Assembly (NCBI GenBank): GCA_030950585.1
Contig: JAUZRG010000018.1
Location: 1-64,000, forward strand
Source of the DNA: Mariprofundaceae bacterium
Lineage (GTDB): Bacteria > Pseudomonadota > Zetaproteobacteria > Mariprofundales > Mariprofundaceae
Length of the DNA stretch: 64,000 nucleotides
Reading direction: 5' to 3'
Shown here: in pieces, positions 1 to 64,000 of the stretch
How positions within the stretch are numbered: the first letter of the stretch is position 1
Layout: each line of letters begins with the position of its first letter
The notes under the pieces: generated by a model
The model's input: only the letters and a program-made list of their open reading frames with translations
Told to the model about the DNA's origin: nothing
Database searches by the model: none
Translations under genes and position numbers: made by a program

Positions 1-190
1 CTTCCGCACAACAGATGTGACTGGAAGTGTGACATTACCTGAAGGCACCGAAATGGTTATGCCTGGTGATAATGTTGCTATGAACGTGACGTTAATTACA
101 CCTATCGCCATGGATAAAGAACTTCGTTTCGCTATCCGTGAGGGTGGTCGTACTGTTGGTGCCGGTGTTGTCACCGAAATTAGTAAGTAA
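1..190 (+). CDS. tuf: Elongation factor Tu, C-terminal fragment
   Basis: The first 63 codons in frame from base 2 encode the last beta-barrel domain of EF-Tu, the GTPase that delivers aminoacyl-tRNA to the ribosome. The segment FRTTDVTG, the MVMPGDNV stretch and the terminal [13 protein letters not shown] are hallmark domain III sequence. The start lies upstream of the window, so only the 3' end is visible; it ends in TAA 12 bases before rpsJ. Position directly before rpsJ is the classic str-S10 junction, so the gene probably feeds transcription into the ribosomal operon. Confidence 0.97.
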
Positions 191-202
191 AGGGGTCTGA
201 TA

Positions 203-511
203 GTGGCGACTCAAAGCATACGTATTCGCTTAAAAGCCTTTGATCATGGTATCTTGGACAAAAGTGCTCAAGATATTGTGGTAACGGCTAAGCGTACTGG
301 CGCGAGTGTACGTGGTCCGGTTCCATTACCGACACGTATTGAAAAATTTTGTGTGATCCGTTCACCTCATGTGAACAAAGATTCTCGCGAACAATTCGAA
401 ATTCGTACACACAAACGCATGTTGGATATTGATAATCCAACACCACAAACAGTGGATGCGTTGATGAAACTTGATCTTCCGTCCGGCGTGGACGTTGAGA
501 TCAAACTCTGA
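203..511 (+). CDS. rpsJ: 30S ribosomal protein S10
   Basis: The 102-residue product is S10, a 30S head protein that is also known as the NusE antitermination factor. The N-terminal [12 protein letters not shown] block and the RTHKRMLDI block are diagnostic, and the length is normal. The start is GTG at 203, with AAAGG in the tuf stop region as ribosome binding site. It is the first gene of the S10 block, 12 bases after tuf. Confidence 0.98.
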
Positions 512-530
512 TTCCGGGAGGTCATGAATT

Positions 531-1151
531 ATGGCAGGATTAATCGCCCGAAAATCGGGTATGACTCAAGTTTTTGCTGAAAATGGACATGCTGTCCCAG
601 TGACAGTTCTTGAAATTGAACCTTGTAAAGTTATTGCAATCCGCACTGCTGATGCTGATGGCTATGAAGCTGTTCAGGTTGGCTATGGCAAGGAAGCTCG
701 TCACACAAGTCGTGCTGTTCAAGGTCATTATGCTAAACAAGGGCAAGACGTGATGCGTTCTTTGAAAGAATTTCGCACAGAAATTCCGTCTTCTTTCAAG
801 TTAGGTCAAGATTTGACAGCATCTATGTTTGAAGCTGGTCAAAAAGTAGACGTTTCTGGAACATCTAAAGGTCGTGGCTTTGCTGGTGTAATGAAGCGTT
901 GGAACTTTGCAGGTGGTCGTGCAACTCATGGTGCGGAAAAAACGCATCGTCAAATGGGTTCTACTGGTCAATGTCAAGATCCAGGCCGTGTTTTTCCAGG
1001 TAAGAAAATGCCAGGGCATTATGGTGCAGAACGCTCTACAGTTGAATGTCTAACTGTTGTGCGTGTGGATGAAAATCGTTTACTAGTTAAAGGCGCAGTT
1101 CCTGGCTCACGTGGTGGTCTAGTTGAAGTTCGCTTGGCTAAGAAGGGGTAA
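531..1151 (+). CDS. rplC: 50S ribosomal protein L3
   Basis: This 206-residue protein is L3, an early-assembly 50S protein whose loop reaches the peptidyl transferase centre. The start MAGLIARKSGMTQVF, the SKGRGFAGVMKRW segment and the central GGRATHGAEKTHR loop are L3 signatures. GGGAGG lies about 8 bases before the ATG. rplD follows after 5 bases, so translation is probably coupled. Confidence 0.98.
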   Translation: MAGLIARKSGMTQVFAENGHAVPVTVLEIEPCKVIAIRTADADGYEAVQVGYGKEARHTSRAVQGHYAKQGQDVMRSLKEFRTEIPSSFKLGQDLTASMFEAGQKVDVSGTSKGRGFAGVMKRWNFAGGRATHGAEKTHRQMGSTGQCQDPGRVFPGKKMPGHYGAERSTVECLTVVRVDENRLLVKGAVPGSRGGLVEVRLAKKG

Positions 1152-1156
1152 TCCAA

Positions 1157-1777
1157 ATGCCAGAAATTAATGTAGTAGATCAACAGAATAATCAAGTTGG
1201 TACACGTGAATTGAGTGAAAAGGTTTTTGGTCTGGATTCAGATGAAGGTTTTGTTCATCGTGTTTATTCAGCTTTAAGCTTAGGTCAACGTGCTGGTACA
1301 CATAAAGTTAAGACATGTGCCGAAGTTTCTGGTGGTGGTAGAAAACCATGGAAACAGAAAGGTACAGGACGTGCTCGTCAGGGCTCTACTCGTTCTGCAC
1401 AATGGCGTCATGGTGGTGTTGCTCACGGACCAGAAGTTCGTGGTTATGCTTCTCGTATCAATAAAAAAGAGCGTCGTCGTGCGATGTGCTTGCTTTTATC
1501 TGATGCTGTACGTCAAGGTCAACTGATTGTTGTTGATGACGTAAGCTTTGAACAAATTAAAACAAAACAGTTCGTTGGCTTTTTTGATGCTCTAGGCGTC
1601 TCTAAAGGTGTGTTAGTGTTAGATGACTCTAATGTAAATGTTGAACGTTCTGGTCGTAATGTTCTTGGTGCAAAAATTGTTCGTAGTGGACAACTTAATT
1701 TGCAAGATGTTTTGAAATATGATCATCTTGTCATGACTAGCTCTGCTGTTGATAAATTTGAAGGGAGTTTAGTATGA
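1157..1777 (+). CDS. rplD: 50S ribosomal protein L4
   Basis: This 206-residue protein is L4, which lines the peptide exit tunnel and in enterobacteria represses its own operon. The loop GGGRKPWKQKGTGRARQG (about residues 58-75) is the conserved tunnel extension. The 3' end overlaps rplW by four bases (ATGA), indicating translational coupling. I see no obvious L4-responsive leader because the region upstream of rpsJ is tuf. Another long frame inside the gene is a shadow. Confidence 0.98.
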   Translation: MPEINVVDQQNNQVGTRELSEKVFGLDSDEGFVHRVYSALSLGQRAGTHKVKTCAEVSGGGRKPWKQKGTGRARQGSTRSAQWRHGGVAHGPEVRGYASRINKKERRRAMCLLLSDAVRQGQLIVVDDVSFEQIKTKQFVGFFDALGVSKGVLVLDDSNVNVERSGRNVLGAKIVRSGQLNLQDVLKYDHLVMTSSAVDKFEGSLV

Positions 1778-2076
1778 GTGCAAACTATGAGCACTTTAAA
1801 ATCCTTCGCCGTCCAGTAATTACTGAAAAAAGCGTCGCTTCTCAAGGTGAGAATAATCAATATGTTATTCAAGTTGCACCTGATGCTAATAAAAATCAGG
1901 TCAAGGCAGCGATTGAGTCAATTTTTGAAGTGAAAGTTGAAAAAGTTCAGGTTATTAACTTGCCTGGAAAAGAAAAACGTCGTGGGAATCATGTTGGCCG
2001 TAGAACGGGTAGTCGCAAGGCTGTGATTCGTCTTTCTGAAGGTCAGAGTATTCCTGATATGATGGGAGAGGTTTAA
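1774..2076 (+). CDS. rplW: 50S ribosomal protein L23
   Basis: This 100-residue protein is L23, which sits at the tunnel exit and docks trigger factor and SRP. The N-terminal LRRPVITEKS block and the IESIFEVKVEKVQVINLPGK region are characteristic. The start overlaps the rplD stop as ATGA, and rplB begins 3 bases after the stop. Confidence 0.98.
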   Translation: MSANYEHFKILRRPVITEKSVASQGENNQYVIQVAPDANKNQVKAAIESIFEVKVEKVQVINLPGKEKRRGNHVGRRTGSRKAVIRLSEGQSIPDMMGEV

Positions 2077-2079
2077 GAC

Positions 2080-2910
2080 ATGGCATTAAAAGCGCTGAAA
2101 CCTACGACAAATGGTTCGCGTGGTCGGGTTGCTGCAGTTGACGCATCTTTGCATAAAGGTCGCCCCGAACGCACCTTGACTCAAGGTATATCTAAAAAGG
2201 CTGGACGTAATAACTACGGCCGTATTACTACTCGTCATCAGGGTGGTGGACACAAACGTTTGTACCGTCTGATTGACTTCAAACGCAATAATATTGGTGT
2301 CTCTGGAACGGTCGATCGCATTGAGTATGACCCGAATAGGACAGCTCATATTGCATTAGTTGTTTTCAGCAACGGAGAAAAGCGCTATATTCTCGCCCCG
2401 TTGGGATTGAGAGCTGGTGATACAGTGATGAGTGGTGCTGAAGCTGAAGTTAGTCTTGGTAATGCTTTGCCTCTAAAAAACATTCGTGTTGGTAGTGTTG
2501 TCCATAATGTAGAGATGAAACCCGGTAAGGGTGGACAGCTGGCACGTAGTGCTGGTACATCGATTCAACTTATGGGTAAAGAAGGCGCTCGCGCTATTCT
2601 TAAGCTTCCATCAGGTGAGTTTCGTCGTGTAGATATTCGCTGTATGGCATCTATTGGCGCGATGGGAAATGCAGATCATTCTAACCGTAAGATTGGTAAA
2701 GCTGGTCGCTCACGTTGGTTAGGCATTCGCCCAACAGTACGTGGTGTTGTTATGAATCCTGTAGATCATCCGCATGGTGGTGGTGAAGGTCGTACTTCGG
2801 GTGGTCGTCATCCAGTTACGCCTTGGGGTGTTCCAACAAAGGGTCATAAGACTCGCAAAAAGAATAAAGCTTCGGATCGTGATATCATCCGTCGTCGTAA
2901 GGTGAGGTAA
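2080..2910 (+). CDS. rplB: 50S ribosomal protein L2
   Basis: This 276-residue protein is L2, required for subunit association and peptidyl transfer. [19 protein letters not shown] near residues 43-61 and the C-terminal [14 protein letters not shown] loop (with the conserved His near the active centre) are unmistakable. The length is that of the family. rpsS follows after 6 bases. Confidence 0.99.
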
Positions 2911-2916
2911 TAAGCT

Positions 2917-3198
2917 ATGTCACGTTCCTTGAAGAAAGGTCCTTATATTCAAGCTTCCTTACAAAAGAAGGTTGATGCTGCGAAGGAAGGTAGTAAGTCT
3001 GTTATTAAGACTTGGTCCAGACGATCTACGATTGCACCTGATTTTGTTGGTATGAACTTTGCTGTCCATAATGGGAATAAATTTATTCCTGTTTATGTAA
3101 CAGAAAACATGGTTGGCCATAAGCTTGGAGAATTTTCTCCTACTCGTACTTACTATGGTCACGGTGCGGATAAAAAAGTTAGAAAGAGGAAAGGTTGA
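2917..3198 (+). CDS. rpsS: 30S ribosomal protein S19
   Basis: This 93-residue protein is S19, the 30S head protein that contacts the A-site tRNA and S13. [11 protein letters not shown] at the start and the [16 protein letters not shown] block near the end are diagnostic. The stop codon shares one base with the rplV ATG (TGATG). Confidence 0.98.
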
Positions 3199-3542
3199 TG
3201 GAAGCTGTTGAAGTTCGCGCACTGCTGAAAAACATGCCGATTAGTCCGCAAAAATTACGTATTATTGCAGATGAAATTCGTGGTGTTCCTGTTGACCGTG
3301 CCTTGGCCGTTTTGTTATTGTCCCCTAAAAAGGGTGCTCAATTGATGGCTAAAGTGCTTACATCTGCTATTGCTAATGCAGAACAGAATAATGGATTAGA
3401 CGTGGATGAGCTGTTTGTTCGCTCCGTTCAGGTTAATGCTGGTATTACGATGAAACGTTTTCGTCCTAAAGGTATGGGTCGTATGCGTAAACGAATCAAA
3501 CGTCGCAGCCATGTTGTTGTTGGCGTTGCTCAACGCGGTTAA
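3198..3542 (+). CDS. rplV: 50S ribosomal protein L22
   Basis: This 114-residue protein is L22, whose long beta hairpin lines the exit tunnel near the macrolide site. The MPISPQKLRIIADEIRG and AIANAEQNN segments are typical, as is the hairpin GMGRMRKRIKRRSH. I chose ATG at 3198, which shares its A with the rpsS TGA, over an in-frame TTG three bases earlier. GAGGAAAGG lies just upstream. Confidence 0.97.
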   Translation: MEAVEVRALLKNMPISPQKLRIIADEIRGVPVDRALAVLLLSPKKGAQLMAKVLTSAIANAEQNNGLDVDELFVRSVQVNAGITMKRFRPKGMGRMRKRIKRRSHVVVGVAQRG

Positions 3543-3557
3543 AGGGAGTTCGATAGA

Positions 3558-4202
3558 ATGGGACAGAAAGTTAACCCTATTGGTTTTCGTTTAGGCATTA
3601 GTAGAGGCTGGGAATCTGTATGGTATGCAGATAAAGATTATGCTAAAAATTTACACGAAGATATTACAGTTCGTCAATATGTAAAACAACGCATGTTTCA
3701 TGCTGGTATTTCACGTATTGTTATCGAACGTCCTGCTGGAAAGATTAAAATCTCAGTTCACACTGCGCGTCCTGGGGTTATTATTGGTAAAAAAGGTTCG
3801 GAAATCGAATCTTTGCGTCGTGAATTAAGAGGCATGACGGGCCAAGATGTTCAAGTATATATTGTAGAAGTACGCCGTCCTGAAGCTGAAGCTCAGCTTG
3901 TTGCAGAAAATATCGCATTTCAAATTCAACGTCGAGTTGCTTTTCGTCGTGCGATGAAACGTTCTGTTCAGAATGCAATGCGTATGGGTGCCTTAGGTGT
4001 TCGTATTAATTGTGCGGGTCGTTTGGGTGGTGCTGAGATTGCACGTACTGAATGGTATCGCGAAGGTCGTGTTCCTCTACACACCTTGAGAGCTGATGTT
4101 GATTATGGTGTTGCGAAGGCTAAAACTACCTATGGTATCATTGGTATTAAGGTCTGGATTTTTAAAGGCGAAAAACTTGGCGATAGCCAAGAAAACGCTT
4201 AA
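3558..4202 (+). CDS. rpsC: 30S ribosomal protein S3
   Basis: This 214-residue protein is S3, at the mRNA entry tunnel. It has an N-terminal [13 protein letters not shown], a KH domain with the GKKGSEIE motif near residues 77-84, and the C-terminal [21 protein letters not shown] block. AAAGGGAG precedes the ATG. It is somewhat shorter at the C terminus than enterobacterial S3, which is common. Confidence 0.98.
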
Positions 4203-4219
4203 TTCGTCAGGGGTAAATG

Positions 4220-4642
4220 ATGTTACAACCTAAGAAGATTCGCTGGCGCAAGCATCATAAGGAACTGCAACGTATTCGTGGCAAAGGTCCACGTGGTTCG
4301 TCGCTGTCCTTTGGTGAGTTCGGTTTAAAGGCTATGGAGCCAGGCCGTATTACAGCAAGACAAATTGAAGCAACTCGTATTGCGATTACACGTCATGTTC
4401 GTCGTCAGGGTCGCTTATGGATTCGTATCTTTCCTGATTTGCCAGTGTCTAATAAACCTGCCGAAGTTCGTATGGGTAAAGGTAAAGGCGCACCAGAATA
4501 TTGGGTGGCCGCAGTACGCATTGGTCGTATCATGTACGAGATGGATGGTGTTTCTGAAGAAGTAGCACGTGAAGCCTTAACATTAGGTGCTAGCAAGTTG
4601 CCAATTAGAACTAAAATTATCTGTCGTGGAGTAGGGCGATGA
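4220..4642 (+). CDS. rplP: 50S ribosomal protein L16
   Basis: This protein of about 140 residues is L16, which positions A-site t[16 protein letters not shown] at the start and the [14 protein letters not shown] segment identify it. Two ATGs are adjacent (4217 and 4220). I prefer the second because it gives the family N terminus MLQP and better spacing from AGGGG. The end overlaps rpmC by four bases (ATGA). Confidence 0.97.
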
Positions 4643-4827
4643 GTGCTACTGAATTACGTAAACTCTCAGACGTGGATTTGAATAAACAATTGGATGTATT
4701 AGCTGAAGAAGGTATGAAGTTACGCTTTCAAAAAGCAACCATGCAGTTGTCTAATTCGGCACGTATCAAAAAGGTGCGTGGAGAGATAGCAAGAATCAAA
4801 ACTATTTTGACTGAGCGCGGAGCTTAA
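4639..4827 (+). CDS. rpmC: 50S ribosomal protein L29
   Basis: This 62-residue helical hairpin protein is L29, next to L23 at the tunnel exit. [16 protein letters not shown] and the [19 protein letters not shown] helix match the family. It is translationally coupled to rplP through ATGA, and rpsQ begins 2 bases after its stop. Confidence 0.97.
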
Positions 4828-4829
4828 TA

Positions 4830-5096
4830 ATGTCTGAAATTACTGGAAATAAGCGCATTCTTGAAGGTGTCGTAACTAGCGATAAAGCAGATAAAACTGT
4901 TGTTGTCGAAGTTGAACGTCGCTTTTTGCACCCTCGTTACCGTAAGACTATCCGCTCTCATAAAAAATACATGGCTCATGATGAAATTAATGATGCCAAA
5001 TTGGGTGATCGTGTTCGCATTGTTGAGTCCAAACCAATTTCTCGTCGCAAACGTTGGGTGCTTGAAGCAGTCATCACACGCGGCCAGCAACTTTAG
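4830..5096 (+). CDS. rpsQ: 30S ribosomal protein S17
   Basis: This 88-residue OB-fold protein is S17, a primary 16S rRNA binder. [20 protein letters not shown] and the [16 protein letters not shown] region are diagnostic, as is the terminal [10 protein letters not shown]. The C terminus is ordinary in length. Confidence 0.98.
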
Positions 5097-5107
5097 GGAG
5101 ATCGTAA

Positions 5108-5476
5108 ATGATTCAAACTGAAACAGTTTTGGATGTTGCCGATAATTCAGGCGCAAAACGTGTTGCTTGTATTAAGGTTTTAGGTGGCTCTAAGCGTCGT
5201 TATGCTAGTGTTGGCGATGTGATCGTTGTTGCTGTTAAAGATGCTTCTCCTGGCGGTAAAGTAAAAAAAGGTGAAGTTGCACGTGCAGTAGTTGTTCGTA
5301 CAAGAAAAGAGTTTCGCCGTGCTGATGGTAGCTCTATTCGTTTTGATACGAATTCAGCGGTTTTGCTTTCTAAGCAAGGTGAGCCTATTGGTACCCGTAT
5401 TTTTGGTCCTGTTACACGTGAATTAAGAGCGAAGGGATATATGAAAATCATTTCCTTAGCTCCTGAAGTTTTATAA
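5108..5476 (+). CDS. rplN: 50S ribosomal protein L14
   Basis: This 122-residue protein is L14, which forms an intersubunit bridge. [18 protein letters not shown] at the start, [15 protein letters not shown] and [13 protein letters not shown] are family blocks. TAGGGAG is placed about 6 bases before the ATG. Confidence 0.99.
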
Positions 5477-5488
5477 GGAGTCTAGGCT

Positions 5489-5809
5489 GTGCAAAAAGTT
5501 CGTATCCGCAGGGATGATGAAGTCGTTGTAAGCGTTGGTCGTGATAAAGGCGAACGTGGTAAAGTCATTCGTGTGCAAGCAGAAGAAGGTCGTGTCTTAG
5601 TTTCTAAGGTTAACATGATCAAGCGTCATACACGTGCCACACAAAGCAATGCTGGTGGCATTATAGAAAAAGAAGCTCCCGTTTCAATTTCTAATGTACA
5701 GTTTTATTGCTCAAACTGTGACCAAGGTGTCCGTTTAGGCATGAAGCTATTAGAAGATGGAGCAAAAGTTCGTCATTGCCGTAAATGCGGTGAAGTTGTG
5801 GATAATTAG
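5489..5809 (+). CDS. rplX: 50S ribosomal protein L24, zinc-ribbon form
   Basis: This 106-residue protein is L24, an assembly initiator with a KOW motif (VGRDKGERGKVIRV, about residues 17-30). The C-terminal third carries two CxxC pairs (YCSNC and HCRKC), a zinc ribbon found in many L24 proteins but absent from E. coli L24. The start is GTG at 5489, preceded by AAGGAG at the end of rplN. Confidence 0.97.
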   Translation: MQKVRIRRDDEVVVSVGRDKGERGKVIRVQAEEGRVLVSKVNMIKRHTRATQSNAGGIIEKEAPVSISNVQFYCSNCDQGVRLGMKLLEDGAKVRHCRKCGEVVDN

Positions 5810-5818
5810 AGGTAAACG

Positions 5819-6358
5819 ATGGCTCGATTAAAGTCAGAATATCAGCAGACTGTAGTTCCTGCACTGCAACAGAAATTTGCCTATAAAAATGTCATGCAAA
5901 TTCCTGCAATTACTAAAATTGTGGTAAACATGGGTGTTGGTGAAGCGTCTCAGAATGCTAAGCTTATCACTGGTGCCGTAGACGATATGACAAAGATTAC
6001 GGGTCAAAAACCTGTGGTAACACGTGCAAGAAAATCTATTGCAAACTTCAAATTACGTGAAGGTATGCCAGTAGGTTGTAGAGTAACACTACGTGGTCAA
6101 CGCATGTGGGAATTCCTTGATCGTTTGATCAACATTTCCTTACCACGTATTAGAGATTTTAAGGGTGTAAGTCCAAAGTCCTTTGATGGACGTGGAAACT
6201 ATACTCTAGGCATCAGGGAACAAATTATCTTTCCTGAAATTGATTACGATAAAGTTGATCGTGTTCGTGGTATGGATATTACTATCTGTACAACAGCCTC
6301 AAAGAATGAGGAAGGCCTGGAGTTGTTGAAGGGTTTTAACATGCCCTTCCGTAAGTAA
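5819..6358 (+). CDS. rplE: 50S ribosomal protein L5
   Basis: This 179-residue protein is L5, a 5S rRNA binder in the central protuberance. [18 protein letters not shown], the [19 protein letters not shown] block and [17 protein letters not shown] are diagnostic. AGAGG lies before the ATG. It is full length. Confidence 0.99.
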
Positions 6359-6368
6359 GGAGAACGAA

Positions 6369-6554
6369 ATGGCCAGTAAAGCAATGATCGCTAAAGCCAA
6401 CCGGAAGCCCAAATTTAAGGTTCGTGCTTATACGCGCTGTTCACTTTGTGGTCGCCCACATTCAGTGTATCGTAAGTTTGGTATTTGCCGTATTTGTTTA
6501 CGTCAACGTGCCTTAGCAGGCGAAATGCCCGGTATGGTTAAATCGAGTTGGTAA
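6369..6554 (+). CDS. rpsN: 30S ribosomal protein S14, zinc-dependent short form
   Basis: This 61-residue protein is the short, zinc-binding S14. It keeps two CxxC pairs ([20 protein letters not shown]), whereas the zinc-free form is about 100 residues with an insertion. [16 protein letters not shown] and the C-terminal [11 protein letters not shown] fit. It lies at the usual spc-operon place between rplE and rpsH. Confidence 0.98.
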
Positions 6555-6570
6555 TCAGGAGAGTAGTGCG

Positions 6571-6966
6571 ATGATGTCAGATCCGATTTCTGATATGTTA
6601 ACACGCATTCGCAATGCGCAGTTAGCAGGATTAGAGAAAGTAGAAATGCCCTCTTCTAAAGTTAAAGAGGCTATTGCAGATATTTTGAAAAGAGAAGGTT
6701 TTCTTTTTTCAGCAAAAGTTTATAATAACAAAGGTTTTCGCTTTTTGCGCGTTGGTCTTCGTTATGATGACGACGGCAAAGCAGTAATACGTGAAATTAA
6801 ACGTATATCTAAACCTGGTCGTAGGGTTTATGCTTCTGTGCAAGAGTTACCTCGTGTGAAAAATGGTTTTGGTATTGCGATTATCAGTACATCACGTGGC
6901 ATCATGACAGATAAAAGAGCACGCAAAACAAACGCTGGCGGCGAAATTCTGTGTACAGTCTTTTAG
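6571..6966 (+). CDS. rpsH: 30S ribosomal protein S8
   Basis: This 131-residue protein is S8, a central 16S rRNA binder; in E. coli it represses the spc operon. DPISDMLTRIRNAQ and the C-terminal SRGIMTDKRARKTNAGGEILCTVF match the family. Two tandem ATGs (6571, 6574) are possible starts, and AGGAGAG suits either. Confidence 0.98.
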   Translation: MMSDPISDMLTRIRNAQLAGLEKVEMPSSKVKEAIADILKREGFLFSAKVYNNKGFRFLRVGLRYDDDGKAVIREIKRISKPGRRVYASVQELPRVKNGFGIAIISTSRGIMTDKRARKTNAGGEILCTVF

Positions 6967-6976
6967 GTGGTAAATA

Positions 6977-7510
6977 ATGTCTCGAGTTGGTAAAAAATCA
7001 ATCAGCATTCCATCTGGAGTGAATGTAACAATCAGTGCTACAGATTTATCAGTAAAAGGACCTAAGGGTGAATTATCTTCACCTCTTTTTCCTGGGATTA
7101 CCGCTTCTGTAGCTGAAAATGAAGTTAGTTTGCAATGCGATAACTTAACAAGTAAATCTAGCAAAGCTAATTACGGCATGGCTAGAGCATTGTTGGCTAA
7201 TAATATTCTTGGTGTATCATGTGGATTTACACGTACGTTAGAATTACGTGGTGTAGGTTATAGAGCACAGGTTCAGGGTTCAAAGCTTAATTTGTCTTTG
7301 GGTTTCTCTCATCCTGTTGAGTATCCAGTCCCACAAGGCATTGAGATTAAAGTAGATAAGAGCTTGATTCATATCCACGGTGTTGATAAACAAACTGTGG
7401 GTCAAATTGCGTCGGAAATTCGGGCCTTTCGCCCACCTGAGCCATATAAAGGCAAGGGTGTTCGTTACCAGAATGAACGCGTAATCATGAAAGAAGGCAA
7501 GAAGAGTTAG
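6977..7510 (+). CDS. rplF: 50S ribosomal protein L6
   Basis: This 177-residue protein is L6, near the GTPase-associated centre. It has two repeated domains; SRVGKKSISIPSGV starts the first, and the C-terminal RPPEPYKGKGVRY motif ends the second. The length is normal. Confidence 0.98.
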   Translation: MSRVGKKSISIPSGVNVTISATDLSVKGPKGELSSPLFPGITASVAENEVSLQCDNLTSKSSKANYGMARALLANNILGVSCGFTRTLELRGVGYRAQVQGSKLNLSLGFSHPVEYPVPQGIEIKVDKSLIHIHGVDKQTVGQIASEIRAFRPPEPYKGKGVRYQNERVIMKEGKKS

Positions 7511-7522
7511 GCGAGGGTTTAC

Positions 7523-7876
7523 ATGTCTGCAAAACGTTATTCATACAATGCAGCAGAGCGTCGTAAACGGCGTGTTCGTGCTGCGGTTAAAGCTTCTGGT
7601 CGTCTCCGTTTGAGCGTTTTTCGTTCATCACGGCATATTTATGCCCAGATCATCAATGATGTAGAGGGTAGCACTCTTGCTGCTGCTTCTAGTCTTGAGT
7701 CTGGTGTAGATGGTGGAAGTAACCAAGAAGCTGCAAAAGCTGTTGGTGCATTATTAGCAGAGCGAGCTAAAGCTGCTGGTATTGAAGAAGTTGCATTTGA
7801 TCGTGGTTCATATCCATATCATGGTCGTGTTAAAGTGTTGGCTGAGGCTGCACGCGAAAATGGTTTGAAGTTTTAG
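7523..7876 (+). CDS. rplR: 50S ribosomal protein L18
   Basis: This 117-residue protein is L18, a 5S rRNA binder. [20 protein letters not shown] and the terminal [22 protein letters not shown] are conserved L18 blocks. It sits between rplF and rpsE as usual. Confidence 0.98.
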
Positions 7877-7884
7877 GAGCTGGA

Positions 7885-8364
7885 ATGTTCAATGCTGAAG
7901 AATTGAATTTGACTGAAAAACTAGTACACATTAACCGTGTGGCTAAAGTTGTTGCTGGTGGACGACGTTTCGGTTTTACTGCCTTGATGGTTGTTGGCGA
8001 TGGTGAAGGCCATGTTGGTTTTGGCCATGCTAAAGCTAAAGAGGTTCCTGAGGCGATTCGTAAGGCCAAAGAAGAGGCAATACGCTCTCTTATCTTTGTT
8101 CCGCGTCGTGATCAGACGATTTATTACCCTGTTATTGGGCGTCAAGATGCATCACGTGTGATGTTGAAGCCTGCTAGTGAAGGTACTGGTGTTATTGCGG
8201 GTAGTACGATTCGTGCTGTGTTGGATGCTGTTGGTATTAAAGACGTGTTGACCAAGGCCTTGGGTTCAAGAAACCCACTTAACCTTGTTCGTGCAGTTTT
8301 TGATGGTTTGCAACAGTTAGAAAGCCCAGAGCAAGTTGCTGCACGCCGTGGTAAGGGGAATTAA
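7885..8364 (+). CDS. rpsE: 30S ribosomal protein S5
   Basis: This 159-residue protein is S5, involved in mRNA unwinding and decoding fidelity. [19 protein letters not shown] (double-stranded-RNA-like N domain) and the [15 protein letters not shown] helix are signatures. The C domain contains [20 protein letters not shown]. The start is ATG at 7885 after AGGAG. Confidence 0.98.
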
Positions 8365-8366
8365 TC

Positions 8367-8549
8367 ATGGCAGTAATCAGAGCTAAGCAAGTGAAAAGTG
8401 CAATTGGCTATCCTAAAGATCAAAAAGCAACTGTAAAAGGTCTTGGTTTCCGTCGATTGCAGCAAACTGTAGAACTGGAAGATACAGCATCCATTCGTGG
8501 TATGCTTAACAAGGTGAAACACCTAGTTAAGATCGAGGAAGCATCATGA
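8367..8549 (+). CDS. rpmD: 50S ribosomal protein L30
   Basis: This 60-residue protein is L30. The [24 protein letters not shown]-type core is recognisable, as is [13 protein letters not shown] at the end. It begins 2 bases after rpsE and overlaps rplO by four bases (ATGA). Confidence 0.97.
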
Positions 8550-8992
8550 AGCTTAATGCCTTACAATCAACAAAGGGTTCTCGTTCAACTCGTAACCGTC
8601 GTGGTATGGGTATTGGATCTGGTAATGGTAAAACAGGTGGCCGTGGTCACAAAGGTCAGAAGTCACGTTCTGGTGGTAAAGTAGCACGTGGATTTGAAGG
8701 TGGACAAATGCCTTTGATTCGTCGTGTGCCTAAACGTGGTTTTACTTCAATGGCAAAAGGTTACCAAATCATTAACTTGATTGACCTTGCGCGTTTTGAT
8801 GCTGATTCAAAAGTTGATGCTGCTTCATTGTATGCAATTGGCTTGGTTCGGAATGCAACAGATCCTATTAAGTTATTGGGTAATGGTGAGCTTACATCAA
8901 AGCTAGAGATTCATGTGACTGCTGCGTCTACATCTGCACAGAAAGCTGTTGAAGCTAGTGATGGAAGTCTGAGTCTTTCTGGAGCCAAATAA
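8546..8992 (+). CDS. rplO: 50S ribosomal protein L15
   Basis: This 148-residue protein is L15, a late-assembly 50S protein. The glycine-rich N terminus ([23 protein letters not shown]) is diagnostic, followed by [17 protein letters not shown]. Its TAA shares a base with the secY ATG. Confidence 0.97.
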
Positions 8993-10329
8993 TGGCAACA
9001 CAAGCAAGTCAAATGGCTGGCTTGGCTAATATGGGTAAAATGCCTGAATTAAAAAGCAGGATTTTATTCACATTAGCCATGCTTTTTGTCTATCGTTTAG
9101 GTGCACATATTCCTGTACCGGGAATTGATGCGGGTGTTTTAGCTCAGTTCTTTGATCAAGCGCAAAGCAGTTTGCTTGGCATGTTTGATATGTTTTCAGG
9201 TGGTGCTTTGTCACGCTTGACAATTTTTGCACTAGGTATTATGCCTTATATTTCAGCTGCAATTATTATTCAGTTGATGACGGTTGTCTCTCCTAAATTA
9301 GAGCAATTGAAAAAAGAAGGTGAGTCTGGGCGAAGAAAGATCACTCAGTACACCCGTTACGGCACAGTATTTTTAGCGTTCTTCCAAGCAATTGGTATGT
9401 CTATTGGTCTTGAGTCTTTTTCTGTTAATGGTCAACAAGTTGTGATTGACCCAGGTATGGATTTTAGAATGATGACCGTATTGACTTTGGTGTCTGGTAC
9501 TGTCTTTTTGATGTGGTTAGGTGAGCAGATCACAGAACGTGGTATTGGCAATGGTATCTCTATGATTATCTTTGCTGGTATTGTTGCTGGTTTACCGTCA
9601 GCGGTGTTTGGCACTTTAGAAATGGGAAGAACTGGTGATTATAGCTGGGCTCTTGTCTTGGGTTTGCTTGTTTTTTCAGTACTTGTAACGGCTGCTGTTG
9701 TCTTTTTTGAAAGAGCGCAAAGGCGTATTCCTGTACAGTATGCAAAACGACAAGTAGGTAATAAACAATATGGTGGGTCATCATCATTTTTACCTTTAAA
9801 AGTCAATACAGCAGGTGTTATCCCTCCTATTTTTGCATCTAGCTTAATTTTATTGCCAGCGACCTTTGCACAGTTTACAAAGAATGCTGAGGGTTTTACT
9901 TGGTTGTCAGACTTATCTGCGATGTTAAGCCCAAATGCTTTGTTGTATAACTTATTGTTTGCTAGTTTGATTGTGTTTTTCTGCTTTTTTTATACAGCTA
10001 TTGTCTTTAACCCTAAAGATACTGCTGACAATTTGAAAAAGAGTAGTGGTTTCATCCCTGGTATTCGTCCTGGGCAAAAAACGGCAGAATACATTGATTC
10101 TGTATTAACACGTTTAACAGTTGTGGGTGCTGCATATGTAACCTTAGTATGCTTGATTCCTCAGTACTTAATTTCAGAATTATCAGTTCCTTTCTACTTT
10201 GGTGGAACAAGTCTATTGATTGTTGTTGTTGTGACTATGGATACCATGGGTCAAATACAGTCTCATATGATGGCTCACCAGTATGAAGGTATGATGAAAA
10301 AAGCTCGTCTTAAAACAGGTCGGCGATAG
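8992..10329 (+). CDS. secY: Protein translocase channel subunit SecY
   Basis: This 445-residue protein is the pore of the Sec translocon in the inner membrane, partner of SecE/SecG and SecA. About ten hydrophobic segments are visible. Family blocks include [12 protein letters not shown] near residue 36, [14 protein letters not shown] (TM2 plug region), [16 protein letters not shown], and the cytoplasmic [10 protein letters not shown] loop that docks the ribosome/SecA. It overlaps rplO by one base, and its TAG shares a base with the adk GTG. Confidence 0.99.
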
Positions 10330-10973
10330 TGCGTATCGTTTTTTTTGGACCGCCAGGTGTTGGTAAAGGAACACAAGGTAGTCGCCTATCTAAAGCGTTG
10401 AATATCCCTGTTTTTGCAACTGGTGATATTCTTCGGAAGGCTGTTCGTGAAAAAACAGCCTTGGGTCTTAGCGCAAAATCATTTATGGATGAAGGTAAAT
10501 TTGTCCCAGATGATGTTGTTATTGGTATGATTGAAGCACGTATAACAGCAGAGGAAGCAAAGAGTGGTTTTATTCTTGATGGCTTTCCTCGGAATGTTTT
10601 ACAAGCTAAAAATCTTGATAAAATGCTTATTAAACAGTCAATTAATATAGATAAAGTTGTGTTTCTGGTTGCGGAAGACAAGGCTTTAGTTGAACGTTTA
10701 AGTGGGCGTTTACAATGTAAGGCTTGCGGTTTTGGCTTTCATCGTCATTATTCGCCGCCCCGCGTAGATCATATTTGTGATCAGTGTGGTGGAGAGTTGT
10801 ACCAACGTGAAGATGATCAGGAAGAGGTGATCGCACAACGTTTACGTGTGTATCAGGAACAAACTCAACCTTTGAGTGCTTACTATGAGCATCAAGATAA
10901 CTTTTGTTTAATTGATGCCAACGGTGATCCCGAACAGGTTTATAGAACATTAACTGAATGGGTATCGGGCTAA
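10329..10973 (+). CDS. adk: Adenylate kinase, zinc-lid type
   Basis: This 214-residue kinase interconverts ATP + AMP and 2 ADP. The P-loop GPPGVGKGTQ is at residues 7-16, the AMP site GFILDGFPRN is near 80-89, and the long LID domain carries two Cys pairs (CKAC and CDQC), which in this family bind zinc. The start is GTG at 10329, overlapping the secY stop by one base. adk following secY is conserved in many proteobacteria. Confidence 0.98.
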   Translation: MRIVFFGPPGVGKGTQGSRLSKALNIPVFATGDILRKAVREKTALGLSAKSFMDEGKFVPDDVVIGMIEARITAEEAKSGFILDGFPRNVLQAKNLDKMLIKQSINIDKVVFLVAEDKALVERLSGRLQCKACGFGFHRHYSPPRVDHICDQCGGELYQREDDQEEVIAQRLRVYQEQTQPLSAYYEHQDNFCLIDANGDPEQVYRTLTEWVSG

Positions 10974-10976
10974 AAA

Positions 10977-11195
10977 ATGGCAAAAGAAGAAACGTTAGAA
11001 ATGAATGGGAAGGTTGTAGAAAAGCTTCCTAACGCAATGTTTAAAGTTGAACTTGAAAATAAACACCAGATATTGGCGACTATTTCAGGTAAGATGCGTA
11101 AACATTATATTCGAATATTGATTGGTGATCGTGTCGTGGTGGAGATTTCTCCTTATGACCTTTCACGTGGTCGCATTACATATCGTGAAAAATAA
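10977..11195 (+). CDS. infA: Translation initiation factor IF-1
   Basis: This 72-residue single S1/OB-fold protein is IF-1, which occupies the 30S A site during initiation. [21 protein letters not shown] and [16 protein letters not shown] are typical. It begins 3 bases after adk. It is full length and intact. Confidence 0.98.
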
Positions 11196-11213
11196 TGCGC
11201 AAGAGGTGGATTC

Positions 11214-11327
11214 GTGAAAGTACGTGCATCGGTTAAGAAAATTTGTAATAAATGCCGGGTAATTCGACGTAAGCGTGTGGTTCGTGTGATTTGTGAAAAT
11301 CCTCGTCACAAGCAACGTCAAGGTTAA
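11214..11327 (+). CDS. rpmJ: 50S ribosomal protein L36
   Basis: A 37-codon frame starting at GTG 11214 encodes [19 protein letters not shown] and continues to [12 protein letters not shown], the canonical L36. The CxxC, later Cys and His form the zinc site of the C+ variant. AAGAGGTGG lies just upstream. It sits between infA and rpsM, the standard place. Confidence 0.97.
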
Positions 11328-11355
11328 GATGGCCTACCATCCTATGGAGGAATAA

Positions 11356-11724
11356 GTGGCTCGTATAGCAGGTGTGAATATTCCGACGCAGAAGCGCGTT
11401 GTTATCTCTCTGACCTATATTTTTGGTATAGGACGTAGTTGTTCAGAAGACATTTTAAATAAAATTGGTATAGACTTAAGTCAGCGAGTTAATGACTTAA
11501 CAGAAGACCAGATCGATTCAATTCGTCGCGTAATTGATACAGATTATCGCGTTGAGGGTGACCTTAGACGTGAAGTATCTTTAAACATCAAACGCATGAC
11601 TGATTTGGGTTGTTATCGGGGTTTAAGACACCGTAAAGGTTTACCTTGTCGTGGTCAGCGCAGTAAGACAAATGCGCGGACTCGTAAAGGGCCTCGCCGT
11701 GCAATCGCCGGTAAGAAGAAGTAA
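11356..11724 (+). CDS. rpsM: 30S ribosomal protein S13
   Basis: This 122-residue protein is S13, at the top of the 30S head touching tRNA and L5. [21 protein letters not shown] and the C-terminal [19 protein letters not shown] tail are diagnostic. The start is GTG at 11356, with GGAGGA 6-10 bases upstream. Confidence 0.98.
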
Positions 11725-11734
11725 GGGGTAGAGC

Positions 11735-12121
11735 ATGGCCAAGCCAAGACCAACGCGTAAGCGAGTTCGTAAGAATATCGCTAGTGCGGTTGCCCATATC
11801 AAGGCAACATTCAACAATACGATTATTACATTTGCTGATGAAGCTGGTAATACTATTAGCTGGGCAACTAGCGGTGGTTCCGGTTTCAAGGGCTCACGTA
11901 AGAGTACACCTTTTGCCGCTCAAGTAGCCGCAGAAGAGGCAAGTAAAAAAGCCATAGATCATGGTGTTAAAAATGTTGCCGTATTAGTTCGTGGCCCTGG
12001 AAACGGCCGTGAATCAGCAATGCGTGCAATTGCTTCTTGCGGTTTAAACATCACGTCTATCCGAGATGTAACACCAATCCCACATAATGGTTGCCGCCCT
12101 CCAAAGCGGCGTCGCGTATAG
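11735..12121 (+). CDS. rpsK: 30S ribosomal protein S11
   Basis: This 128-residue protein is S11, on the 30S platform. [34 protein letters not shown] and the C-terminal [18 protein letters not shown] are conserved. The N-terminal extension is short and basic, as usual. Confidence 0.98.
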
Positions 12122-12133
12122 GAGCGAACAGCA

Positions 12134-12766
12134 ATGGCTCGTTATTTAGATGCTAAGTGTCGCCTTTGTCGGCGTGAAGGCGAAAAACTTTTCCTGAAGG
12201 GAAGCAAATGCTTCTCAGATAAATGTGGAATTGAACGTAGACCTTATCCACCAGGTATGCATGGCCAACGTCGCCGTGTAAACCGTGGTTCAGATTATGG
12301 CTTACAGTTACGTGAAAAACAAAAAGTAAAACGCATGTATGGTCTTCAAGAAAAACAATTTAAACGTTGTTTTCATGATGCTGACAATATGGCTGGTGTT
12401 ACAGGTTTGAACTTGCTTCATATCTTGGAATCACGCCTTGATAATGTTGTTTTTCGTATGGGTTTAGCGATCTCTCGTAATGAGGCTCGCCAACTTATTC
12501 GTCATAAACATATCATGGTTAATGGCGGTCTTGTAACTATTCCATCATACCGTATGACTGTTGGCACAACTGTTGAGATTGTGAGTTCTGCAAAAGAACA
12601 ACTTCGTGTAAAAGCTGCTGTTGAAGAAGCTGGAAAACGTGGTGTTTCTGAGTGGTTAGATACTGATCTAACTACAATGAAAGGTACTTATAAGTCTCAC
12701 CCAGCACGTGAACAGTTAGACCAAGGTATTAGCGAACAACTTATCGTTGAACTGTATTCAAAGTAA
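12134..12766 (+). CDS. rpsD: 30S ribosomal protein S4, zinc form
   Basis: This 210-residue protein is S4, a primary 16S binder that in enterobacteria represses the alpha operon. The N terminus carries Cys residues at about positions 9, 12, 26 and 31 (KCRLC, KCFSDKC), the zinc-binding form. The S4 RNA-binding domain (LESRLDNVVFRMGLA, RQLIRHKHIMVNG) lies about residues 97-160. Confidence 0.98.
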   Translation: MARYLDAKCRLCRREGEKLFLKGSKCFSDKCGIERRPYPPGMHGQRRRVNRGSDYGLQLREKQKVKRMYGLQEKQFKRCFHDADNMAGVTGLNLLHILESRLDNVVFRMGLAISRNEARQLIRHKHIMVNGGLVTIPSYRMTVGTTVEIVSSAKEQLRVKAAVEEAGKRGVSEWLDTDLTTMKGTYKSHPAREQLDQGISEQLIVELYSK

Positions 12767-12775
12767 GGGTGTAAA

Positions 12776-13777
12776 ATGGAACTGATTAAACCTCGCGAAG
12801 TTCGAGTTGAAGAGATCGTTCCCGGTCGTAGTGCAAAGATTATCTTTGAACCGCTGGAACGAGGCTATGGTACCTCTTTAGGTAACAGTATTCGTCGTAT
12901 GCTGCTATCATCTTTATCTGGAGCAGCTGTCTCAGCGATTCGGATTGATGGTGTTATGCATGAATTTGATATCATGAAGGGTGTTCGTGAAGACGTGATG
13001 GATATCATCTTGTCTTTAAAGAATCTTGATATGAAGATGTTCGGTCACGGTGATCGTACATTGAGCTTGGATGTTCAAGGCCCTGCTGTTGTAACAGCTG
13101 GTGACTTGACTGGTCCTGCTGATATTCAGATCTTGAATCCTTCATTGGTACTTGCTCATCTTAATGAAGATGCGCATCTTCACCTTGAAGCTGTGGTTGA
13201 AAAGGGTCGTGGTTATGTCCCTGCACAAGAAAGGAAACATGAAGAGAAACCAGTAGGTACTCTACTGGTAGATGCTTCTTTTTCACCTGTTCGCAAAGTT
13301 GCGGTGCATGTTGATAATGCACGTGTTAGTCAAAAAACAAACTACGATAAGCTTATTTTGGAAGTAGAGACAAATGGATCTATTACGCCAGAAGAAGCTG
13401 TTGGTAGTGCTGCACGTATTATTCAAGATCAACTAGCTATTTTTGTTGATTTTAATGCACACGAAACACAAGTATATGTTGAAGATAATGATCAAGGTCT
13501 TATTGAATTATTAAGTCAACCGATTGAGCACCTTGACCTTTCAGTTCGTTCTATGAACTGCTTGAAAAGTGATAATGTGTTTTATGTTGGTGATCTTGTT
13601 ATTCGTACGGAACAAGAAATGTTACGTACACCAAACTTTGGTCGTAAATCTTTGACTGAAATTAAAGAAGTTCTTCAACGTATGAACCTTGAATTAGGTA
13701 TGTCCCTTGAAGGCTGGCCACCAGAAAATTTAGGTGGTATCATCGAGATAGAGGAGTCCACAGATGCGGCATCGTAA
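12776..13777 (+). CDS. rpoA: RNA polymerase alpha subunit
   Basis: This 333-residue protein is the alpha subunit: an N-terminal assembly domain (GYGTSLGNSIRRMLLSS near residue 38), a linker, and a C-terminal domain that binds UP elements and activators (LDLSVRSMNCLKSDNV and GRKSLTEIKEVL). It overlaps rplQ by 14 bases, which is longer than usual but clear in both frames. Confidence 0.99.
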   Translation: MELIKPREVRVEEIVPGRSAKIIFEPLERGYGTSLGNSIRRMLLSSLSGAAVSAIRIDGVMHEFDIMKGVREDVMDIILSLKNLDMKMFGHGDRTLSLDVQGPAVVTAGDLTGPADIQILNPSLVLAHLNEDAHLHLEAVVEKGRGYVPAQERKHEEKPVGTLLVDASFSPVRKVAVHVDNARVSQKTNYDKLILEVETNGSITPEEAVGSAARIIQDQLAIFVDFNAHETQVYVEDNDQGLIELLSQPIEHLDLSVRSMNCLKSDNVFYVGDLVIRTEQEMLRTPNFGRKSLTEIKEVLQRMNLELGMSLEGWPPENLGGIIEIEESTDAAS

Positions 13778-14156
13778 ACATCATGGTTCTTTAGGTTTAG
13801 TTACAGCCCACCGTAAAGCATTGTTGGCCAATTTGGCTGCTGCTCTTATTGAACACGGTCGTATTAAGACAACTGTAGCAAAAGCTGCTGCATTGCGTCC
13901 ATATATTGAAAAAATGATTACATTAGGCAAGCGTGGTGATTTGCACGCACGTCGTCAAGCCTTGGCGTCTCTTAAGCACCGTCCTGTTGTAGATCGTTTA
14001 TTTCATGTTGTTTCTGAAGCATGTAAAGATAGAACTGGTGGCTATACACGTACAACCAAAGCTGGTTTTCGTGTTGGTGATGCAGCTCCAATGGCTGTGA
14101 TCGAACTTGTTGATAAAGCTACGGATACTACTACGGATAACACTGAAAACGCTTAA
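13764..14156 (+). CDS. rplQ: 50S ribosomal protein L17
   Basis: This 130-residue protein is L17, which ends the alpha operon. MRHRKHHGSLG, the HRKALLANLAAALIEHGRIKTT block and KDRTGGYTRTTKAGFRVGDAAPMA are diagnostic. The last residues are a short acidic Thr/Asp tail (TDTTTDNTEN). The start lies inside rpoA. A strong terminator follows. Confidence 0.98.
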   Translation: MRHRKHHGSLGLVTAHRKALLANLAAALIEHGRIKTTVAKAAALRPYIEKMITLGKRGDLHARRQALASLKHRPVVDRLFHVVSEACKDRTGGYTRTTKAGFRVGDAAPMAVIELVDKATDTTTDNTENA

Positions 14157-14177
14157 GTTTTTAATGACTTAAATTGA

Positions 14178-14209
14178 AAAGAGACCTTCATGTGAAGGTC
14201 TCTTTTTTT
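14178..14209 (+). terminator. Rho-independent terminator of the ribosomal operon
   Basis: GAGACCTT and AAGGTCTC form a perfect stem around a six-base loop (CATGTG), flanked by A residues and followed directly by seven T residues. It begins about 20 bases after the rplQ stop and closes the S10-spc-alpha transcription unit. Confidence 0.92.
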
Positions 14210-14287
14210 ATGCGTTGATGAAAGTTTTGTTTATTTAAGTCATTATATTTTTTTTAGTATGAAGCTAGTGAGTGGAGTGTTTATTCT

Positions 14288-15130
14288 ATGATTGAAATTG
14301 GTAAACTAAATCGTTTGAAGATTGTTAAAGAAGTTGATTTTGGACTTTATTTAGATGGTTATCACTTGGGTGAAATTCTAATTCCAAAACGTTATGTTCC
14401 TAAGAATTGTAATATTGGTGATGATATTCAGGTCTTTATTTATAAGGATTCAGAAGATCGCCTCATTGCCACTACTGAAAAACCTTATGTCATGGTTGAA
14501 GAATGTGCATGCTTAAAGGTGGTCTCTACGAATCGGGCGGGTGCTTTTTTAGACTGGGGTTTACCCAAAGACCTATTGGTTCCTTTTTCTGAACAAAAGC
14601 CAGCTATGGAAGAAGGCAAGCGTTATGTTGTTGCGGTTTACCTTGATGAAGAGACTGATCGTATTGTGGCCTCAGCACGTTTAAATGATTTTTTAGATGA
14701 TGAAGCCAATGGTGATTTTAGCCAAGGCGATGCTGTAAATCTATTCGTCGCCAACAGGAGCGACTTGGGTTATAAAATGATTATTAATAATAGTCATTGG
14801 GGATTGCTGCATCACCAAGAAGTTTTACAACCTTTAAAACGTGGGCAACATTTAAAAGGATTTGTTTCAAAAATACGCGATGATGATCGTATCGACTTAA
14901 GTTTACATATTAAGAAAAGAGATAAAACCGATGATGCAGTCGCTATTATCATGCGTGAGTTGACAGGTATGGGTGGTTTTATTGCGGTAACGGATAAAAG
15001 TACACCAGGCTTGGTTCAAGACTTGTTTGGCATAAGCAAAGGGATGTATAAAAAGGCGATTGGTTCCCTGTATAAGCGAAAAATGATTGTGATTGAAAAA
15101 GAAGGTATTCGGTTAGTGGTGAGTAAATAG
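14288..15130 (+). CDS. CvfB-like S1-domain RNA-binding protein
   Basis: This 280-residue protein resembles CvfB/YitL, which in Gram-positive bacteria has three S1-like OB folds and a C-terminal winged helix and influences virulence gene expression. Visible features are an N-terminal OB fold (FGLYLDGYHLGEILIPKRYV), a second with AGAFLDWGLPKDLLVPFSEQ near residues 85-105, a third (GFVSKIRDDDRIDLSL), and a C-terminal winged-helix-like end. It is cytoplasmic with no signal peptide. It stands alone after the ribosomal operon terminator and may be monocistronic. Its role in this organism is unknown. Confidence 0.85.
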   Translation: MIEIGKLNRLKIVKEVDFGLYLDGYHLGEILIPKRYVPKNCNIGDDIQVFIYKDSEDRLIATTEKPYVMVEECACLKVVSTNRAGAFLDWGLPKDLLVPFSEQKPAMEEGKRYVVAVYLDEETDRIVASARLNDFLDDEANGDFSQGDAVNLFVANRSDLGYKMIINNSHWGLLHHQEVLQPLKRGQHLKGFVSKIRDDDRIDLSLHIKKRDKTDDAVAIIMRELTGMGGFIAVTDKSTPGLVQDLFGISKGMYKKAIGSLYKRKMIVIEKEGIRLVVSK

Positions 15131-15195
15131 CTATGCTCGCAGTGCTAAGTTTATGTTTTCTATGGAGTAGGATCTAAAGTTATCAATGAGATGTT

Positions 15196-17682
15196 ATGAT
15201 AGAAGATAATCTGAAGAAGAGAATACTTTTACCTTTAGTTATTGTGGCTATGATTGTTTTAGGCTTGGAATATCAGTCTTTGATGCGCTTGTTAGATAGG
15301 CAGCTATCATCTGAAATGCAGATGACAGTCAGTAGTTTACAGGAACACTTTAATATTTCCAAAGATTCACATTTGGAGCTAATGGCTTCAAAATTGGAAA
15401 TGATCACTTTAAATGATGCTTTAATGGATGCGTTGATAGATGGTGATCGCGAACAGTTATTAACGTTGTCGTTACCCATTTTTACTAAGTTAAAAGCAGT
15501 TTATCATATTACGCACTTTTATTTTCATGATGCACAGCGATATAATATATTGCGTGTGCATGAGCCAACGCGTTATGGTGATAAAATTGATCGCTTTACC
15601 ATGGAAGGTGCAGCAAGAGAACAGCGTTTATTTCATGGTATGGAGCTAGGACCTTTAGGTACTTTCACATTACGTGTTGTTTTACCTGTGTTTAAAAAAG
15701 AACGGTTAATTGGCTATATTGAACTGGGTTTAGAAGTTGAAGATATCTTAAAGTTTGTACAACAAGCCTTGGCTACAGATCTTGTTGTGCTGATTGATAA
15801 GCAATATATACGAAAGCAGGGGTGGGAAAAAGGGATGAAGATGTTAAGTCGAGCTCCGAATTGGTCTCAACTAACATCTTTTGTTGTCACCTATCAAAGC
15901 CGTCCTGATATTCCAGACTCTTTGTTAAAGGAGGTATCCAGCACGACTTCTTTAACGATTCATCGTAATTTCTTATTAAATAATAAAATTTATTGGGTGT
16001 CGGCTATTCATTTATCTGATGTTGCTGATCGAGAAGTGGGGCAACTACTTTTAATACGAGAAATGACATCAGCTATTGAGGAAACACGTACAGAGTTTTG
16101 GCTTCTTTTTGGTACAGCCCTTTTGTTAGGCGTAGTGATTTTAATATTTTTCTATGCTGTGTTGGGGGAAACTGTTAAGGTCTTGAAGCAAGCTAAGTCT
16201 ACTTTAGTCGATGAAGTTAAATCCCGCGAAGACATGCAAATTGCATTTATCGAAGAGCTTAAGATTGAGCAGCAAATGTTACGTGAAAGTGAAGAGCGTT
16301 TTGAAAAGATAAGTGCATCTGCGCAAGATGCTATTGTGTTTATGAATGATCAGGGTGGTATTGATTATTGGAACAATGCTGCCAGTCATGTTTTTGGTTA
16401 TGATCAGCAAAGTATCATTGGGCGAAGCTTGCAAGACCTGTTAGTTCCTGAGTCATATTACCAAGCTTTTGTGTTGGATTTCCCAACTTTGAAGCAAACC
16501 GTTAAAGGTACGGCTCTTGGTCAAACCACGGAATTGACTGCATTACATCAAGATCGTGGTGAATTTCCTGTTGAGCTTTCTCTTTCATCTGTGATGATCA
16601 AAGAGAAATGGCATGCTATTGGTATTTTTCGTGATATTACTGAAAGAAAGCAGCTTCAAAAAGAAACAGAGCAGGCTTTTCACCATCAGCAAGTGCTGGA
16701 TAGGTTGTTAAATATATCGCTTCCAGCATTAACATTATCAGATCTCCTGATGCAGTGTCTGGATGAAATTTTATCTCTTCACTTCTGCACACCTTTTAAA
16801 AAAGGTGCTGTTTTCTTAATGAGTGATTCGCAACAACTTTTATTGGCTGTGCAAAGAAATTTAGATGATGTTGCGGTACATCAAAAGGCTGAAGATATAT
16901 CTTGTCCTCGTGCTCAAGCAGTTCAGACAAAACAACTTATTTTTCTAAATGCCTTTGACCATATGGATAAACGATATCTTGGTCATGTTGCATCTCATGG
17001 TGAGTACTGTTTACCCATTTTGTTTGAAGGTGTGTTGTTGGGTGTGTTGAATTTATATGTTTCAGCAACGCACCAAAGCCACCATGATGAGCGGCAATAC
17101 TTGCAAACTGTGACAGACACTTTGGGCTTGATGATTGAAAGAAAGCGGGGTGAAGAAAAGTTAAAGCAGTTGGCGCATTATGATGCTCTCACAGGTTTAG
17201 CCAATCGTGTTTTGTTTTATGATCGAATGAAATCAGCTTTGGCTAGGGGGAAACGTCATTCAGAATCTTTTGCTGTCCTCTATCTTGACCTTGATCATTT
17301 TAAACAAATTAATGATAGCCTAGGCCATGATGTTGGGGATATCTTATTGCAGAAGGTAGCAGAAAGGTTGTTATTCTGTGTGCGTGAGGTGGATACAGTG
17401 GCACGCATAGGCGGTGATGAATTTGCTTTGATTTTAACATCACTCAAGCAAGTTGAGGATGTGAATCCTGTGTCTGAAAAGATTATTCATGCATTAAGTC
17501 AGGTCTTTGAAATTAATAGTCAGCAATGTTTTATTGGCGCAAGTATTGGCATATCGTTGTATCCAGAGCATGCACAAACGATGGATGCTTTGATTAAGTG
17601 TGCTGATACAGCGATGTATGTTGCCAAACGTCAACGTAATGTCTTTTGTGTGTTTAAACCAAAAGTGAAGCAGCGTACGTAG
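15196..17682 (+). CDS. Membrane-bound diguanylate cyclase (Cache-PAS-GAF-GGDEF)
   Basis: This 828-residue sensor probably makes cyclic di-GMP. In order: TM helix about residues 11-28; a periplasmic double-Cache-type sensor to about 300 (FTLRVVLPVFKKERLIGYIELGLEVEDIL is typical of dCache_3); a second TM at about 303-323; a coiled-coil linker; a PAS domain about 365-485 (DITERKQLQ at its end); a GAF-like domain about 500-655; and a C-terminal GGDEF domain. The active motif GGDEF is intact near residue 739, with the inhibitory RxxD site (REVD) five residues before it. No EAL domain is present. It converges on mtnA with a 14-base gap. Confidence 0.93.
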   Translation: MIEDNLKKRILLPLVIVAMIVLGLEYQSLMRLLDRQLSSEMQMTVSSLQEHFNISKDSHLELMASKLEMITLNDALMDALIDGDREQLLTLSLPIFTKLKAVYHITHFYFHDAQRYNILRVHEPTRYGDKIDRFTMEGAAREQRLFHGMELGPLGTFTLRVVLPVFKKERLIGYIELGLEVEDILKFVQQALATDLVVLIDKQYIRKQGWEKGMKMLSRAPNWSQLTSFVVTYQSRPDIPDSLLKEVSSTTSLTIHRNFLLNNKIYWVSAIHLSDVADREVGQLLLIREMTSAIEETRTEFWLLFGTALLLGVVILIFFYAVLGETVKVLKQAKSTLVDEVKSREDMQIAFIEELKIEQQMLRESEERFEKISASAQDAIVFMNDQGGIDYWNNAASHVFGYDQQSIIGRSLQDLLVPESYYQAFVLDFPTLKQTVKGTALGQTTELTALHQDRGEFPVELSLSSVMIKEKWHAIGIFRDITERKQLQKETEQAFHHQQVLDRLLNISLPALTLSDLLMQCLDEILSLHFCTPFKKGAVFLMSDSQQLLLAVQRNLDDVAVHQKAEDISCPRAQAVQTKQLIFLNAFDHMDKRYLGHVASHGEYCLPILFEGVLLGVLNLYVSATHQSHHDERQYLQTVTDTLGLMIERKRGEEKLKQLAHYDALTGLANRVLFYDRMKSALARGKRHSESFAVLYLDLDHFKQINDSLGHDVGDILLQKVAERLLFCVREVDTVARIGGDEFALILTSLKQVEDVNPVSEKIIHALSQVFEINSQQCFIGASIGISLYPEHAQTMDALIKCADTAMYVAKRQRNVFCVFKPKVKQRT

Positions 17683-17696
17683 TTTTTTATAGTCTG

Positions 17697-18755
17697 CTAT
17701 GACTTGAACATGTTTTTTAGATGATGGTTATAAGGTGCCTCTATGATGCCTTTTTCTGTGATAAGGCCACTGACCAAGTGGTGAGGTGTCACATCAAAGG
17801 CTGGATTGCGAATAGATATATTTTGTGGTGCAGTTTGCATGGATGAAAAGTGAGAAACTTCCGTTGTTTGACGTTCTTCGATGGGAATGTTTTTTCCAGT
17901 TGGGCAAGATAAATCAATGGTGGAAGATGGGCATGCCACGTAAAAAGGAATATTGAAATACTGTGCTAAGATAGCAACGCCTAAGGTGCCGATCTTATTG
18001 GCAACATCCCCATTAGCTGCGACACGATCAGTACCGACAATAACCATATCAATTTTTTTTTCTGACATCATGTGTGCTGCCATATTATCGGTGATCAGCG
18101 TGATATCGATGCCAGCTTGTTGTAGTTCCCAAGCAGTGAGGCGTGCACCTTGTAGCAAAGGTCGGGTTTCATCTGCAAAGACTTTAAATGCGATACCTTG
18201 TTGGTGAGCTGTGTACATGGGTGCGGTTGCTGTGCCGATACCCGAAGTTGCCAAGGCACCTGCATTGCAATGGGTTAAAATACGCATATCTTTTTTAATG
18301 AGTTTTAAGCCATGTTGACCGATGGCTAAGCATAGCTGCTGATCTTCTTGATGAATTTTTTCAGCTTCGTTAACAAGTTCTGCGTATAATGCTGTGCTGT
18401 GCTGTGCTTGACTGTTGTGAGCACATGCTAGCATGCGTGTTAATGCCCAGCTTAAATTGACAGCTGTGGGACGAGAGCTATTGAGGTATGCAGCTTGCTG
18501 ACGTGCTTCCTCAAGAAATTGCGTGGGTTTTAAAGTTTGTTTTTCACGTAAACCGACACATAAACCATAAGCAGCAGCAACACCAATAGCAGGAGCTCCA
18601 CGTACCTGTAGGTCATGAATGGCATGCCAAACTTGCTTTATGTTTTCTTGTTTAACCATGATGAGCTCATGGGGTAAACGTGTTTGATCGATAAAGGATA
18701 AGCAGTGATCTTGCCACTGAATGGTTGGCGGTATTGTTAATGGTTTTTTTAACAT
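17697..18755 (-). CDS. mtnA: Methylthioribose-1-phosphate isomerase
   Basis: This 352-residue enzyme of the eIF2B-like isomerase family converts 5-methylthioribose 1-phosphate to the ribulose form in methionine salvage. The N-terminal VRGAPAIGVAAAYGL, THCNAGALATSGIGTAT (catalytic Cys) and GTDRVAANGDVANKIGT (catalytic Asp) are present. I chose ATG at 18755, preceded on the minus strand by AAGGAAAG, rather than an upstream extension into trkH. It is the last gene of the ntr-trk operon, 19 bases after trkH. Other salvage genes are not in the window. Confidence 0.94.
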   Translation of the reverse strand: MLKKPLTIPPTIQWQDHCLSFIDQTRLPHELIMVKQENIKQVWHAIHDLQVRGAPAIGVAAAYGLCVGLREKQTLKPTQFLEEARQQAAYLNSSRPTAVNLSWALTRMLACAHNSQAQHSTALYAELVNEAEKIHQEDQQLCLAIGQHGLKLIKKDMRILTHCNAGALATSGIGTATAPMYTAHQQGIAFKVFADETRPLLQGARLTAWELQQAGIDITLITDNMAAHMMSEKKIDMVIVGTDRVAANGDVANKIGTLGVAILAQYFNIPFYVACPSSTIDLSCPTGKNIPIEERQTTEVSHFSSMQTAPQNISIRNPAFDVTPHHLVSGLITEKGIIEAPYNHHLKNMFKS

Positions 18756-18774
18756 GGGTCTTTCCTTTTCTTGC

Positions 18775-20217
18775 TTATTTACGCCAAAACTCAGGTACAA
18801 GTAGTACAAAAAATGTGAAAATTTCCAATCGTCCTAAAATCATAGCAAATAGTAAGATACCTTTGCCTGCTTGCGGCAAATCTGCATAGTTATTGGCAGG
18901 GCCTACCTGTGCAAAGCCTGGTCCTGTATTGGTGAGGCATGCAGCAGTGGCAGATAAGGAAGTTAGAATATCCACGCCAGTGACGGCTAATAATGTGGCG
19001 ATGACTGCATAACAAATCATGTAGAGGATAAAGAAACCCCATAAGGTTTGCATGATTTCATTGCTAATGCCTTGTTGACCTATCTTCACAGGAAATAGCG
19101 CATGTGGGTGAATAAGACGCATGATTTCTCTCATACCTTGTCGCCATAACAATAAAACACGCACGACTTTCATGCCACCACCTGTAGATCCAGCGCATGC
19201 GCCCACAAACATGGCTGCAATCATGAGTAAGGCCGTTGCTGAAGGCCATTGTGCATAATCGCTGACGGCAAAACCAGTCGTTGTTGCAACAGCCACGGTG
19301 TTGAAAACCACATCTTGCCACGGGACATGGTTGGAATCATAACTAATGATCGCAATGCTAATAATAAGAAAAATCAACCATTTACAGTACACTTTAAACT
19401 CTTCATCTTGCAGGTAACCTTTTAATGAAAAACCGCGCTTGAGTGCTGCAAAGTGTAAGGTAAAGTTAATGCCTGCGAGAAACATAAAAATAATAATTGT
19501 CCAGCGAATCATGATTTCATCATAATAATAACCAATACTGGCATCGTGAGTCGAAAATCCACCAATAGCGACCGTACACATGGCGTGATTGATGGCATCA
19601 AATAAGCTCATGCCTGCACCCCACAAAAGAAGCATGCAAATCAGTGTCATGGCTAAATAAATAAACCATAGAACTTTAGCTGTTTCTGTCACGCGCGATG
19701 TTAATTTATTTTTAACAGGACCTGGTGTTTCTGCACGAAAAAGTTGCATGCCACCAACACCTAATAAAGGCATGACAGCGATGGCTAAAACAATAATACC
19801 CATGCCTCCTAACCATTCTTGCATCGAACGCCAAAATAAAATGGAAGGAGGAAGCTTATCAAGACCAGTTAAGATGGTTGCACCTGTGGTGGTTAAGCCT
19901 GAAGTGGATTCAAATAAACCATCCATTAAGGTGGTGCATGTGCCTGTGGTCCAAAAAGGCATCGCGCCAAGAAAAGACAAAATGAGCCAAGCTAAAGCCA
20001 CAATTAAAAAGCCATCTCGATGACTAAGGCGGTCTGGTTTTTTGCCAGTAAAGCGCATACAGATCAAGCCTAATAATGAAACACTACAGCCAGCAACGAC
20101 AAAGTGGTGGGCGTTGCCAGTATCAAAATGAAGTGCGACAATGGCAGGTAACATCATGCCAACACCAAAAAGCGCGGTTAGAATGCCAACAGTCCAAATG
20201 ACACCGCGCAGATGCAC
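18775..20217 (-). CDS. trkH: Trk potassium uptake system membrane subunit TrkH
   Basis: This 480-residue inner-membrane channel subunit is the potassium translocator paired with TrkA. About ten hydrophobic segments are visible in repeated M1-P-M2 units, with selectivity loops around TSGLTTTGATIL (about residue 105), CTVAIGGFSTHDAS, TTTGFAVSDYAQWP and LTNTGPGFAQVGP. The start is GTG at 20217, immediately adjacent to the TAA of trkA, so the pair is co-translated. Confidence 0.95.
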   Translation of the reverse strand: MHLRGVIWTVGILTALFGVGMMLPAIVALHFDTGNAHHFVVAGCSVSLLGLICMRFTGKKPDRLSHRDGFLIVALAWLILSFLGAMPFWTTGTCTTLMDGLFESTSGLTTTGATILTGLDKLPPSILFWRSMQEWLGGMGIIVLAIAVMPLLGVGGMQLFRAETPGPVKNKLTSRVTETAKVLWFIYLAMTLICMLLLWGAGMSLFDAINHAMCTVAIGGFSTHDASIGYYYDEIMIRWTIIIFMFLAGINFTLHFAALKRGFSLKGYLQDEEFKVYCKWLIFLIISIAIISYDSNHVPWQDVVFNTVAVATTTGFAVSDYAQWPSATALLMIAAMFVGACAGSTGGGMKVVRVLLLWRQGMREIMRLIHPHALFPVKIGQQGISNEIMQTLWGFFILYMICYAVIATLLAVTGVDILTSLSATAACLTNTGPGFAQVGPANNYADLPQAGKGILLFAMILGRLEIFTFFVLLVPEFWRK

Positions 20218-21591
20218 TTAAAAAAACTCCAAATGAACCTGAAAGAGTTGTTCAACCGCTGGTATAGAAGCATGGGTTGTGACCATTAAAACATGGTCAT
20301 GGGCTTGAATATGGGTGTAACCATTCGGGATAATAACTTTATCGTTACGCACAACTGCACCCACAACGGTTTGAGGGGGTAGGTTCAAGTGTATGAGCGG
20401 TGCATTTAAAATGGCACTGGTCTCTAAGGCTTCGGCTTCGATGACTTCTAGGCTACCGTCACCAAGGCAAGCCGTACCCAAAACTCGGCCTTTGCGAATA
20501 TGACTTAAAATAGAAGCAACTGTTGTCAGGCGTGGAGATACGGTGACATCCAGTCCCATTTCATGAATGAGATCATTATAAATAGCGCGATTTACCAATG
20601 TCACAATATGGCCTACTTTGTATTTTTTAGCGATCAAGCTAGCCAATATATTGGTTTCATCATCATTGGTCAGGGCGAGGAAATCATCCATGCGATCAAT
20701 GTTTTCTTCTTCGAGAAGTTCACGGTCGAGGGCTGAGCCTAAGATGACGGTGGTTTTGTCTAAGTTTTCCGCTAACCAGAGGGCGCGAGTTGGATTTTGT
20801 TCGATTAACTTTGGAATAATGTTCATGTTTTCTAATTCTTTGGCCACGAGGTAACCCACATTACCACCACCTAAAATCATCACACTTTTATTGGCGCAGT
20901 CTGTGCATGCAGAACCGACTTTTTGTAAAAGGAGTTTAACTTGAGATTCTTCAACGGCAGCATAGAGACTATCACCAGCAAGAATGACATCATCGCCATT
21001 GGGCACTCGCCAGCGTCGATTGTGTTCATGGGCGACCATATAAACTTGAATATCTTGCAAAACATCTTGTAATTCATTGAATTGTAAGCCTGCTAAAAGG
21101 GTTTTAGGTGCAACTCTTAGACCGATCAGCTGAACTTTTCCACCTGAAAAATCTTGAGCATCGACAGCTGCTGAAATTTGTACCCGTTTGACAATCGCAT
21201 GTGCGGCTTCTTGTTCAGGAAAAATGATATGGTCAATGGGTAAATCATCCCGACCAAAGAGTTGAGAGGCTGCATTGACATAATCAGCTTCTCGTACACG
21301 TGCAATTTTGGTGGGAACTTGGTAAAGAGAATGGGCAACTTGGCATGCGATCATATTGACTTCATCGTTGGTGGTGGCTGCGATGAGTAAGTCCATGTGT
21401 TCAGCACCTGCTTGTGCTAAAACACTTGGGTGTGCTGCATTGCCCCAGACTGTTTTGACATCCATGCTATCAGAGACACGTTGAAGACAATTTTTATCAA
21501 GATCAACGACCACCACATCATTACCTTCAATGGCTAAGCGTTGGGCAATATTAAAACCAACTTCGCCTGCACCAAGGATTAAAATATTCAC
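20218..21591 (-). CDS. trkA: Trk potassium uptake regulatory subunit TrkA
   Basis: This 457-residue cytosolic NAD(H)-binding gating subunit has two RCK modules, each a Rossmann TrkA-N (MNILILGAGEVGFNIA at residue 1 and SVMILGGGNVGYLVA near 234) followed by a TrkA-C lobe. The length matches the family. The start is GTG overlapping the ntrX stop by four bases (GTGA), so it is coupled to the two-component genes. A trk system downstream of ntrYX is a recurring proteobacterial arrangement. Confidence 0.96.
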   Translation of the reverse strand: MNILILGAGEVGFNIAQRLAIEGNDVVVVDLDKNCLQRVSDSMDVKTVWGNAAHPSVLAQAGAEHMDLLIAATTNDEVNMIACQVAHSLYQVPTKIARVREADYVNAASQLFGRDDLPIDHIIFPEQEAAHAIVKRVQISAAVDAQDFSGGKVQLIGLRVAPKTLLAGLQFNELQDVLQDIQVYMVAHEHNRRWRVPNGDDVILAGDSLYAAVEESQVKLLLQKVGSACTDCANKSVMILGGGNVGYLVAKELENMNIIPKLIEQNPTRALWLAENLDKTTVILGSALDRELLEEENIDRMDDFLALTNDDETNILASLIAKKYKVGHIVTLVNRAIYNDLIHEMGLDVTVSPRLTTVASILSHIRKGRVLGTACLGDGSLEVIEAEALETSAILNAPLIHLNLPPQTVVGAVVRNDKVIIPNGYTHIQAHDHVLMVTTHASIPAVEQLFQVHLEFF

Positions 21592-22943
21592 TCTTGCCCT
21601 TCTTTTAAATTAAAGCTTTTTATTTTACGGTATAATTGGGTGCGCTCCATACCCACATGTGCGGCTGTGCGAGAGATATTCCATTGATGTTTTTTGAGGT
21701 TATGCAACAAGTAATTGCGTTCAAAATTTTCTTTTGCGGCATGGAATGAGTCGGTAAACTCATGGTTTTTGGGCTGAGAAGCACCCGTGAGAGGAATCAT
21801 ATTATCTAAGTTGATGTTTTTTCCAGGTAACATGATATGGCAACGTTCGATGTAATTGCGTAGCTCGCGTATGTTGCCATGCCATGGGTGTAGTTGTAGC
21901 TGTTGGAGCACATCATCGTGAAATTGAATGCTATTTTGAGATTTTTTATCAGCAAATAAAGTGGTGAAATGTTGAATAAGTAAGGGGATGTCTTCTTTGC
22001 GATGACGTAAAGCTGGAAGTTCGATGACGGCAACACTTAGGTGATAATAAAAGTCTTCACGAATAACTTGTCTTTGCATGGCTTGTTGCAAGTCGATGCT
22101 GGTAGCGGCAATCAAACGAATATTGGCATCTGCAATGCTGTCGTGGCCTAAGCGATGTAGTTTCTTTTGCTGTAAAACGCGCAAGACTTTGATTTGTAAA
22201 GCTGGATTCAGTAATTCAACTTCATTAAAGAACATGCTGCCGTGATGTGCTTTTTCCAGCTTTCCTGTTTGTTGTGTCATCTTGTGCGCGATGCTTTTAT
22301 CGTGACCAAACAATTCATCTTCCATGCGAGACCGTGGAATAGCTGCCAAGTTGATATCCACAAACTCTTGGCCTGAACGTGTGGATTGTTCGTGTAGCAT
22401 TTTTGCCACTGTGGCTTTGCCTGTGCCGTGCTCACCATGAATGAGAACTGACGCATCCATGCCTGCAAAACGTTGAATTTGTTTAATCGCTTTTTTAATC
22501 GCAGGTGTTTTACCGATAAGCTCACTGCGCTGTTTTGTTTGTGAGCGTTGTTTGAGGGATAAATTTTCGTTGGTTAACTTTCTTTTTTCAAGTGCATTAC
22601 GCACGAGAATAAGTAAGCGGTCAGATGATAATGGTTTTTCTAAGAAGTCAAAGGCTCCTTTTTGGGTTGCGCGTACTGCGGTATCAATGGTGGCATGACC
22701 AGACATCATGATGATGGGCACATCTGAATCCATTTGGCGAATTCTTGATAAGGTTTCTAAGCCATCAATGCCAGGCATCCAAATATCTAATAAGACGCAA
22801 TCAGCTGCTTTTTGGCGGTAGCGTGCCACAGCCTCTTCACCTGAAGAAGCGCATTGGGTGGCATAGCCTTCATCTTCAAATAAATCTTGCAAAGATTCTC
22901 TGATGGGTTGTTCATCATCAACGATTAGGATGTGTTGAGTCAT
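21588..22943 (-). CDS. ntrX: NtrX-like response regulator with degenerate AAA+ domain
   Basis: A response regulator of about 450 residues: receiver domain with Asp10/Asp11, phospho-acceptor near Asp53 (LLDIWMPGIDG) and Lys near 103; an AAA+ domain with Walker A GEHGTGKA near 169-176; and a Fis-type HTH at the C terminus (NISRTAAHVGMERTQLYRKI). It is paired with the NtrY kinase upstream, with a 26-base overlap. The start ATG at 22943 has GGAGG upstream on the minus strand; a longer in-frame extension is unlikely. Oddities: no GAFTGA loop (the region reads GHDKSIAHKM), Walker B is FFNE rather than LDE, and the second arginine finger position is His (FYYHL). Activation of sigma-54 RNA polymerase is therefore doubtful, and it more likely works as a DNA-binding regulator. 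Confidence 0.9.
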   Translation of the reverse strand: MTQHILIVDDEQPIRESLQDLFEDEGYATQCASSGEEAVARYRQKAADCVLLDIWMPGIDGLETLSRIRQMDSDVPIIMMSGHATIDTAVRATQKGAFDFLEKPLSSDRLLILVRNALEKRKLTNENLSLKQRSQTKQRSELIGKTPAIKKAIKQIQRFAGMDASVLIHGEHGTGKATVAKMLHEQSTRSGQEFVDINLAAIPRSRMEDELFGHDKSIAHKMTQQTGKLEKAHHGSMFFNEVELLNPALQIKVLRVLQQKKLHRLGHDSIADANIRLIAATSIDLQQAMQRQVIREDFYYHLSVAVIELPALRHRKEDIPLLIQHFTTLFADKKSQNSIQFHDDVLQQLQLHPWHGNIRELRNYIERCHIMLPGKNINLDNMIPLTGASQPKNHEFTDSFHAAKENFERNYLLHNLKKHQWNISRTAAHVGMERTQLYRKIKSFNLKEGQE

Positions 22944-25098
22944 GATTGCCTCCTTCTGAGCGTAGTGGTATATGCACACAAAAGTGAGTGGGGTGAGACC
23001 GTGATAACAACATGAGTGTCCCCTTGTGTTCTTCGACAATACGTTTGGCAATGGCTAAACCTAAACCCGAGCCGTCAGACTTGGTGGAGTAGTAAGGTTC
23101 AAAAATATGGTCTTCTTGTTGTTCAGCAATGCCTTCACCATCGTCTTCGATATGAAAATGAATGTATTGGCATTCTACTTGTACATAAAGGCGAACCTGT
23201 TCTTTATTTGTTGTCGTGGCTGATAGGGCGTTATCCATTAAATTAATCAAAATTTGACGCATTTGATCAATGTCACATTCAAGGTGAATGGCTGCTGTGG
23301 GCAATTGAACCTCTAACTGTGGGTAACTTGTATATAAATCCTGCATTTCCATAAGAAGGCGATCCACATCCACCATCGCCAGTCTGGGCTTTGGCATGCG
23401 AGCCAAGGTCGAGAAGTCTAATACAAGGCGTTGTAAACGTTCGACTTGAGTAATGACTGTGCTGGTGCAGCGATCAAAGATATCAGTGTCTTCGACTTGG
23501 TTTCTGCACCGACGTTGCAACCTTTCGGCAGCAAGTTTGATGGGGGTGAGCGGGTTTTTTATTTCATGGGCTAAGTGTCGTGCGACTTCTGTCCAAGCAC
23601 GTTGACGTTGCATATTGATAAATTCACTAATATCATCAAACAATAGAATATAGCCTGATGTGCCTTCTTCTCCGATATTTTCTAAAAGCTCACCACGTGC
23701 AAGGAGGTGAATCATGCGATGGCCAACATCAATATCCATTTGACGCTGTAACTTACCTTGTTCTTGGTGGTAAAGCTCTTCAAAAAAGTGATGAATATCT
23801 TCAAGCTTGCCAATGCAGGCTTGGCTGATGTGTTGGGCTGGTTCCCAAGGTACATTGAGGTGTAGGACTTGAATGAGTGAGCGATTAAATAAACGAATGT
23901 GGCCATCGGCATCCATCAAGAGGACACCCGTTTGTAGATTTTCTAGCAATGTTTGCAGAATTGTTTGGCGTTGTTGAGAGCTATTGAGAGCGAGCTTTAA
24001 CTCGGTTTCTGTGTCTTTCAACGTGTGCATGTTTTCCTGAAGGCGTTTGGTCATGCTATTAAAACTGCGGCTAAGTGAGCCTAGTTCATCATGAGGGGTC
24101 GATTGGATATGTACATCAAGGTTACCTTCACGGACTTGACGCAAGGCTTTTTCTAAACCGTTGATTGGTTGGGTGATGCGGTGGGCAAAAAACAAGGCAA
24201 GTAGTGCTGCAATGCCTGTAATAGCTAGATTAATACTCAGCATCATATACATAAAGGCATCTTGAATAGAGGTGCGATGGTTTTTTAAGTTTTGATAGTT
24301 TCGATAGTCGCCTTCCACTTCACGGGCGCTACTCACCACTTCTTTGGGTAGGTGTACTTCTGCGCGCAGAAGCCCAATGACTCCGCTGGTACTTTGCAGG
24401 GGAACATAAGCCACGGCAATATCATCACCTTCAAACGAGGTGTAGTGGGTCACGGCTTGAACCAAGCTCAAAGCAAGTTTGGCATCGTTACCGAGTTCGA
24501 CAGGTTGAACCTTGAGGCCACTTTCTTTAACACCACCAAGTTGACGACCATTGAGATCAAACAACTGTAAGCGTTGCCAGTCCTCATAAGCCATGATGTG
24601 GCTAAGTTGGACATTGAGGCGAACGTAGTCAATGGGTGTTTGGGCAATATCAATGAGGCGTAAATCATGGCTATAGCTTTCAAGCTTTTGCTGAAGGTCA
24701 TGTTCAATGCGATTGTAAAAACCTTGGGCAAGGTTAAGTGCGCGATCTAATAATGTATCAACACGGACATCAAACCAAGCGCTTAAGGCTCGATCCACCA
24801 GTTGATTGGCTGTGATTTGTAGTGTCATGCCTGGAATAAGTAACATGCAAATAAGAGCCATCACTAACTTGGCACGGAGCCGAGATCCTGAACGTTGTTT
24901 GTTGGCTTGGAAAAGATAGATGCCATAATAAAGCAAGGTCACAGCAAGGATGATGAGTAGTGTAATGCTAACCCATGCACTCCAAATGGATATGTTATGC
25001 ACTTGAAATTGATTGCTTTGAGGCCATAAAAAGGCCACCAATATAAAGATAATGCCACTCAGTGCCATGGGTAAAAGATAAATGATGCGACGACTCAT
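22918..25098 (-). CDS. ntrY: NtrY-type membrane sensor histidine kinase
   Basis: This 726-residue sensor kinase partners the adjacent NtrX. The N terminus has three hydrophobic segments within the first 100 residues, then a periplasmic stretch to about 280, a further TM about 283-305, HAMP about 305-360, PAS about 375-485, a dimerisation domain with H-box ARHLAHEIKNPLTPIKLA, and a HATPase domain with N box NLMDNALSAT, DDGEGI and GSGLGLAIAKRIVEEH. All catalytic boxes look intact. It overlaps the upstream DUF4390 gene by four bases (ATGA). NtrYX systems are linked to nitrogen, respiration and envelope control in proteobacteria; the signal here is unknown. Confidence 0.94.
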   Translation of the reverse strand: MSRRIIYLLPMALSGIIFILVAFLWPQSNQFQVHNISIWSAWVSITLLIILAVTLLYYGIYLFQANKQRSGSRLRAKLVMALICMLLIPGMTLQITANQLVDRALSAWFDVRVDTLLDRALNLAQGFYNRIEHDLQQKLESYSHDLRLIDIAQTPIDYVRLNVQLSHIMAYEDWQRLQLFDLNGRQLGGVKESGLKVQPVELGNDAKLALSLVQAVTHYTSFEGDDIAVAYVPLQSTSGVIGLLRAEVHLPKEVVSSAREVEGDYRNYQNLKNHRTSIQDAFMYMMLSINLAITGIAALLALFFAHRITQPINGLEKALRQVREGNLDVHIQSTPHDELGSLSRSFNSMTKRLQENMHTLKDTETELKLALNSSQQRQTILQTLLENLQTGVLLMDADGHIRLFNRSLIQVLHLNVPWEPAQHISQACIGKLEDIHHFFEELYHQEQGKLQRQMDIDVGHRMIHLLARGELLENIGEEGTSGYILLFDDISEFINMQRQRAWTEVARHLAHEIKNPLTPIKLAAERLQRRCRNQVEDTDIFDRCTSTVITQVERLQRLVLDFSTLARMPKPRLAMVDVDRLLMEMQDLYTSYPQLEVQLPTAAIHLECDIDQMRQILINLMDNALSATTTNKEQVRLYVQVECQYIHFHIEDDGEGIAEQQEDHIFEPYYSTKSDGSGLGLAIAKRIVEEHKGTLMLLSRSHPTHFCVHIPLRSEGGNHDSTHPNR

Positions 25099-25622
25099 GG
25101 TAAACTCAATGTTGTTGCAGCGATTTCATGCGGCGTGTAAAACCATGAATCAATTTCTTGGTCACTTGCGCCTGCTGAGGAGTGCAGTTCAATTTGCAAA
25201 AGGTATTTCTTGTTTTGATCAAGTAAACTTTGATCAAGAAAAGGCAGTTGTTTAAATGAGATTAAAAAAGCAATGGCATCATCAATATTGGATACATGTT
25301 GATTGATACCGCTTGATTGGTCTACCAATGCCCAGTTGCCTGAAAGGAGGTCAGGGATAACTTTGTGGTGGATATGGACGGTCGCAAACTCATGGTTCCA
25401 CCAATATTGATTAACCTCTTCGATGCGCAGTGTCCAAAGAAAGCTCATGTTAATGCCTTCTTGCAATGATTTTCGCAGGGGGCGAGTGTCATGTTTTGCA
25501 ATAATATCACAGTATAAAACATGGTCATCGCCCTTAAAAATTTTTACAGCTAGGCTAGCTTCCGCATGTGCGGTGCTCATGGTGTAAAAAAATAGGCATA
25601 AAAATAAAGACAATCTGTACAT
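25095..25622 (-). CDS. DUF4390 exported protein upstream of ntrY
   Basis: This 175-residue protein starts with a signal peptide (hydrophobic core LFLCLFFYTM, cleavage likely after AHA near residue 20) and a beta-rich body of the DUF4390 type. It is probably periplasmic. Its stop overlaps the ntrY start by four bases; a DUF4390 gene preceding ntrY recurs in proteobacteria, suggesting a role in signal sensing by NtrY. That role is inference, as the family has no established function. Confidence 0.78.
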   Translation of the reverse strand: MYRLSLFLCLFFYTMSTAHAEASLAVKIFKGDDHVLYCDIIAKHDTRPLRKSLQEGINMSFLWTLRIEEVNQYWWNHEFATVHIHHKVIPDLLSGNWALVDQSSGINQHVSNIDDAIAFLISFKQLPFLDQSLLDQNKKYLLQIELHSSAGASDQEIDSWFYTPHEIAATTLSLP

Positions 25623-25744
25623 CGCAGTTCGGAATGATAGACAACGTTTGCGTAAAGGTCATTAATCGCAGTCAATGATTTTAGTTTATGCTGATGCATA
25701 AGTCATTTTGAGTAGTGTGTTTTTATTTAAGGCGGTAGGTATTG
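25623..25744. promoter_or_regulatory. Divergent intergenic region between the ntr operon and the cysZ-like gene
   Basis: These 122 bases separate two divergently transcribed units and must hold promoters for both the DUF4390-ntrYX-trkAH-mtnA operon and the EI24/CysZ-like gene. The sequence is AT-rich, but I cannot single out convincing -35/-10 pairs. AAGGCGG at 25729-25735 serves as ribosome binding site for the rightward gene. Confidence 0.5.
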
Positions 25745-26452
25745 ATGTTAAAAGGTGGATTTGTTTTATTGAAGGGTATGAAGGAGCTATTATCGAAAAT
25801 AGTCTTACGTCGCCTTTTATTTAAAATGTTTTTTGGTTTGTTGCTTTTAAGCACCTGCATTTTTATGTTTGTATTGCTAATAACAAACTGGATAGCTGTG
25901 ATGTGGTTGCCTGAAACTGAAGCGTGGTGGGCTGTCATTGTCTCTTTGTTTGTGTGGGTTATTTCTTTTGCAGTGTCAGCCTCATTGGGTGCAGTGCTTT
26001 ACTTATTATTTTCAGGAACGGTGGTGGCTCCGTATTTAGATATGCTGGCAGCTCAAGTAGATCACTCTTCTGTATCCGAACAGCCGTGGTGGCAACAGGT
26101 GAAACAAAGTGCCCAGAATACGACAAAGCCAATGGTGAAGTTATTAAGCTTGGGTGCTATCTGTTTGGCTTTATTATTGATTCCTATTGTGGGTGCGCCA
26201 CTAGCAGGGGTGCTGTGGTTTTATGCGTGTATGCGCTTTATGTTGTTTGAGTTGATTGATGTGCCTTGTAGCCGTCGATCTATGTTGTTTGAAGATCGTG
26301 AGTTGCTGGTTCAGCAACATGTCTTTTTTTATTATAGCTTTGCTTTGTCAGCGATGTTTTTGATGATGATTCCGATTCTTAATATTTTAATTCACCCCAG
26401 TGCAGTGGTTGGCTTAATATTGAATACTAAAGCCGCTGGCCTTGATTCCTAG
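25745..26452 (+). CDS. CysZ/EI24-family inner membrane protein
   Basis: This protein of about 235 residues has four or more hydrophobic segments (about 27-50, 62-90, 134-160, 190-220). The short motif GTVVAPYLDMLA after the second helix and the ending resemble the EI24/CysZ family, whose founding member takes up sulfate for cysteine synthesis. I chose ATG at 25745 over an in-frame TTG one codon earlier. No sulfur genes lie next to it, so CysZ function is only a family guess. Confidence 0.72.
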   Translation: MLKGGFVLLKGMKELLSKIVLRRLLFKMFFGLLLLSTCIFMFVLLITNWIAVMWLPETEAWWAVIVSLFVWVISFAVSASLGAVLYLLFSGTVVAPYLDMLAAQVDHSSVSEQPWWQQVKQSAQNTTKPMVKLLSLGAICLALLLIPIVGAPLAGVLWFYACMRFMLFELIDVPCSRRSMLFEDRELLVQQHVFFYYSFALSAMFLMMIPILNILIHPSAVVGLILNTKAAGLDS

Positions 26453-26518
26453 TGCCTTAATTTAAAAAAGAAGGCATTGAAAAAATAGCTTAAAATAAAT
26501 TGTTTTGATGCATCTTGC

Positions 26519-26536
26519 CTAAGGCCAAGGCCTTAG
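26519..26536. repeat. Perfect inverted repeat upstream of ppiD
   Basis: CTAAGGCC and GGCCTTAG are perfect 8-base arms around AA, about 70 bases before the ppiD ATG. No T tract follows, so it is not a normal terminator; it could be an operator or a weak hairpin. Confidence 0.55.
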
Positions 26537-26603
26537 CTAGTTTGCCGCTTTTCTTCATAGACAGTGTGAAACAGTCTAACTATTTGAAATACAAGAGGTC
26601 ATA

Positions 26604-28523
26604 ATGCTTGAAACGATGCGTAACCAAGCTCAGTCATGGATAGCAAAGGTTATTTTACTGGGGATTATGCTATCATTTGCACTTTGGGGTGTTGGTGATT
26701 TCTTTTCAGATTCCAATATGGATACTGTTGCTGAAGTTGATGGTAAGAGTATTTCCGCACAAAAATTTCAAAATACTTATAACCAACAGTTAAATAATTA
26801 TCGCTCTATGTTGGGCGCGTCTTTCTCAAAAGAGCTTGCCGATAACTTAGGTTTAAAAGAAAATACCTTACAAACAATGATTAATCGTCAGTTGATGTTG
26901 GATGAAGCGGCATCCCAAGGTTTGGTGGGACCAACCACCACGCTACTTGCTCGCATTCAGGCAACACCAGCTTTTCAGTCTGCTGAGGGACAGTTTGATG
27001 CTTCACGTTATCAAGCATTAACACGTAACCTTGGTTTTAGAACACCTGTGGATTATGAGCATGATCAACAATTAAATTTGATGGTGGAAGCCTTAGAGCG
27101 GACATTCACGGAAAGTACGCAAATCACAAAAGATGCCATCTATCAACGTTTTTTAGAGAAAGAAGAAAAACGTGACTTAACAGCCTTGATTGTTGAAACA
27201 GCCAGCTTAGAAAAAAGCATTGAGATGAGTGATGATGATATTCAGGCTTATTATGATGACAATAAATCACAGTTTATGTCACCGGTACGTTTGCGTTTGA
27301 TCGCTGTTGATATTAATGCTGCGAAGATGTTGGATCTTGTTGAAGTGAAAGATGATGACGTGAAAGCGGCATACGAATCTTCACAAGATCAATGGAATAG
27401 CACTGAAGAGCGTCGTGCAAGTCATATCTTGGTTCGTTTAGCACCAGACGCTGCTGATGATGTGAAAGAAGCTGCGCAAGCAAAAATAGAAGCTGTGTTA
27501 GCGCGTGTGAAGTCAGGTGAAAATTTTGCAGTCGTTGCCAAAGAGGTTTCTGAAGATACCACCGCAGCACAAGGTGGTGACGTAGGATTCTTTGAAAAAG
27601 GTCGCATGGTTCCCACATTTGAACAAGCAGTTTTTGATTTGGAAAAAGGTGCCACTAGTGATGTCGTCAAGACTGACTATGGTTTGCATGTGATTCAGCT
27701 AACCGATATTAAGGCTGCTCGTCAAAAAACATTTGATGAAGTGAAAGAGCAAGTGCAAGTAAAACTACGTATGGAAAAAGCTGGCGAAGCTTCTTATGAA
27801 ATTTCACGCAAGCTAGAAGATATGTTGGGTCAAGAAGATCATTTGAAAGATGCTGTCAAAGACCTTGATATAGCATTGTTGGACTTGGGTGAGCTCAGCC
27901 AGCAAGAATCAATGGCACAAGATTTGTTGCGTGTGGATGATGAGTATCGCAAGCAAGTGTTTCGTTCTTCCGTTGGCGATAGTATAGAAGTTGTCGAAAT
28001 TAGCTCAGGCCGTTTTGTTGCGGTGGAAGTATTGGAACGTCTTGATCCACAAGAGCAAGCTTTGGCAGATGTGAAAGAGCAAGTCACAACATTTGCGAAA
28101 CAAGAAAAAGTAAAAGTAGCTGTACGTGAGCAAGCCACAGCTTTACTAGCAAAACATCAAGGTGATCTTAGTAGCTTAGCGAAAGCGAGTGATGCCCAAG
28201 TTCTGTATACCGCCAAAGCTGTGAAGCTAGATGGTACAGGCGATGAAAAATCAGGTTGGTTGAAAAATGACCTTTTAGATCAAGCTTTTTTGTTGGAAGA
28301 AGGTCAGGTCGCAGCGCAAGTGTTTGAAACAGAGAAAGGCTTTGCTTTGGTTCAAGTAGACCGTATTCTGACTGCTAGTGATGATGACTTTGCTTTGATG
28401 CGTGATGATTTAGAAACAGAATTGCGTAAATCAGGTGGGCAATCTCGTTTTGAACGTTGGATGAGTTCAGTGCGTCAACATCATGATATTCAAGTGAATA
28501 AATCTATTTTATTAAAATTTTAA
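26604..28523 (+). CDS. ppiD: PpiD-like membrane-anchored periplasmic chaperone/PPIase
   Basis: This 639-residue protein has the PpiD plan: a short cytoplasmic N terminus (MLETMRNQAQSWIAK), one TM about residues 16-33, a SurA/PpiD N-terminal chaperone region to about 250, a parvulin domain about 270-370 (RRASHILVRL, then GGDVGFFEKGRMVPTFEQA and YGLHVIQLTD), and a C-terminal chaperone part. PpiD assists newly exported outer-membrane proteins at the SecYEG exit. The parvulin domain keeps the aromatic/Phe core. It appears to be monocistronic. Confidence 0.92.
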   Translation: MLETMRNQAQSWIAKVILLGIMLSFALWGVGDFFSDSNMDTVAEVDGKSISAQKFQNTYNQQLNNYRSMLGASFSKELADNLGLKENTLQTMINRQLMLDEAASQGLVGPTTTLLARIQATPAFQSAEGQFDASRYQALTRNLGFRTPVDYEHDQQLNLMVEALERTFTESTQITKDAIYQRFLEKEEKRDLTALIVETASLEKSIEMSDDDIQAYYDDNKSQFMSPVRLRLIAVDINAAKMLDLVEVKDDDVKAAYESSQDQWNSTEERRASHILVRLAPDAADDVKEAAQAKIEAVLARVKSGENFAVVAKEVSEDTTAAQGGDVGFFEKGRMVPTFEQAVFDLEKGATSDVVKTDYGLHVIQLTDIKAARQKTFDEVKEQVQVKLRMEKAGEASYEISRKLEDMLGQEDHLKDAVKDLDIALLDLGELSQQESMAQDLLRVDDEYRKQVFRSSVGDSIEVVEISSGRFVAVEVLERLDPQEQALADVKEQVTTFAKQEKVKVAVREQATALLAKHQGDLSSLAKASDAQVLYTAKAVKLDGTGDEKSGWLKNDLLDQAFLLEEGQVAAQVFETEKGFALVQVDRILTASDDDFALMRDDLETELRKSGGQSRFERWMSSVRQHHDIQVNKSILLKF

Positions 28524-28574
28524 AGCCTTGCTGATAAGAGTACTTAGCTTGGTTGTGAAAATTGTTCTAGGTCA

Positions 28575-28592
28575 CATCTTTTAAAAAAGATG
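28575..28592. repeat. Inverted repeat in the ppiD-M23 intergenic region
   Basis: CATCTTTT and AAAAGATG are perfect arms separated by AA, about 50 bases after ppiD. There is no downstream T run, so a terminator function is uncertain. Confidence 0.4.
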
Positions 28593-28639
28593 GGGTTATC
28601 ATTTTGAGTATGCTTGGCATGAAGTGTTGTCAGGGGTTT

Positions 28640-28668
28640 TTGACAAAATAGGATAAAATGATAATGAT
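28640..28668 (+). promoter_or_regulatory. Possible sigma-70 promoter before the M23 peptidase gene
   Basis: A perfect -35 hexamer TTGACA (28640-28645) is followed 17 bases later by AATGAT (28663-28668, four of six matches). The downstream part, GATAATGATCC, resembles half of a Fur box, but the second half is poor. The start codon lies 50 bases further on. Confidence 0.4.
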
Positions 28669-28718
28669 CCGCCTCGTTTTTTGTAAACAGGGGAGATTTT
28701 TATTCAGACGGAGACAAT

Positions 28719-29984
28719 ATGCCCATGAAATACCTGCTTGCTTCAATTCTTATTGGGATAGCCCTGTCTCTGAGTCCGATGAATAGCGTTGATGCCAATA
28801 TTTCCACACGTACTTGGAACACCAATATGCAGGAAGAGTGGCTGCCTGCTTCTCCTATTGATACTATTAAAGAAGTGGTTGCACTTGAGCAAATCGAATA
28901 TATTCGCTCAGGTGATAATGCGATAAGTCTTTTAGGTCGCCTTGGCTTTTCTTATGAAGATAGCACAGCCATTGTTTCAGCCTCGCAAGATATTCATAGT
29001 TTACGTAAAATTCGTTCAGGGCGTAGCCTCGTTAAAAAAAGTCTCAACGATTCAGTTGATCTATATTATAATATAGATAGAGAATATGTCCTCCATCTTT
29101 ATAAAAATGAAACATGGCAGGCAGCAAAAGAGTTGCGCGCAGTGTCATCACGTCAGGTACTTGTACAAGGCAGTATTCGCAACAGTCTTTTTATGGATGC
29201 CGCCGTGGCAGGTCTTGATGAAGCCTCAACCATGAAGCTTATCAATGACGTTTTTGCTTGGGACATTGATTTCTCAAGAGATATTAAAAAGGGTGATAGT
29301 TTTCGTGTTTTGTTGGATGAACGCTTTGACCAACATGGTGAAGTTTTAGGTAGTGAAATCCTCATGGCTGAATTCACCAATAAAGGAAAAGTTTTTCATG
29401 CTGTGCGCTCTCAAGATGAGCACGGTGCATGGGAGTACTATAGTCCAACAGGTAAAAAACTTCGCTCAGGCTATTTAAAATCACCTGTGAAGTTTAGCCG
29501 CATCTCCTCTCGTTTTAATTTACATCGCAAACATCCTGTCTTGGGCTATACACGCGCTCATCGTGGGGTAGATTATGCTGCAAAAACTGGTACAGCTATT
29601 CGTGCTATTGGCGATGGTGTGATTACTTATTTAGGTCGTCGTGGTGGTTATGGTCGGTATATTCAAATTCGTCATAACAACAAAGCACATACTACAGCTT
29701 ATGCGCACATGCGCCGTTATGCTTCCAGTTTGAAAAAAGGAAGTCATGTCAAACAAGGTCAAATTATTGGCTATGTTGGGCAAAGTGGCACAGCAACAGG
29801 CCCTCATTTACACTTTGAATTTAGAATTAACAATCGTGCTGTGAACCCTTTGACAGTGAAGGCGATGGCACATGTTGAGCACAATAAACATTCTGCAACA
29901 TATCTTGCTGAAGTTCGTCAGCTTATGAAGTCACGTTTAGCAGTGATGAATCAGATGGAGCCTCAACTCTTCGCGTGGAATTAA
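28719..29984 (+). CDS. M23-family peptidoglycan endopeptidase
   Basis: This 421-residue exported protein has a signal peptide (residues 1-27 ending near VDA), an N-terminal OapA/LysM-like region (residues 60-230), and a C-terminal peptidase M23/LytM domain about 285-390. Zinc ligands are visible: His and Asp in RAHRGVDYAA, and HLHFEF with the preceding GPH. The shape resembles MepM/YebA-type endopeptidases that cut cross-links in the periplasm. It overlaps the start of kdsD by 10 bases, so the envelope genes that follow may share its transcript. Confidence 0.92.
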   Translation: MPMKYLLASILIGIALSLSPMNSVDANISTRTWNTNMQEEWLPASPIDTIKEVVALEQIEYIRSGDNAISLLGRLGFSYEDSTAIVSASQDIHSLRKIRSGRSLVKKSLNDSVDLYYNIDREYVLHLYKNETWQAAKELRAVSSRQVLVQGSIRNSLFMDAAVAGLDEASTMKLINDVFAWDIDFSRDIKKGDSFRVLLDERFDQHGEVLGSEILMAEFTNKGKVFHAVRSQDEHGAWEYYSPTGKKLRSGYLKSPVKFSRISSRFNLHRKHPVLGYTRAHRGVDYAAKTGTAIRAIGDGVITYLGRRGGYGRYIQIRHNNKAHTTAYAHMRRYASSLKKGSHVKQGQIIGYVGQSGTATGPHLHFEFRINNRAVNPLTVKAMAHVEHNKHSATYLAEVRQLMKSRLAVMNQMEPQLFAWN

Positions 29985-30952
29985 CCTCAGGACACACAAC
30001 ATGGCTTGAAGACGCTTCTGATGTTTTTGACATTGAAATGAAAGCGCTTCAAGCTCAAAAAGAAGCTTTAAACCAACAGTTTGTTCAAGCGATTGAACTT
30101 ATTTTAAGCATGCAAGGTCGCTTGGTCGTCGTCGGTATGGGTAAGTCTGGTATTATTGCTAGAAAAATTGCTGCTACCTTTGCTTCAACAGGTACGATTT
30201 CTTTTTTTGTGCATGCCGCAGAAGCACAGCATGGTGATTTAGGTATGATTAGCCACAATGATGTGGTGTTGGCTTTGTCTCATAGTGGTGAAACCAGTGA
30301 GGTTTGCAACCTTCTTCCGACCATTAAAAGCCTTGGTTCTTCTGTCATCGCCATGACAGGCAATAAAAACTCAACATTGGCAAAGTATTCGGATGTGGTT
30401 CTACATATTCCAGTGACTCAAGAAGCTTGCCCGATGAACTTGGCACCTACAGCTTCCACAACAGCGGCTTTGGCTCTCGGTGATGCCTTGGCTGTGGTGA
30501 CATTGCAACAGCGTCAATTTAAACGAGAAGATTTTGCGCGGGTACACCCTGCGGGTAGCTTGGGTCGTCAATTGATGTGCATGAAAGATGTGATGCATCA
30601 AGGTTCAGGTTTGCCAGTGGTAACACCAAGTACACCGTTACATGAAGCCATTGTTTCAATGAGTAAAGGTCGTCTAGGCATTGTTGCTGTGGTTGAAGAT
30701 GCTAAAATTTTGGGTTGTTTAAGTGATGGTGACTTACGCCGTATTTTACAAACCAAAGTATCGCAGTTGGATCGCCCAGTCATTGAACTGATGCATCAAA
30801 AGCCGCATACTTTGCTGGAAGATACATTGGTTGATGAAGGTATCGCACAGATGGAAGCTTATAAAATTACAGTTTTATTTATTGTGAATGAAAAATCCGA
30901 CCTCGTAGGGGCGGTTCATTTACATGACTTAATCGGAGTGTCAGTCCATTGA
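29975..30952 (+). CDS. kdsD: Arabinose-5-phosphate isomerase (KDO synthesis)
   Basis: This 325-residue enzyme interconverts ribulose 5-phosphate and arabinose 5-phosphate, the first step to KDO of LPS. An SIS domain lies at about 35-175 (VVVGMGKSGIIARKIAATFASTG, LALSHSGETSEV), followed by two CBS domains. It starts with GTG at 29975 inside the preceding peptidase gene; the nearby ATG at 30008 is out of frame. Being next to kdsC supports KdsD over KpsF/GutQ. Confidence 0.93.
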   Translation: MELTSGHTTWLEDASDVFDIEMKALQAQKEALNQQFVQAIELILSMQGRLVVVGMGKSGIIARKIAATFASTGTISFFVHAAEAQHGDLGMISHNDVVLALSHSGETSEVCNLLPTIKSLGSSVIAMTGNKNSTLAKYSDVVLHIPVTQEACPMNLAPTASTTAALALGDALAVVTLQQRQFKREDFARVHPAGSLGRQLMCMKDVMHQGSGLPVVTPSTPLHEAIVSMSKGRLGIVAVVEDAKILGCLSDGDLRRILQTKVSQLDRPVIELMHQKPHTLLEDTLVDEGIAQMEAYKITVLFIVNEKSDLVGAVHLHDLIGVSVH

Positions 30953-31509
30953 ATTCAACTTTTCCTTTTCTGCAAGCAACACAAATAAAAATGTTGGTGC
31001 TTGATGTGGATGGTGTCTTAACATCGGGTGATATTTTTTTAACGGATCGTGGCGAACAATTGAAGGCATTCAATGTACGTGATGGCCACGGCATTAAAAT
31101 GCTAAGCCGTTGTGGTGTTGATGTGGCTATTTTGACGGGTAGAACGTCTGATGTGGTCAAGCATAGAGCAAAAGAGCTAGGTATTCATTGGGTTATCCAA
31201 GGTAGCTTGAATAAATCACTTGGTCTTGAAGAGCTTTTAACAGTCAGTGGTTTAACAGCTGCCGATTGTGCCTATATGGGTGATGATGTGGTTGATTTAC
31301 CTGCGATGCGTCGTTGTAGTTTAGCCACTTCACCCAAAGATGGCCATGCTGCTGTTCGCAACTGTTCTGAATGGGTCAGTGATTATGCTGGCGGTCAAGG
31401 CGCGGTTCGCCAGTTGGCTGAAGGTCTTATTCTAAGTCTAGGGAAGTGGGATGCTGTTATTGAACAGCCTTATGGCATTAGCCCAGCTGATTGTGGATGG
31501 CAGCGTTAA
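30949..31509 (+). CDS. kdsC: KDO-8-phosphate phosphatase
   Basis: This 186-residue HAD-family phosphatase removes phosphate from KDO-8-P. Motif I is LVLDVDGVLTSGD near residue 16, motif II is ILTGRTSDVV, and motif III is YMGDDVVDLPAM. It starts with TTG at 30949, sharing TTGA with the kdsD stop; GGAG is about 10 bases upstream. A later start would cut into motif I. Confidence 0.93.
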   Translation: MNSTFPFLQATQIKMLVLDVDGVLTSGDIFLTDRGEQLKAFNVRDGHGIKMLSRCGVDVAILTGRTSDVVKHRAKELGIHWVIQGSLNKSLGLEELLTVSGLTAADCAYMGDDVVDLPAMRRCSLATSPKDGHAAVRNCSEWVSDYAGGQGAVRQLAEGLILSLGKWDAVIEQPYGISPADCGWQR

Positions 31510-32045
31510 AGTGGTTTTGTCTCTGCTTTGCACTGGGAAACCTATGCATTGCCATTTTTTTCCTTTTTCAAGCGGATCATCGTTTGGCACATGTGGAAGC
31601 AACAGAAGCCAAGGTTTTACCCACAGAGGTAAATAAGCCTTTTATTGTTGAACGTGAAGGCGATCGTGTCCTTTGGCGTTTGCAGGCAAAACATGCACAG
31701 CAACAACTCACAAAAATGTATCTTATCGAGCCAAAGCTCGAACTCTTCGATCAATCATCTGTTAATATTCCCATTCAAGGCCGCGAAGCTTGGTTTGAAC
31801 CTTTATCCCAGCATGTCAGCTTTCGTGGTGACGTGGTGGTGACGTATCAAGGTTGGATTCTGTCTTGTGAGCAACTAGAATATGATGTAAGTAAGGGGGA
31901 AATGTTTATCCCCCATGCCTTTGATTTGGTGCAAGAGGGTAGTCGTGTTCGTGGTGAGCAGTTGCGTATTTATATCTTTGAGGATCGTTTGCAAATGAAT
32001 AAAGTTTGGATGGAAGATGAAACGATGATGGAGAGTTCTATATGA
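31497..32045 (+). CDS. lptC: LPS export protein LptC
   Basis: This protein of about 182 residues has a single N-terminal TM anchor (residues 5-24) and a periplasmic beta-jellyroll (YxIEPKLELFDQ, the REAWFEPLSQHVSFRGDVVV region). LptC receives LPS from LptB2FG and passes it to LptA. I chose ATG at 31497; a TTG two codons earlier is also in frame. It overlaps kdsC by 13 bases and lptA by four. The sequence is divergent, so synteny carries part of the call. Confidence 0.88.
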   Translation: MAALKWFCLCFALGNLCIAIFFLFQADHRLAHVEATEAKVLPTEVNKPFIVEREGDRVLWRLQAKHAQQQLTKMYLIEPKLELFDQSSVNIPIQGREAWFEPLSQHVSFRGDVVVTYQGWILSCEQLEYDVSKGEMFIPHAFDLVQEGSRVRGEQLRIYIFEDRLQMNKVWMEDETMMESSI

Positions 32046-32482
32046 AGCACTTGGTTTTTATGTTGTTCTTTTTAACGGTTTCTCCTGCTTTTGCTGCGCC
32101 TATGCATATTGAGGCAGATCATTTGGATATTCAGCATGATAAACATACGGCAAAGTTTACGGGTAAAGTGTATTTATTGCGTGATGATTTTTCATTGTGG
32201 TGCGATAATTTAACTGTTTATTATCAAAAAAAATCAAAAAAAATAGAGCATGTCCATGCTCAAGGTCATGTGAAAATTAAACAAGGTGAGCGTTCTGGTA
32301 AAAGTGATGAGGCCGATTATTACCACCTAAAAGATTTATTGATTTTACGTGGTCATGCTGAGATGGAGCAAGAGGGTGGTTATATTCAAGGTGAAATCAT
32401 TGAGCACGACATGAAAGCGAGTCAAACCAAGGTTCATCAAGGTAGTGGTGGACGTGTTCATGTCTCGATTGAGTCGGAGTGA
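32042..32482 (+). CDS. lptA: LPS transport periplasmic protein LptA
   Basis: This 146-residue protein has a signal peptide (cleavage after AFA near residue 18) followed by an OstA-like jellyroll: MHIEADHLDIQHDKHTAKFTGKV is the diagnostic start. LptA forms the periplasmic bridge for LPS. It overlaps lptC (ATGA) and lptB (GTGA), so the three are translationally linked. Confidence 0.92.
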   Translation: MKHLVFMLFFLTVSPAFAAPMHIEADHLDIQHDKHTAKFTGKVYLLRDDFSLWCDNLTVYYQKKSKKIEHVHAQGHVKIKQGERSGKSDEADYYHLKDLLILRGHAEMEQEGGYIQGEIIEHDMKASQTKVHQGSGGRVHVSIESE

Positions 32483-33213
32483 GCGTGATTAGCCATCATC
32501 TGTTTGCCAAAAAAATAAGTAAGAGTTTTAAAAAGAACAAGGTTGTTCATCAGGTTGATGTCGATATTTACTCAGGTGAATGTGTGGGTTTATTGGGGCC
32601 AAATGGCGCAGGAAAAACAACGTGCTTCTATATGCTTTGTGGTCTTGTGCAAGCTGATAGTGGTGAAGTGAATTTAGATGGTAAAGATATGACCCGCTTT
32701 CCGATGCATCAACGCGCCCGTTTGGGTATTGGCTATTTACCACAAGAAAATAGTATTTTTAGAAAACTCACCGTGCGTGAAAATTTAGTACTGATCTTTC
32801 AAGCGTTGAAAATTCCAAAAGAACAGGCTGAAGATGAGTTGGAACAGTTGCTTGTTGAGTTGGGCATTGAAGCTGTTCAGCATCAAAAAGCGTATACCTT
32901 GTCGGGTGGACAGCGGCGACGCACTGAAATTGCGCGTGCTTTGGTGAGTAAACCACGTTTCTTGTTGTTGGATGAGCCTTTTGCTGGGGTAGACCCTATC
33001 GCGGTGGAAGATATTCAAAGTATTATTTCTGACTTACGTCGTAAAAACATAGGTATCTTGATTACGGACCATCATGTGCAAAGCACTTTAACCATTTGTG
33101 ACCGTGCTTATTTACTCAATCATGGTGAAGTGTTGGTGCAAGGTTTGCCTGATGAAATTTGCAATCATGCTGAGGCACGTCGTTTGTATCTTGGTGAAAA
33201 CTTTAGCATTTAG
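32479..33213 (+). CDS. lptB: LPS export ABC transporter ATPase LptB
   Basis: This 244-residue ATPase powers LPS extraction. Walker A GPNGAGKTT near residue 40, YLPQENSIFRKLTVREN (LptB-type Q-loop), signature LSGGQRRRTEIARAL, Walker B FLLLDEPFAGVDP, and H-loop ITDHHV are all present. The start is GTG overlapping the lptA stop. The permeases LptF/LptG are not in this window. Confidence 0.97.
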   Translation: MSVISHHLFAKKISKSFKKNKVVHQVDVDIYSGECVGLLGPNGAGKTTCFYMLCGLVQADSGEVNLDGKDMTRFPMHQRARLGIGYLPQENSIFRKLTVRENLVLIFQALKIPKEQAEDELEQLLVELGIEAVQHQKAYTLSGGQRRRTEIARALVSKPRFLLLDEPFAGVDPIAVEDIQSIISDLRRKNIGILITDHHVQSTLTICDRAYLLNHGEVLVQGLPDEICNHAEARRLYLGENFSI

Positions 33214-33816
33214 ATGCGAGAAATTATTGTTGCCATCACAGGTGCTTCAGGTTCGCAATATGCGACCCGTTTAATTCAACGCTTAGCGGAGCATGATGTG
33301 TATTTGCATTTAATCCTGTCTGATGCTGCGCGTATTGTCTTGGCGCATGAAGTTGGCTGTGTCTTAAGTGATGATCATCGTAAAAACGAATCTGAATTAA
33401 GTGTTTTTTTAGGCGTAAGTCCAAGTAAAATAAAACTTTATGCTTTAAAGGAATGGTTTTCACCTGTGGCATCGGGTTCTTCGGGCATTGATGACATGGT
33501 GATTGTGCCTTGTTCGATGGGAAGTTTGGCACGCATTGCTTGTGGCATGTCTGAAAACCTCATTGAGCGATCTGCGGATGTGATCCTGAAAGAGAAGAAG
33601 CGTTTGATTTTAGTGCCACGCGAAACGCCATTATCGAGTATTCATTTAGAAAACATGTTGAAACTAAGTCGCATGAATGTGCATATGTTGGCGGCCATGC
33701 CTGGTTTCTATCATGGTGAAAAAACGGTGTTATCATTGATTGATTTTATTGTGGATCGTATCCTTGATCACTTAAAGTTAGATGGTCAGCAACGACGCTG
33801 GGGGAAGGGATCATGA
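33214..33816 (+). CDS. ubiX: Flavin prenyltransferase UbiX
   Basis: This 200-residue enzyme attaches a dimethylallyl group to FMN to make the cofactor of UbiD decarboxylases. The N-terminal IIVAITGASGSQYATRLIQ flavin site, CSMGSLARIACGMSENLIERSADV and PRETPLSSIHLENM are diagnostic. It follows lptB with no gap and overlaps the next gene by four bases. UbiD is not visible here. Confidence 0.95.
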   Translation: MREIIVAITGASGSQYATRLIQRLAEHDVYLHLILSDAARIVLAHEVGCVLSDDHRKNESELSVFLGVSPSKIKLYALKEWFSPVASGSSGIDDMVIVPCSMGSLARIACGMSENLIERSADVILKEKKRLILVPRETPLSSIHLENMLKLSRMNVHMLAAMPGFYHGEKTVLSLIDFIVDRILDHLKLDGQQRRWGKGS

Positions 33817-34064
33817 ATAATCAAATGTTGGATGATATTGCAGGTAAAGTTGCAACAGGGCTTAAGATGGCCATGCAAGCAAAAGATGCGGGCAAAGAAC
33901 AAGTCCAAACCATTTTAGAGCAAGCCTTAGAAAGTTTAGATATCGTGACCGAAGAACGCATGATGGTGCAAGAGGCGATGCTGAAGAAAGCGCATGTCGA
34001 ACTAATTGAATTAAAAGAACGTGTCACTGAGCTTGAGGCACAACTCAATCAGGTGAAAAGCTAA
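33813..34064 (+). CDS. ubiK: UbiK/YqiC-family ubiquinone accessory factor
   Basis: This 83-residue protein is mostly helix with a C-terminal coiled coil (ELIELKERVTELEAQLNQV), matching the BMFP/YqiC family. UbiK assists the Ubi metabolon in E. coli. It overlaps ubiX by four bases (ATGA) and precedes comM directly; the yqiC-comM pairing is known in other proteobacteria. Confidence 0.75.
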   Translation: MNNQMLDDIAGKVATGLKMAMQAKDAGKEQVQTILEQALESLDIVTEERMMVQEAMLKKAHVELIELKERVTELEAQLNQVKS

Positions 34065-35567
34065 ATGCTTGCCCGCCTGACAAGTGCCACATTGCGTGGC
34101 TTGCAGGCCGAAGCAGTGGATGTTGAGGTTGATTTATCGAAAGGTTTGCCTAGTTGGAACCTTGTGGGTTTGCCTGAGCAAGCGGTGCGAGAAGCCCGTG
34201 AAAGGGTGCGAGCCTCGGTTTTAAATGCAGGTTTTGAGTTTCCGCTTAAACATATTACCATCAATTTAGCACCAGCTGAAAAGCGCAAAGAAGGTTCTCA
34301 CTTCGATTTACCCATTGCGATTGGGTTGTTGCAAGCCTCTAGGCAAGTCAAAGAACCAGAAGAAAAGATCTTTATTTTTGGGGAACTATCCTTGGATGCG
34401 CGCTTAAAACCTGTGTTGGGTGCGTTGCCTTTGGCTTTGTTTGCGCGTGAGGCTGGTTTTAAAGCCTTAATTGTTCCTGATGGCAATGCACAAGAGATTG
34501 TCACTGTGCCAGATTTGACGGTGTATGCTGCAAAAGATTTGTTGGCAGTTGTAAATCACCTAAACGGGCAAGTGTTGTTGGATGTGGTGCAGCCTTCTGA
34601 TGTGGTGGCGGATGAGTCACTTGAATCTGTGCCTGATTTGGCTGATGTACATGGGCAATTACAAGCAAGGCGTGCTTTAGAAATTGCTGCCGCAGGCTCA
34701 CATCATTTATTGATGTATGGTTCACCGGGTGTGGGTAAGAGCATGTTGGCACAACGTTTGCCAAGTATTTTGCCTCCCTTAACACACGATGAATGCATTG
34801 AGGTGAGTAGGATCTACAGTGTGTGTCGTGATCATGATCGGCCAGTGATGTCTGTGATTCCACCTTTTCGTGCGCCACACCACTCGGCTTCTGATGCCGC
34901 TTTGGTGGGTGGGGGTAGTTGGCCTAAGCCGGGTGAAGTGAGTCGAGCCCATTTGGGTGTGTTGTTTTTGGATGAACTATCAGAATTTCGCCGTTCAGCT
35001 TTAGAAGTCTTACGACAACCTTTGGAAAATGGTTCGGTTTCGATTGCCAGAGCTGCGGATAGTCTTATTTTTCCTGCACGTTTTCAGTTAATTGCGGCTA
35101 TGAATCCCTGTGCTTGTGGTTATCTTGGTCATGCCAAACGACCTTGCCAATGTTCTGCCAGCCAAGTGAAGCGTTATCAGCAGCGTATATCAGGACCTTT
35201 GTTAGACCGTTTTGATTTAAAAATTCATGTGCCGCCTGTCGAGCATGCAGAGCTTCAGCAAGTCGGGGGTGAATGTTCGGCTGTGGTGGCGGCTCGTGTG
35301 CAGCAAGCACGTCAGCGGCAATATCAGCGGCAAGGGGTGAGCAATGCTTTGTTGCAAGTGAAGGATTTGCGTCAATATGCTAATCCTGATGCACAGGGTG
35401 AAAAAATGTTGGAACAAGCGATGCAGCATTTTCATTTTTCAGCACGCAGTTATCATCGTATTTTACGTGTGGCACGGACATTGGCTGACCTTGCTGGGGT
35501 GGAATCGGTGCAAAGTATGCATATTGCAGAAGCCTTGCAGTACCGTGGTGCCAATTCTTTGTCTTAA
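34065..35567 (+). CDS. comM: ComM/YifB-family AAA+ ATPase
   Basis: This 500-residue protein has the YifB plan: an N-terminal Lon-protease-like fold without obvious catalytic role (LPSWNLVGLPEQAVREARERV), a Mg-chelatase-type AAA+ core with Walker A YGSPGVGKSMLAQRLPSILP near residue 218, Walker B VLFLDELSEF, and a zinc-like Cys cluster NPCACGYLGH...PCQC. ComM is a hexameric branch-migration helicase that extends incoming DNA during natural transformation. It begins directly after ubiK. Confidence 0.95.
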   Translation: MLARLTSATLRGLQAEAVDVEVDLSKGLPSWNLVGLPEQAVREARERVRASVLNAGFEFPLKHITINLAPAEKRKEGSHFDLPIAIGLLQASRQVKEPEEKIFIFGELSLDARLKPVLGALPLALFAREAGFKALIVPDGNAQEIVTVPDLTVYAAKDLLAVVNHLNGQVLLDVVQPSDVVADESLESVPDLADVHGQLQARRALEIAAAGSHHLLMYGSPGVGKSMLAQRLPSILPPLTHDECIEVSRIYSVCRDHDRPVMSVIPPFRAPHHSASDAALVGGGSWPKPGEVSRAHLGVLFLDELSEFRRSALEVLRQPLENGSVSIARAADSLIFPARFQLIAAMNPCACGYLGHAKRPCQCSASQVKRYQQRISGPLLDRFDLKIHVPPVEHAELQQVGGECSAVVAARVQQARQRQYQRQGVSNALLQVKDLRQYANPDAQGEKMLEQAMQHFHFSARSYHRILRVARTLADLAGVESVQSMHIAEALQYRGANSLS

Positions 35568-35675
35568 AACATGACATAATTATTTTATGTGCCATCAATG
35601 AACGTTTTTTTGTCTATGCGTGGTGACACATCCTGTCTTGATAAAGATATTTAATGCTTTCTTCGCTTTTAAAAG

Positions 35676-35692
35676 TTGGCACGCTGCTTGCT
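35676..35692 (+). promoter_or_regulatory. Sigma-54 promoter of the major pilin gene
   Basis: TTGGCACG-CTGC-TTGCT matches the -24/-12 consensus TGGCACGNNNNTTGC exactly; the GG (35678-35679) and GC (35690-35691) are 12 bases apart as required. Transcription would begin about 35703, leaving an untranslated leader of about 25 bases before the pilin ATG. Sigma-54 control of pilA by PilSR is established in Pseudomonas and Myxococcus. Confidence 0.9.
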
Positions 35693-35727
35693 TATGTAGT
35701 TTATACATAGAAAGAAGGAGAAATATT

Positions 35728-36288
35728 ATGAAACAAAATAAAGAAAGTGGTTTTACACTGATCGAGCTCATGATCGTGGTTGCGATTATTGGTATTCTTG
35801 CTGCGATTGCGATTCCTCAATTTTCACAATATCGTATTAAAGCATTCAACTCAGCAGCACAAAGTGATTTGCGTAATGCTAAGTTGGCAGAAGAATCTCT
35901 GTACGCGGATTATCAACAGTATGGCCAAAGTACAGCAACTAAAGCTACAGCTATCGCTGTAGGTACTCTTTTAGGTGCAGGTACTGAATTGGTATCAACT
36001 GCTGGTGCAACGAATGGTTTTGTTAACAATAAAGCTGGTCAAGGTGTTGGTCTGAGCTCTAATGTTACTTTGCGTGCTGATGCAGCAGGAACAGGTAGTT
36101 CAGCCGTTATTTATACTAAGCATGCTCAAGGTGATCGTATTTTTGCATCAGATACAGATGGTACTGCCATTTACTTTCAAACAAATATTGGTTGGGTTGG
36201 CACAGATATGGCTACTTCTACTCCTGCTTTGACGTTTGCAACGATTTCAACTGCTGACGACCTTGCAGCAGCTTGGATAGCTCTATAA
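35728..36288 (+). CDS. pilA: Type IV major pilin
   Basis: This 186-residue prepilin has leader MKQNKESG cut before Phe, then [24 protein letters not shown], with Glu5 of the mature protein intact. The mature form is about 178 residues with no cysteine, so it lacks the disulfide-bonded D-loop of classic PilA. The start is ATG at 35728 after AAGGAG; an upstream in-frame extension is excluded by the sigma-54 promoter. It has its own terminator. It shares C-terminal patterning ([13 protein letters not shown]) with the pilin at 38853. Confidence 0.95.
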
Positions 36289-36309
36289 TCTTTGTTTTTT
36301 TGAATACTT

Positions 36310-36342
36310 AAAAAGGGAAGGGCTTAGCCCTTCCCTTTTTTT
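36310..36342 (+). terminator. Rho-independent terminator after the major pilin
   Basis: GGGAAGGGC and GCCCTTCCC are perfect complementary arms around TTA, flanked by A residues and followed by a run of T. It would end the pilin transcript before the ABC transporter genes. Confidence 0.92.
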
Positions 36343-36426
36343 ACTCTTTTGTAAAACGTCTTTTTATAAAGGGTAGTCGTGCTTTAAATAAACTTTAAAG
36401 TTGATGCATGAGCTAGTGAGGGGATG

Positions 36427-37275
36427 ATGATTCAGTTTAATGATGTTGATAAAGAATATCCTTCAGAATTAGGTGAAAACAATGTATTTCCAGCTTTAAG
36501 TCAAGTTTCTTTTCAGCTTGAGGAGGGACAATCCTTGGGTATGATAGGGTCTAATGGTGCAGGTAAAAGCACATGTATTCGCCTCATGATGGGCTTTATG
36601 AAACACAGTGCAGGAAGCGTCGCTGTTTTTGGTTCCTCCCCTCACTCTAGTCAGCATAGAAATATCGGTTATTTGCCCGAAGTAACCGCCTTTCCTCAAA
36701 ATTTGAAGTGTATTGAATTGCTTCGCTTTGCCGCTAAAACGTGCGCCATGCCTAAGAAAGAGGTTGAAGCATCCATTGAATACTGGTTAACCCGTTTGGG
36801 CTTGTGGGATGTGCGTTTCCGATTATTGCGAAATTTTTCAAAAGGTATGCAGCAGCGTGCTAGTTTTGCTATGGCCTTGGTGCATGATCCAAAGCTATTA
36901 ATTTTAGATGAGCCAATGAGTGGGCTTGACCCTGTAGGGCGGATGGAAATTGTCGCCTTGATTCAAGAGCTGAGAGAAAAGGGTAAAAGTATCCTTTTTT
37001 GTTCACATGTGCTTGATGATGTGGAGAAGCTTGTCGATCAGGTGTTGATTCTACATCAAGGTAAAGTGTGCTTTCAAGGCTCTGTTTCTGAACTATGTCA
37101 ATCTCAAGCTGATTGGTTGGTTGTGGGGCAAGATTTACAGCAGCACCGCTTTTCAAGTCGTGAAGAGTTGTCCGTATATATGCAAGAAAATGCCGATAAT
37201 ATTAAACTTGTTAAACACCATGAAGATTTTGAAAGTGCGTTTTTGCGTACCGTGAAAGAGAGTGTTGCGATATGA
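36427..37275 (+). CDS. ABC transporter ATPase (PilH-like position)
   Basis: This 282-residue ATPase has Walker A IGSNGAGKST near residue 38, Q-loop YLPEVTAFP, signature NFSKGMQQR, Walker B LLILDEPMSGLDP, and H-loop FCSHVLDDVE. It is of the ABC-2 export type (CcmA/NatA-like). Two ATGs are adjacent (36424, 36427); the second fits AGGGG better. It overlaps the permease gene by four bases. Its location behind pilA recalls PilH of the Myxococcus pilGHI transporter needed for pilus assembly. Confidence 0.85.
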   Translation: MIQFNDVDKEYPSELGENNVFPALSQVSFQLEEGQSLGMIGSNGAGKSTCIRLMMGFMKHSAGSVAVFGSSPHSSQHRNIGYLPEVTAFPQNLKCIELLRFAAKTCAMPKKEVEASIEYWLTRLGLWDVRFRLLRNFSKGMQQRASFAMALVHDPKLLILDEPMSGLDPVGRMEIVALIQELREKGKSILFCSHVLDDVEKLVDQVLILHQGKVCFQGSVSELCQSQADWLVVGQDLQQHRFSSREELSVYMQENADNIKLVKHHEDFESAFLRTVKESVAI

Positions 37276-38096
37276 AGCAAGCAATTCAATGTATCAGTGC
37301 AGTTGCACAGCTCACATTTCTGGATGGTCTGCGTAAACAGACTTTGCTTGGCTTGATTGTTTTAGCCTTACTTTTGGAATGTTCGGGTATTTTCTTCATG
37401 GACTTCTTTGGTCACGATATTGGACGTGCCAGTAGTGACTTTTTACTTTCAGTGATTTGGCTAGCTGGTTTGGTTTTTTTGTTTTTTCATGCTGTGCAGA
37501 CGATTGCTTTAAGTGAAGAAAGAAAAAGTATTTACATGATTTTATCACGTCCGATCTCTCGCTCTCAGTATGTGCTCGGTACCTTTATTGGTTTGGCTTC
37601 GTTGTTGTTGATTTTGCAAGCTTCTTTGGGTGTGGTGGCGTGGTTTTCTCTTCTGTGGATTAAGACTCAGCTAGATGTGCAATACTTCGCTGTCTTTAAT
37701 CACGGCTATTTTGTTTTAAGCTTATTTGGTTTAATGCTGATGCAGTGTTGTGTGTTGGCTATCATTATGCTTTTTTGTGGTATGTTGAGAGGCTCTTTCT
37801 TGGTCTTGATGATGAGTATTGCCTATTATTTTATTTGTTCGAGTATTCCTGTAGTCTTGGAAGCGGTGAAACAGCAAATATCCAGTGTTCAAGAGGGTGA
37901 TAATTTTTATTATCTGTTACAAGGCCTTGCTTTAATCTTTCCAGATTTTTCTCGTTTAGATTTTAAAGATGCTATCTTAGAAATGAATCCAAGTTTGGTG
38001 GCTGTTGATACTGTTTCAGCTTTCGTGTTGAGTGCTCTGTATCTAGTCATTGTGTTGACGTGTGCTTGCTACCTTTACTCACGCCGAGATTTATAA
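37272..38096 (+). CDS. ABC-2 type permease
   Basis: This 274-residue integral membrane protein has about six hydrophobic segments (about 22-45, 57-78, 100-130, 135-165, 170-190, 245-268). The SRPISRSQYVLGTFIGL segment before the third helix is typical of ABC-2 permeases. It is coupled to the ATPase gene (ATGA) and shares one base with the next start (TAATG). The substrate is unknown. Confidence 0.85.
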   Translation: MKQAIQCISAVAQLTFLDGLRKQTLLGLIVLALLLECSGIFFMDFFGHDIGRASSDFLLSVIWLAGLVFLFFHAVQTIALSEERKSIYMILSRPISRSQYVLGTFIGLASLLLILQASLGVVAWFSLLWIKTQLDVQYFAVFNHGYFVLSLFGLMLMQCCVLAIIMLFCGMLRGSFLVLMMSIAYYFICSSIPVVLEAVKQQISSVQEGDNFYYLLQGLALIFPDFSRLDFKDAILEMNPSLVAVDTVSAFVLSALYLVIVLTCACYLYSRRDL

Positions 38097-38908
38097 TGTG
38101 GCGTTTCTTGTTTTTTTTGATGTTTTGCCTCTATATTTCTTTGGCTTTATTGCAAGGTGATAAGAAAACCCTCAAAGAGGTGAAGCTGGAAAACACCATG
38201 CCGATTGGTCTACATCAAGTTGTTTCATCTTATGCCAGACAGCTTTTTGCTGATGCTATTTATATAAAAGTAGTCGTTTTTTTAGGTTCAAAACCTTTGC
38301 CGAAAGTTGATGATTATAAAAATAATTTATACCAACATTTTTTAGTGATACAGGCTTTGCACCCCCAGTTGATAGATATGTATTATTTGAGTGAGTCTTC
38401 GCTGTCATGGGTATCAAAAGCCGATACATTGCGGGTCAATGAGTTGATGTCCGTGGGTATGGCGAAAAAAACAGAAGAGTGGTTGTTGTATTTTTTTAAA
38501 GGTTTTAATGAGTTTTATTACCTCCAAGAGCCCGCTGAAGCAGCGAGAACGCTGTATGCTTCATCAGCTATTGAAAGTACACCATTGTGGTTGGGAAGTC
38601 TGGCAACTGTGTTGGCGGCTAAAGGTGGTGAGTTGCGTGCTGGTTTATCGTGGTTGAAAGTGATGTGGGGTAGTGAGACGGATGTAGATCAGAAGAAACG
38701 CTATGCTAGGGATATAGTAACTTTTGAAAAAGCTTTGCTTATTCAAGTGGCTTTAGAGCATTTTAAAGGCATTCATCAAGTGTGGCCAGAGTCTCTCAGT
38801 GAACTTGTTCCAGATTTTTTGGTTGAGTTACCTGTGATTAAAGGTGATCAATATGACTTATCGTATGCTAATGAACAATTACGCTTGTTGCGACCCAAGA
38901 GAAAGTAG
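38096..38908 (+). CDS. Unknown membrane-anchored protein of the pilin-ABC cluster
   Basis: I do not recognise this 270-residue protein. It has one N-terminal hydrophobic segment (residues 2-19, WRFLFFLMFCLYISLALL) and a mostly helical periplasmic body with TPR-like spacing (EPAEAARTLYASSAIES, LRAGLSWLKVMW). The end, QVWPESLSELVPDFLVELP, resembles tails in proteins that associate with pseudopilins. I chose ATG at 38096, overlapping the permease stop by one base. It holds the place that an accessory protein such as PilG would have. It overlaps the next gene by about 56 bases. Confidence 0.7.
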   Translation: MWRFLFFLMFCLYISLALLQGDKKTLKEVKLENTMPIGLHQVVSSYARQLFADAIYIKVVVFLGSKPLPKVDDYKNNLYQHFLVIQALHPQLIDMYYLSESSLSWVSKADTLRVNELMSVGMAKKTEEWLLYFFKGFNEFYYLQEPAEAARTLYASSAIESTPLWLGSLATVLAAKGGELRAGLSWLKVMWGSETDVDQKKRYARDIVTFEKALLIQVALEHFKGIHQVWPESLSELVPDFLVELPVIKGDQYDLSYANEQLRLLRPKRK

Positions 38909-39359
38909 GTCAGGCTTTACTTTGGTAGAGTTATTAATCGTTGTGTCCATTATTGGTTTGCTTGCAACACTTGCTCTTCCTGCTTTTAGTTCTTTTAGAA
39001 GTAGAGCCTATGATACCTCAGCATTGTCGCATTCACACACGATGATAACATTTGAAGATGGTTATTTTGTGGATCATATGAACTATGTAGTTTTGCCTCC
39101 AGTCATAGGTTCGCCAGTTCCTCCACATCCTATGGCTAGATATGGTGCGCCTGCTCAAGTAGGTTTTCAATTGGGTGTGCCTAAACCTGGGACCCTGGTC
39201 TGTTATGTGGGGCATGCACATGGCAGTCGTTATTTTGCTGTGAGTCGAACGGCTGGAACCTTAACGATGTTTCGTAAGGTAGCGAATCCTGCATTGGCAG
39301 CAACGTCGGCTCCGGTCGATAAGCTGTTAGATAATCAATGGGGTCCTCCTGTTCAATAG
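38853..39359 (+). CDS. Second type IV pilin-like protein, paralogue of the major pilin
   Basis: This prepilin of about 168 residues has GFTLVELLIVVSIIGLLATLALPAF, mature Glu5 intact. Leader length depends on start: ATG 38853 (21 residues, AAGGTG six bases upstream, preferred), 38865 or 38871. All lie inside the preceding gene. Downstream, FEDGYFVDHMNYV and VGHAHGSRYFAVSRTAGTL echo the same positions of the pilin at 35728, suggesting duplication. It could be a minor or alternative pilin in the ABC cluster. Confidence 0.87.
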   Translation: MTYRMLMNNYACCDPRESRSGFTLVELLIVVSIIGLLATLALPAFSSFRSRAYDTSALSHSHTMITFEDGYFVDHMNYVVLPPVIGSPVPPHPMARYGAPAQVGFQLGVPKPGTLVCYVGHAHGSRYFAVSRTAGTLTMFRKVANPALAATSAPVDKLLDNQWGPPVQ

Positions 39360-39360
39360 A

Positions 39361-39447
39361 CAGTGGATGAGTTTAGCTTTAGCTTGCCGCGCCTGAAAAA
39401 CCTTGCTCCGCTTAGGGGCGTGCTTATGTACACCAAAAGGATGAATA
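39361..39447 (+). promoter_or_regulatory. Possible autoregulatory leader of the rpsF operon
   Basis: The 87 bases before rpsF contain a GC-rich segment around GCGCC...GGGGCG with an inner CTCCGCT. S6:S18 leaders in many bacteria fold into a helix with a conserved CCG bulge that binds the S6:S18 dimer. The CCG and location fit, but the fold drawn by eye is imperfect. AAAAGGATG is the rpsF ribosome binding site. Confidence 0.35.
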
Positions 39448-39448
39448 A

Positions 39449-39961
39449 ATGTATTACGAAACAGTGTTTGTTATTAACCCTGATGTCTCTCAGGAAAATG
39501 CACAGCAATTAACTGATCAGTTTGTAGAACGTGTTGAACAGGCCGCTGGCCGTATCGTTCGCCGTGAATATTGGGGTAACCGTCAGTTAGCCTATAGTAT
39601 TCAAAAACGTAAACGTGGTCATTATATCTTGTTGATCACAGATGGTTCTGCCAAATCTGTGGCTGCTCTTGAGCAAGCGATTCGTCTTGAAGAACGTATC
39701 ATGCGTTTCTTGACGGTTCAGTTGAATGAGCTTCCTACAGCTGCATCACCATTGATGCGTACTGAAACGAAAGCTGCTGAAGAAGTTGAAAGCAGTGAGT
39801 CAGATAAAGCTGAAGAGAAAACTGAAGAAGCTAAAGATGGCGAATCAGATAAAGTTGAAGAAAAAACAGAAGAAGCTGTTGTGGTAACTGAAGCTGAAGA
39901 AGCCGTTGTGGCACCTGAAGCTAAAGAAGCTGTTGTGGTAACTGAAAGTAAAGAAGGCTGA
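39449..39961 (+). CDS. rpsF: 30S ribosomal protein S6 with long acidic tail
   Basis: This protein is S6 ([14 protein letters not shown], the [18 protein letters not shown] block, [13 protein letters not shown]) for about residues 1-100. It then continues with an acidic tail of about 60 residues built from near repeats of SDKxEEKTEEA and of VVVTEAEEA. Usual S6 is about 95-135 residues, so the tail is unusual. S6 binds S18 on the 30S platform; rpsR follows. Confidence 0.97.
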
Positions 39962-39971
39962 GGGAATAATC

Positions 39972-40301
39972 ATGACAGAAGAAAAAAAAGCTGTAGAAAC
40001 AACTACCTCAGAAACACGCACAGAGCGTCCTACTGAGCGCCCTACTGAACGTCCTGCTCCACGTCGTACACAACGTCGTTTTGTTCGTCGTCGTAAATAT
40101 TGTAAGTTTTGTGCAGATAAAACATTGCATGCAGACTATAAAGATCCAGACAACTTGCGCCCTTTCATCACAGAGCGCTATAAAATCCTTCCTGCTCGTG
40201 TAACAGGCACATGTGCGAAGCACCAACGTCAATTAACCACTGCGATTAAGCGTTCGCGTGTTATTGCGTTGTTGCCATTTACACCTTTACATCATAACTA
40301 A
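39972..40301 (+). CDS. rpsR: 30S ribosomal protein S18 with extended N terminus
   Basis: The core of S18 is clear ([55 protein letters not shown]). It is 109 residues instead of about 75 because of an N-terminal extension with TERP repeats ([21 protein letters not shown]), basic in its second half. It is 10 bases after rpsF. Confidence 0.97.
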
Positions 40302-40314
40302 TACTTACCTTTAG

Positions 40315-41280
40315 ATGAGTCAGCGCTCATTGCCGCGTGGGATTGAAGCGATTCTAGCGAATCGCTTCAGTTCTGCGTTGTTAGTTGTCATGTTTTTTGC
40401 TGGTGCAGTATGGTCTCCTATATTGTTGGCTGGTTTTATGCCGATGTTATCGGGTATGGTGATTGTGTCGTTGCATGTGTTAACAATGGCTTTGATCTGC
40501 TGTATTCTTTATGGTGGCGGTTCTCGTTATGGTTTAGAGGTTGGGTTAATCGCAACAGCAGTTGTGTTTGTTGCTTTTAGTTTCAATCAACTTCTTAGCC
40601 TTAGTTTTTTGGTGTTTTATGTGCTGATTCCTTTGATGGCTTCCTCTTTCATCATGATGAAAGATGGCTTAAATCGAAGTCTTATGCTGATTGTGACAAG
40701 TTGTTGTGTTTTATTGGTGATGGTTGCTCTTTTTGGTGACTTAGCCAATGATATAAAACAATTGGTTACATGGCAATTTGAGATGATGTCTCAAATGAAA
40801 ATGGCAACGGAGATGCAGGACTTAATACCAAAAATAAAATCTATGTTGGAACTTGTTTTGCCTGCTATGTTTATGGGATTTGTTTTTTTTCTATGGACTT
40901 GGGCGATGTTGCTTGGTAGATGGTTTGCGCTAAGGTACCAGTTTTATGTTGGTGATAAACGAAAATTAGCTTCTTTTTCGATGAGTCGAGAGTATGCTGC
41001 TTTTTTAATTGTTTTATTGTTGGCTATTTTTATATTTTCAGATGGTATATTTTATATATCTTTGAATTTATTGTTATTTGTTGCAGGACTTTTTGCTTTT
41101 CAAGGTGTCCTTATTGCTCGTGAATGGTTGAAAAACCGTCGATCCAACTTTGGTGTAGGTATGATGTATGTTGTGTTGTTGATTCAACCATTGATGCTGA
41201 TGCCTTTTGTCGTACTTGGCTTGCTTGACCTGCATTTTGATTATAGATGTTTAAAGAAAGGTATTTCTGGAGGAGAATGA
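40315..41280 (+). CDS. DUF2232 membrane protein
   Basis: This 321-residue inner-membrane protein has eight or so hydrophobic segments. It belongs with the DUF2232/YybS-type proteins that often lie between rpsR and rplI; I base this on location and topology more than on a clear motif. Function is unknown. The stop overlaps the rplI start region, with GGAGGAGA shared. Confidence 0.7.
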   Translation: MSQRSLPRGIEAILANRFSSALLVVMFFAGAVWSPILLAGFMPMLSGMVIVSLHVLTMALICCILYGGGSRYGLEVGLIATAVVFVAFSFNQLLSLSFLVFYVLIPLMASSFIMMKDGLNRSLMLIVTSCCVLLVMVALFGDLANDIKQLVTWQFEMMSQMKMATEMQDLIPKIKSMLELVLPAMFMGFVFFLWTWAMLLGRWFALRYQFYVGDKRKLASFSMSREYAAFLIVLLLAIFIFSDGIFYISLNLLLFVAGLFAFQGVLIAREWLKNRRSNFGVGMMYVVLLIQPLMLMPFVVLGLLDLHFDYRCLKKGISGGE

Positions 41281-41729
41281 TGGAACTCATTCTGTTAGAA
41301 CGTGTTGAAGGCTTAGGAAATGTTGGTGATGAAGTTACTGTGCGCTCTGGTTATGCACGTAACTATTTATTACCACAAAATAAAGCGATTTTGAGTACTG
41401 TTGGAAATCGTAAGATTTTTGAACGTCAACGTGATAATTTGGAAGAAAAACAACATACTGCAGTTGAAGAAGCTAAAAAAGCTTCTGTAGAAATGGCAGA
41501 GTTGAAACTAAATATTGAGCGTTCAACATCTGATGGTAAGCACCTTTATGGTTCAGTAAATACCACAGATTTAAGTTTACTACTTGTTGAAGCTGGTTAT
41601 AAAGTTGAACGTAGACAAATCATTTTAGATCATGCGATTAAAACAGTCGGTGATTTTGATTTTCGCGTGCGTTTGCATCCTGATGTTTTGGCTCAGGTGC
41701 CATTATCCATCATCAGCACCAATAGTTAG
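41280..41729 (+). CDS. rplI: 50S ribosomal protein L9
   Basis: This protein of about 149 residues is L9: an N-terminal rRNA-binding domain (MELILLERVEGLGNVGDEVTVRSGYARNYLLP), a long central helix, and a C-terminal domain. I chose ATG at 41280 to give the family start; another ATG is one codon earlier. GGAGGAGA is just upstream. dnaB follows with no gap. Confidence 0.97.
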   Translation: MELILLERVEGLGNVGDEVTVRSGYARNYLLPQNKAILSTVGNRKIFERQRDNLEEKQHTAVEEAKKASVEMAELKLNIERSTSDGKHLYGSVNTTDLSLLLVEAGYKVERRQIILDHAIKTVGDFDFRVRLHPDVLAQVPLSIISTNS

Positions 41730-43100
41730 TTGAGTCAAGCTGCATCCCAAAGCCTTAGGTCTCGTACACCGCCACATGCGTATGATGCTGAACGTGCGGT
41801 TTTGGGATGCCTTATGCTTGATCCTGAATCGTTGGAGTTGCTGGAGGGTGATTTACATCCTGAGCACTTTTATGTGGAAGCTAACCGGCTTGTTTTTCAA
41901 GCTATTCAAGAATTATCGCATCAAGGGCAGCCTGCCGATGCGATTACCATTAAAGATTACCTAGAGCAGCGTGCACAATTATCAAACTGTGGTGGGGAAC
42001 CTTATTTAGCTGACCTTCTTTCTGTGGTTGGTAGCGTCTCCAATATTAAAAAATATGCACAACTCGTGCGTGATCGTTCAACCATGCGGCAGTTATTGAG
42101 TGCTTGTGGTGAAATCGTCCAAGATGTCTATGATGAAAGTGAGCGTCAAGTTGCTGCACACCTTGATGAAGCTGAAAAACGTATTATGTCTATAGCTGAG
42201 CACTTTAGTCGTGATAAACCTGCTTTTAGTTCAATGAATGAATTGATGGTGGAGAGTTATCGTGAGCTTGAAGCACGTTATGCTGAGCAAAAAGAAATCG
42301 TTGGTCTTACTTCTGGTTTTAAAGATTTAGATGAAAAAACATCAGGCTTACAGCGTGGTGATTTAATTATTGTTGCAGGTCGTCCCAGTATGGGTAAAAC
42401 GGCTTTTGCGATGAACCTTGCCCGTCATGCTGCTTTTGATGTTGACGGAAAAGAAGCTGTGGCTGTCTTTTCTTTAGAAATGTCTTCTCAACAAATTGCA
42501 ATGCGGATGTTGGCAAGTGAAGCACGCATTAATATGCAAAGTTTACGTACAGGTAAGTTTTCAGCTGAAGATTGGCGAAAAATTGCCACCGCAACAGGAT
42601 CTCTTTCAGAGTCCTCCCTTTATATTGATGATACCGCAGCGATCTCTGTTTTAGAACTAAGGTCAAAGTGCCGTCGCTTGAAGCGTGAGCGTGGCTTGGC
42701 ATTGGTGGTTGTTGATTACCTGCAATTAATGAGTGGCCGTAGTAATGTTGAACGACGAGATCAAGAAATTAGTGAAATGACACGCGCCTTGAAGGGTTTA
42801 GCAAAAGAGCTAAGTGTACCCGTTGTGGTGTTATCGCAGTTGAATAGATCTTTAGAGTCTCGTGCGGATAAAAGACCGATGATGTCAGATTTGCGTGAAT
42901 CAGGTGCGATTGAACAAGATGCTGATATTATTATGTTTGTTTATCGTGATGAAGTATATAATAAGAAGCCTGAAAACGAAGGTTTAGCAGAAATTATTAT
43001 TGGTAAACAGCGTAATGGGCCAACGGGTACGGTAAAACTTACTTTTATTGGTCAGTATACACGTTTTGAAAATAATACTTCGATGATGGAACGTGATTAA
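41730..43100 (+). CDS. dnaB: Replicative DNA helicase DnaB
   Basis: This 456-residue helicase has the N-terminal dimerisation domain (PPHAYDAERAVLGCLMLDP) and a RecA-like C domain with Walker A GRPSMGKTAFAMN near residue 215, Walker B LVVVDYLQLM, and the SQLNRSLE...KRPMMSDLRESGAIEQDAD block. No intein is present. The start is TTG at 41730, directly after the rplI stop. Confidence 0.98.
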   Translation: MSQAASQSLRSRTPPHAYDAERAVLGCLMLDPESLELLEGDLHPEHFYVEANRLVFQAIQELSHQGQPADAITIKDYLEQRAQLSNCGGEPYLADLLSVVGSVSNIKKYAQLVRDRSTMRQLLSACGEIVQDVYDESERQVAAHLDEAEKRIMSIAEHFSRDKPAFSSMNELMVESYRELEARYAEQKEIVGLTSGFKDLDEKTSGLQRGDLIIVAGRPSMGKTAFAMNLARHAAFDVDGKEAVAVFSLEMSSQQIAMRMLASEARINMQSLRTGKFSAEDWRKIATATGSLSESSLYIDDTAAISVLELRSKCRRLKRERGLALVVVDYLQLMSGRSNVERRDQEISEMTRALKGLAKELSVPVVVLSQLNRSLESRADKRPMMSDLRESGAIEQDADIIMFVYRDEVYNKKPENEGLAEIIIGKQRNGPTGTVKLTFIGQYTRFENNTSMMERD

Positions 43101-43103
43101 ACA

Positions 43104-44165
43104 ATGGTACGACCAGCCATTGCTTATATTGATTGTCGAGCTTTAGCTCATAATTATCTTTTTTTACAAAAAAAATCTTACCCAGCCACAGTCGTTGCTG
43201 TGGTAAAAGCCAATGCCTATGGGCATGGTTTATCTATTATTTCCCAAGAATTATTTAAACTAGGTTGCCGTTACTTTGCTGTGACAGATGTTTCTGAAGC
43301 GGTTATTTTGCGTCAATCTCTTGGTTTTGATGTCTCTATTATTGTGTTGTCAGGTCTTTTTGACCCTTCTGAAGCAGAGCTTTGTTGTGGCTATCAATTA
43401 ACGCCTTTTATTAGTGAAGAGAGTCAGTTGTCATGGTTAGCCGCTTATCACTTTCATGCTCAAGTTTGGTTAAAGGTAAACTCGGGAATGAATCGTTTAG
43501 GCTGTGAAAATCTTCGAGAGTTGATTTATTCCTGCCAGAAGAAAGGCATTGTGGTTGAAAGTATTTGCTCTCACTTGGCTTGTGCGGATGAGCCTGAACA
43601 CCTTTTAAATCATGAGCAGGTCAGGTTTATGCAGGATTTAAAAGAGATTTTTTCTTTGCCCATGTCCTTATTGAATAGTGCAGGTATACTGAGTATGCCT
43701 CAGTTTTCCTTTGAGTTTGTTCGTCCTGGTTTGGCATTGTATGGTGTAAACCCTTTTTCATCTAAAAGTGTCTTGTCATTAAAGCCTGTTATGCATTTGT
43801 GTGCGCGAATTATGCAAATCAGGGATGTTGCAGCAGGTGCTTACATATCTTATGGTGGAAGTTTTCGGGCTACAGATAGGATGCGTATCGCACTGGTTTC
43901 CTTGGGTTATGCTGATGGCTTAGTGCGGTCACTCTCTAATTGTGGTTACGCTTCTTTTGAAGGTAATAGCTTTCCGATTGTTGGTCGGGTTTGCATGGAT
44001 TATTGTCTGTTAGATGTGGGTGATTCTCAGGTAAATGTGGGTGATGAACTGTGTTTTTTTGGTGCGTATCCTACGGCATTTGACGTTGCCGCTTTGGCTC
44101 ATACTATTAGCTACACCCTATTAACAGGTGTTGGTTCACGGGTGAAGCGCATGGTAACGCCTTAA
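43104..44165 (+). CDS. alr: Alanine racemase
   Basis: This 353-residue PLP enzyme makes D-alanine for peptidoglycan. The PLP lysine is in VVAVVKANAYGHG near residue 35; the C-terminal catalytic Tyr is in ISYGGSFRA; GRVCMDYCLLDVG is the family end motif. It begins 3 bases after dnaB and converges on mrcA, with the two stop codons overlapping. Confidence 0.97.
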   Translation: MVRPAIAYIDCRALAHNYLFLQKKSYPATVVAVVKANAYGHGLSIISQELFKLGCRYFAVTDVSEAVILRQSLGFDVSIIVLSGLFDPSEAELCCGYQLTPFISEESQLSWLAAYHFHAQVWLKVNSGMNRLGCENLRELIYSCQKKGIVVESICSHLACADEPEHLLNHEQVRFMQDLKEIFSLPMSLLNSAGILSMPQFSFEFVRPGLALYGVNPFSSKSVLSLKPVMHLCARIMQIRDVAAGAYISYGGSFRATDRMRIALVSLGYADGLVRSLSNCGYASFEGNSFPIVGRVCMDYCLLDVGDSQVNVGDELCFFGAYPTAFDVAALAHTISYTLLTGVGSRVKRMVTP

Positions 44166-46546
44166 AGTTCATCATTAAGAACGGCGTTATTACTATTACT
44201 ACTGCTATTGCTTACAGTGCTTTCTTCCATACCTTCACTCTCTAAGCTTGGTACTGGCCTTGGTTTAAATCTTGTCGGCTCTGTGCCTGAACGAAATGCC
44301 TCTAAAAAGGATCCTGCGGATGCACTTCTTGTCCGGTAGCCGCTTTTTTTATCAATAAGAACCCAAGATATGCCTTCTGGTTCTTTAAAGTCTTTAACGG
44401 GTTTGCCTTTGTGTAGAAACTGCATGGTTTCAAGCCAAATAGGTAATGCTGCTTTGCCGCCTGTTTCTCTTCGTCCTAGTGTTGAAGGTTGATCCTTTCC
44501 AACCCATACACCTGTTAAAACTTGTGGTGTAAAGCCCATGAACCATGCATCAATTTGGTCGTTGGTTGTGCCTGTTTTACCTGCGGCGGGTCGTTTCAAT
44601 GCACGAGCCCTGACACCTGTGCCATGTTGAATAACACCTTTCATCATATTCACGGTGACAAATGCAGTGGCTGCATCCACCGTTTGTTTGGCCGGCAGCA
44701 TGTGTTTGTTTAGCCCTATGACTGGATTGATGTGACAAGTTTGGCATCGGTGACCTGCAACCGCACGAATGAGGCTATGGCCTTTTCTATCTTGTACTTG
44801 TTGAACTCGGACTGGTTTCCAGTGTTGGCCTAGTGTGGCGAGTACGGTATACGATTCCGTTAGTTTTTCTAAGCTAACTTCGCTCGCACCTAGAGCGAGT
44901 GATAATTGGCGTGGAAAGCGATGCTCAAAATGAAAATTTTCAAGTGTATTTAAAAAGGTATCAATGCCGACATCTTGAAGTATCTTGATGGAAACTAAGT
45001 TACGTGAGTGTTCCAAGGCATTGCGAATAGTTACAGGACCCGCAAAATTATTTTTATAATTTTTAGGTGTCCATGTTTTGCCTTGGTTTTGCCCTGGAAA
45101 GACGAGGGGGGTGTCCATAATAATCGTTGCAGGTGTGAGGTCTTGGCTCATACCTGTAAAATATAAGAATGGTTTGAAAGATGAACCTGGTTGCCGTTTA
45201 GCTTGCTGAACGCGGTTAAATCGACCAAATTTATAATTAAAACCACCAACTTCAGCTAAAACAGTGCCTTTTTCTAAATCAATAGAAAATAAAGCTGACT
45301 CAATGGAAGGAGTTTGGCTAATTGTTGCCTTTCCCGCTTGATCGATGCGCAATAAAACTTCGTCACCGACCAACCAAGTGGAGTGTTGTTTGTTCTTTTT
45401 CCAAGACCACTTAGGTGCTTTGATTTGCCATGTTTTGATACCATCGTGAACCGTGAGTTTTTTTGCTTCGTTTCTTTGAATTAAGCCAGGGAAAATACCG
45501 TCAGAAGCAAGGCTACTTGTGCTTCGAGCCTTTTTCCATGAAGCGAATAATGCGGGCCATTTTTCTGGTTCATGGTGAGGAGGGGTGCGATAGAATTGCC
45601 GACCTTCGACATTCAAAACGCCTTTTCGTAAGGCGTGGCGCGCCACTTGCTGTGCTTCAATGGTATAAGGCGTGATGATGGTCAGGCCTTGTCGGCGTAA
45701 GTTTTCTTTACCAAATTCTTTTTCAAGTTGCTGATAAACACTGTGTCCATAAGTGTCTTCGAGCTTATTTTGTGGTAAAGGCTGAATGTTTAAAGGGGTG
45801 TTAAGTGCGTCTTCCACACTTTTTTTATCACTGAATTGAGTGATAAGCATGCGTCTTAAAACAATATCACGTCTTTCCTTGGCTAAGGAAGGATTTAAGT
45901 GAGGAGCGTATTTGCTGGGCGCTTTTGGTAAGGCAGCCAGCATCGCTGATTCGGCTAAGTTGAGCTCATCGACTGTTTTACGATAATAACGCCATGCCGC
46001 AGAACCAACACCATGAGAGCCTCGACCTAGGTAGATTTGATTGAGATATAGGTATAGGATTTCATTTTTACTAAAGGTTTGCTCGAGACGGTAGGAAAGA
46101 ATGATTTCACGGACTTTTCGTTGCCATGTTCTTTCTGGCGAGAGTAAAAAGTTTTTGACCACTTGTTGTGTGATCGTACTCGCTCCTTGAACAACCCTTC
46201 CTTGCTTGATGTTGTTGTAAAAAGCTGACAAGATACGTGCTGGATTAAATCCAGGATGTTTGTAGAATTGTTCATCCTCAGTGGTGATAAAAGCATCTTT
46301 AAGGTGTTTTGGCATGTCTTCTAGGGGAACAAGTAGCCGATGTTCGTCTGCATACTCTGCCAAAAGTTTACCATTATTATTGTAAACACGGCTTGCAAGT
46401 GGTGGGCGATAGGAAGCAATACTATCTAGTTTGGGTAGAGAGCTGGCAAAGTGTAAATAAGCTGCTGTAACGACAATCATAGCAGAAAGGGTGAGTGTGA
46501 GAGTTATTTTGAGAAAGATGATAAAAAATCGCATTGAGGCAATCAT
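44162..46546 (-). CDS. mrcA: Penicillin-binding protein 1A
   Basis: This 794-residue bifunctional enzyme has a TM anchor (about residues 9-30), a glycosyltransferase 51 domain (TTEDEQFYKHPGFNPARI with catalytic Glu, QGASTITQQVVKN), and a transpeptidase domain with SxxK in PGSSFKPFL, SRN in EHSRNLV, and KTGTTND. It ends in a Ser/Asn-rich tail. It polymerises and cross-links peptidoglycan in the periplasm. ATG at 46546 or 46534 could be the start; neither has a strong ribosome binding site. The 5' end overlaps the divergent pilin gene. Confidence 0.95.
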   Translation of the reverse strand: MIASMRFFIIFLKITLTLTLSAMIVVTAAYLHFASSLPKLDSIASYRPPLASRVYNNNGKLLAEYADEHRLLVPLEDMPKHLKDAFITTEDEQFYKHPGFNPARILSAFYNNIKQGRVVQGASTITQQVVKNFLLSPERTWQRKVREIILSYRLEQTFSKNEILYLYLNQIYLGRGSHGVGSAAWRYYRKTVDELNLAESAMLAALPKAPSKYAPHLNPSLAKERRDIVLRRMLITQFSDKKSVEDALNTPLNIQPLPQNKLEDTYGHSVYQQLEKEFGKENLRRQGLTIITPYTIEAQQVARHALRKGVLNVEGRQFYRTPPHHEPEKWPALFASWKKARSTSSLASDGIFPGLIQRNEAKKLTVHDGIKTWQIKAPKWSWKKNKQHSTWLVGDEVLLRIDQAGKATISQTPSIESALFSIDLEKGTVLAEVGGFNYKFGRFNRVQQAKRQPGSSFKPFLYFTGMSQDLTPATIIMDTPLVFPGQNQGKTWTPKNYKNNFAGPVTIRNALEHSRNLVSIKILQDVGIDTFLNTLENFHFEHRFPRQLSLALGASEVSLEKLTESYTVLATLGQHWKPVRVQQVQDRKGHSLIRAVAGHRCQTCHINPVIGLNKHMLPAKQTVDAATAFVTVNMMKGVIQHGTGVRARALKRPAAGKTGTTNDQIDAWFMGFTPQVLTGVWVGKDQPSTLGRRETGGKAALPIWLETMQFLHKGKPVKDFKEPEGISWVLIDKKSGYRTRSASAGSFLEAFRSGTEPTRFKPRPVPSLESEGMEESTVSNSSSNSNNAVLNDEL

Positions 46547-47087
46547 AAAAGCATTGCAGCCTCAGGTGCAAGTCCGAGAGTTTGGTTTTACCATGATGGA
46601 GCTAATGGCAGTGATCGCCGTTCTATCTATTTTAACCGCAATTGCTGTGCCCGCTTTTTCAAATATGAAAGACCGATCTGGGATGTCAAACTTACATAGT
46701 ACCTTGATGGCACATATGAAGCAGGGGCGTGTAAAAGGGATGGCAGAAAATAGAGATGTGGTAATTGAGTTTAAGCCAACAAAATTCAATTTAGCTGTAG
46801 CACCTGTACCATTACCTGTTGCTGGAGCGGCTTATGTATTTGATGCTCTAAAAGCGGCATCGACTCGTTCAGTTCCATCGGTAGAAGAGGAACGTTTGGT
46901 GAGCGTTCGTGATTTTTCTAATAAAATTTTAATTACTAAAAATGCACCATTAACAACAGCTGTTAAATTTTCTAGTGCTGGTGGTACAGCAAATACTACT
47001 ATTACACTGACATCTTCTAATACCAATGTGGCAGTGAAAACAATTACACTTAATATTGTAGGGCGAGCATATGCATCGACGCTTTAA
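46518..47087 (+). CDS. FimT/GspH-like minor pilin
   Basis: This minor prepilin has the motif EFGFTMMELMAVIAVLSILTAIAVPAF, with mature Glu5 intact and a body suited to the GspH/FimT group. Start choice is open: ATG 46518 gives a 23-residue leader, while GTG 46566 gives a more typical seven-residue leader (MQVREFG) and avoids overlap with mrcA. It begins a run of four minor pilin genes with overlapping ends. Confidence 0.85.
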   Translation: MIKNRIEAIIKALQPQVQVREFGFTMMELMAVIAVLSILTAIAVPAFSNMKDRSGMSNLHSTLMAHMKQGRVKGMAENRDVVIEFKPTKFNLAVAPVPLPVAGAAYVFDALKAASTRSVPSVEEERLVSVRDFSNKILITKNAPLTTAVKFSSAGGTANTTITLTSSNTNVAVKTITLNIVGRAYASTL

Positions 47088-47601
47088 TTCTTCGGAAAAA
47101 GGTTTTACATTAATTGAAGCAATCATGGCGATGGCGATCATTAGTATTGCCATGTTAGGCTTAGGGTCTTTTACCATCTCTATTATGGAAAAAGATAAGC
47201 TGGCTCATGATCGTAATCAAGCAGTGCAAATTGCTTCACAGGTCTTAGAGGAATGGAGTGGTGGAACACAGCTACCAACCTCGGTGGCTATTTTTGCGCA
47301 AGGGGTCACTCAACAGCTGAACACCTATAGTACTTTGCCAGCTCAAGGTGTGCTAATACCTAGCCCACCTCAATTCTATGTGGTTGGACAGCAGGTGGTG
47401 GCACAAGCTCTATTTGCAGGTGGCGTGGTAAAAGATCTTGGTTATGCCACTTATTTTAACAGTGCGACGGCAACTGTATCTCAAGTAGATCCTAATTTAC
47501 GTGTTGTCACCGTGCTGTGGTCTGACAAAAAACAGCGAGATATTTATTCTGCTTACCGAGTGGTGTTATCTAATATGTCTGAAGTACCTCCAGGGCTATG
47601 A
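47071..47601 (+). CDS. PilV-like minor pilin
   Basis: This 176-residue prepilin has leader MHRRFNSSEKG then FTLIEAIMAMAIISIAMLGLGSF, the Ile-Glu-Ala-rich helix typical of PilV/GspI. It overlaps the preceding pilin gene by 17 bases and the next by four. Minor pilins of this group prime pilus assembly at the inner membrane. Confidence 0.87.
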   Translation: MHRRFNSSEKGFTLIEAIMAMAIISIAMLGLGSFTISIMEKDKLAHDRNQAVQIASQVLEEWSGGTQLPTSVAIFAQGVTQQLNTYSTLPAQGVLIPSPPQFYVVGQQVVAQALFAGGVVKDLGYATYFNSATATVSQVDPNLRVVTVLWSDKKQRDIYSAYRVVLSNMSEVPPGL

Positions 47602-48206
47602 ATATGCAATCTCAAGAAGGTTTTACCTTGGTAGAAATGATCATTGCGATGGCGATTGGTCTTGTGTTGATGGGAGGGGTTTATAGCAACTTTATGTTGC
47701 AAACAAAGGTGCAAAACTTCCAGTCAAGTGTCACGGATGTGACGCAAGATTTAACGCTTGTGAGCCAAGTGATGTTTAAGGAATTGAAGTCAGCAAGAAA
47801 GGGTAGTTTGGTCTATACGCCAGGTGCTACGCCGAGTGTTCCAACAACCTTGGACTATATAAATCGAGATGGGTATACAGGTTCTTTTAAGTATCAATTT
47901 TTACCTGGTCTAAATACAAAGTATTTGGGTAAAGATAGTTTGTGTTGGGTGAAAAAAACAGGGGGGAATTGTAATGAAGTTATGCGTGGTTTAAGTATCA
48001 ATACTCTTGACCCTGATGATCTAACAGTCACCTTACCCTTGGGTTTTGATTTCTATACCTATATTTTGCCACCAGATCCTTATGGACGACCCTTACCAAG
48101 TGATGTTTATGGTATGCAGGTGATTACTTTGCGGGGTATGTATAAGACCACAGATAAAAAAACCGGTATTATTGAACATACTTTCAAGGTGTGGCAGAGG
48201 AATTAA
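47598..48206 (+). CDS. PilW-like minor pilin
   Basis: This 202-residue prepilin has the short leader MNMQSQEG then FTLVEMIIAMAIGLVLMGGVYSNF, as in PilW/GspJ; the body has MVVGL-type beta structure and no obvious Cys pair except SLCWVKKTGGNC. It overlaps pilV by four bases (ATGA). Confidence 0.87.
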   Translation: MNMQSQEGFTLVEMIIAMAIGLVLMGGVYSNFMLQTKVQNFQSSVTDVTQDLTLVSQVMFKELKSARKGSLVYTPGATPSVPTTLDYINRDGYTGSFKYQFLPGLNTKYLGKDSLCWVKKTGGNCNEVMRGLSINTLDPDDLTVTLPLGFDFYTYILPPDPYGRPLPSDVYGMQVITLRGMYKTTDKKTGIIEHTFKVWQRN

Positions 48207-48208
48207 TT

Positions 48209-48961
48209 GTGCATAAAAAAGAAGAAGGCTTTGTTCTTATTGCGTCGTTAACGATTATCGCGCTCATGACGATGGGTAATTTAGCCATGTACTATCGCAG
48301 TGTCAGTAATATTCAAACCAATGCAGCATTGGCCGACCGTGCTCAAGCCAGTTACTTTGCTGAAACAGCGGTAAACTATATGGATTGGGCCATGCTGCCT
48401 TCAAATGATGCAGACCTAGATCCTTACACTTCTGCAGGCGGAGATTTTGGTGTGCTAAACTCCACGCCTCCAGCCGCTGCCGCCCCAGGCGCTGCTGCGC
48501 CACCACCGAATACAGTGGGAAGGCCTCAGTTTAATGTTAGTTATTTTGATAATCGAGCGCTGAATCTCAGAAAGGTAAACTTTACTGGGAAAGGCAGCGC
48601 GGCGAGTAATATGAAGCTAATGTGGAATGACTTGCCAAATATGAATCCCAATGCAGCAGCCTATTGTTTTCTTAAGTTAATGATCACAACAGATACAGTG
48701 AATGGTGTACAAAAAATTGAGACAACGGTAACCAATGTGTTGCCTGCTTCTGGTGAAGATGGTGCCTTAGTGTGGTTAACCGCTTCTCCAGTTGGTTCCT
48801 CTATGGATGGTGTCGGTGCGTTAGCTGATGTAGATATGGTTGTTGATCCAGCTCTTTTGGGCGGTGTGAACGGTGGCTATGATTTAGTTGTGTATGCTTT
48901 GGGTTATATTAACGGTAAACCACGGAATTTATTGCGGAAAAAGATTCGCGTGGTGCGTTGA
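48209..48961 (+). CDS. PilX-like minor pilin
   Basis: This protein of about 250 residues has leader MHKKEEG then FVLIASLTIIALMTMGNLAMYYRS, the PilX N-terminal pattern, where the pilin Glu5 is replaced. I chose GTG at 48209, with GAGGAA six bases upstream, over a GTG six codons earlier. An Ala/Pro-rich insert (PPAAAAPGAAAPPP) lies near residue 90. Typically pilY1 follows pilX; here it does not. Confidence 0.82.
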   Translation: MHKKEEGFVLIASLTIIALMTMGNLAMYYRSVSNIQTNAALADRAQASYFAETAVNYMDWAMLPSNDADLDPYTSAGGDFGVLNSTPPAAAAPGAAAPPPNTVGRPQFNVSYFDNRALNLRKVNFTGKGSAASNMKLMWNDLPNMNPNAAAYCFLKLMITTDTVNGVQKIETTVTNVLPASGEDGALVWLTASPVGSSMDGVGALADVDMVVDPALLGGVNGGYDLVVYALGYINGKPRNLLRKKIRVVR

Positions 48962-49008
48962 TAACTGTTAGTCCGTAGCTAAAAGTCTTCACTGTTGAGA
49001 ATTAATAA

Positions 49009-49024
49009 TGTGATTTATATCACT
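49009..49024. promoter_or_regulatory. CRP/FNR-like palindrome
   Basis: TGTGA-TTTATA-TCACT closely matches the CRP consensus TGTGAN6TCACA; it also partly fits FNR. It lies about 75 bases upstream of the start of transcription expected from the TATAAT at 49081. Confidence 0.55.
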
Positions 49025-49057
49025 GCAAAGGAGTCATTCTTGCTGTTCTCTTCGTGT

Positions 49058-49086
49058 TTGCGTACCGTTCATGCCTTCTATATAAT
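49058..49086 (+). promoter_or_regulatory. Probable promoter of the Asn/Asp repeat gene
   Basis: A perfect -10 hexamer TATAAT (49081-49086) has TTGCGT (49058-49063) 17 bases upstream as a weak -35. Transcription would start near 49093, about 50 bases before the ATG. Confidence 0.6.
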
Positions 49087-49144
49087 TTAGAAGCATTTTA
49101 TTGAGATAGTAAAGAGTTGATTTGTGATCAAAAAGGAGATTATG

Positions 49145-49807
49145 ATGAAAAATAGTATTTTAAGTTTGTTATTTATGGGGTTGCTACTTTTTGCAGCGCC
49201 GTTTACGGGTGTTGCTGGTAATGATAGCAACAATAGTGATAACGGTGATAGTAGTGAAAATAATAGCGGCAACAACGATGATAACAGCAACAACGATGAT
49301 AACAGCAACAATGATAATAACAACTCAGTAGTTGACCTTGTTTGTGCCTGTACTGCGGTAACAACTGCAACACGTGACGATGGTGATAACAACGACGATA
49401 ACGGCAGCAATGACAACGGCAGCAATGACAACGGCAGCAATGACAACGGCAGCAATGACAACGGCAGTAGTGATGGCAATGGTTTTGGCAATGGTGATCA
49501 AGACTCGCCTGGTGGGTCTTTAGAAAACAACAACGATAACAACAACAACGATAACAACAACAACGATAACAACAACGATAACAACAACAACAACGATAAC
49601 AACAACGATAACAACAACAACGATAACAACAACAACGATAACAACAACAACGATAACAACAACAACGATAACAACAACAACGATGATAACAATGCAAATA
49701 GTTTGCTAGGTACGCCATGTGCGTGTCCAAATGGTACCCCTCCAGGTACTTGGGTAGAAGCTACAGGTGGTGTTTCTTCTTCTTTCCGTGAAATGGATGG
49801 TCAATAA
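49145..49807 (+). CDS. Secreted Asn/Asp-rich repeat protein, unknown function
   Basis: I do not recognise this 220-residue protein. It has a signal peptide (MKNSILSLLFMGLLLFAAPFTGVAG) and then almost only Asn, Asp, Gly and Ser. Parts in order: an N/D/S region; a short core LVCACTAVTTATR near residue 63; five NDNGS units; a spacer with GNGFGNGDQDSPGGS; a tract of N and D; and a C-terminal TPCACPNGTPPGTWVEATGG segment. The paired CAC motifs suggest disulfides or metal binding. ATG 49145 is favoured over 49142 by AAGGAG spacing. It follows the minor pilins, where PilY1 would be expected, and may be a pilus-linked or surface protein; that is inference. Confidence 0.75.
   Translation: MKNSILSLLFMGLLLFAAPFTGVAGNDSNNSDNGDSSENNSGNNDDNSNNDDNSNNDNNNSVVDLVCACTAVTTATRDDGDNNDDNGSNDNGSNDNGSNDNGSNDNGSSDGNGFGNGDQDSPGGSLENNNDNNNNDNNNNDNNNDNNNNNDNNNDNNNNDNNNNDNNNNDNNNNDNNNNDDNNANSLLGTPCACPNGTPPGTWVEATGGVSSSFREMDGQ
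49397..49471 (+). repeat. 15-base tandem repeat encoding NDNGS units
   Basis: Five nearly identical 15-base units (GACAACGGCAGCAAT) lie head to tail within the repeat protein gene. The unit length keeps the reading frame, so copy-number change alters protein length only. Confidence 0.9.
49523..49694 (+). repeat. 15-base (AACAACGATAACAAC) tandem repeat
   Basis: About eleven near copies, two of them shortened to 12 bases, encode an Asn tract broken by single Asp. Codon choice is almost purely AAC and GAT, which points to recent expansion by slippage. Confidence 0.88.
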
Positions 49808-49841
49808 TACGCACTTAACTTTATAAGTTAGTGTTTAACAT

Positions 49842-49875
49842 GAAGCCTCTCTGATTTTTCAGGGAGGCTTTTTAT
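49842..49875 (+). terminator. Rho-independent terminator of the repeat protein gene
   Basis: AAGCCTCTCTG and CAGGGAGGCTT form an 11-base stem (one T-G wobble) around a T-rich loop and are followed by a T run. It starts about 35 bases after the stop codon. Confidence 0.88.
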
Positions 49876-49883
49876 TTAAATAA

Positions 49884-50684
49884 ATGAGGTATATTTTGTC
49901 TGCTAAAGTTCATTTAACTATTCAATCACATGCTCTAGTGTGGCGGGTCGCCCTTATTTGTGTGGCGATAGAATTATCTTTTGTGTTTCTGGATTGGCTT
50001 ATTAATTACCAAAGAGGAATTGATATATCTCAAATCAGACGTTTATTTAATATTGCAAGAGAAGATGGCTTAGCTGGTTGGTTTGCTGTTTTTCAAACGA
50101 TGTTTGTAGCCATGGTACTTTGGTTTATTACTTATATCCTGCATGTGCAAGGCATGCATAGGTGGAAAGTTTTTGGTTGGGGTTTTCTAGCTTTATTCTT
50201 TAGTATGATGGCGATTGATGATGGTGCTGTTGTGCATGAACGTTTGGGTAGCGCTTTTAAAGCTGTGATGGCTAATGGTCAAAGTGATTCTTTTGGTGCA
50301 TCATTATTGTCGTTTTTTCCAAGTTACTCATGGCAACTTATTCTTTTGCCTTTCTTTTCTTTAGTTGGTTTGTTTATGTTGATTTTTGTGTGGCTAGAAG
50401 TTGGGGATAAAGCTAAGAGAAAACTATTGGTTCTATCTTTTGTTCCCCTGGTGATGGCAGTGGGTCTTGATTTTATTGAAGGTCTAGATGTTGATCATGC
50501 TTGGAATATTCAAACGTTTTTGGTTCATGATTATGATACAACGACTTATACTATTTCTCATTTTTCTAAGTCTTGTGAAGAGTTTCTTGAAATGCTGGGA
50601 AATACAATGTTTTTATATTTGTTTATGACACATGCTTTTTTTGTGATTCGAGAAGGTCTATCTATTTCTGTTCAAGAAAAATAA
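49884..50684 (+). CDS. Polytopic membrane protein of unknown function
   Basis: I do not recognise this 266-residue protein. It has about six hydrophobic segments (about 20-40, 68-90, 95-118, 150-172, 183-203, 235-255). Polar residues within or near them (MAIDDGAVVHERLG near residue 112, FIEGLDVDHAWNIQ near 205) could form a metal or substrate site. ATG at 49884 has no clear ribosome binding site; TTG at 49896 follows GAGGT and is a possible alternative. It lies between two pilus gene sets. Confidence 0.7.
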   Translation: MRYILSAKVHLTIQSHALVWRVALICVAIELSFVFLDWLINYQRGIDISQIRRLFNIAREDGLAGWFAVFQTMFVAMVLWFITYILHVQGMHRWKVFGWGFLALFFSMMAIDDGAVVHERLGSAFKAVMANGQSDSFGASLLSFFPSYSWQLILLPFFSLVGLFMLIFVWLEVGDKAKRKLLVLSFVPLVMAVGLDFIEGLDVDHAWNIQTFLVHDYDTTTYTISHFSKSCEEFLEMLGNTMFLYLFMTHAFFVIREGLSISVQEK

Positions 50685-50717
50685 CAATGGATAAGTGTTT
50701 GCATTGCTTATGTTATC

Positions 50718-50733
50718 GTGCATATTTGCACGG
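50718..50733. repeat. Inverted repeat before pilM
   Basis: CGTGCA and TGCACG are perfect 6-base arms around TATT, about 25 bases upstream of the pilM start. There is no T tract; it may be an operator or a small leader hairpin. Confidence 0.45.
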
Positions 50734-50756
50734 TTAGTCTTTCATAAAGGAGTCAG

Positions 50757-51839
50757 GTGTTGGGTCTCTTCTCAGGGAAAAAAGATGCGTTAATTGGTAT
50801 CGATATTAGCTCTGTAGGGGTTAAGTTGATTGAGCTAGCTCATACTCGCTCAGGCTATGAACTTAAAAGTATTGCAATTGTACCATTGCCACGCGATGCG
50901 ATTGTGGAAAATACAATTATTGATTCAATGGCTGTATCTCAAGCTTTATTAGACGTATTAGAAGTTGCTTCACCAGCTTCTCGAAATGTTGCTTTTGCTG
51001 TTTCAGGTAATGCTGTGATTATTAAAACAGTTCAGTTGCCAATGATGAGTGAATTTGAGCTTGAAATGTCTATTGAATTTGAAGCAGAACCGCATATACC
51101 TTATGATATAGAAGATGTGTTTTTAGATTTTCAAATTCTTGGTGGTGTGGAAGATGAGCCTGAAATGATGGATGTTGTTTTGGCGGCATGTAAACGAGAG
51201 GTGATTGAAGACTATCAACTTGTTTTGAATGAAGCTGCTTTACAAGTGAAGTGTGTTGATTGTGCCGTGTATTGTTTAGAGAATGCAGCGGAAATTGCCT
51301 TAGGTGATCAGCAGGAAGAAGAAAGTTTGATGTTAACGGATGAAGATAGTCAGGTGTATGCATTGGTAAATATTGGTGCCAATATGATTAACATTAATAT
51401 TCAGCAAAATGGACAAACAGCTTTTGTTCGAGATCAATTTTTTGGTGGTGAAAATTTAACCGAAGAAATTCAAAAAGAGCATGGTGTTAGCTATCAAGCT
51501 GCAGAAAAGTTAAAAAAAGAACGTTTTTCTGAAGTGAGTCCCGAAGCACTAGATACATTCTATATTGGCTTAACATCTGAATTAGTACGCTCCTTGGATT
51601 ATTATTCAGCTAAGTATTCAGAGTATCCCGTGCAAAAGTTATATATTAGTGGTGGAACAGCATTAATTCCAGATATCACGAATGAATTAGAGCAGCGCCT
51701 GGGTATTGAAACAGAGATTGTTGATCCTCTGCAAGCATTAAAAATACCAAAAAAGAAGTTTAAAAATGTTGACCTGAGTAGTATTGGTCCCATGATGATG
51801 GTTCCCATTGGTTTGGCCTTACGGTCTTTTGATAAATAA
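50757..51839 (+). CDS. pilM: Type IV pilus assembly protein PilM
   Basis: This 360-residue actin-like cytoplasmic ATP-binding protein links pilus assembly proteins to the inner membrane. It has DALIGIDISSVGVKLIEL (phosphate-1), ALVNIGANMININI and the adenosine motif LYISGGTALIPDI. It starts at GTG 50757, with AAGGAG four bases upstream. It opens the pilM-N-O-Q operon. Confidence 0.96.
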   Translation: MLGLFSGKKDALIGIDISSVGVKLIELAHTRSGYELKSIAIVPLPRDAIVENTIIDSMAVSQALLDVLEVASPASRNVAFAVSGNAVIIKTVQLPMMSEFELEMSIEFEAEPHIPYDIEDVFLDFQILGGVEDEPEMMDVVLAACKREVIEDYQLVLNEAALQVKCVDCAVYCLENAAEIALGDQQEEESLMLTDEDSQVYALVNIGANMININIQQNGQTAFVRDQFFGGENLTEEIQKEHGVSYQAAEKLKKERFSEVSPEALDTFYIGLTSELVRSLDYYSAKYSEYPVQKLYISGGTALIPDITNELEQRLGIETEIVDPLQALKIPKKKFKNVDLSSIGPMMMVPIGLALRSFDK

Positions 51840-51866
51840 TAGATGTCTTGATTTTGGGATAAAACA

Positions 51867-52421
51867 ATGATTCGAATTAATCTTTTACCTTATAGAGAGG
51901 ATCGTAGGAAGCAGCAAGTACTGGAGCATGTCATTGTTCTTGCTGTTGCTATTGTGATTGCTATTACGGTGTGTGTTGGCATGCAGCTTATGGCAAGTTC
52001 AGAGTTAGATTCTATTCAAGCTGAACAGGCTATTTTGACGAAGAAAAATGCTGAGTTAGTGCAGCTTCTTGGTAAAACTAGTGGTTTAGAAACATTGCGA
52101 GAAGAGGTGCAGCGTAAACTAGACTTGGTAGATACTCTGCAAAAAGGTCGTTTTCGTTCGCTCGAACTATTACTAACGATTTCAAGGCTTACTCCAAATA
52201 ATCTATGGCTAGACTCAATCTCAGATAAAAAAGGTAAAATTTCGTTAACAGGTTATGCAGAAACCAGTGTGAGTATTTCCGAGTTCATGAGTGACCTTGA
52301 AAACTCAGAAGCTATTTCGAGTGTTAATCTTGGCAGTGTTGAAACTGATGAGTCAGCAGAAGAATTACCCGTAAAGTCATTTGATTTAACAGTTATGTAT
52401 GATTTGACTGGCACAAAGTAG
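51867..52421 (+). CDS. pilN: Type IV pilus assembly protein PilN
   Basis: This 184-residue inner-membrane protein starts with MIRINLLPYREDRRKQQ, the conserved cytoplasmic motif that docks into PilM, followed by one TM (about residues 23-43), a coiled coil and a periplasmic ferredoxin-like domain. It works as a dimer with PilO. Confidence 0.95.
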   Translation: MIRINLLPYREDRRKQQVLEHVIVLAVAIVIAITVCVGMQLMASSELDSIQAEQAILTKKNAELVQLLGKTSGLETLREEVQRKLDLVDTLQKGRFRSLELLLTISRLTPNNLWLDSISDKKGKISLTGYAETSVSISEFMSDLENSEAISSVNLGSVETDESAEELPVKSFDLTVMYDLTGTK

Positions 52422-52434
52422 GTAGAGGTTTTAT

Positions 52435-53028
52435 ATGAATAACTTTATTACGTCTTTTTCTGCTCTTCTACCATATCCTATGTGGCAGAAATTTATGATG
52501 TTGGCAGTGATCGTGGTTGCTATTTTAGGACTATATATCTTTTTATCTTGGGTTCCTTTGAATGAAGATATTGTAAGGGCTGAGAGTGACTTAGAGCGGA
52601 TTACAAAACAGGTTAGTGAAAATCAACTAAAAGCACAGGATTTAGATAGGAAAAAGAAAGAGTTTGAAGGCTTGGAGCGATCACTAAAGGTTGCCTTAAG
52701 TATGTTACCTACAAAATCTGAGATTCCAAAATTATTAAAAAATATTACATGGGCTGGTAAGCAATCTGGTTTGGTTTTTAAAAAATTTAAACCAGGTCGT
52801 GAAAAAAACAAAAAGCAAAACTTTTATGCTGATATGCCCATAGATATTGAAGTTTATGGCTCGTTTAAAGATTCGATAGCTTTTCTTTCTAAAATAGGCG
52901 AGTTACCACGGATTGTCGATATGCAACGCTTGAGCCTGAAGCGTGCCAGTAAAGAGGATAAAAACATGGAAATGACAGGGCGTGCTATGACGTATCGTTT
53001 TATTGAATCAGGGGATGCAAATAAATGA
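52435..53028 (+). CDS. pilO: Type IV pilus assembly protein PilO
   Basis: This 197-residue protein has one TM (about residues 22-43), a long coiled coil (about 48-88) and a periplasmic domain (SEIPKLLKNITWAGKQSGL, VYGSFKDSIAFLSKIGELPRIVDMQRLSL). It overlaps pilQ by four bases. No pilP lies between it and pilQ. Confidence 0.95.
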   Translation: MNNFITSFSALLPYPMWQKFMMLAVIVVAILGLYIFLSWVPLNEDIVRAESDLERITKQVSENQLKAQDLDRKKKEFEGLERSLKVALSMLPTKSEIPKLLKNITWAGKQSGLVFKKFKPGREKNKKQNFYADMPIDIEVYGSFKDSIAFLSKIGELPRIVDMQRLSLKRASKEDKNMEMTGRAMTYRFIESGDANK

Positions 53029-55502
53029 TTTCTTTATATCAATTTACTTCTAAGGTAAAAGAAATGATGCCCTTACTTCATAGAATGTTCTTTTTGTGTG
53101 CATTATCTGTGCTATGTTTATATTCGACGACAGCGTTTTCAGCTCAACTTGAAAAGGTGCGCCTGATGCAAGCGGTTGACGGTGAAAAAGTATATGTCTA
53201 CTTTGATGAGTCAGTTCCTTATCAGGTATTTGATTTATCAGCACCTAGGCGTGTTGTGTTTAACTTTCCTGAAATTGGCATGAACTCTTCGATAAAGCCG
53301 ATACAAAGTTCCAGCTCTAGTTTGCGCGTCTCTCCTGTGCTTTCGAGTCAGGGTGTTCGTATGGAGTTAGAGTTGCTTAAGGGTGTTGAATATAAGGTAG
53401 AAGAACAAAAGAATTTAATTATCATTCATTTAAATAAGACGATTCGTGATGTTAAGTTAGAAGGGCGTCAAACCATTTTACAGTCCTTAGAGGTGATCGA
53501 AAGAGGTGATGTCTCAGAACTACATTTACGTGGCTTTAATTTGGACATTAATCATAATGCATATATTTCAAATAAAGGTCAGCGTATGGTTCTTGATTTG
53601 TGGGGAGCTAAATCTCGTCTAGTAAAACATAACTATCAATATTCCTTTGAACATATTCGTGATATTTCTGTCGGTAAAGAAGAAAGTCGTGTGCGTATCG
53701 TTGTTGGCTTAAAGGGTGGTGAATCCCTAAAATATCAGGTTGATGCTCAGAAAAATGAGCTAATTGTTCGTTTTGGTCAAGTTCATACTTCAGTAAGAGA
53801 AGGTATGATTCAAGTCGAAGGTGTTGATTTCAAAGCAGATGATCGTATTGCTCGTCTTTTCATTCGCACGAATTCGGATCACCCTGTTGTTAACCTTGAA
53901 AAGAAAGATGATATGGTGTTGATTGATATTCAAAATGCTCAACCAAAACAAGGGCAAGAACGTTCAATGGATGTGCGTTCTTTTTCTGGCCCAGTGTCTC
54001 AAGTCGATGTGTATCAAAAAGAGCAAGATGTGCGTATTATTGCTCGTTTACGAGGAAAAGTGACAAGCTCTTCTTTTCAGCAAGGAAACTTATTAACCAT
54101 TACGTTGGAGCCTGAAGATTTAACCTCATCTCGTGGCGGTGGCAGCGGTAATGACACACTTGCCTATGTGGGGCAAAAAGTCACCTTTGATTTTAAAGAC
54201 ATTGAAATTGCCAATGCTTTATTATTTATCTCTGAAATGGCAAACATGAATATTATTATGTCGGATGATGTTAAGGGAACCTTGACGATGCATTTGGTTG
54301 ATGTGCCTTGGGATCAAGCGCTTAGCCTTATGTTGAATGCGCATGGTTTAGCAAAGATTCAAGAAGGTAATGTGATTCGGATTGTGTCGGTCGATGTGTT
54401 GCAAAAGGAAAATGAATCTAGGTTAAAGGCGCAACAAGGGTCAGCACAACTTGCCCCTCTCGTGACAGAGTTTGTGCCATTGAGTTATGCCAAGGCTAAT
54501 GATGTCAAAACCATGCTTGAAGATGCCACCAAGCAAGTGCAAAAAAAAGCAGGCGGTGAAAGTGGCAATGCAAACAGTGGCGTGAAATTGCTTTCTGCTA
54601 GGGGCAGTTTACTCGCAGATCCACGTACGAATACATTGATTATTCAAGATACCCAAGCTTCAATTCTTAATATTAAACGTATGATTGCATCCATTGATAC
54701 ACCTGTTGAGCAAGTCTTGATTGAAGCTCGTATTGTGGATGCTTCAGACCAATTCCAAGATAGTGTAGGTATCCGTTGGGGTGGTTCTTTAAACCGCAAA
54801 ACGAACTATGATTTCCCTGGGGCTATTTCACTTGGCCCAGTGGCCACAACAGCGGCTAATAATGCTGCTATTATAGGTGGCGGTGTTGCCACCGCGACAG
54901 GTCGTGGTTTTATGGTTGATTTACCTGCCGCTGCGGGTGCTGGTACAGGTGGTGCGATAGGTCTTAGCTTAGGATCTTTTAGTAATATCTTTAATTTAGA
55001 CCTTGAAATTTCTGCTGCTGAAACCGATGGACTGGCCAAGCGTATTTCAAACCCAAGAATAGTCACTGCCAATGGTGTTTCGGCCACCATATCTCAGGGT
55101 GTCGATGTTCCTTTTATCACGCCAGGGAGTGCTAATGGCCCACCCACAGTTAGTTTTAAATCTGCGAGTCTTGGTTTGACTGTGACACCAATGATTACTG
55201 CTGAAGATAGTATTGTGATGGATGTTAGTTTAAGTAATAATGCACCAACAGGTGATGTCGTTTTAGGAAATCCTGTGATTGGTACCAAGAACATACAAAC
55301 AAAAATTAAAGTTAATAATGGTGAAACTGTTGTTATTGGTGGTATCTTTACGCAAATTAAATCAAATAGTGGTGGTGGTGTACCTGGTTTATCTCGTATT
55401 CCTATCTTAGGCTGGTTATTTAAGAATAAAACCAGCGTTGATAGTAAAACGGAACTTTTAATCTTTTTGACACCCCGAATTGTTGACTCTAGTCTTCAGT
55501 GA
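53025..55502 (+). CDS. pilQ: Type IV pilus secretin PilQ
   Basis: This 825-residue outer-membrane channel for the pilus has a signal peptide (cleavage near AFSA at residue 38-39; an internal ATG at 53064 may be the true start). AMIN domains span about residues 45-360, with a Gly-rich linker, then a secretin N0/STN domain (VTFDFKDIEIANALLFISEM), an N1 domain (FVPLSYAKANDVKTML, LLADPRTNTLIIQDT), and the secretin barrel (VLIEARIVDASDQFQDSVGI to VPGLSRIPILGWLFKN). An Ala/Gly-rich insert lies near residues 600-645. It is intact. Confidence 0.97.
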   Translation: MISLYQFTSKVKEMMPLLHRMFFLCALSVLCLYSTTAFSAQLEKVRLMQAVDGEKVYVYFDESVPYQVFDLSAPRRVVFNFPEIGMNSSIKPIQSSSSSLRVSPVLSSQGVRMELELLKGVEYKVEEQKNLIIIHLNKTIRDVKLEGRQTILQSLEVIERGDVSELHLRGFNLDINHNAYISNKGQRMVLDLWGAKSRLVKHNYQYSFEHIRDISVGKEESRVRIVVGLKGGESLKYQVDAQKNELIVRFGQVHTSVREGMIQVEGVDFKADDRIARLFIRTNSDHPVVNLEKKDDMVLIDIQNAQPKQGQERSMDVRSFSGPVSQVDVYQKEQDVRIIARLRGKVTSSSFQQGNLLTITLEPEDLTSSRGGGSGNDTLAYVGQKVTFDFKDIEIANALLFISEMANMNIIMSDDVKGTLTMHLVDVPWDQALSLMLNAHGLAKIQEGNVIRIVSVDVLQKENESRLKAQQGSAQLAPLVTEFVPLSYAKANDVKTMLEDATKQVQKKAGGESGNANSGVKLLSARGSLLADPRTNTLIIQDTQASILNIKRMIASIDTPVEQVLIEARIVDASDQFQDSVGIRWGGSLNRKTNYDFPGAISLGPVATTAANNAAIIGGGVATATGRGFMVDLPAAAGAGTGGAIGLSLGSFSNIFNLDLEISAAETDGLAKRISNPRIVTANGVSATISQGVDVPFITPGSANGPPTVSFKSASLGLTVTPMITAEDSIVMDVSLSNNAPTGDVVLGNPVIGTKNIQTKIKVNNGETVVIGGIFTQIKSNSGGGVPGLSRIPILGWLFKNKTSVDSKTELLIFLTPRIVDSSLQ

Positions 55503-64000
<8,498 letters not shown>

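Follow-up and report, generated by a model that had tools for sequence, protein, structure and literature searches.

An Exported, Cysteine-Paired Low-Complexity Protein Family at the PilY1 Position of Minor Pilin Loci in Zetaproteobacteria

Gene organization around the minor pilin locus

The window, a stretch of 64,000 nucleotides, comes from a draft genome (99% complete, 2.5 Mb) of the Mariprofundaceae, marine iron oxidizers of the class Zetaproteobacteria. The relatives with names that were recovered via PilM (L057–L061) belong to this group. It carries four minor pilin genes, a small gene encoding an Asn/Asp-rich protein, a membrane protein gene, and pilM, pilN, pilO, and pilQ (Table 1). 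We designated the site between pilX and pilM as the slot. The block of ponA (reverse strand), fimT-pilV-pilW-pilX, slot, and pilM-N-O-Q is kept in most relatives. The gene order agrees with the initial annotation, which had placed the small gene after fimT-pilV-pilW-pilX at the position of PilY1.

Table 1. Positions of the features at the locus in the window.
Feature	Position	Strand	Basis or remark
fimT/fimU-like minor pilin	46491–47087	+	N_methyl PF07963; synteny
pilV-like minor pilin	47071–47601	+	N-methyl prepilin motif; synteny
pilW-like minor pilin	47598–48206	+	N-methyl prepilin motif; synteny
Short pilX-like minor pilin (type A)	48191–48961	+	Alignment; class-wide search
CRP-type operator, TGTGATTTATATCACT	49009–49024	+	9/10 positions, 1 mismatch; about 120–135 nt upstream of start
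Shine-Dalgarno, AAGGAG	49133–49138	+	6 nt before second ATG (49145)
Exported Asn/Asp low-complexity protein, two CAC motifs, C-terminal SFREMDGQ, slot-family member	49145–49807	+	Sequence and relatives
Variable N/D tract (15-nt tandem array)	49526–49692	+	Tract composition differs among relatives
Conserved C-terminal block, GTPCACPNG..GTW....SSSFREMDGQ (family profile)	49703–49804	+	Profile match, E 7e-11 to 8e-15 in own genome
Intrinsic terminator	49842–49871	+	Folds at −28.1 kcal/mol, z = −7.2
TM266, conserved polytopic membrane protein	49884–50684	+	Adjoins slot family in many relatives
pilM	50757–51839	+	Synteny
pilN	51867–52421	+	Synteny
pilO	52435–53028	+	Synteny
pilQ	53025–55502	+	Synteny
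Giant ORF, >2801 aa	55598–64000		Directly after pilQ; runs past the window end

TM266 has the invariant motifs AREDG, DD..HER, PSYxWQ, DFxEG, and HF..EE.LEM and no invariant Cys, and it gave no match in Pfam, in the PDB, or by fold (AlphaFold model, pLDDT 76). It also occurs away from pilX in one genome (G076:C33, L128). A sortase- or protease-like partnership of TM266 with the C-terminal motif of the slot protein was considered and is unsupported, as the AlphaFold model has no fold match. At its start the giant ORF has a lipobox-like sequence, and it also contains a VTPVTPVTP array and 10 or more Big_1/invasin-like Ig repeats. Elsewhere in the class, a membrane protein of 935–956 aa that combines spermidine-synthase and TPR domains recurs in the slot beside the family (L045:6131–8938, L044, L046, and L107), and the pilV-like ORF of G007 (L047) contains a TTGTTP repeat array (PTTGTTPTTG) in the middle of the protein, with masked residues there.

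The product of the slot gene

The ORF of the slot gene (49142–49807, forward strand) opens with two adjacent ATG codons and encodes 221 or 220 residues. The second ATG, which the initial annotation had used, is the better start because its spacing from the AAGGAG sequence is suitable. The 220-residue protein contains 77 Asn, 34 Asp, 23 Gly, and 22 Ser residues, with Asn and Asp together accounting for 50%, and beyond residue 25 it has 38 acidic and 2 basic residues. The CAC motifs are at residues 67–69 and 192–194 (numbering from 49145), and the chain ends with ...GTPCACPNGTPPGTWVEATGGVSSSFREMDGQ. The N/D part is formed by in-frame tandem arrays at 49269–49322, 49400–49467 (100% matches), and 49526–49692, whose main repeat units are 15, 18, and 42 nt.

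The hydrophobic N-terminal segment looks like a signal peptide of type I, which predicts export. The N-methyl motif of minor pilins (PF07963, class III signal peptide) was matched in fimT, pilV, and pilW; the slot protein gave no match. No LPXTG, PEP-CTERM, or GlyGly-CTERM sorting signal was found at the C-terminus, which has neither a membrane span nor a basic tail. The description of the product as a small secreted protein dominated by Asn and Asp with paired CAC motifs thus stands, secretion being read from the sequence, and the proposed terminator folds strongly (Table 1).

A family restricted to Zetaproteobacteria

When the whole protein was compared with 41 genomes, all matches were marginal (E 0.014 or worse), of which at least two (L005 and L007) proved to be true relatives once their C-termini were read. 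A profile of the C-terminal part (GxPCTCxDGxxGxW...SxREIxGQ-stop) matched the protein of the window with an E value of 7e-11. It was found in 43 of 399 genomes of the phylum, all 43 within the class Zetaproteobacteria, and in 44 of 78 genomes when the search was restricted to the class. The earlier statement that no family is recognizable must therefore be revised. The C-terminal pattern occurs in 55 of the 3508 ORFs of the fetched loci, a count that is not independent because many loci were fetched through the profile; all 55 have at least two Cys residues, and 49 have a hydrophobic N-terminus.

The members are 110–340 aa long. They keep a CxC pair, often as GTPC[TA]C[AP][DN]GxxGxW, and the C-terminus S-[FYLMH]-R-[ES]-[IV]-x-G-[QEKRN]-stop, as seen in G008 (...SPCTCADGSVGSWVHGEVKGPESMREVHGQ), G004 (...TGTPCTCPNGDPGTYVGTPPTVGSPDSLREVMGQ), and G018 (...SCDCPPGVAACVCADGTPGNVGG..SSSSSHREVMGQ). 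The CxC pair is kept in 37 of 56 members, its second Cys being replaced in some (e.g., CTTP), and a CHxPPG...HGDxxGxC module is present in 28 of the 56. Tandem paralogues are common (three in G067 and two each in G008, G003, G016, G027, G072, and G069). The members belong to no relevant Pfam or NCBIfam family, probably because low-complexity sequence dominates them, and a PDB profile search gave no match. The AlphaFold model of a compact 125-aa member reached a confidence above 90 only in the CHxPPG...HGD module (about residues 41–80) and gave no fold match at E <0.6.

Every stretch that carries both a short pilX and pilM (21/21) has at least one exported low-complexity Cys protein encoded in the slot. 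Thirteen of these stretches were fetched without selection for the family, via pilM or as profile-negative, and the protein is present in all 13. The C-terminal R-E/S motif occurs in 17 of the 21 slots; the remaining four, all in genus g8, contain proteins of the same build that end with FQPF or FQAF. Over 78 genomes, the profile was matched in 39 of the 52 that have a short pilX versus 5 of the 26 without it (Fisher p = 6e-6, a value that overstates independence because the genomes are related and it is uncorrected for relatedness). Other members are located away from pilus genes (G003:C26, G070:C2, G077:C59, G071:C160, G005:C75, and genus g14); at such places, gene order does not force a pilus role.

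Perfect tandem repeats and low complexity could suggest a gene in decay or translated junk generated by repeats. However, close member pairs have dN/dS values of 0.06–0.34, with changes mainly at third positions and with differing tract lengths; these values come from pairs of relatives, the gene of the window having no close relative for such a test. The ends, Cys motifs, and slot are conserved, and the gene has an operator and a terminator. Since relatives retain the gene together with its Cys motifs and C-terminus, the low complexity is not due to chance, and we rejected the junk reading, which has practically no chance of being correct. The slot is thus occupied by an exported, Cys-paired family that is specific to Zetaproteobacteria and under selection.

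Composition of the low-complexity tract

The tract is the least conserved part of the protein. Its 40-aa core is rich in Ser, Lys, Asn, Asp, Glu, or Ala, and the tracts of individual members are of N/D, KSDSKS, DSK, KDE, or SN type. Where the protein of the window has N/D sequence, relatives have repeats of Ser/Lys/Asp, Lys/Asp/Gly, Ala/Gly, or Glu/Lys, and the net charge of the core ranges from −12 to +9, being zero or positive in several members. The protein of the window is the most extreme member, and comparable N/D richness was found in only one other.

It had been proposed that dense Asp with flexible Asn binds cations or minerals. The excess of acidic residues in the protein of the window and its origin from marine iron oxidizers are consistent with a tract that has affinity for mineral surfaces or for Fe or Ca ions, but neither the charge nor the residues are conserved. 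As the N/D composition varies in this way, cation binding by Asp is highly improbable as the role of the family; it could be a property of the window's member alone.

The KSDS stretch of some relatives resembles the serine-aspartate stalks of the MSCRAMM proteins SdrC and ClfB. Its NCBIfam match to Sdr-type repeats (E 1.6e-16, 59 bits versus a cut-off of 999) is driven by composition. Unlike SdrC and ClfB, the slot family has no match beyond the repeat and no LPXTG or sortase signal.

A CRP-type operator upstream of the family

The initial annotation gave the gene its own promoter and a CRP-like site. Within the window, neither element exceeds chance: three CRP-like sites were found versus 3.2 expected, and three sigma-70-like promoter matches versus 3.3 expected. 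The site at 49009–49024 becomes credible only by comparison, because TGTGAN6TCACA with at most one mismatch is present upstream of 33 of the 50 members that have enough upstream sequence. Ten of these sites are perfect, and most lie 55–170 nt before the start. The corresponding frequency is 20 in 608 for other ORFs (p = 2e-29), and three control patterns gave 0 in 50. The CRP-like site is thus borne out by the relatives and not by itself, and the claim of an own promoter is left with its operator part, since sigma-70-like matches occur about as often as expected at random.

The operator occurs in 11 genera besides that of the window, at members outside the pil locus (L122, L130, and L102), and in 5 of 12 upstream regions of fimT. 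Perfect CRP-type sites number 2–8 per genome, mostly above a backward-pattern control. In the genome of the window the two counts are equal (3 versus 3), so that single sites are weak evidence. In G002, G003, and G016, two or three of the perfect sites stand at family genes.

Two perfect sites in the genome of the window adjoin other genes. One precedes a Cyc2-like gene at a contig end by about 80 nt (L187, G000:C179:22500–24548; N-terminus ...FARQTGAACLNCH...), a single case in which the identity with Cyc2 was judged by eye without a family match. The other adjoins a gene for a cyclic-nucleotide-binding protein (L188:1030–1917, G000:C3).

Absence of detectable PilY1

Type IVa pili are considered to require PilY1 and four minor pilins for their initiation, and these proteins are viewed as broadly conserved (PMC7541494). 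In Myxococcus, PilY1 forms a tip or priming complex with FimU, PilV, PilW, and PilX (PMC7541494). The initial annotation had called for locating pilY1 in the genome; PilY1 (PF05567) was found neither in the source genome nor in 77 other genomes of the class (0/78) by a search that a very divergent PilY1 could escape. Named controls were not matched, yet the search works, because it recovered PilY1 in three genomes outside the class. Accordingly, a pilY1 elsewhere in the relatives together with a lack of conservation near pilins, which would have spoken against the initial annotation, was looked for, and neither was observed. A full-text search of the open-license literature returned no paper on PilY1 in Zetaproteobacteria, and an earlier description may exist elsewhere; the genome papers covered by the analysis mention Flp pili, or the assembly of pili, only briefly.

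In loci with a long pilX (PilX_N, 860–1040 aa), the slot mostly contains a DUF4124/cytochrome c gene instead (L038:7792–11189, L041, L043, L049, and L061). These loci may be compared with the minor-pilin cluster of Myxococcus that contains TfcP, a noncanonical cytochrome c that stabilizes PilY1.1 in the periplasm (PMC8833165).

Discussion

The slot family resembles PilY1/PilC (PF05567) in several respects. It is encoded after fimT/U-pilV-pilW-pilX, it is soluble with a type I signal peptide as judged from sequence, and it combines a variable N-terminal part with a conserved C-terminal part. PilY1 has the same layout of a type I signal peptide, a poorly conserved N-terminus, and a conserved C-terminus (PMC7541494), although the conserved part of the slot family spans only about 35 aa. 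In clear contrast to PilY1, which has about 1000 residues or more, its members have 110–340, lack a beta-propeller domain, contain Cys pairs and hypervariable low-complexity tracts, and are restricted to one class. The shared layout is a likeness, not homology.

We infer, as the best explanation of these features, that the slot family cooperates with the minor pilins at the tip of the type IVa pilus as a soluble, PilY1-like component that is not itself a pilin, an assignment that is plausible while falling somewhat short of probable. Counted in its favor are the strictness of the slot, the co-occurrence with short pilX, the failure to find PilY1 in the class, the class-only C-terminal profile, the low dN/dS values, the operator shared with fimT, and the PilY1-like layout. 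Counted against it are the members encoded away from pilus genes, the different C-terminus in the slots of four genus g8 genomes, and the finding that neither domains nor folds nor sequence connect the family with PilY1 or with another pilus protein. Zetaproteobacterial pili may also work without a PilY1-type protein.

In such a tip role, a CRP-family regulator would act at the operator at 49009, which is identified by comparison; the regulator and the sign of its effect are presumed. The protein would be exported via its putative signal peptide. The two Cys pairs, together with the CHxPPG...HGDxxGxC module in about half of the relatives, may form a small core held by disulfides or metal. The conserved C-terminus S-x-R-E-[IV]-x-G-[QE] would dock on a partner that stays the same; the short PilX-type minor pilin, whose gene directly precedes the slot, is the most likely candidate, as suggested by the fixed protein end and the gene order. 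The freely changing hydrophilic tract would serve as a flexible exposed spacer or brush in which the exact residues have little weight, which would agree with PilY1 being variable at its N-terminus and conserved at its C-terminus.

The main rival reading is that of a secreted surface or extracellular-matrix protein of iron oxidizers (a coat, an anti-encrustation brush, or a biofilm component) that is only co-located and co-regulated with the minor pilins and is not part of the pilus. In its favor, the operator is retained at members located outside the pil locus, and strongly hydrophilic tracts with an unconstrained composition would be suited to hydration or spacing. In addition, pilQ is followed in the window by a giant surface protein with Ig-like repeats, and elsewhere in the genome a perfect CRP-type site precedes the Cyc2-like gene, the last being one case in a genome whose site count equals the control. 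However, this reading explains neither why the slot is so strictly occupied where pilX is short nor the alternation with the long-pilX locus type. We regard it as somewhat unlikely, and it keeps this weight because members also occur away from pili.

Another possibility, a quite unlikely one, is a periplasmic assembly factor that stays in the periplasm as a chaperone-like stabilizer of the minor pilins, as TfcP does for PilY1.1 in Myxococcus. Like TfcP (PMC8833165), the slot protein is small, exported, Cys-containing, and encoded with minor pilins; the cytochrome c gene in the slot of long-pilX relatives points in the same direction, and Cys pairs would suit a protein with a redox or scaffold function. 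Unlike TfcP, which has CxxCH and a cytochrome fold, the family lacks a heme motif, its Cys pairs being of the CxC type. Long hypervariable hydrophilic tracts would also be unusual in chaperones, and several paralogues per locus are common.

Returning to the pilus tip, an extended version of this role is that the class replaced the PilY1 tip adhesin by fast-changing, disulfide-held low-complexity brushes, docked to a co-evolved PilX via the fixed C-terminal peptide and placed under CRP-type control shared with iron-oxidation functions. This scenario is speculative and on the whole unlikely. If it is true, the composition of the exposed part of a pilus tip is free to change. With PilY1 undetected in all 78 genomes of the class and an unrelated, class-specific family in the slot, it becomes possible to test whether a tip cap requires a defined fold or only a docking tail with a hydrophilic head. 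For iron oxidizers, whose contact with minerals is poorly understood, the locus provides a concrete gene set and a probable regulon, defined by the operator TGTGAN6TCACA, for study.
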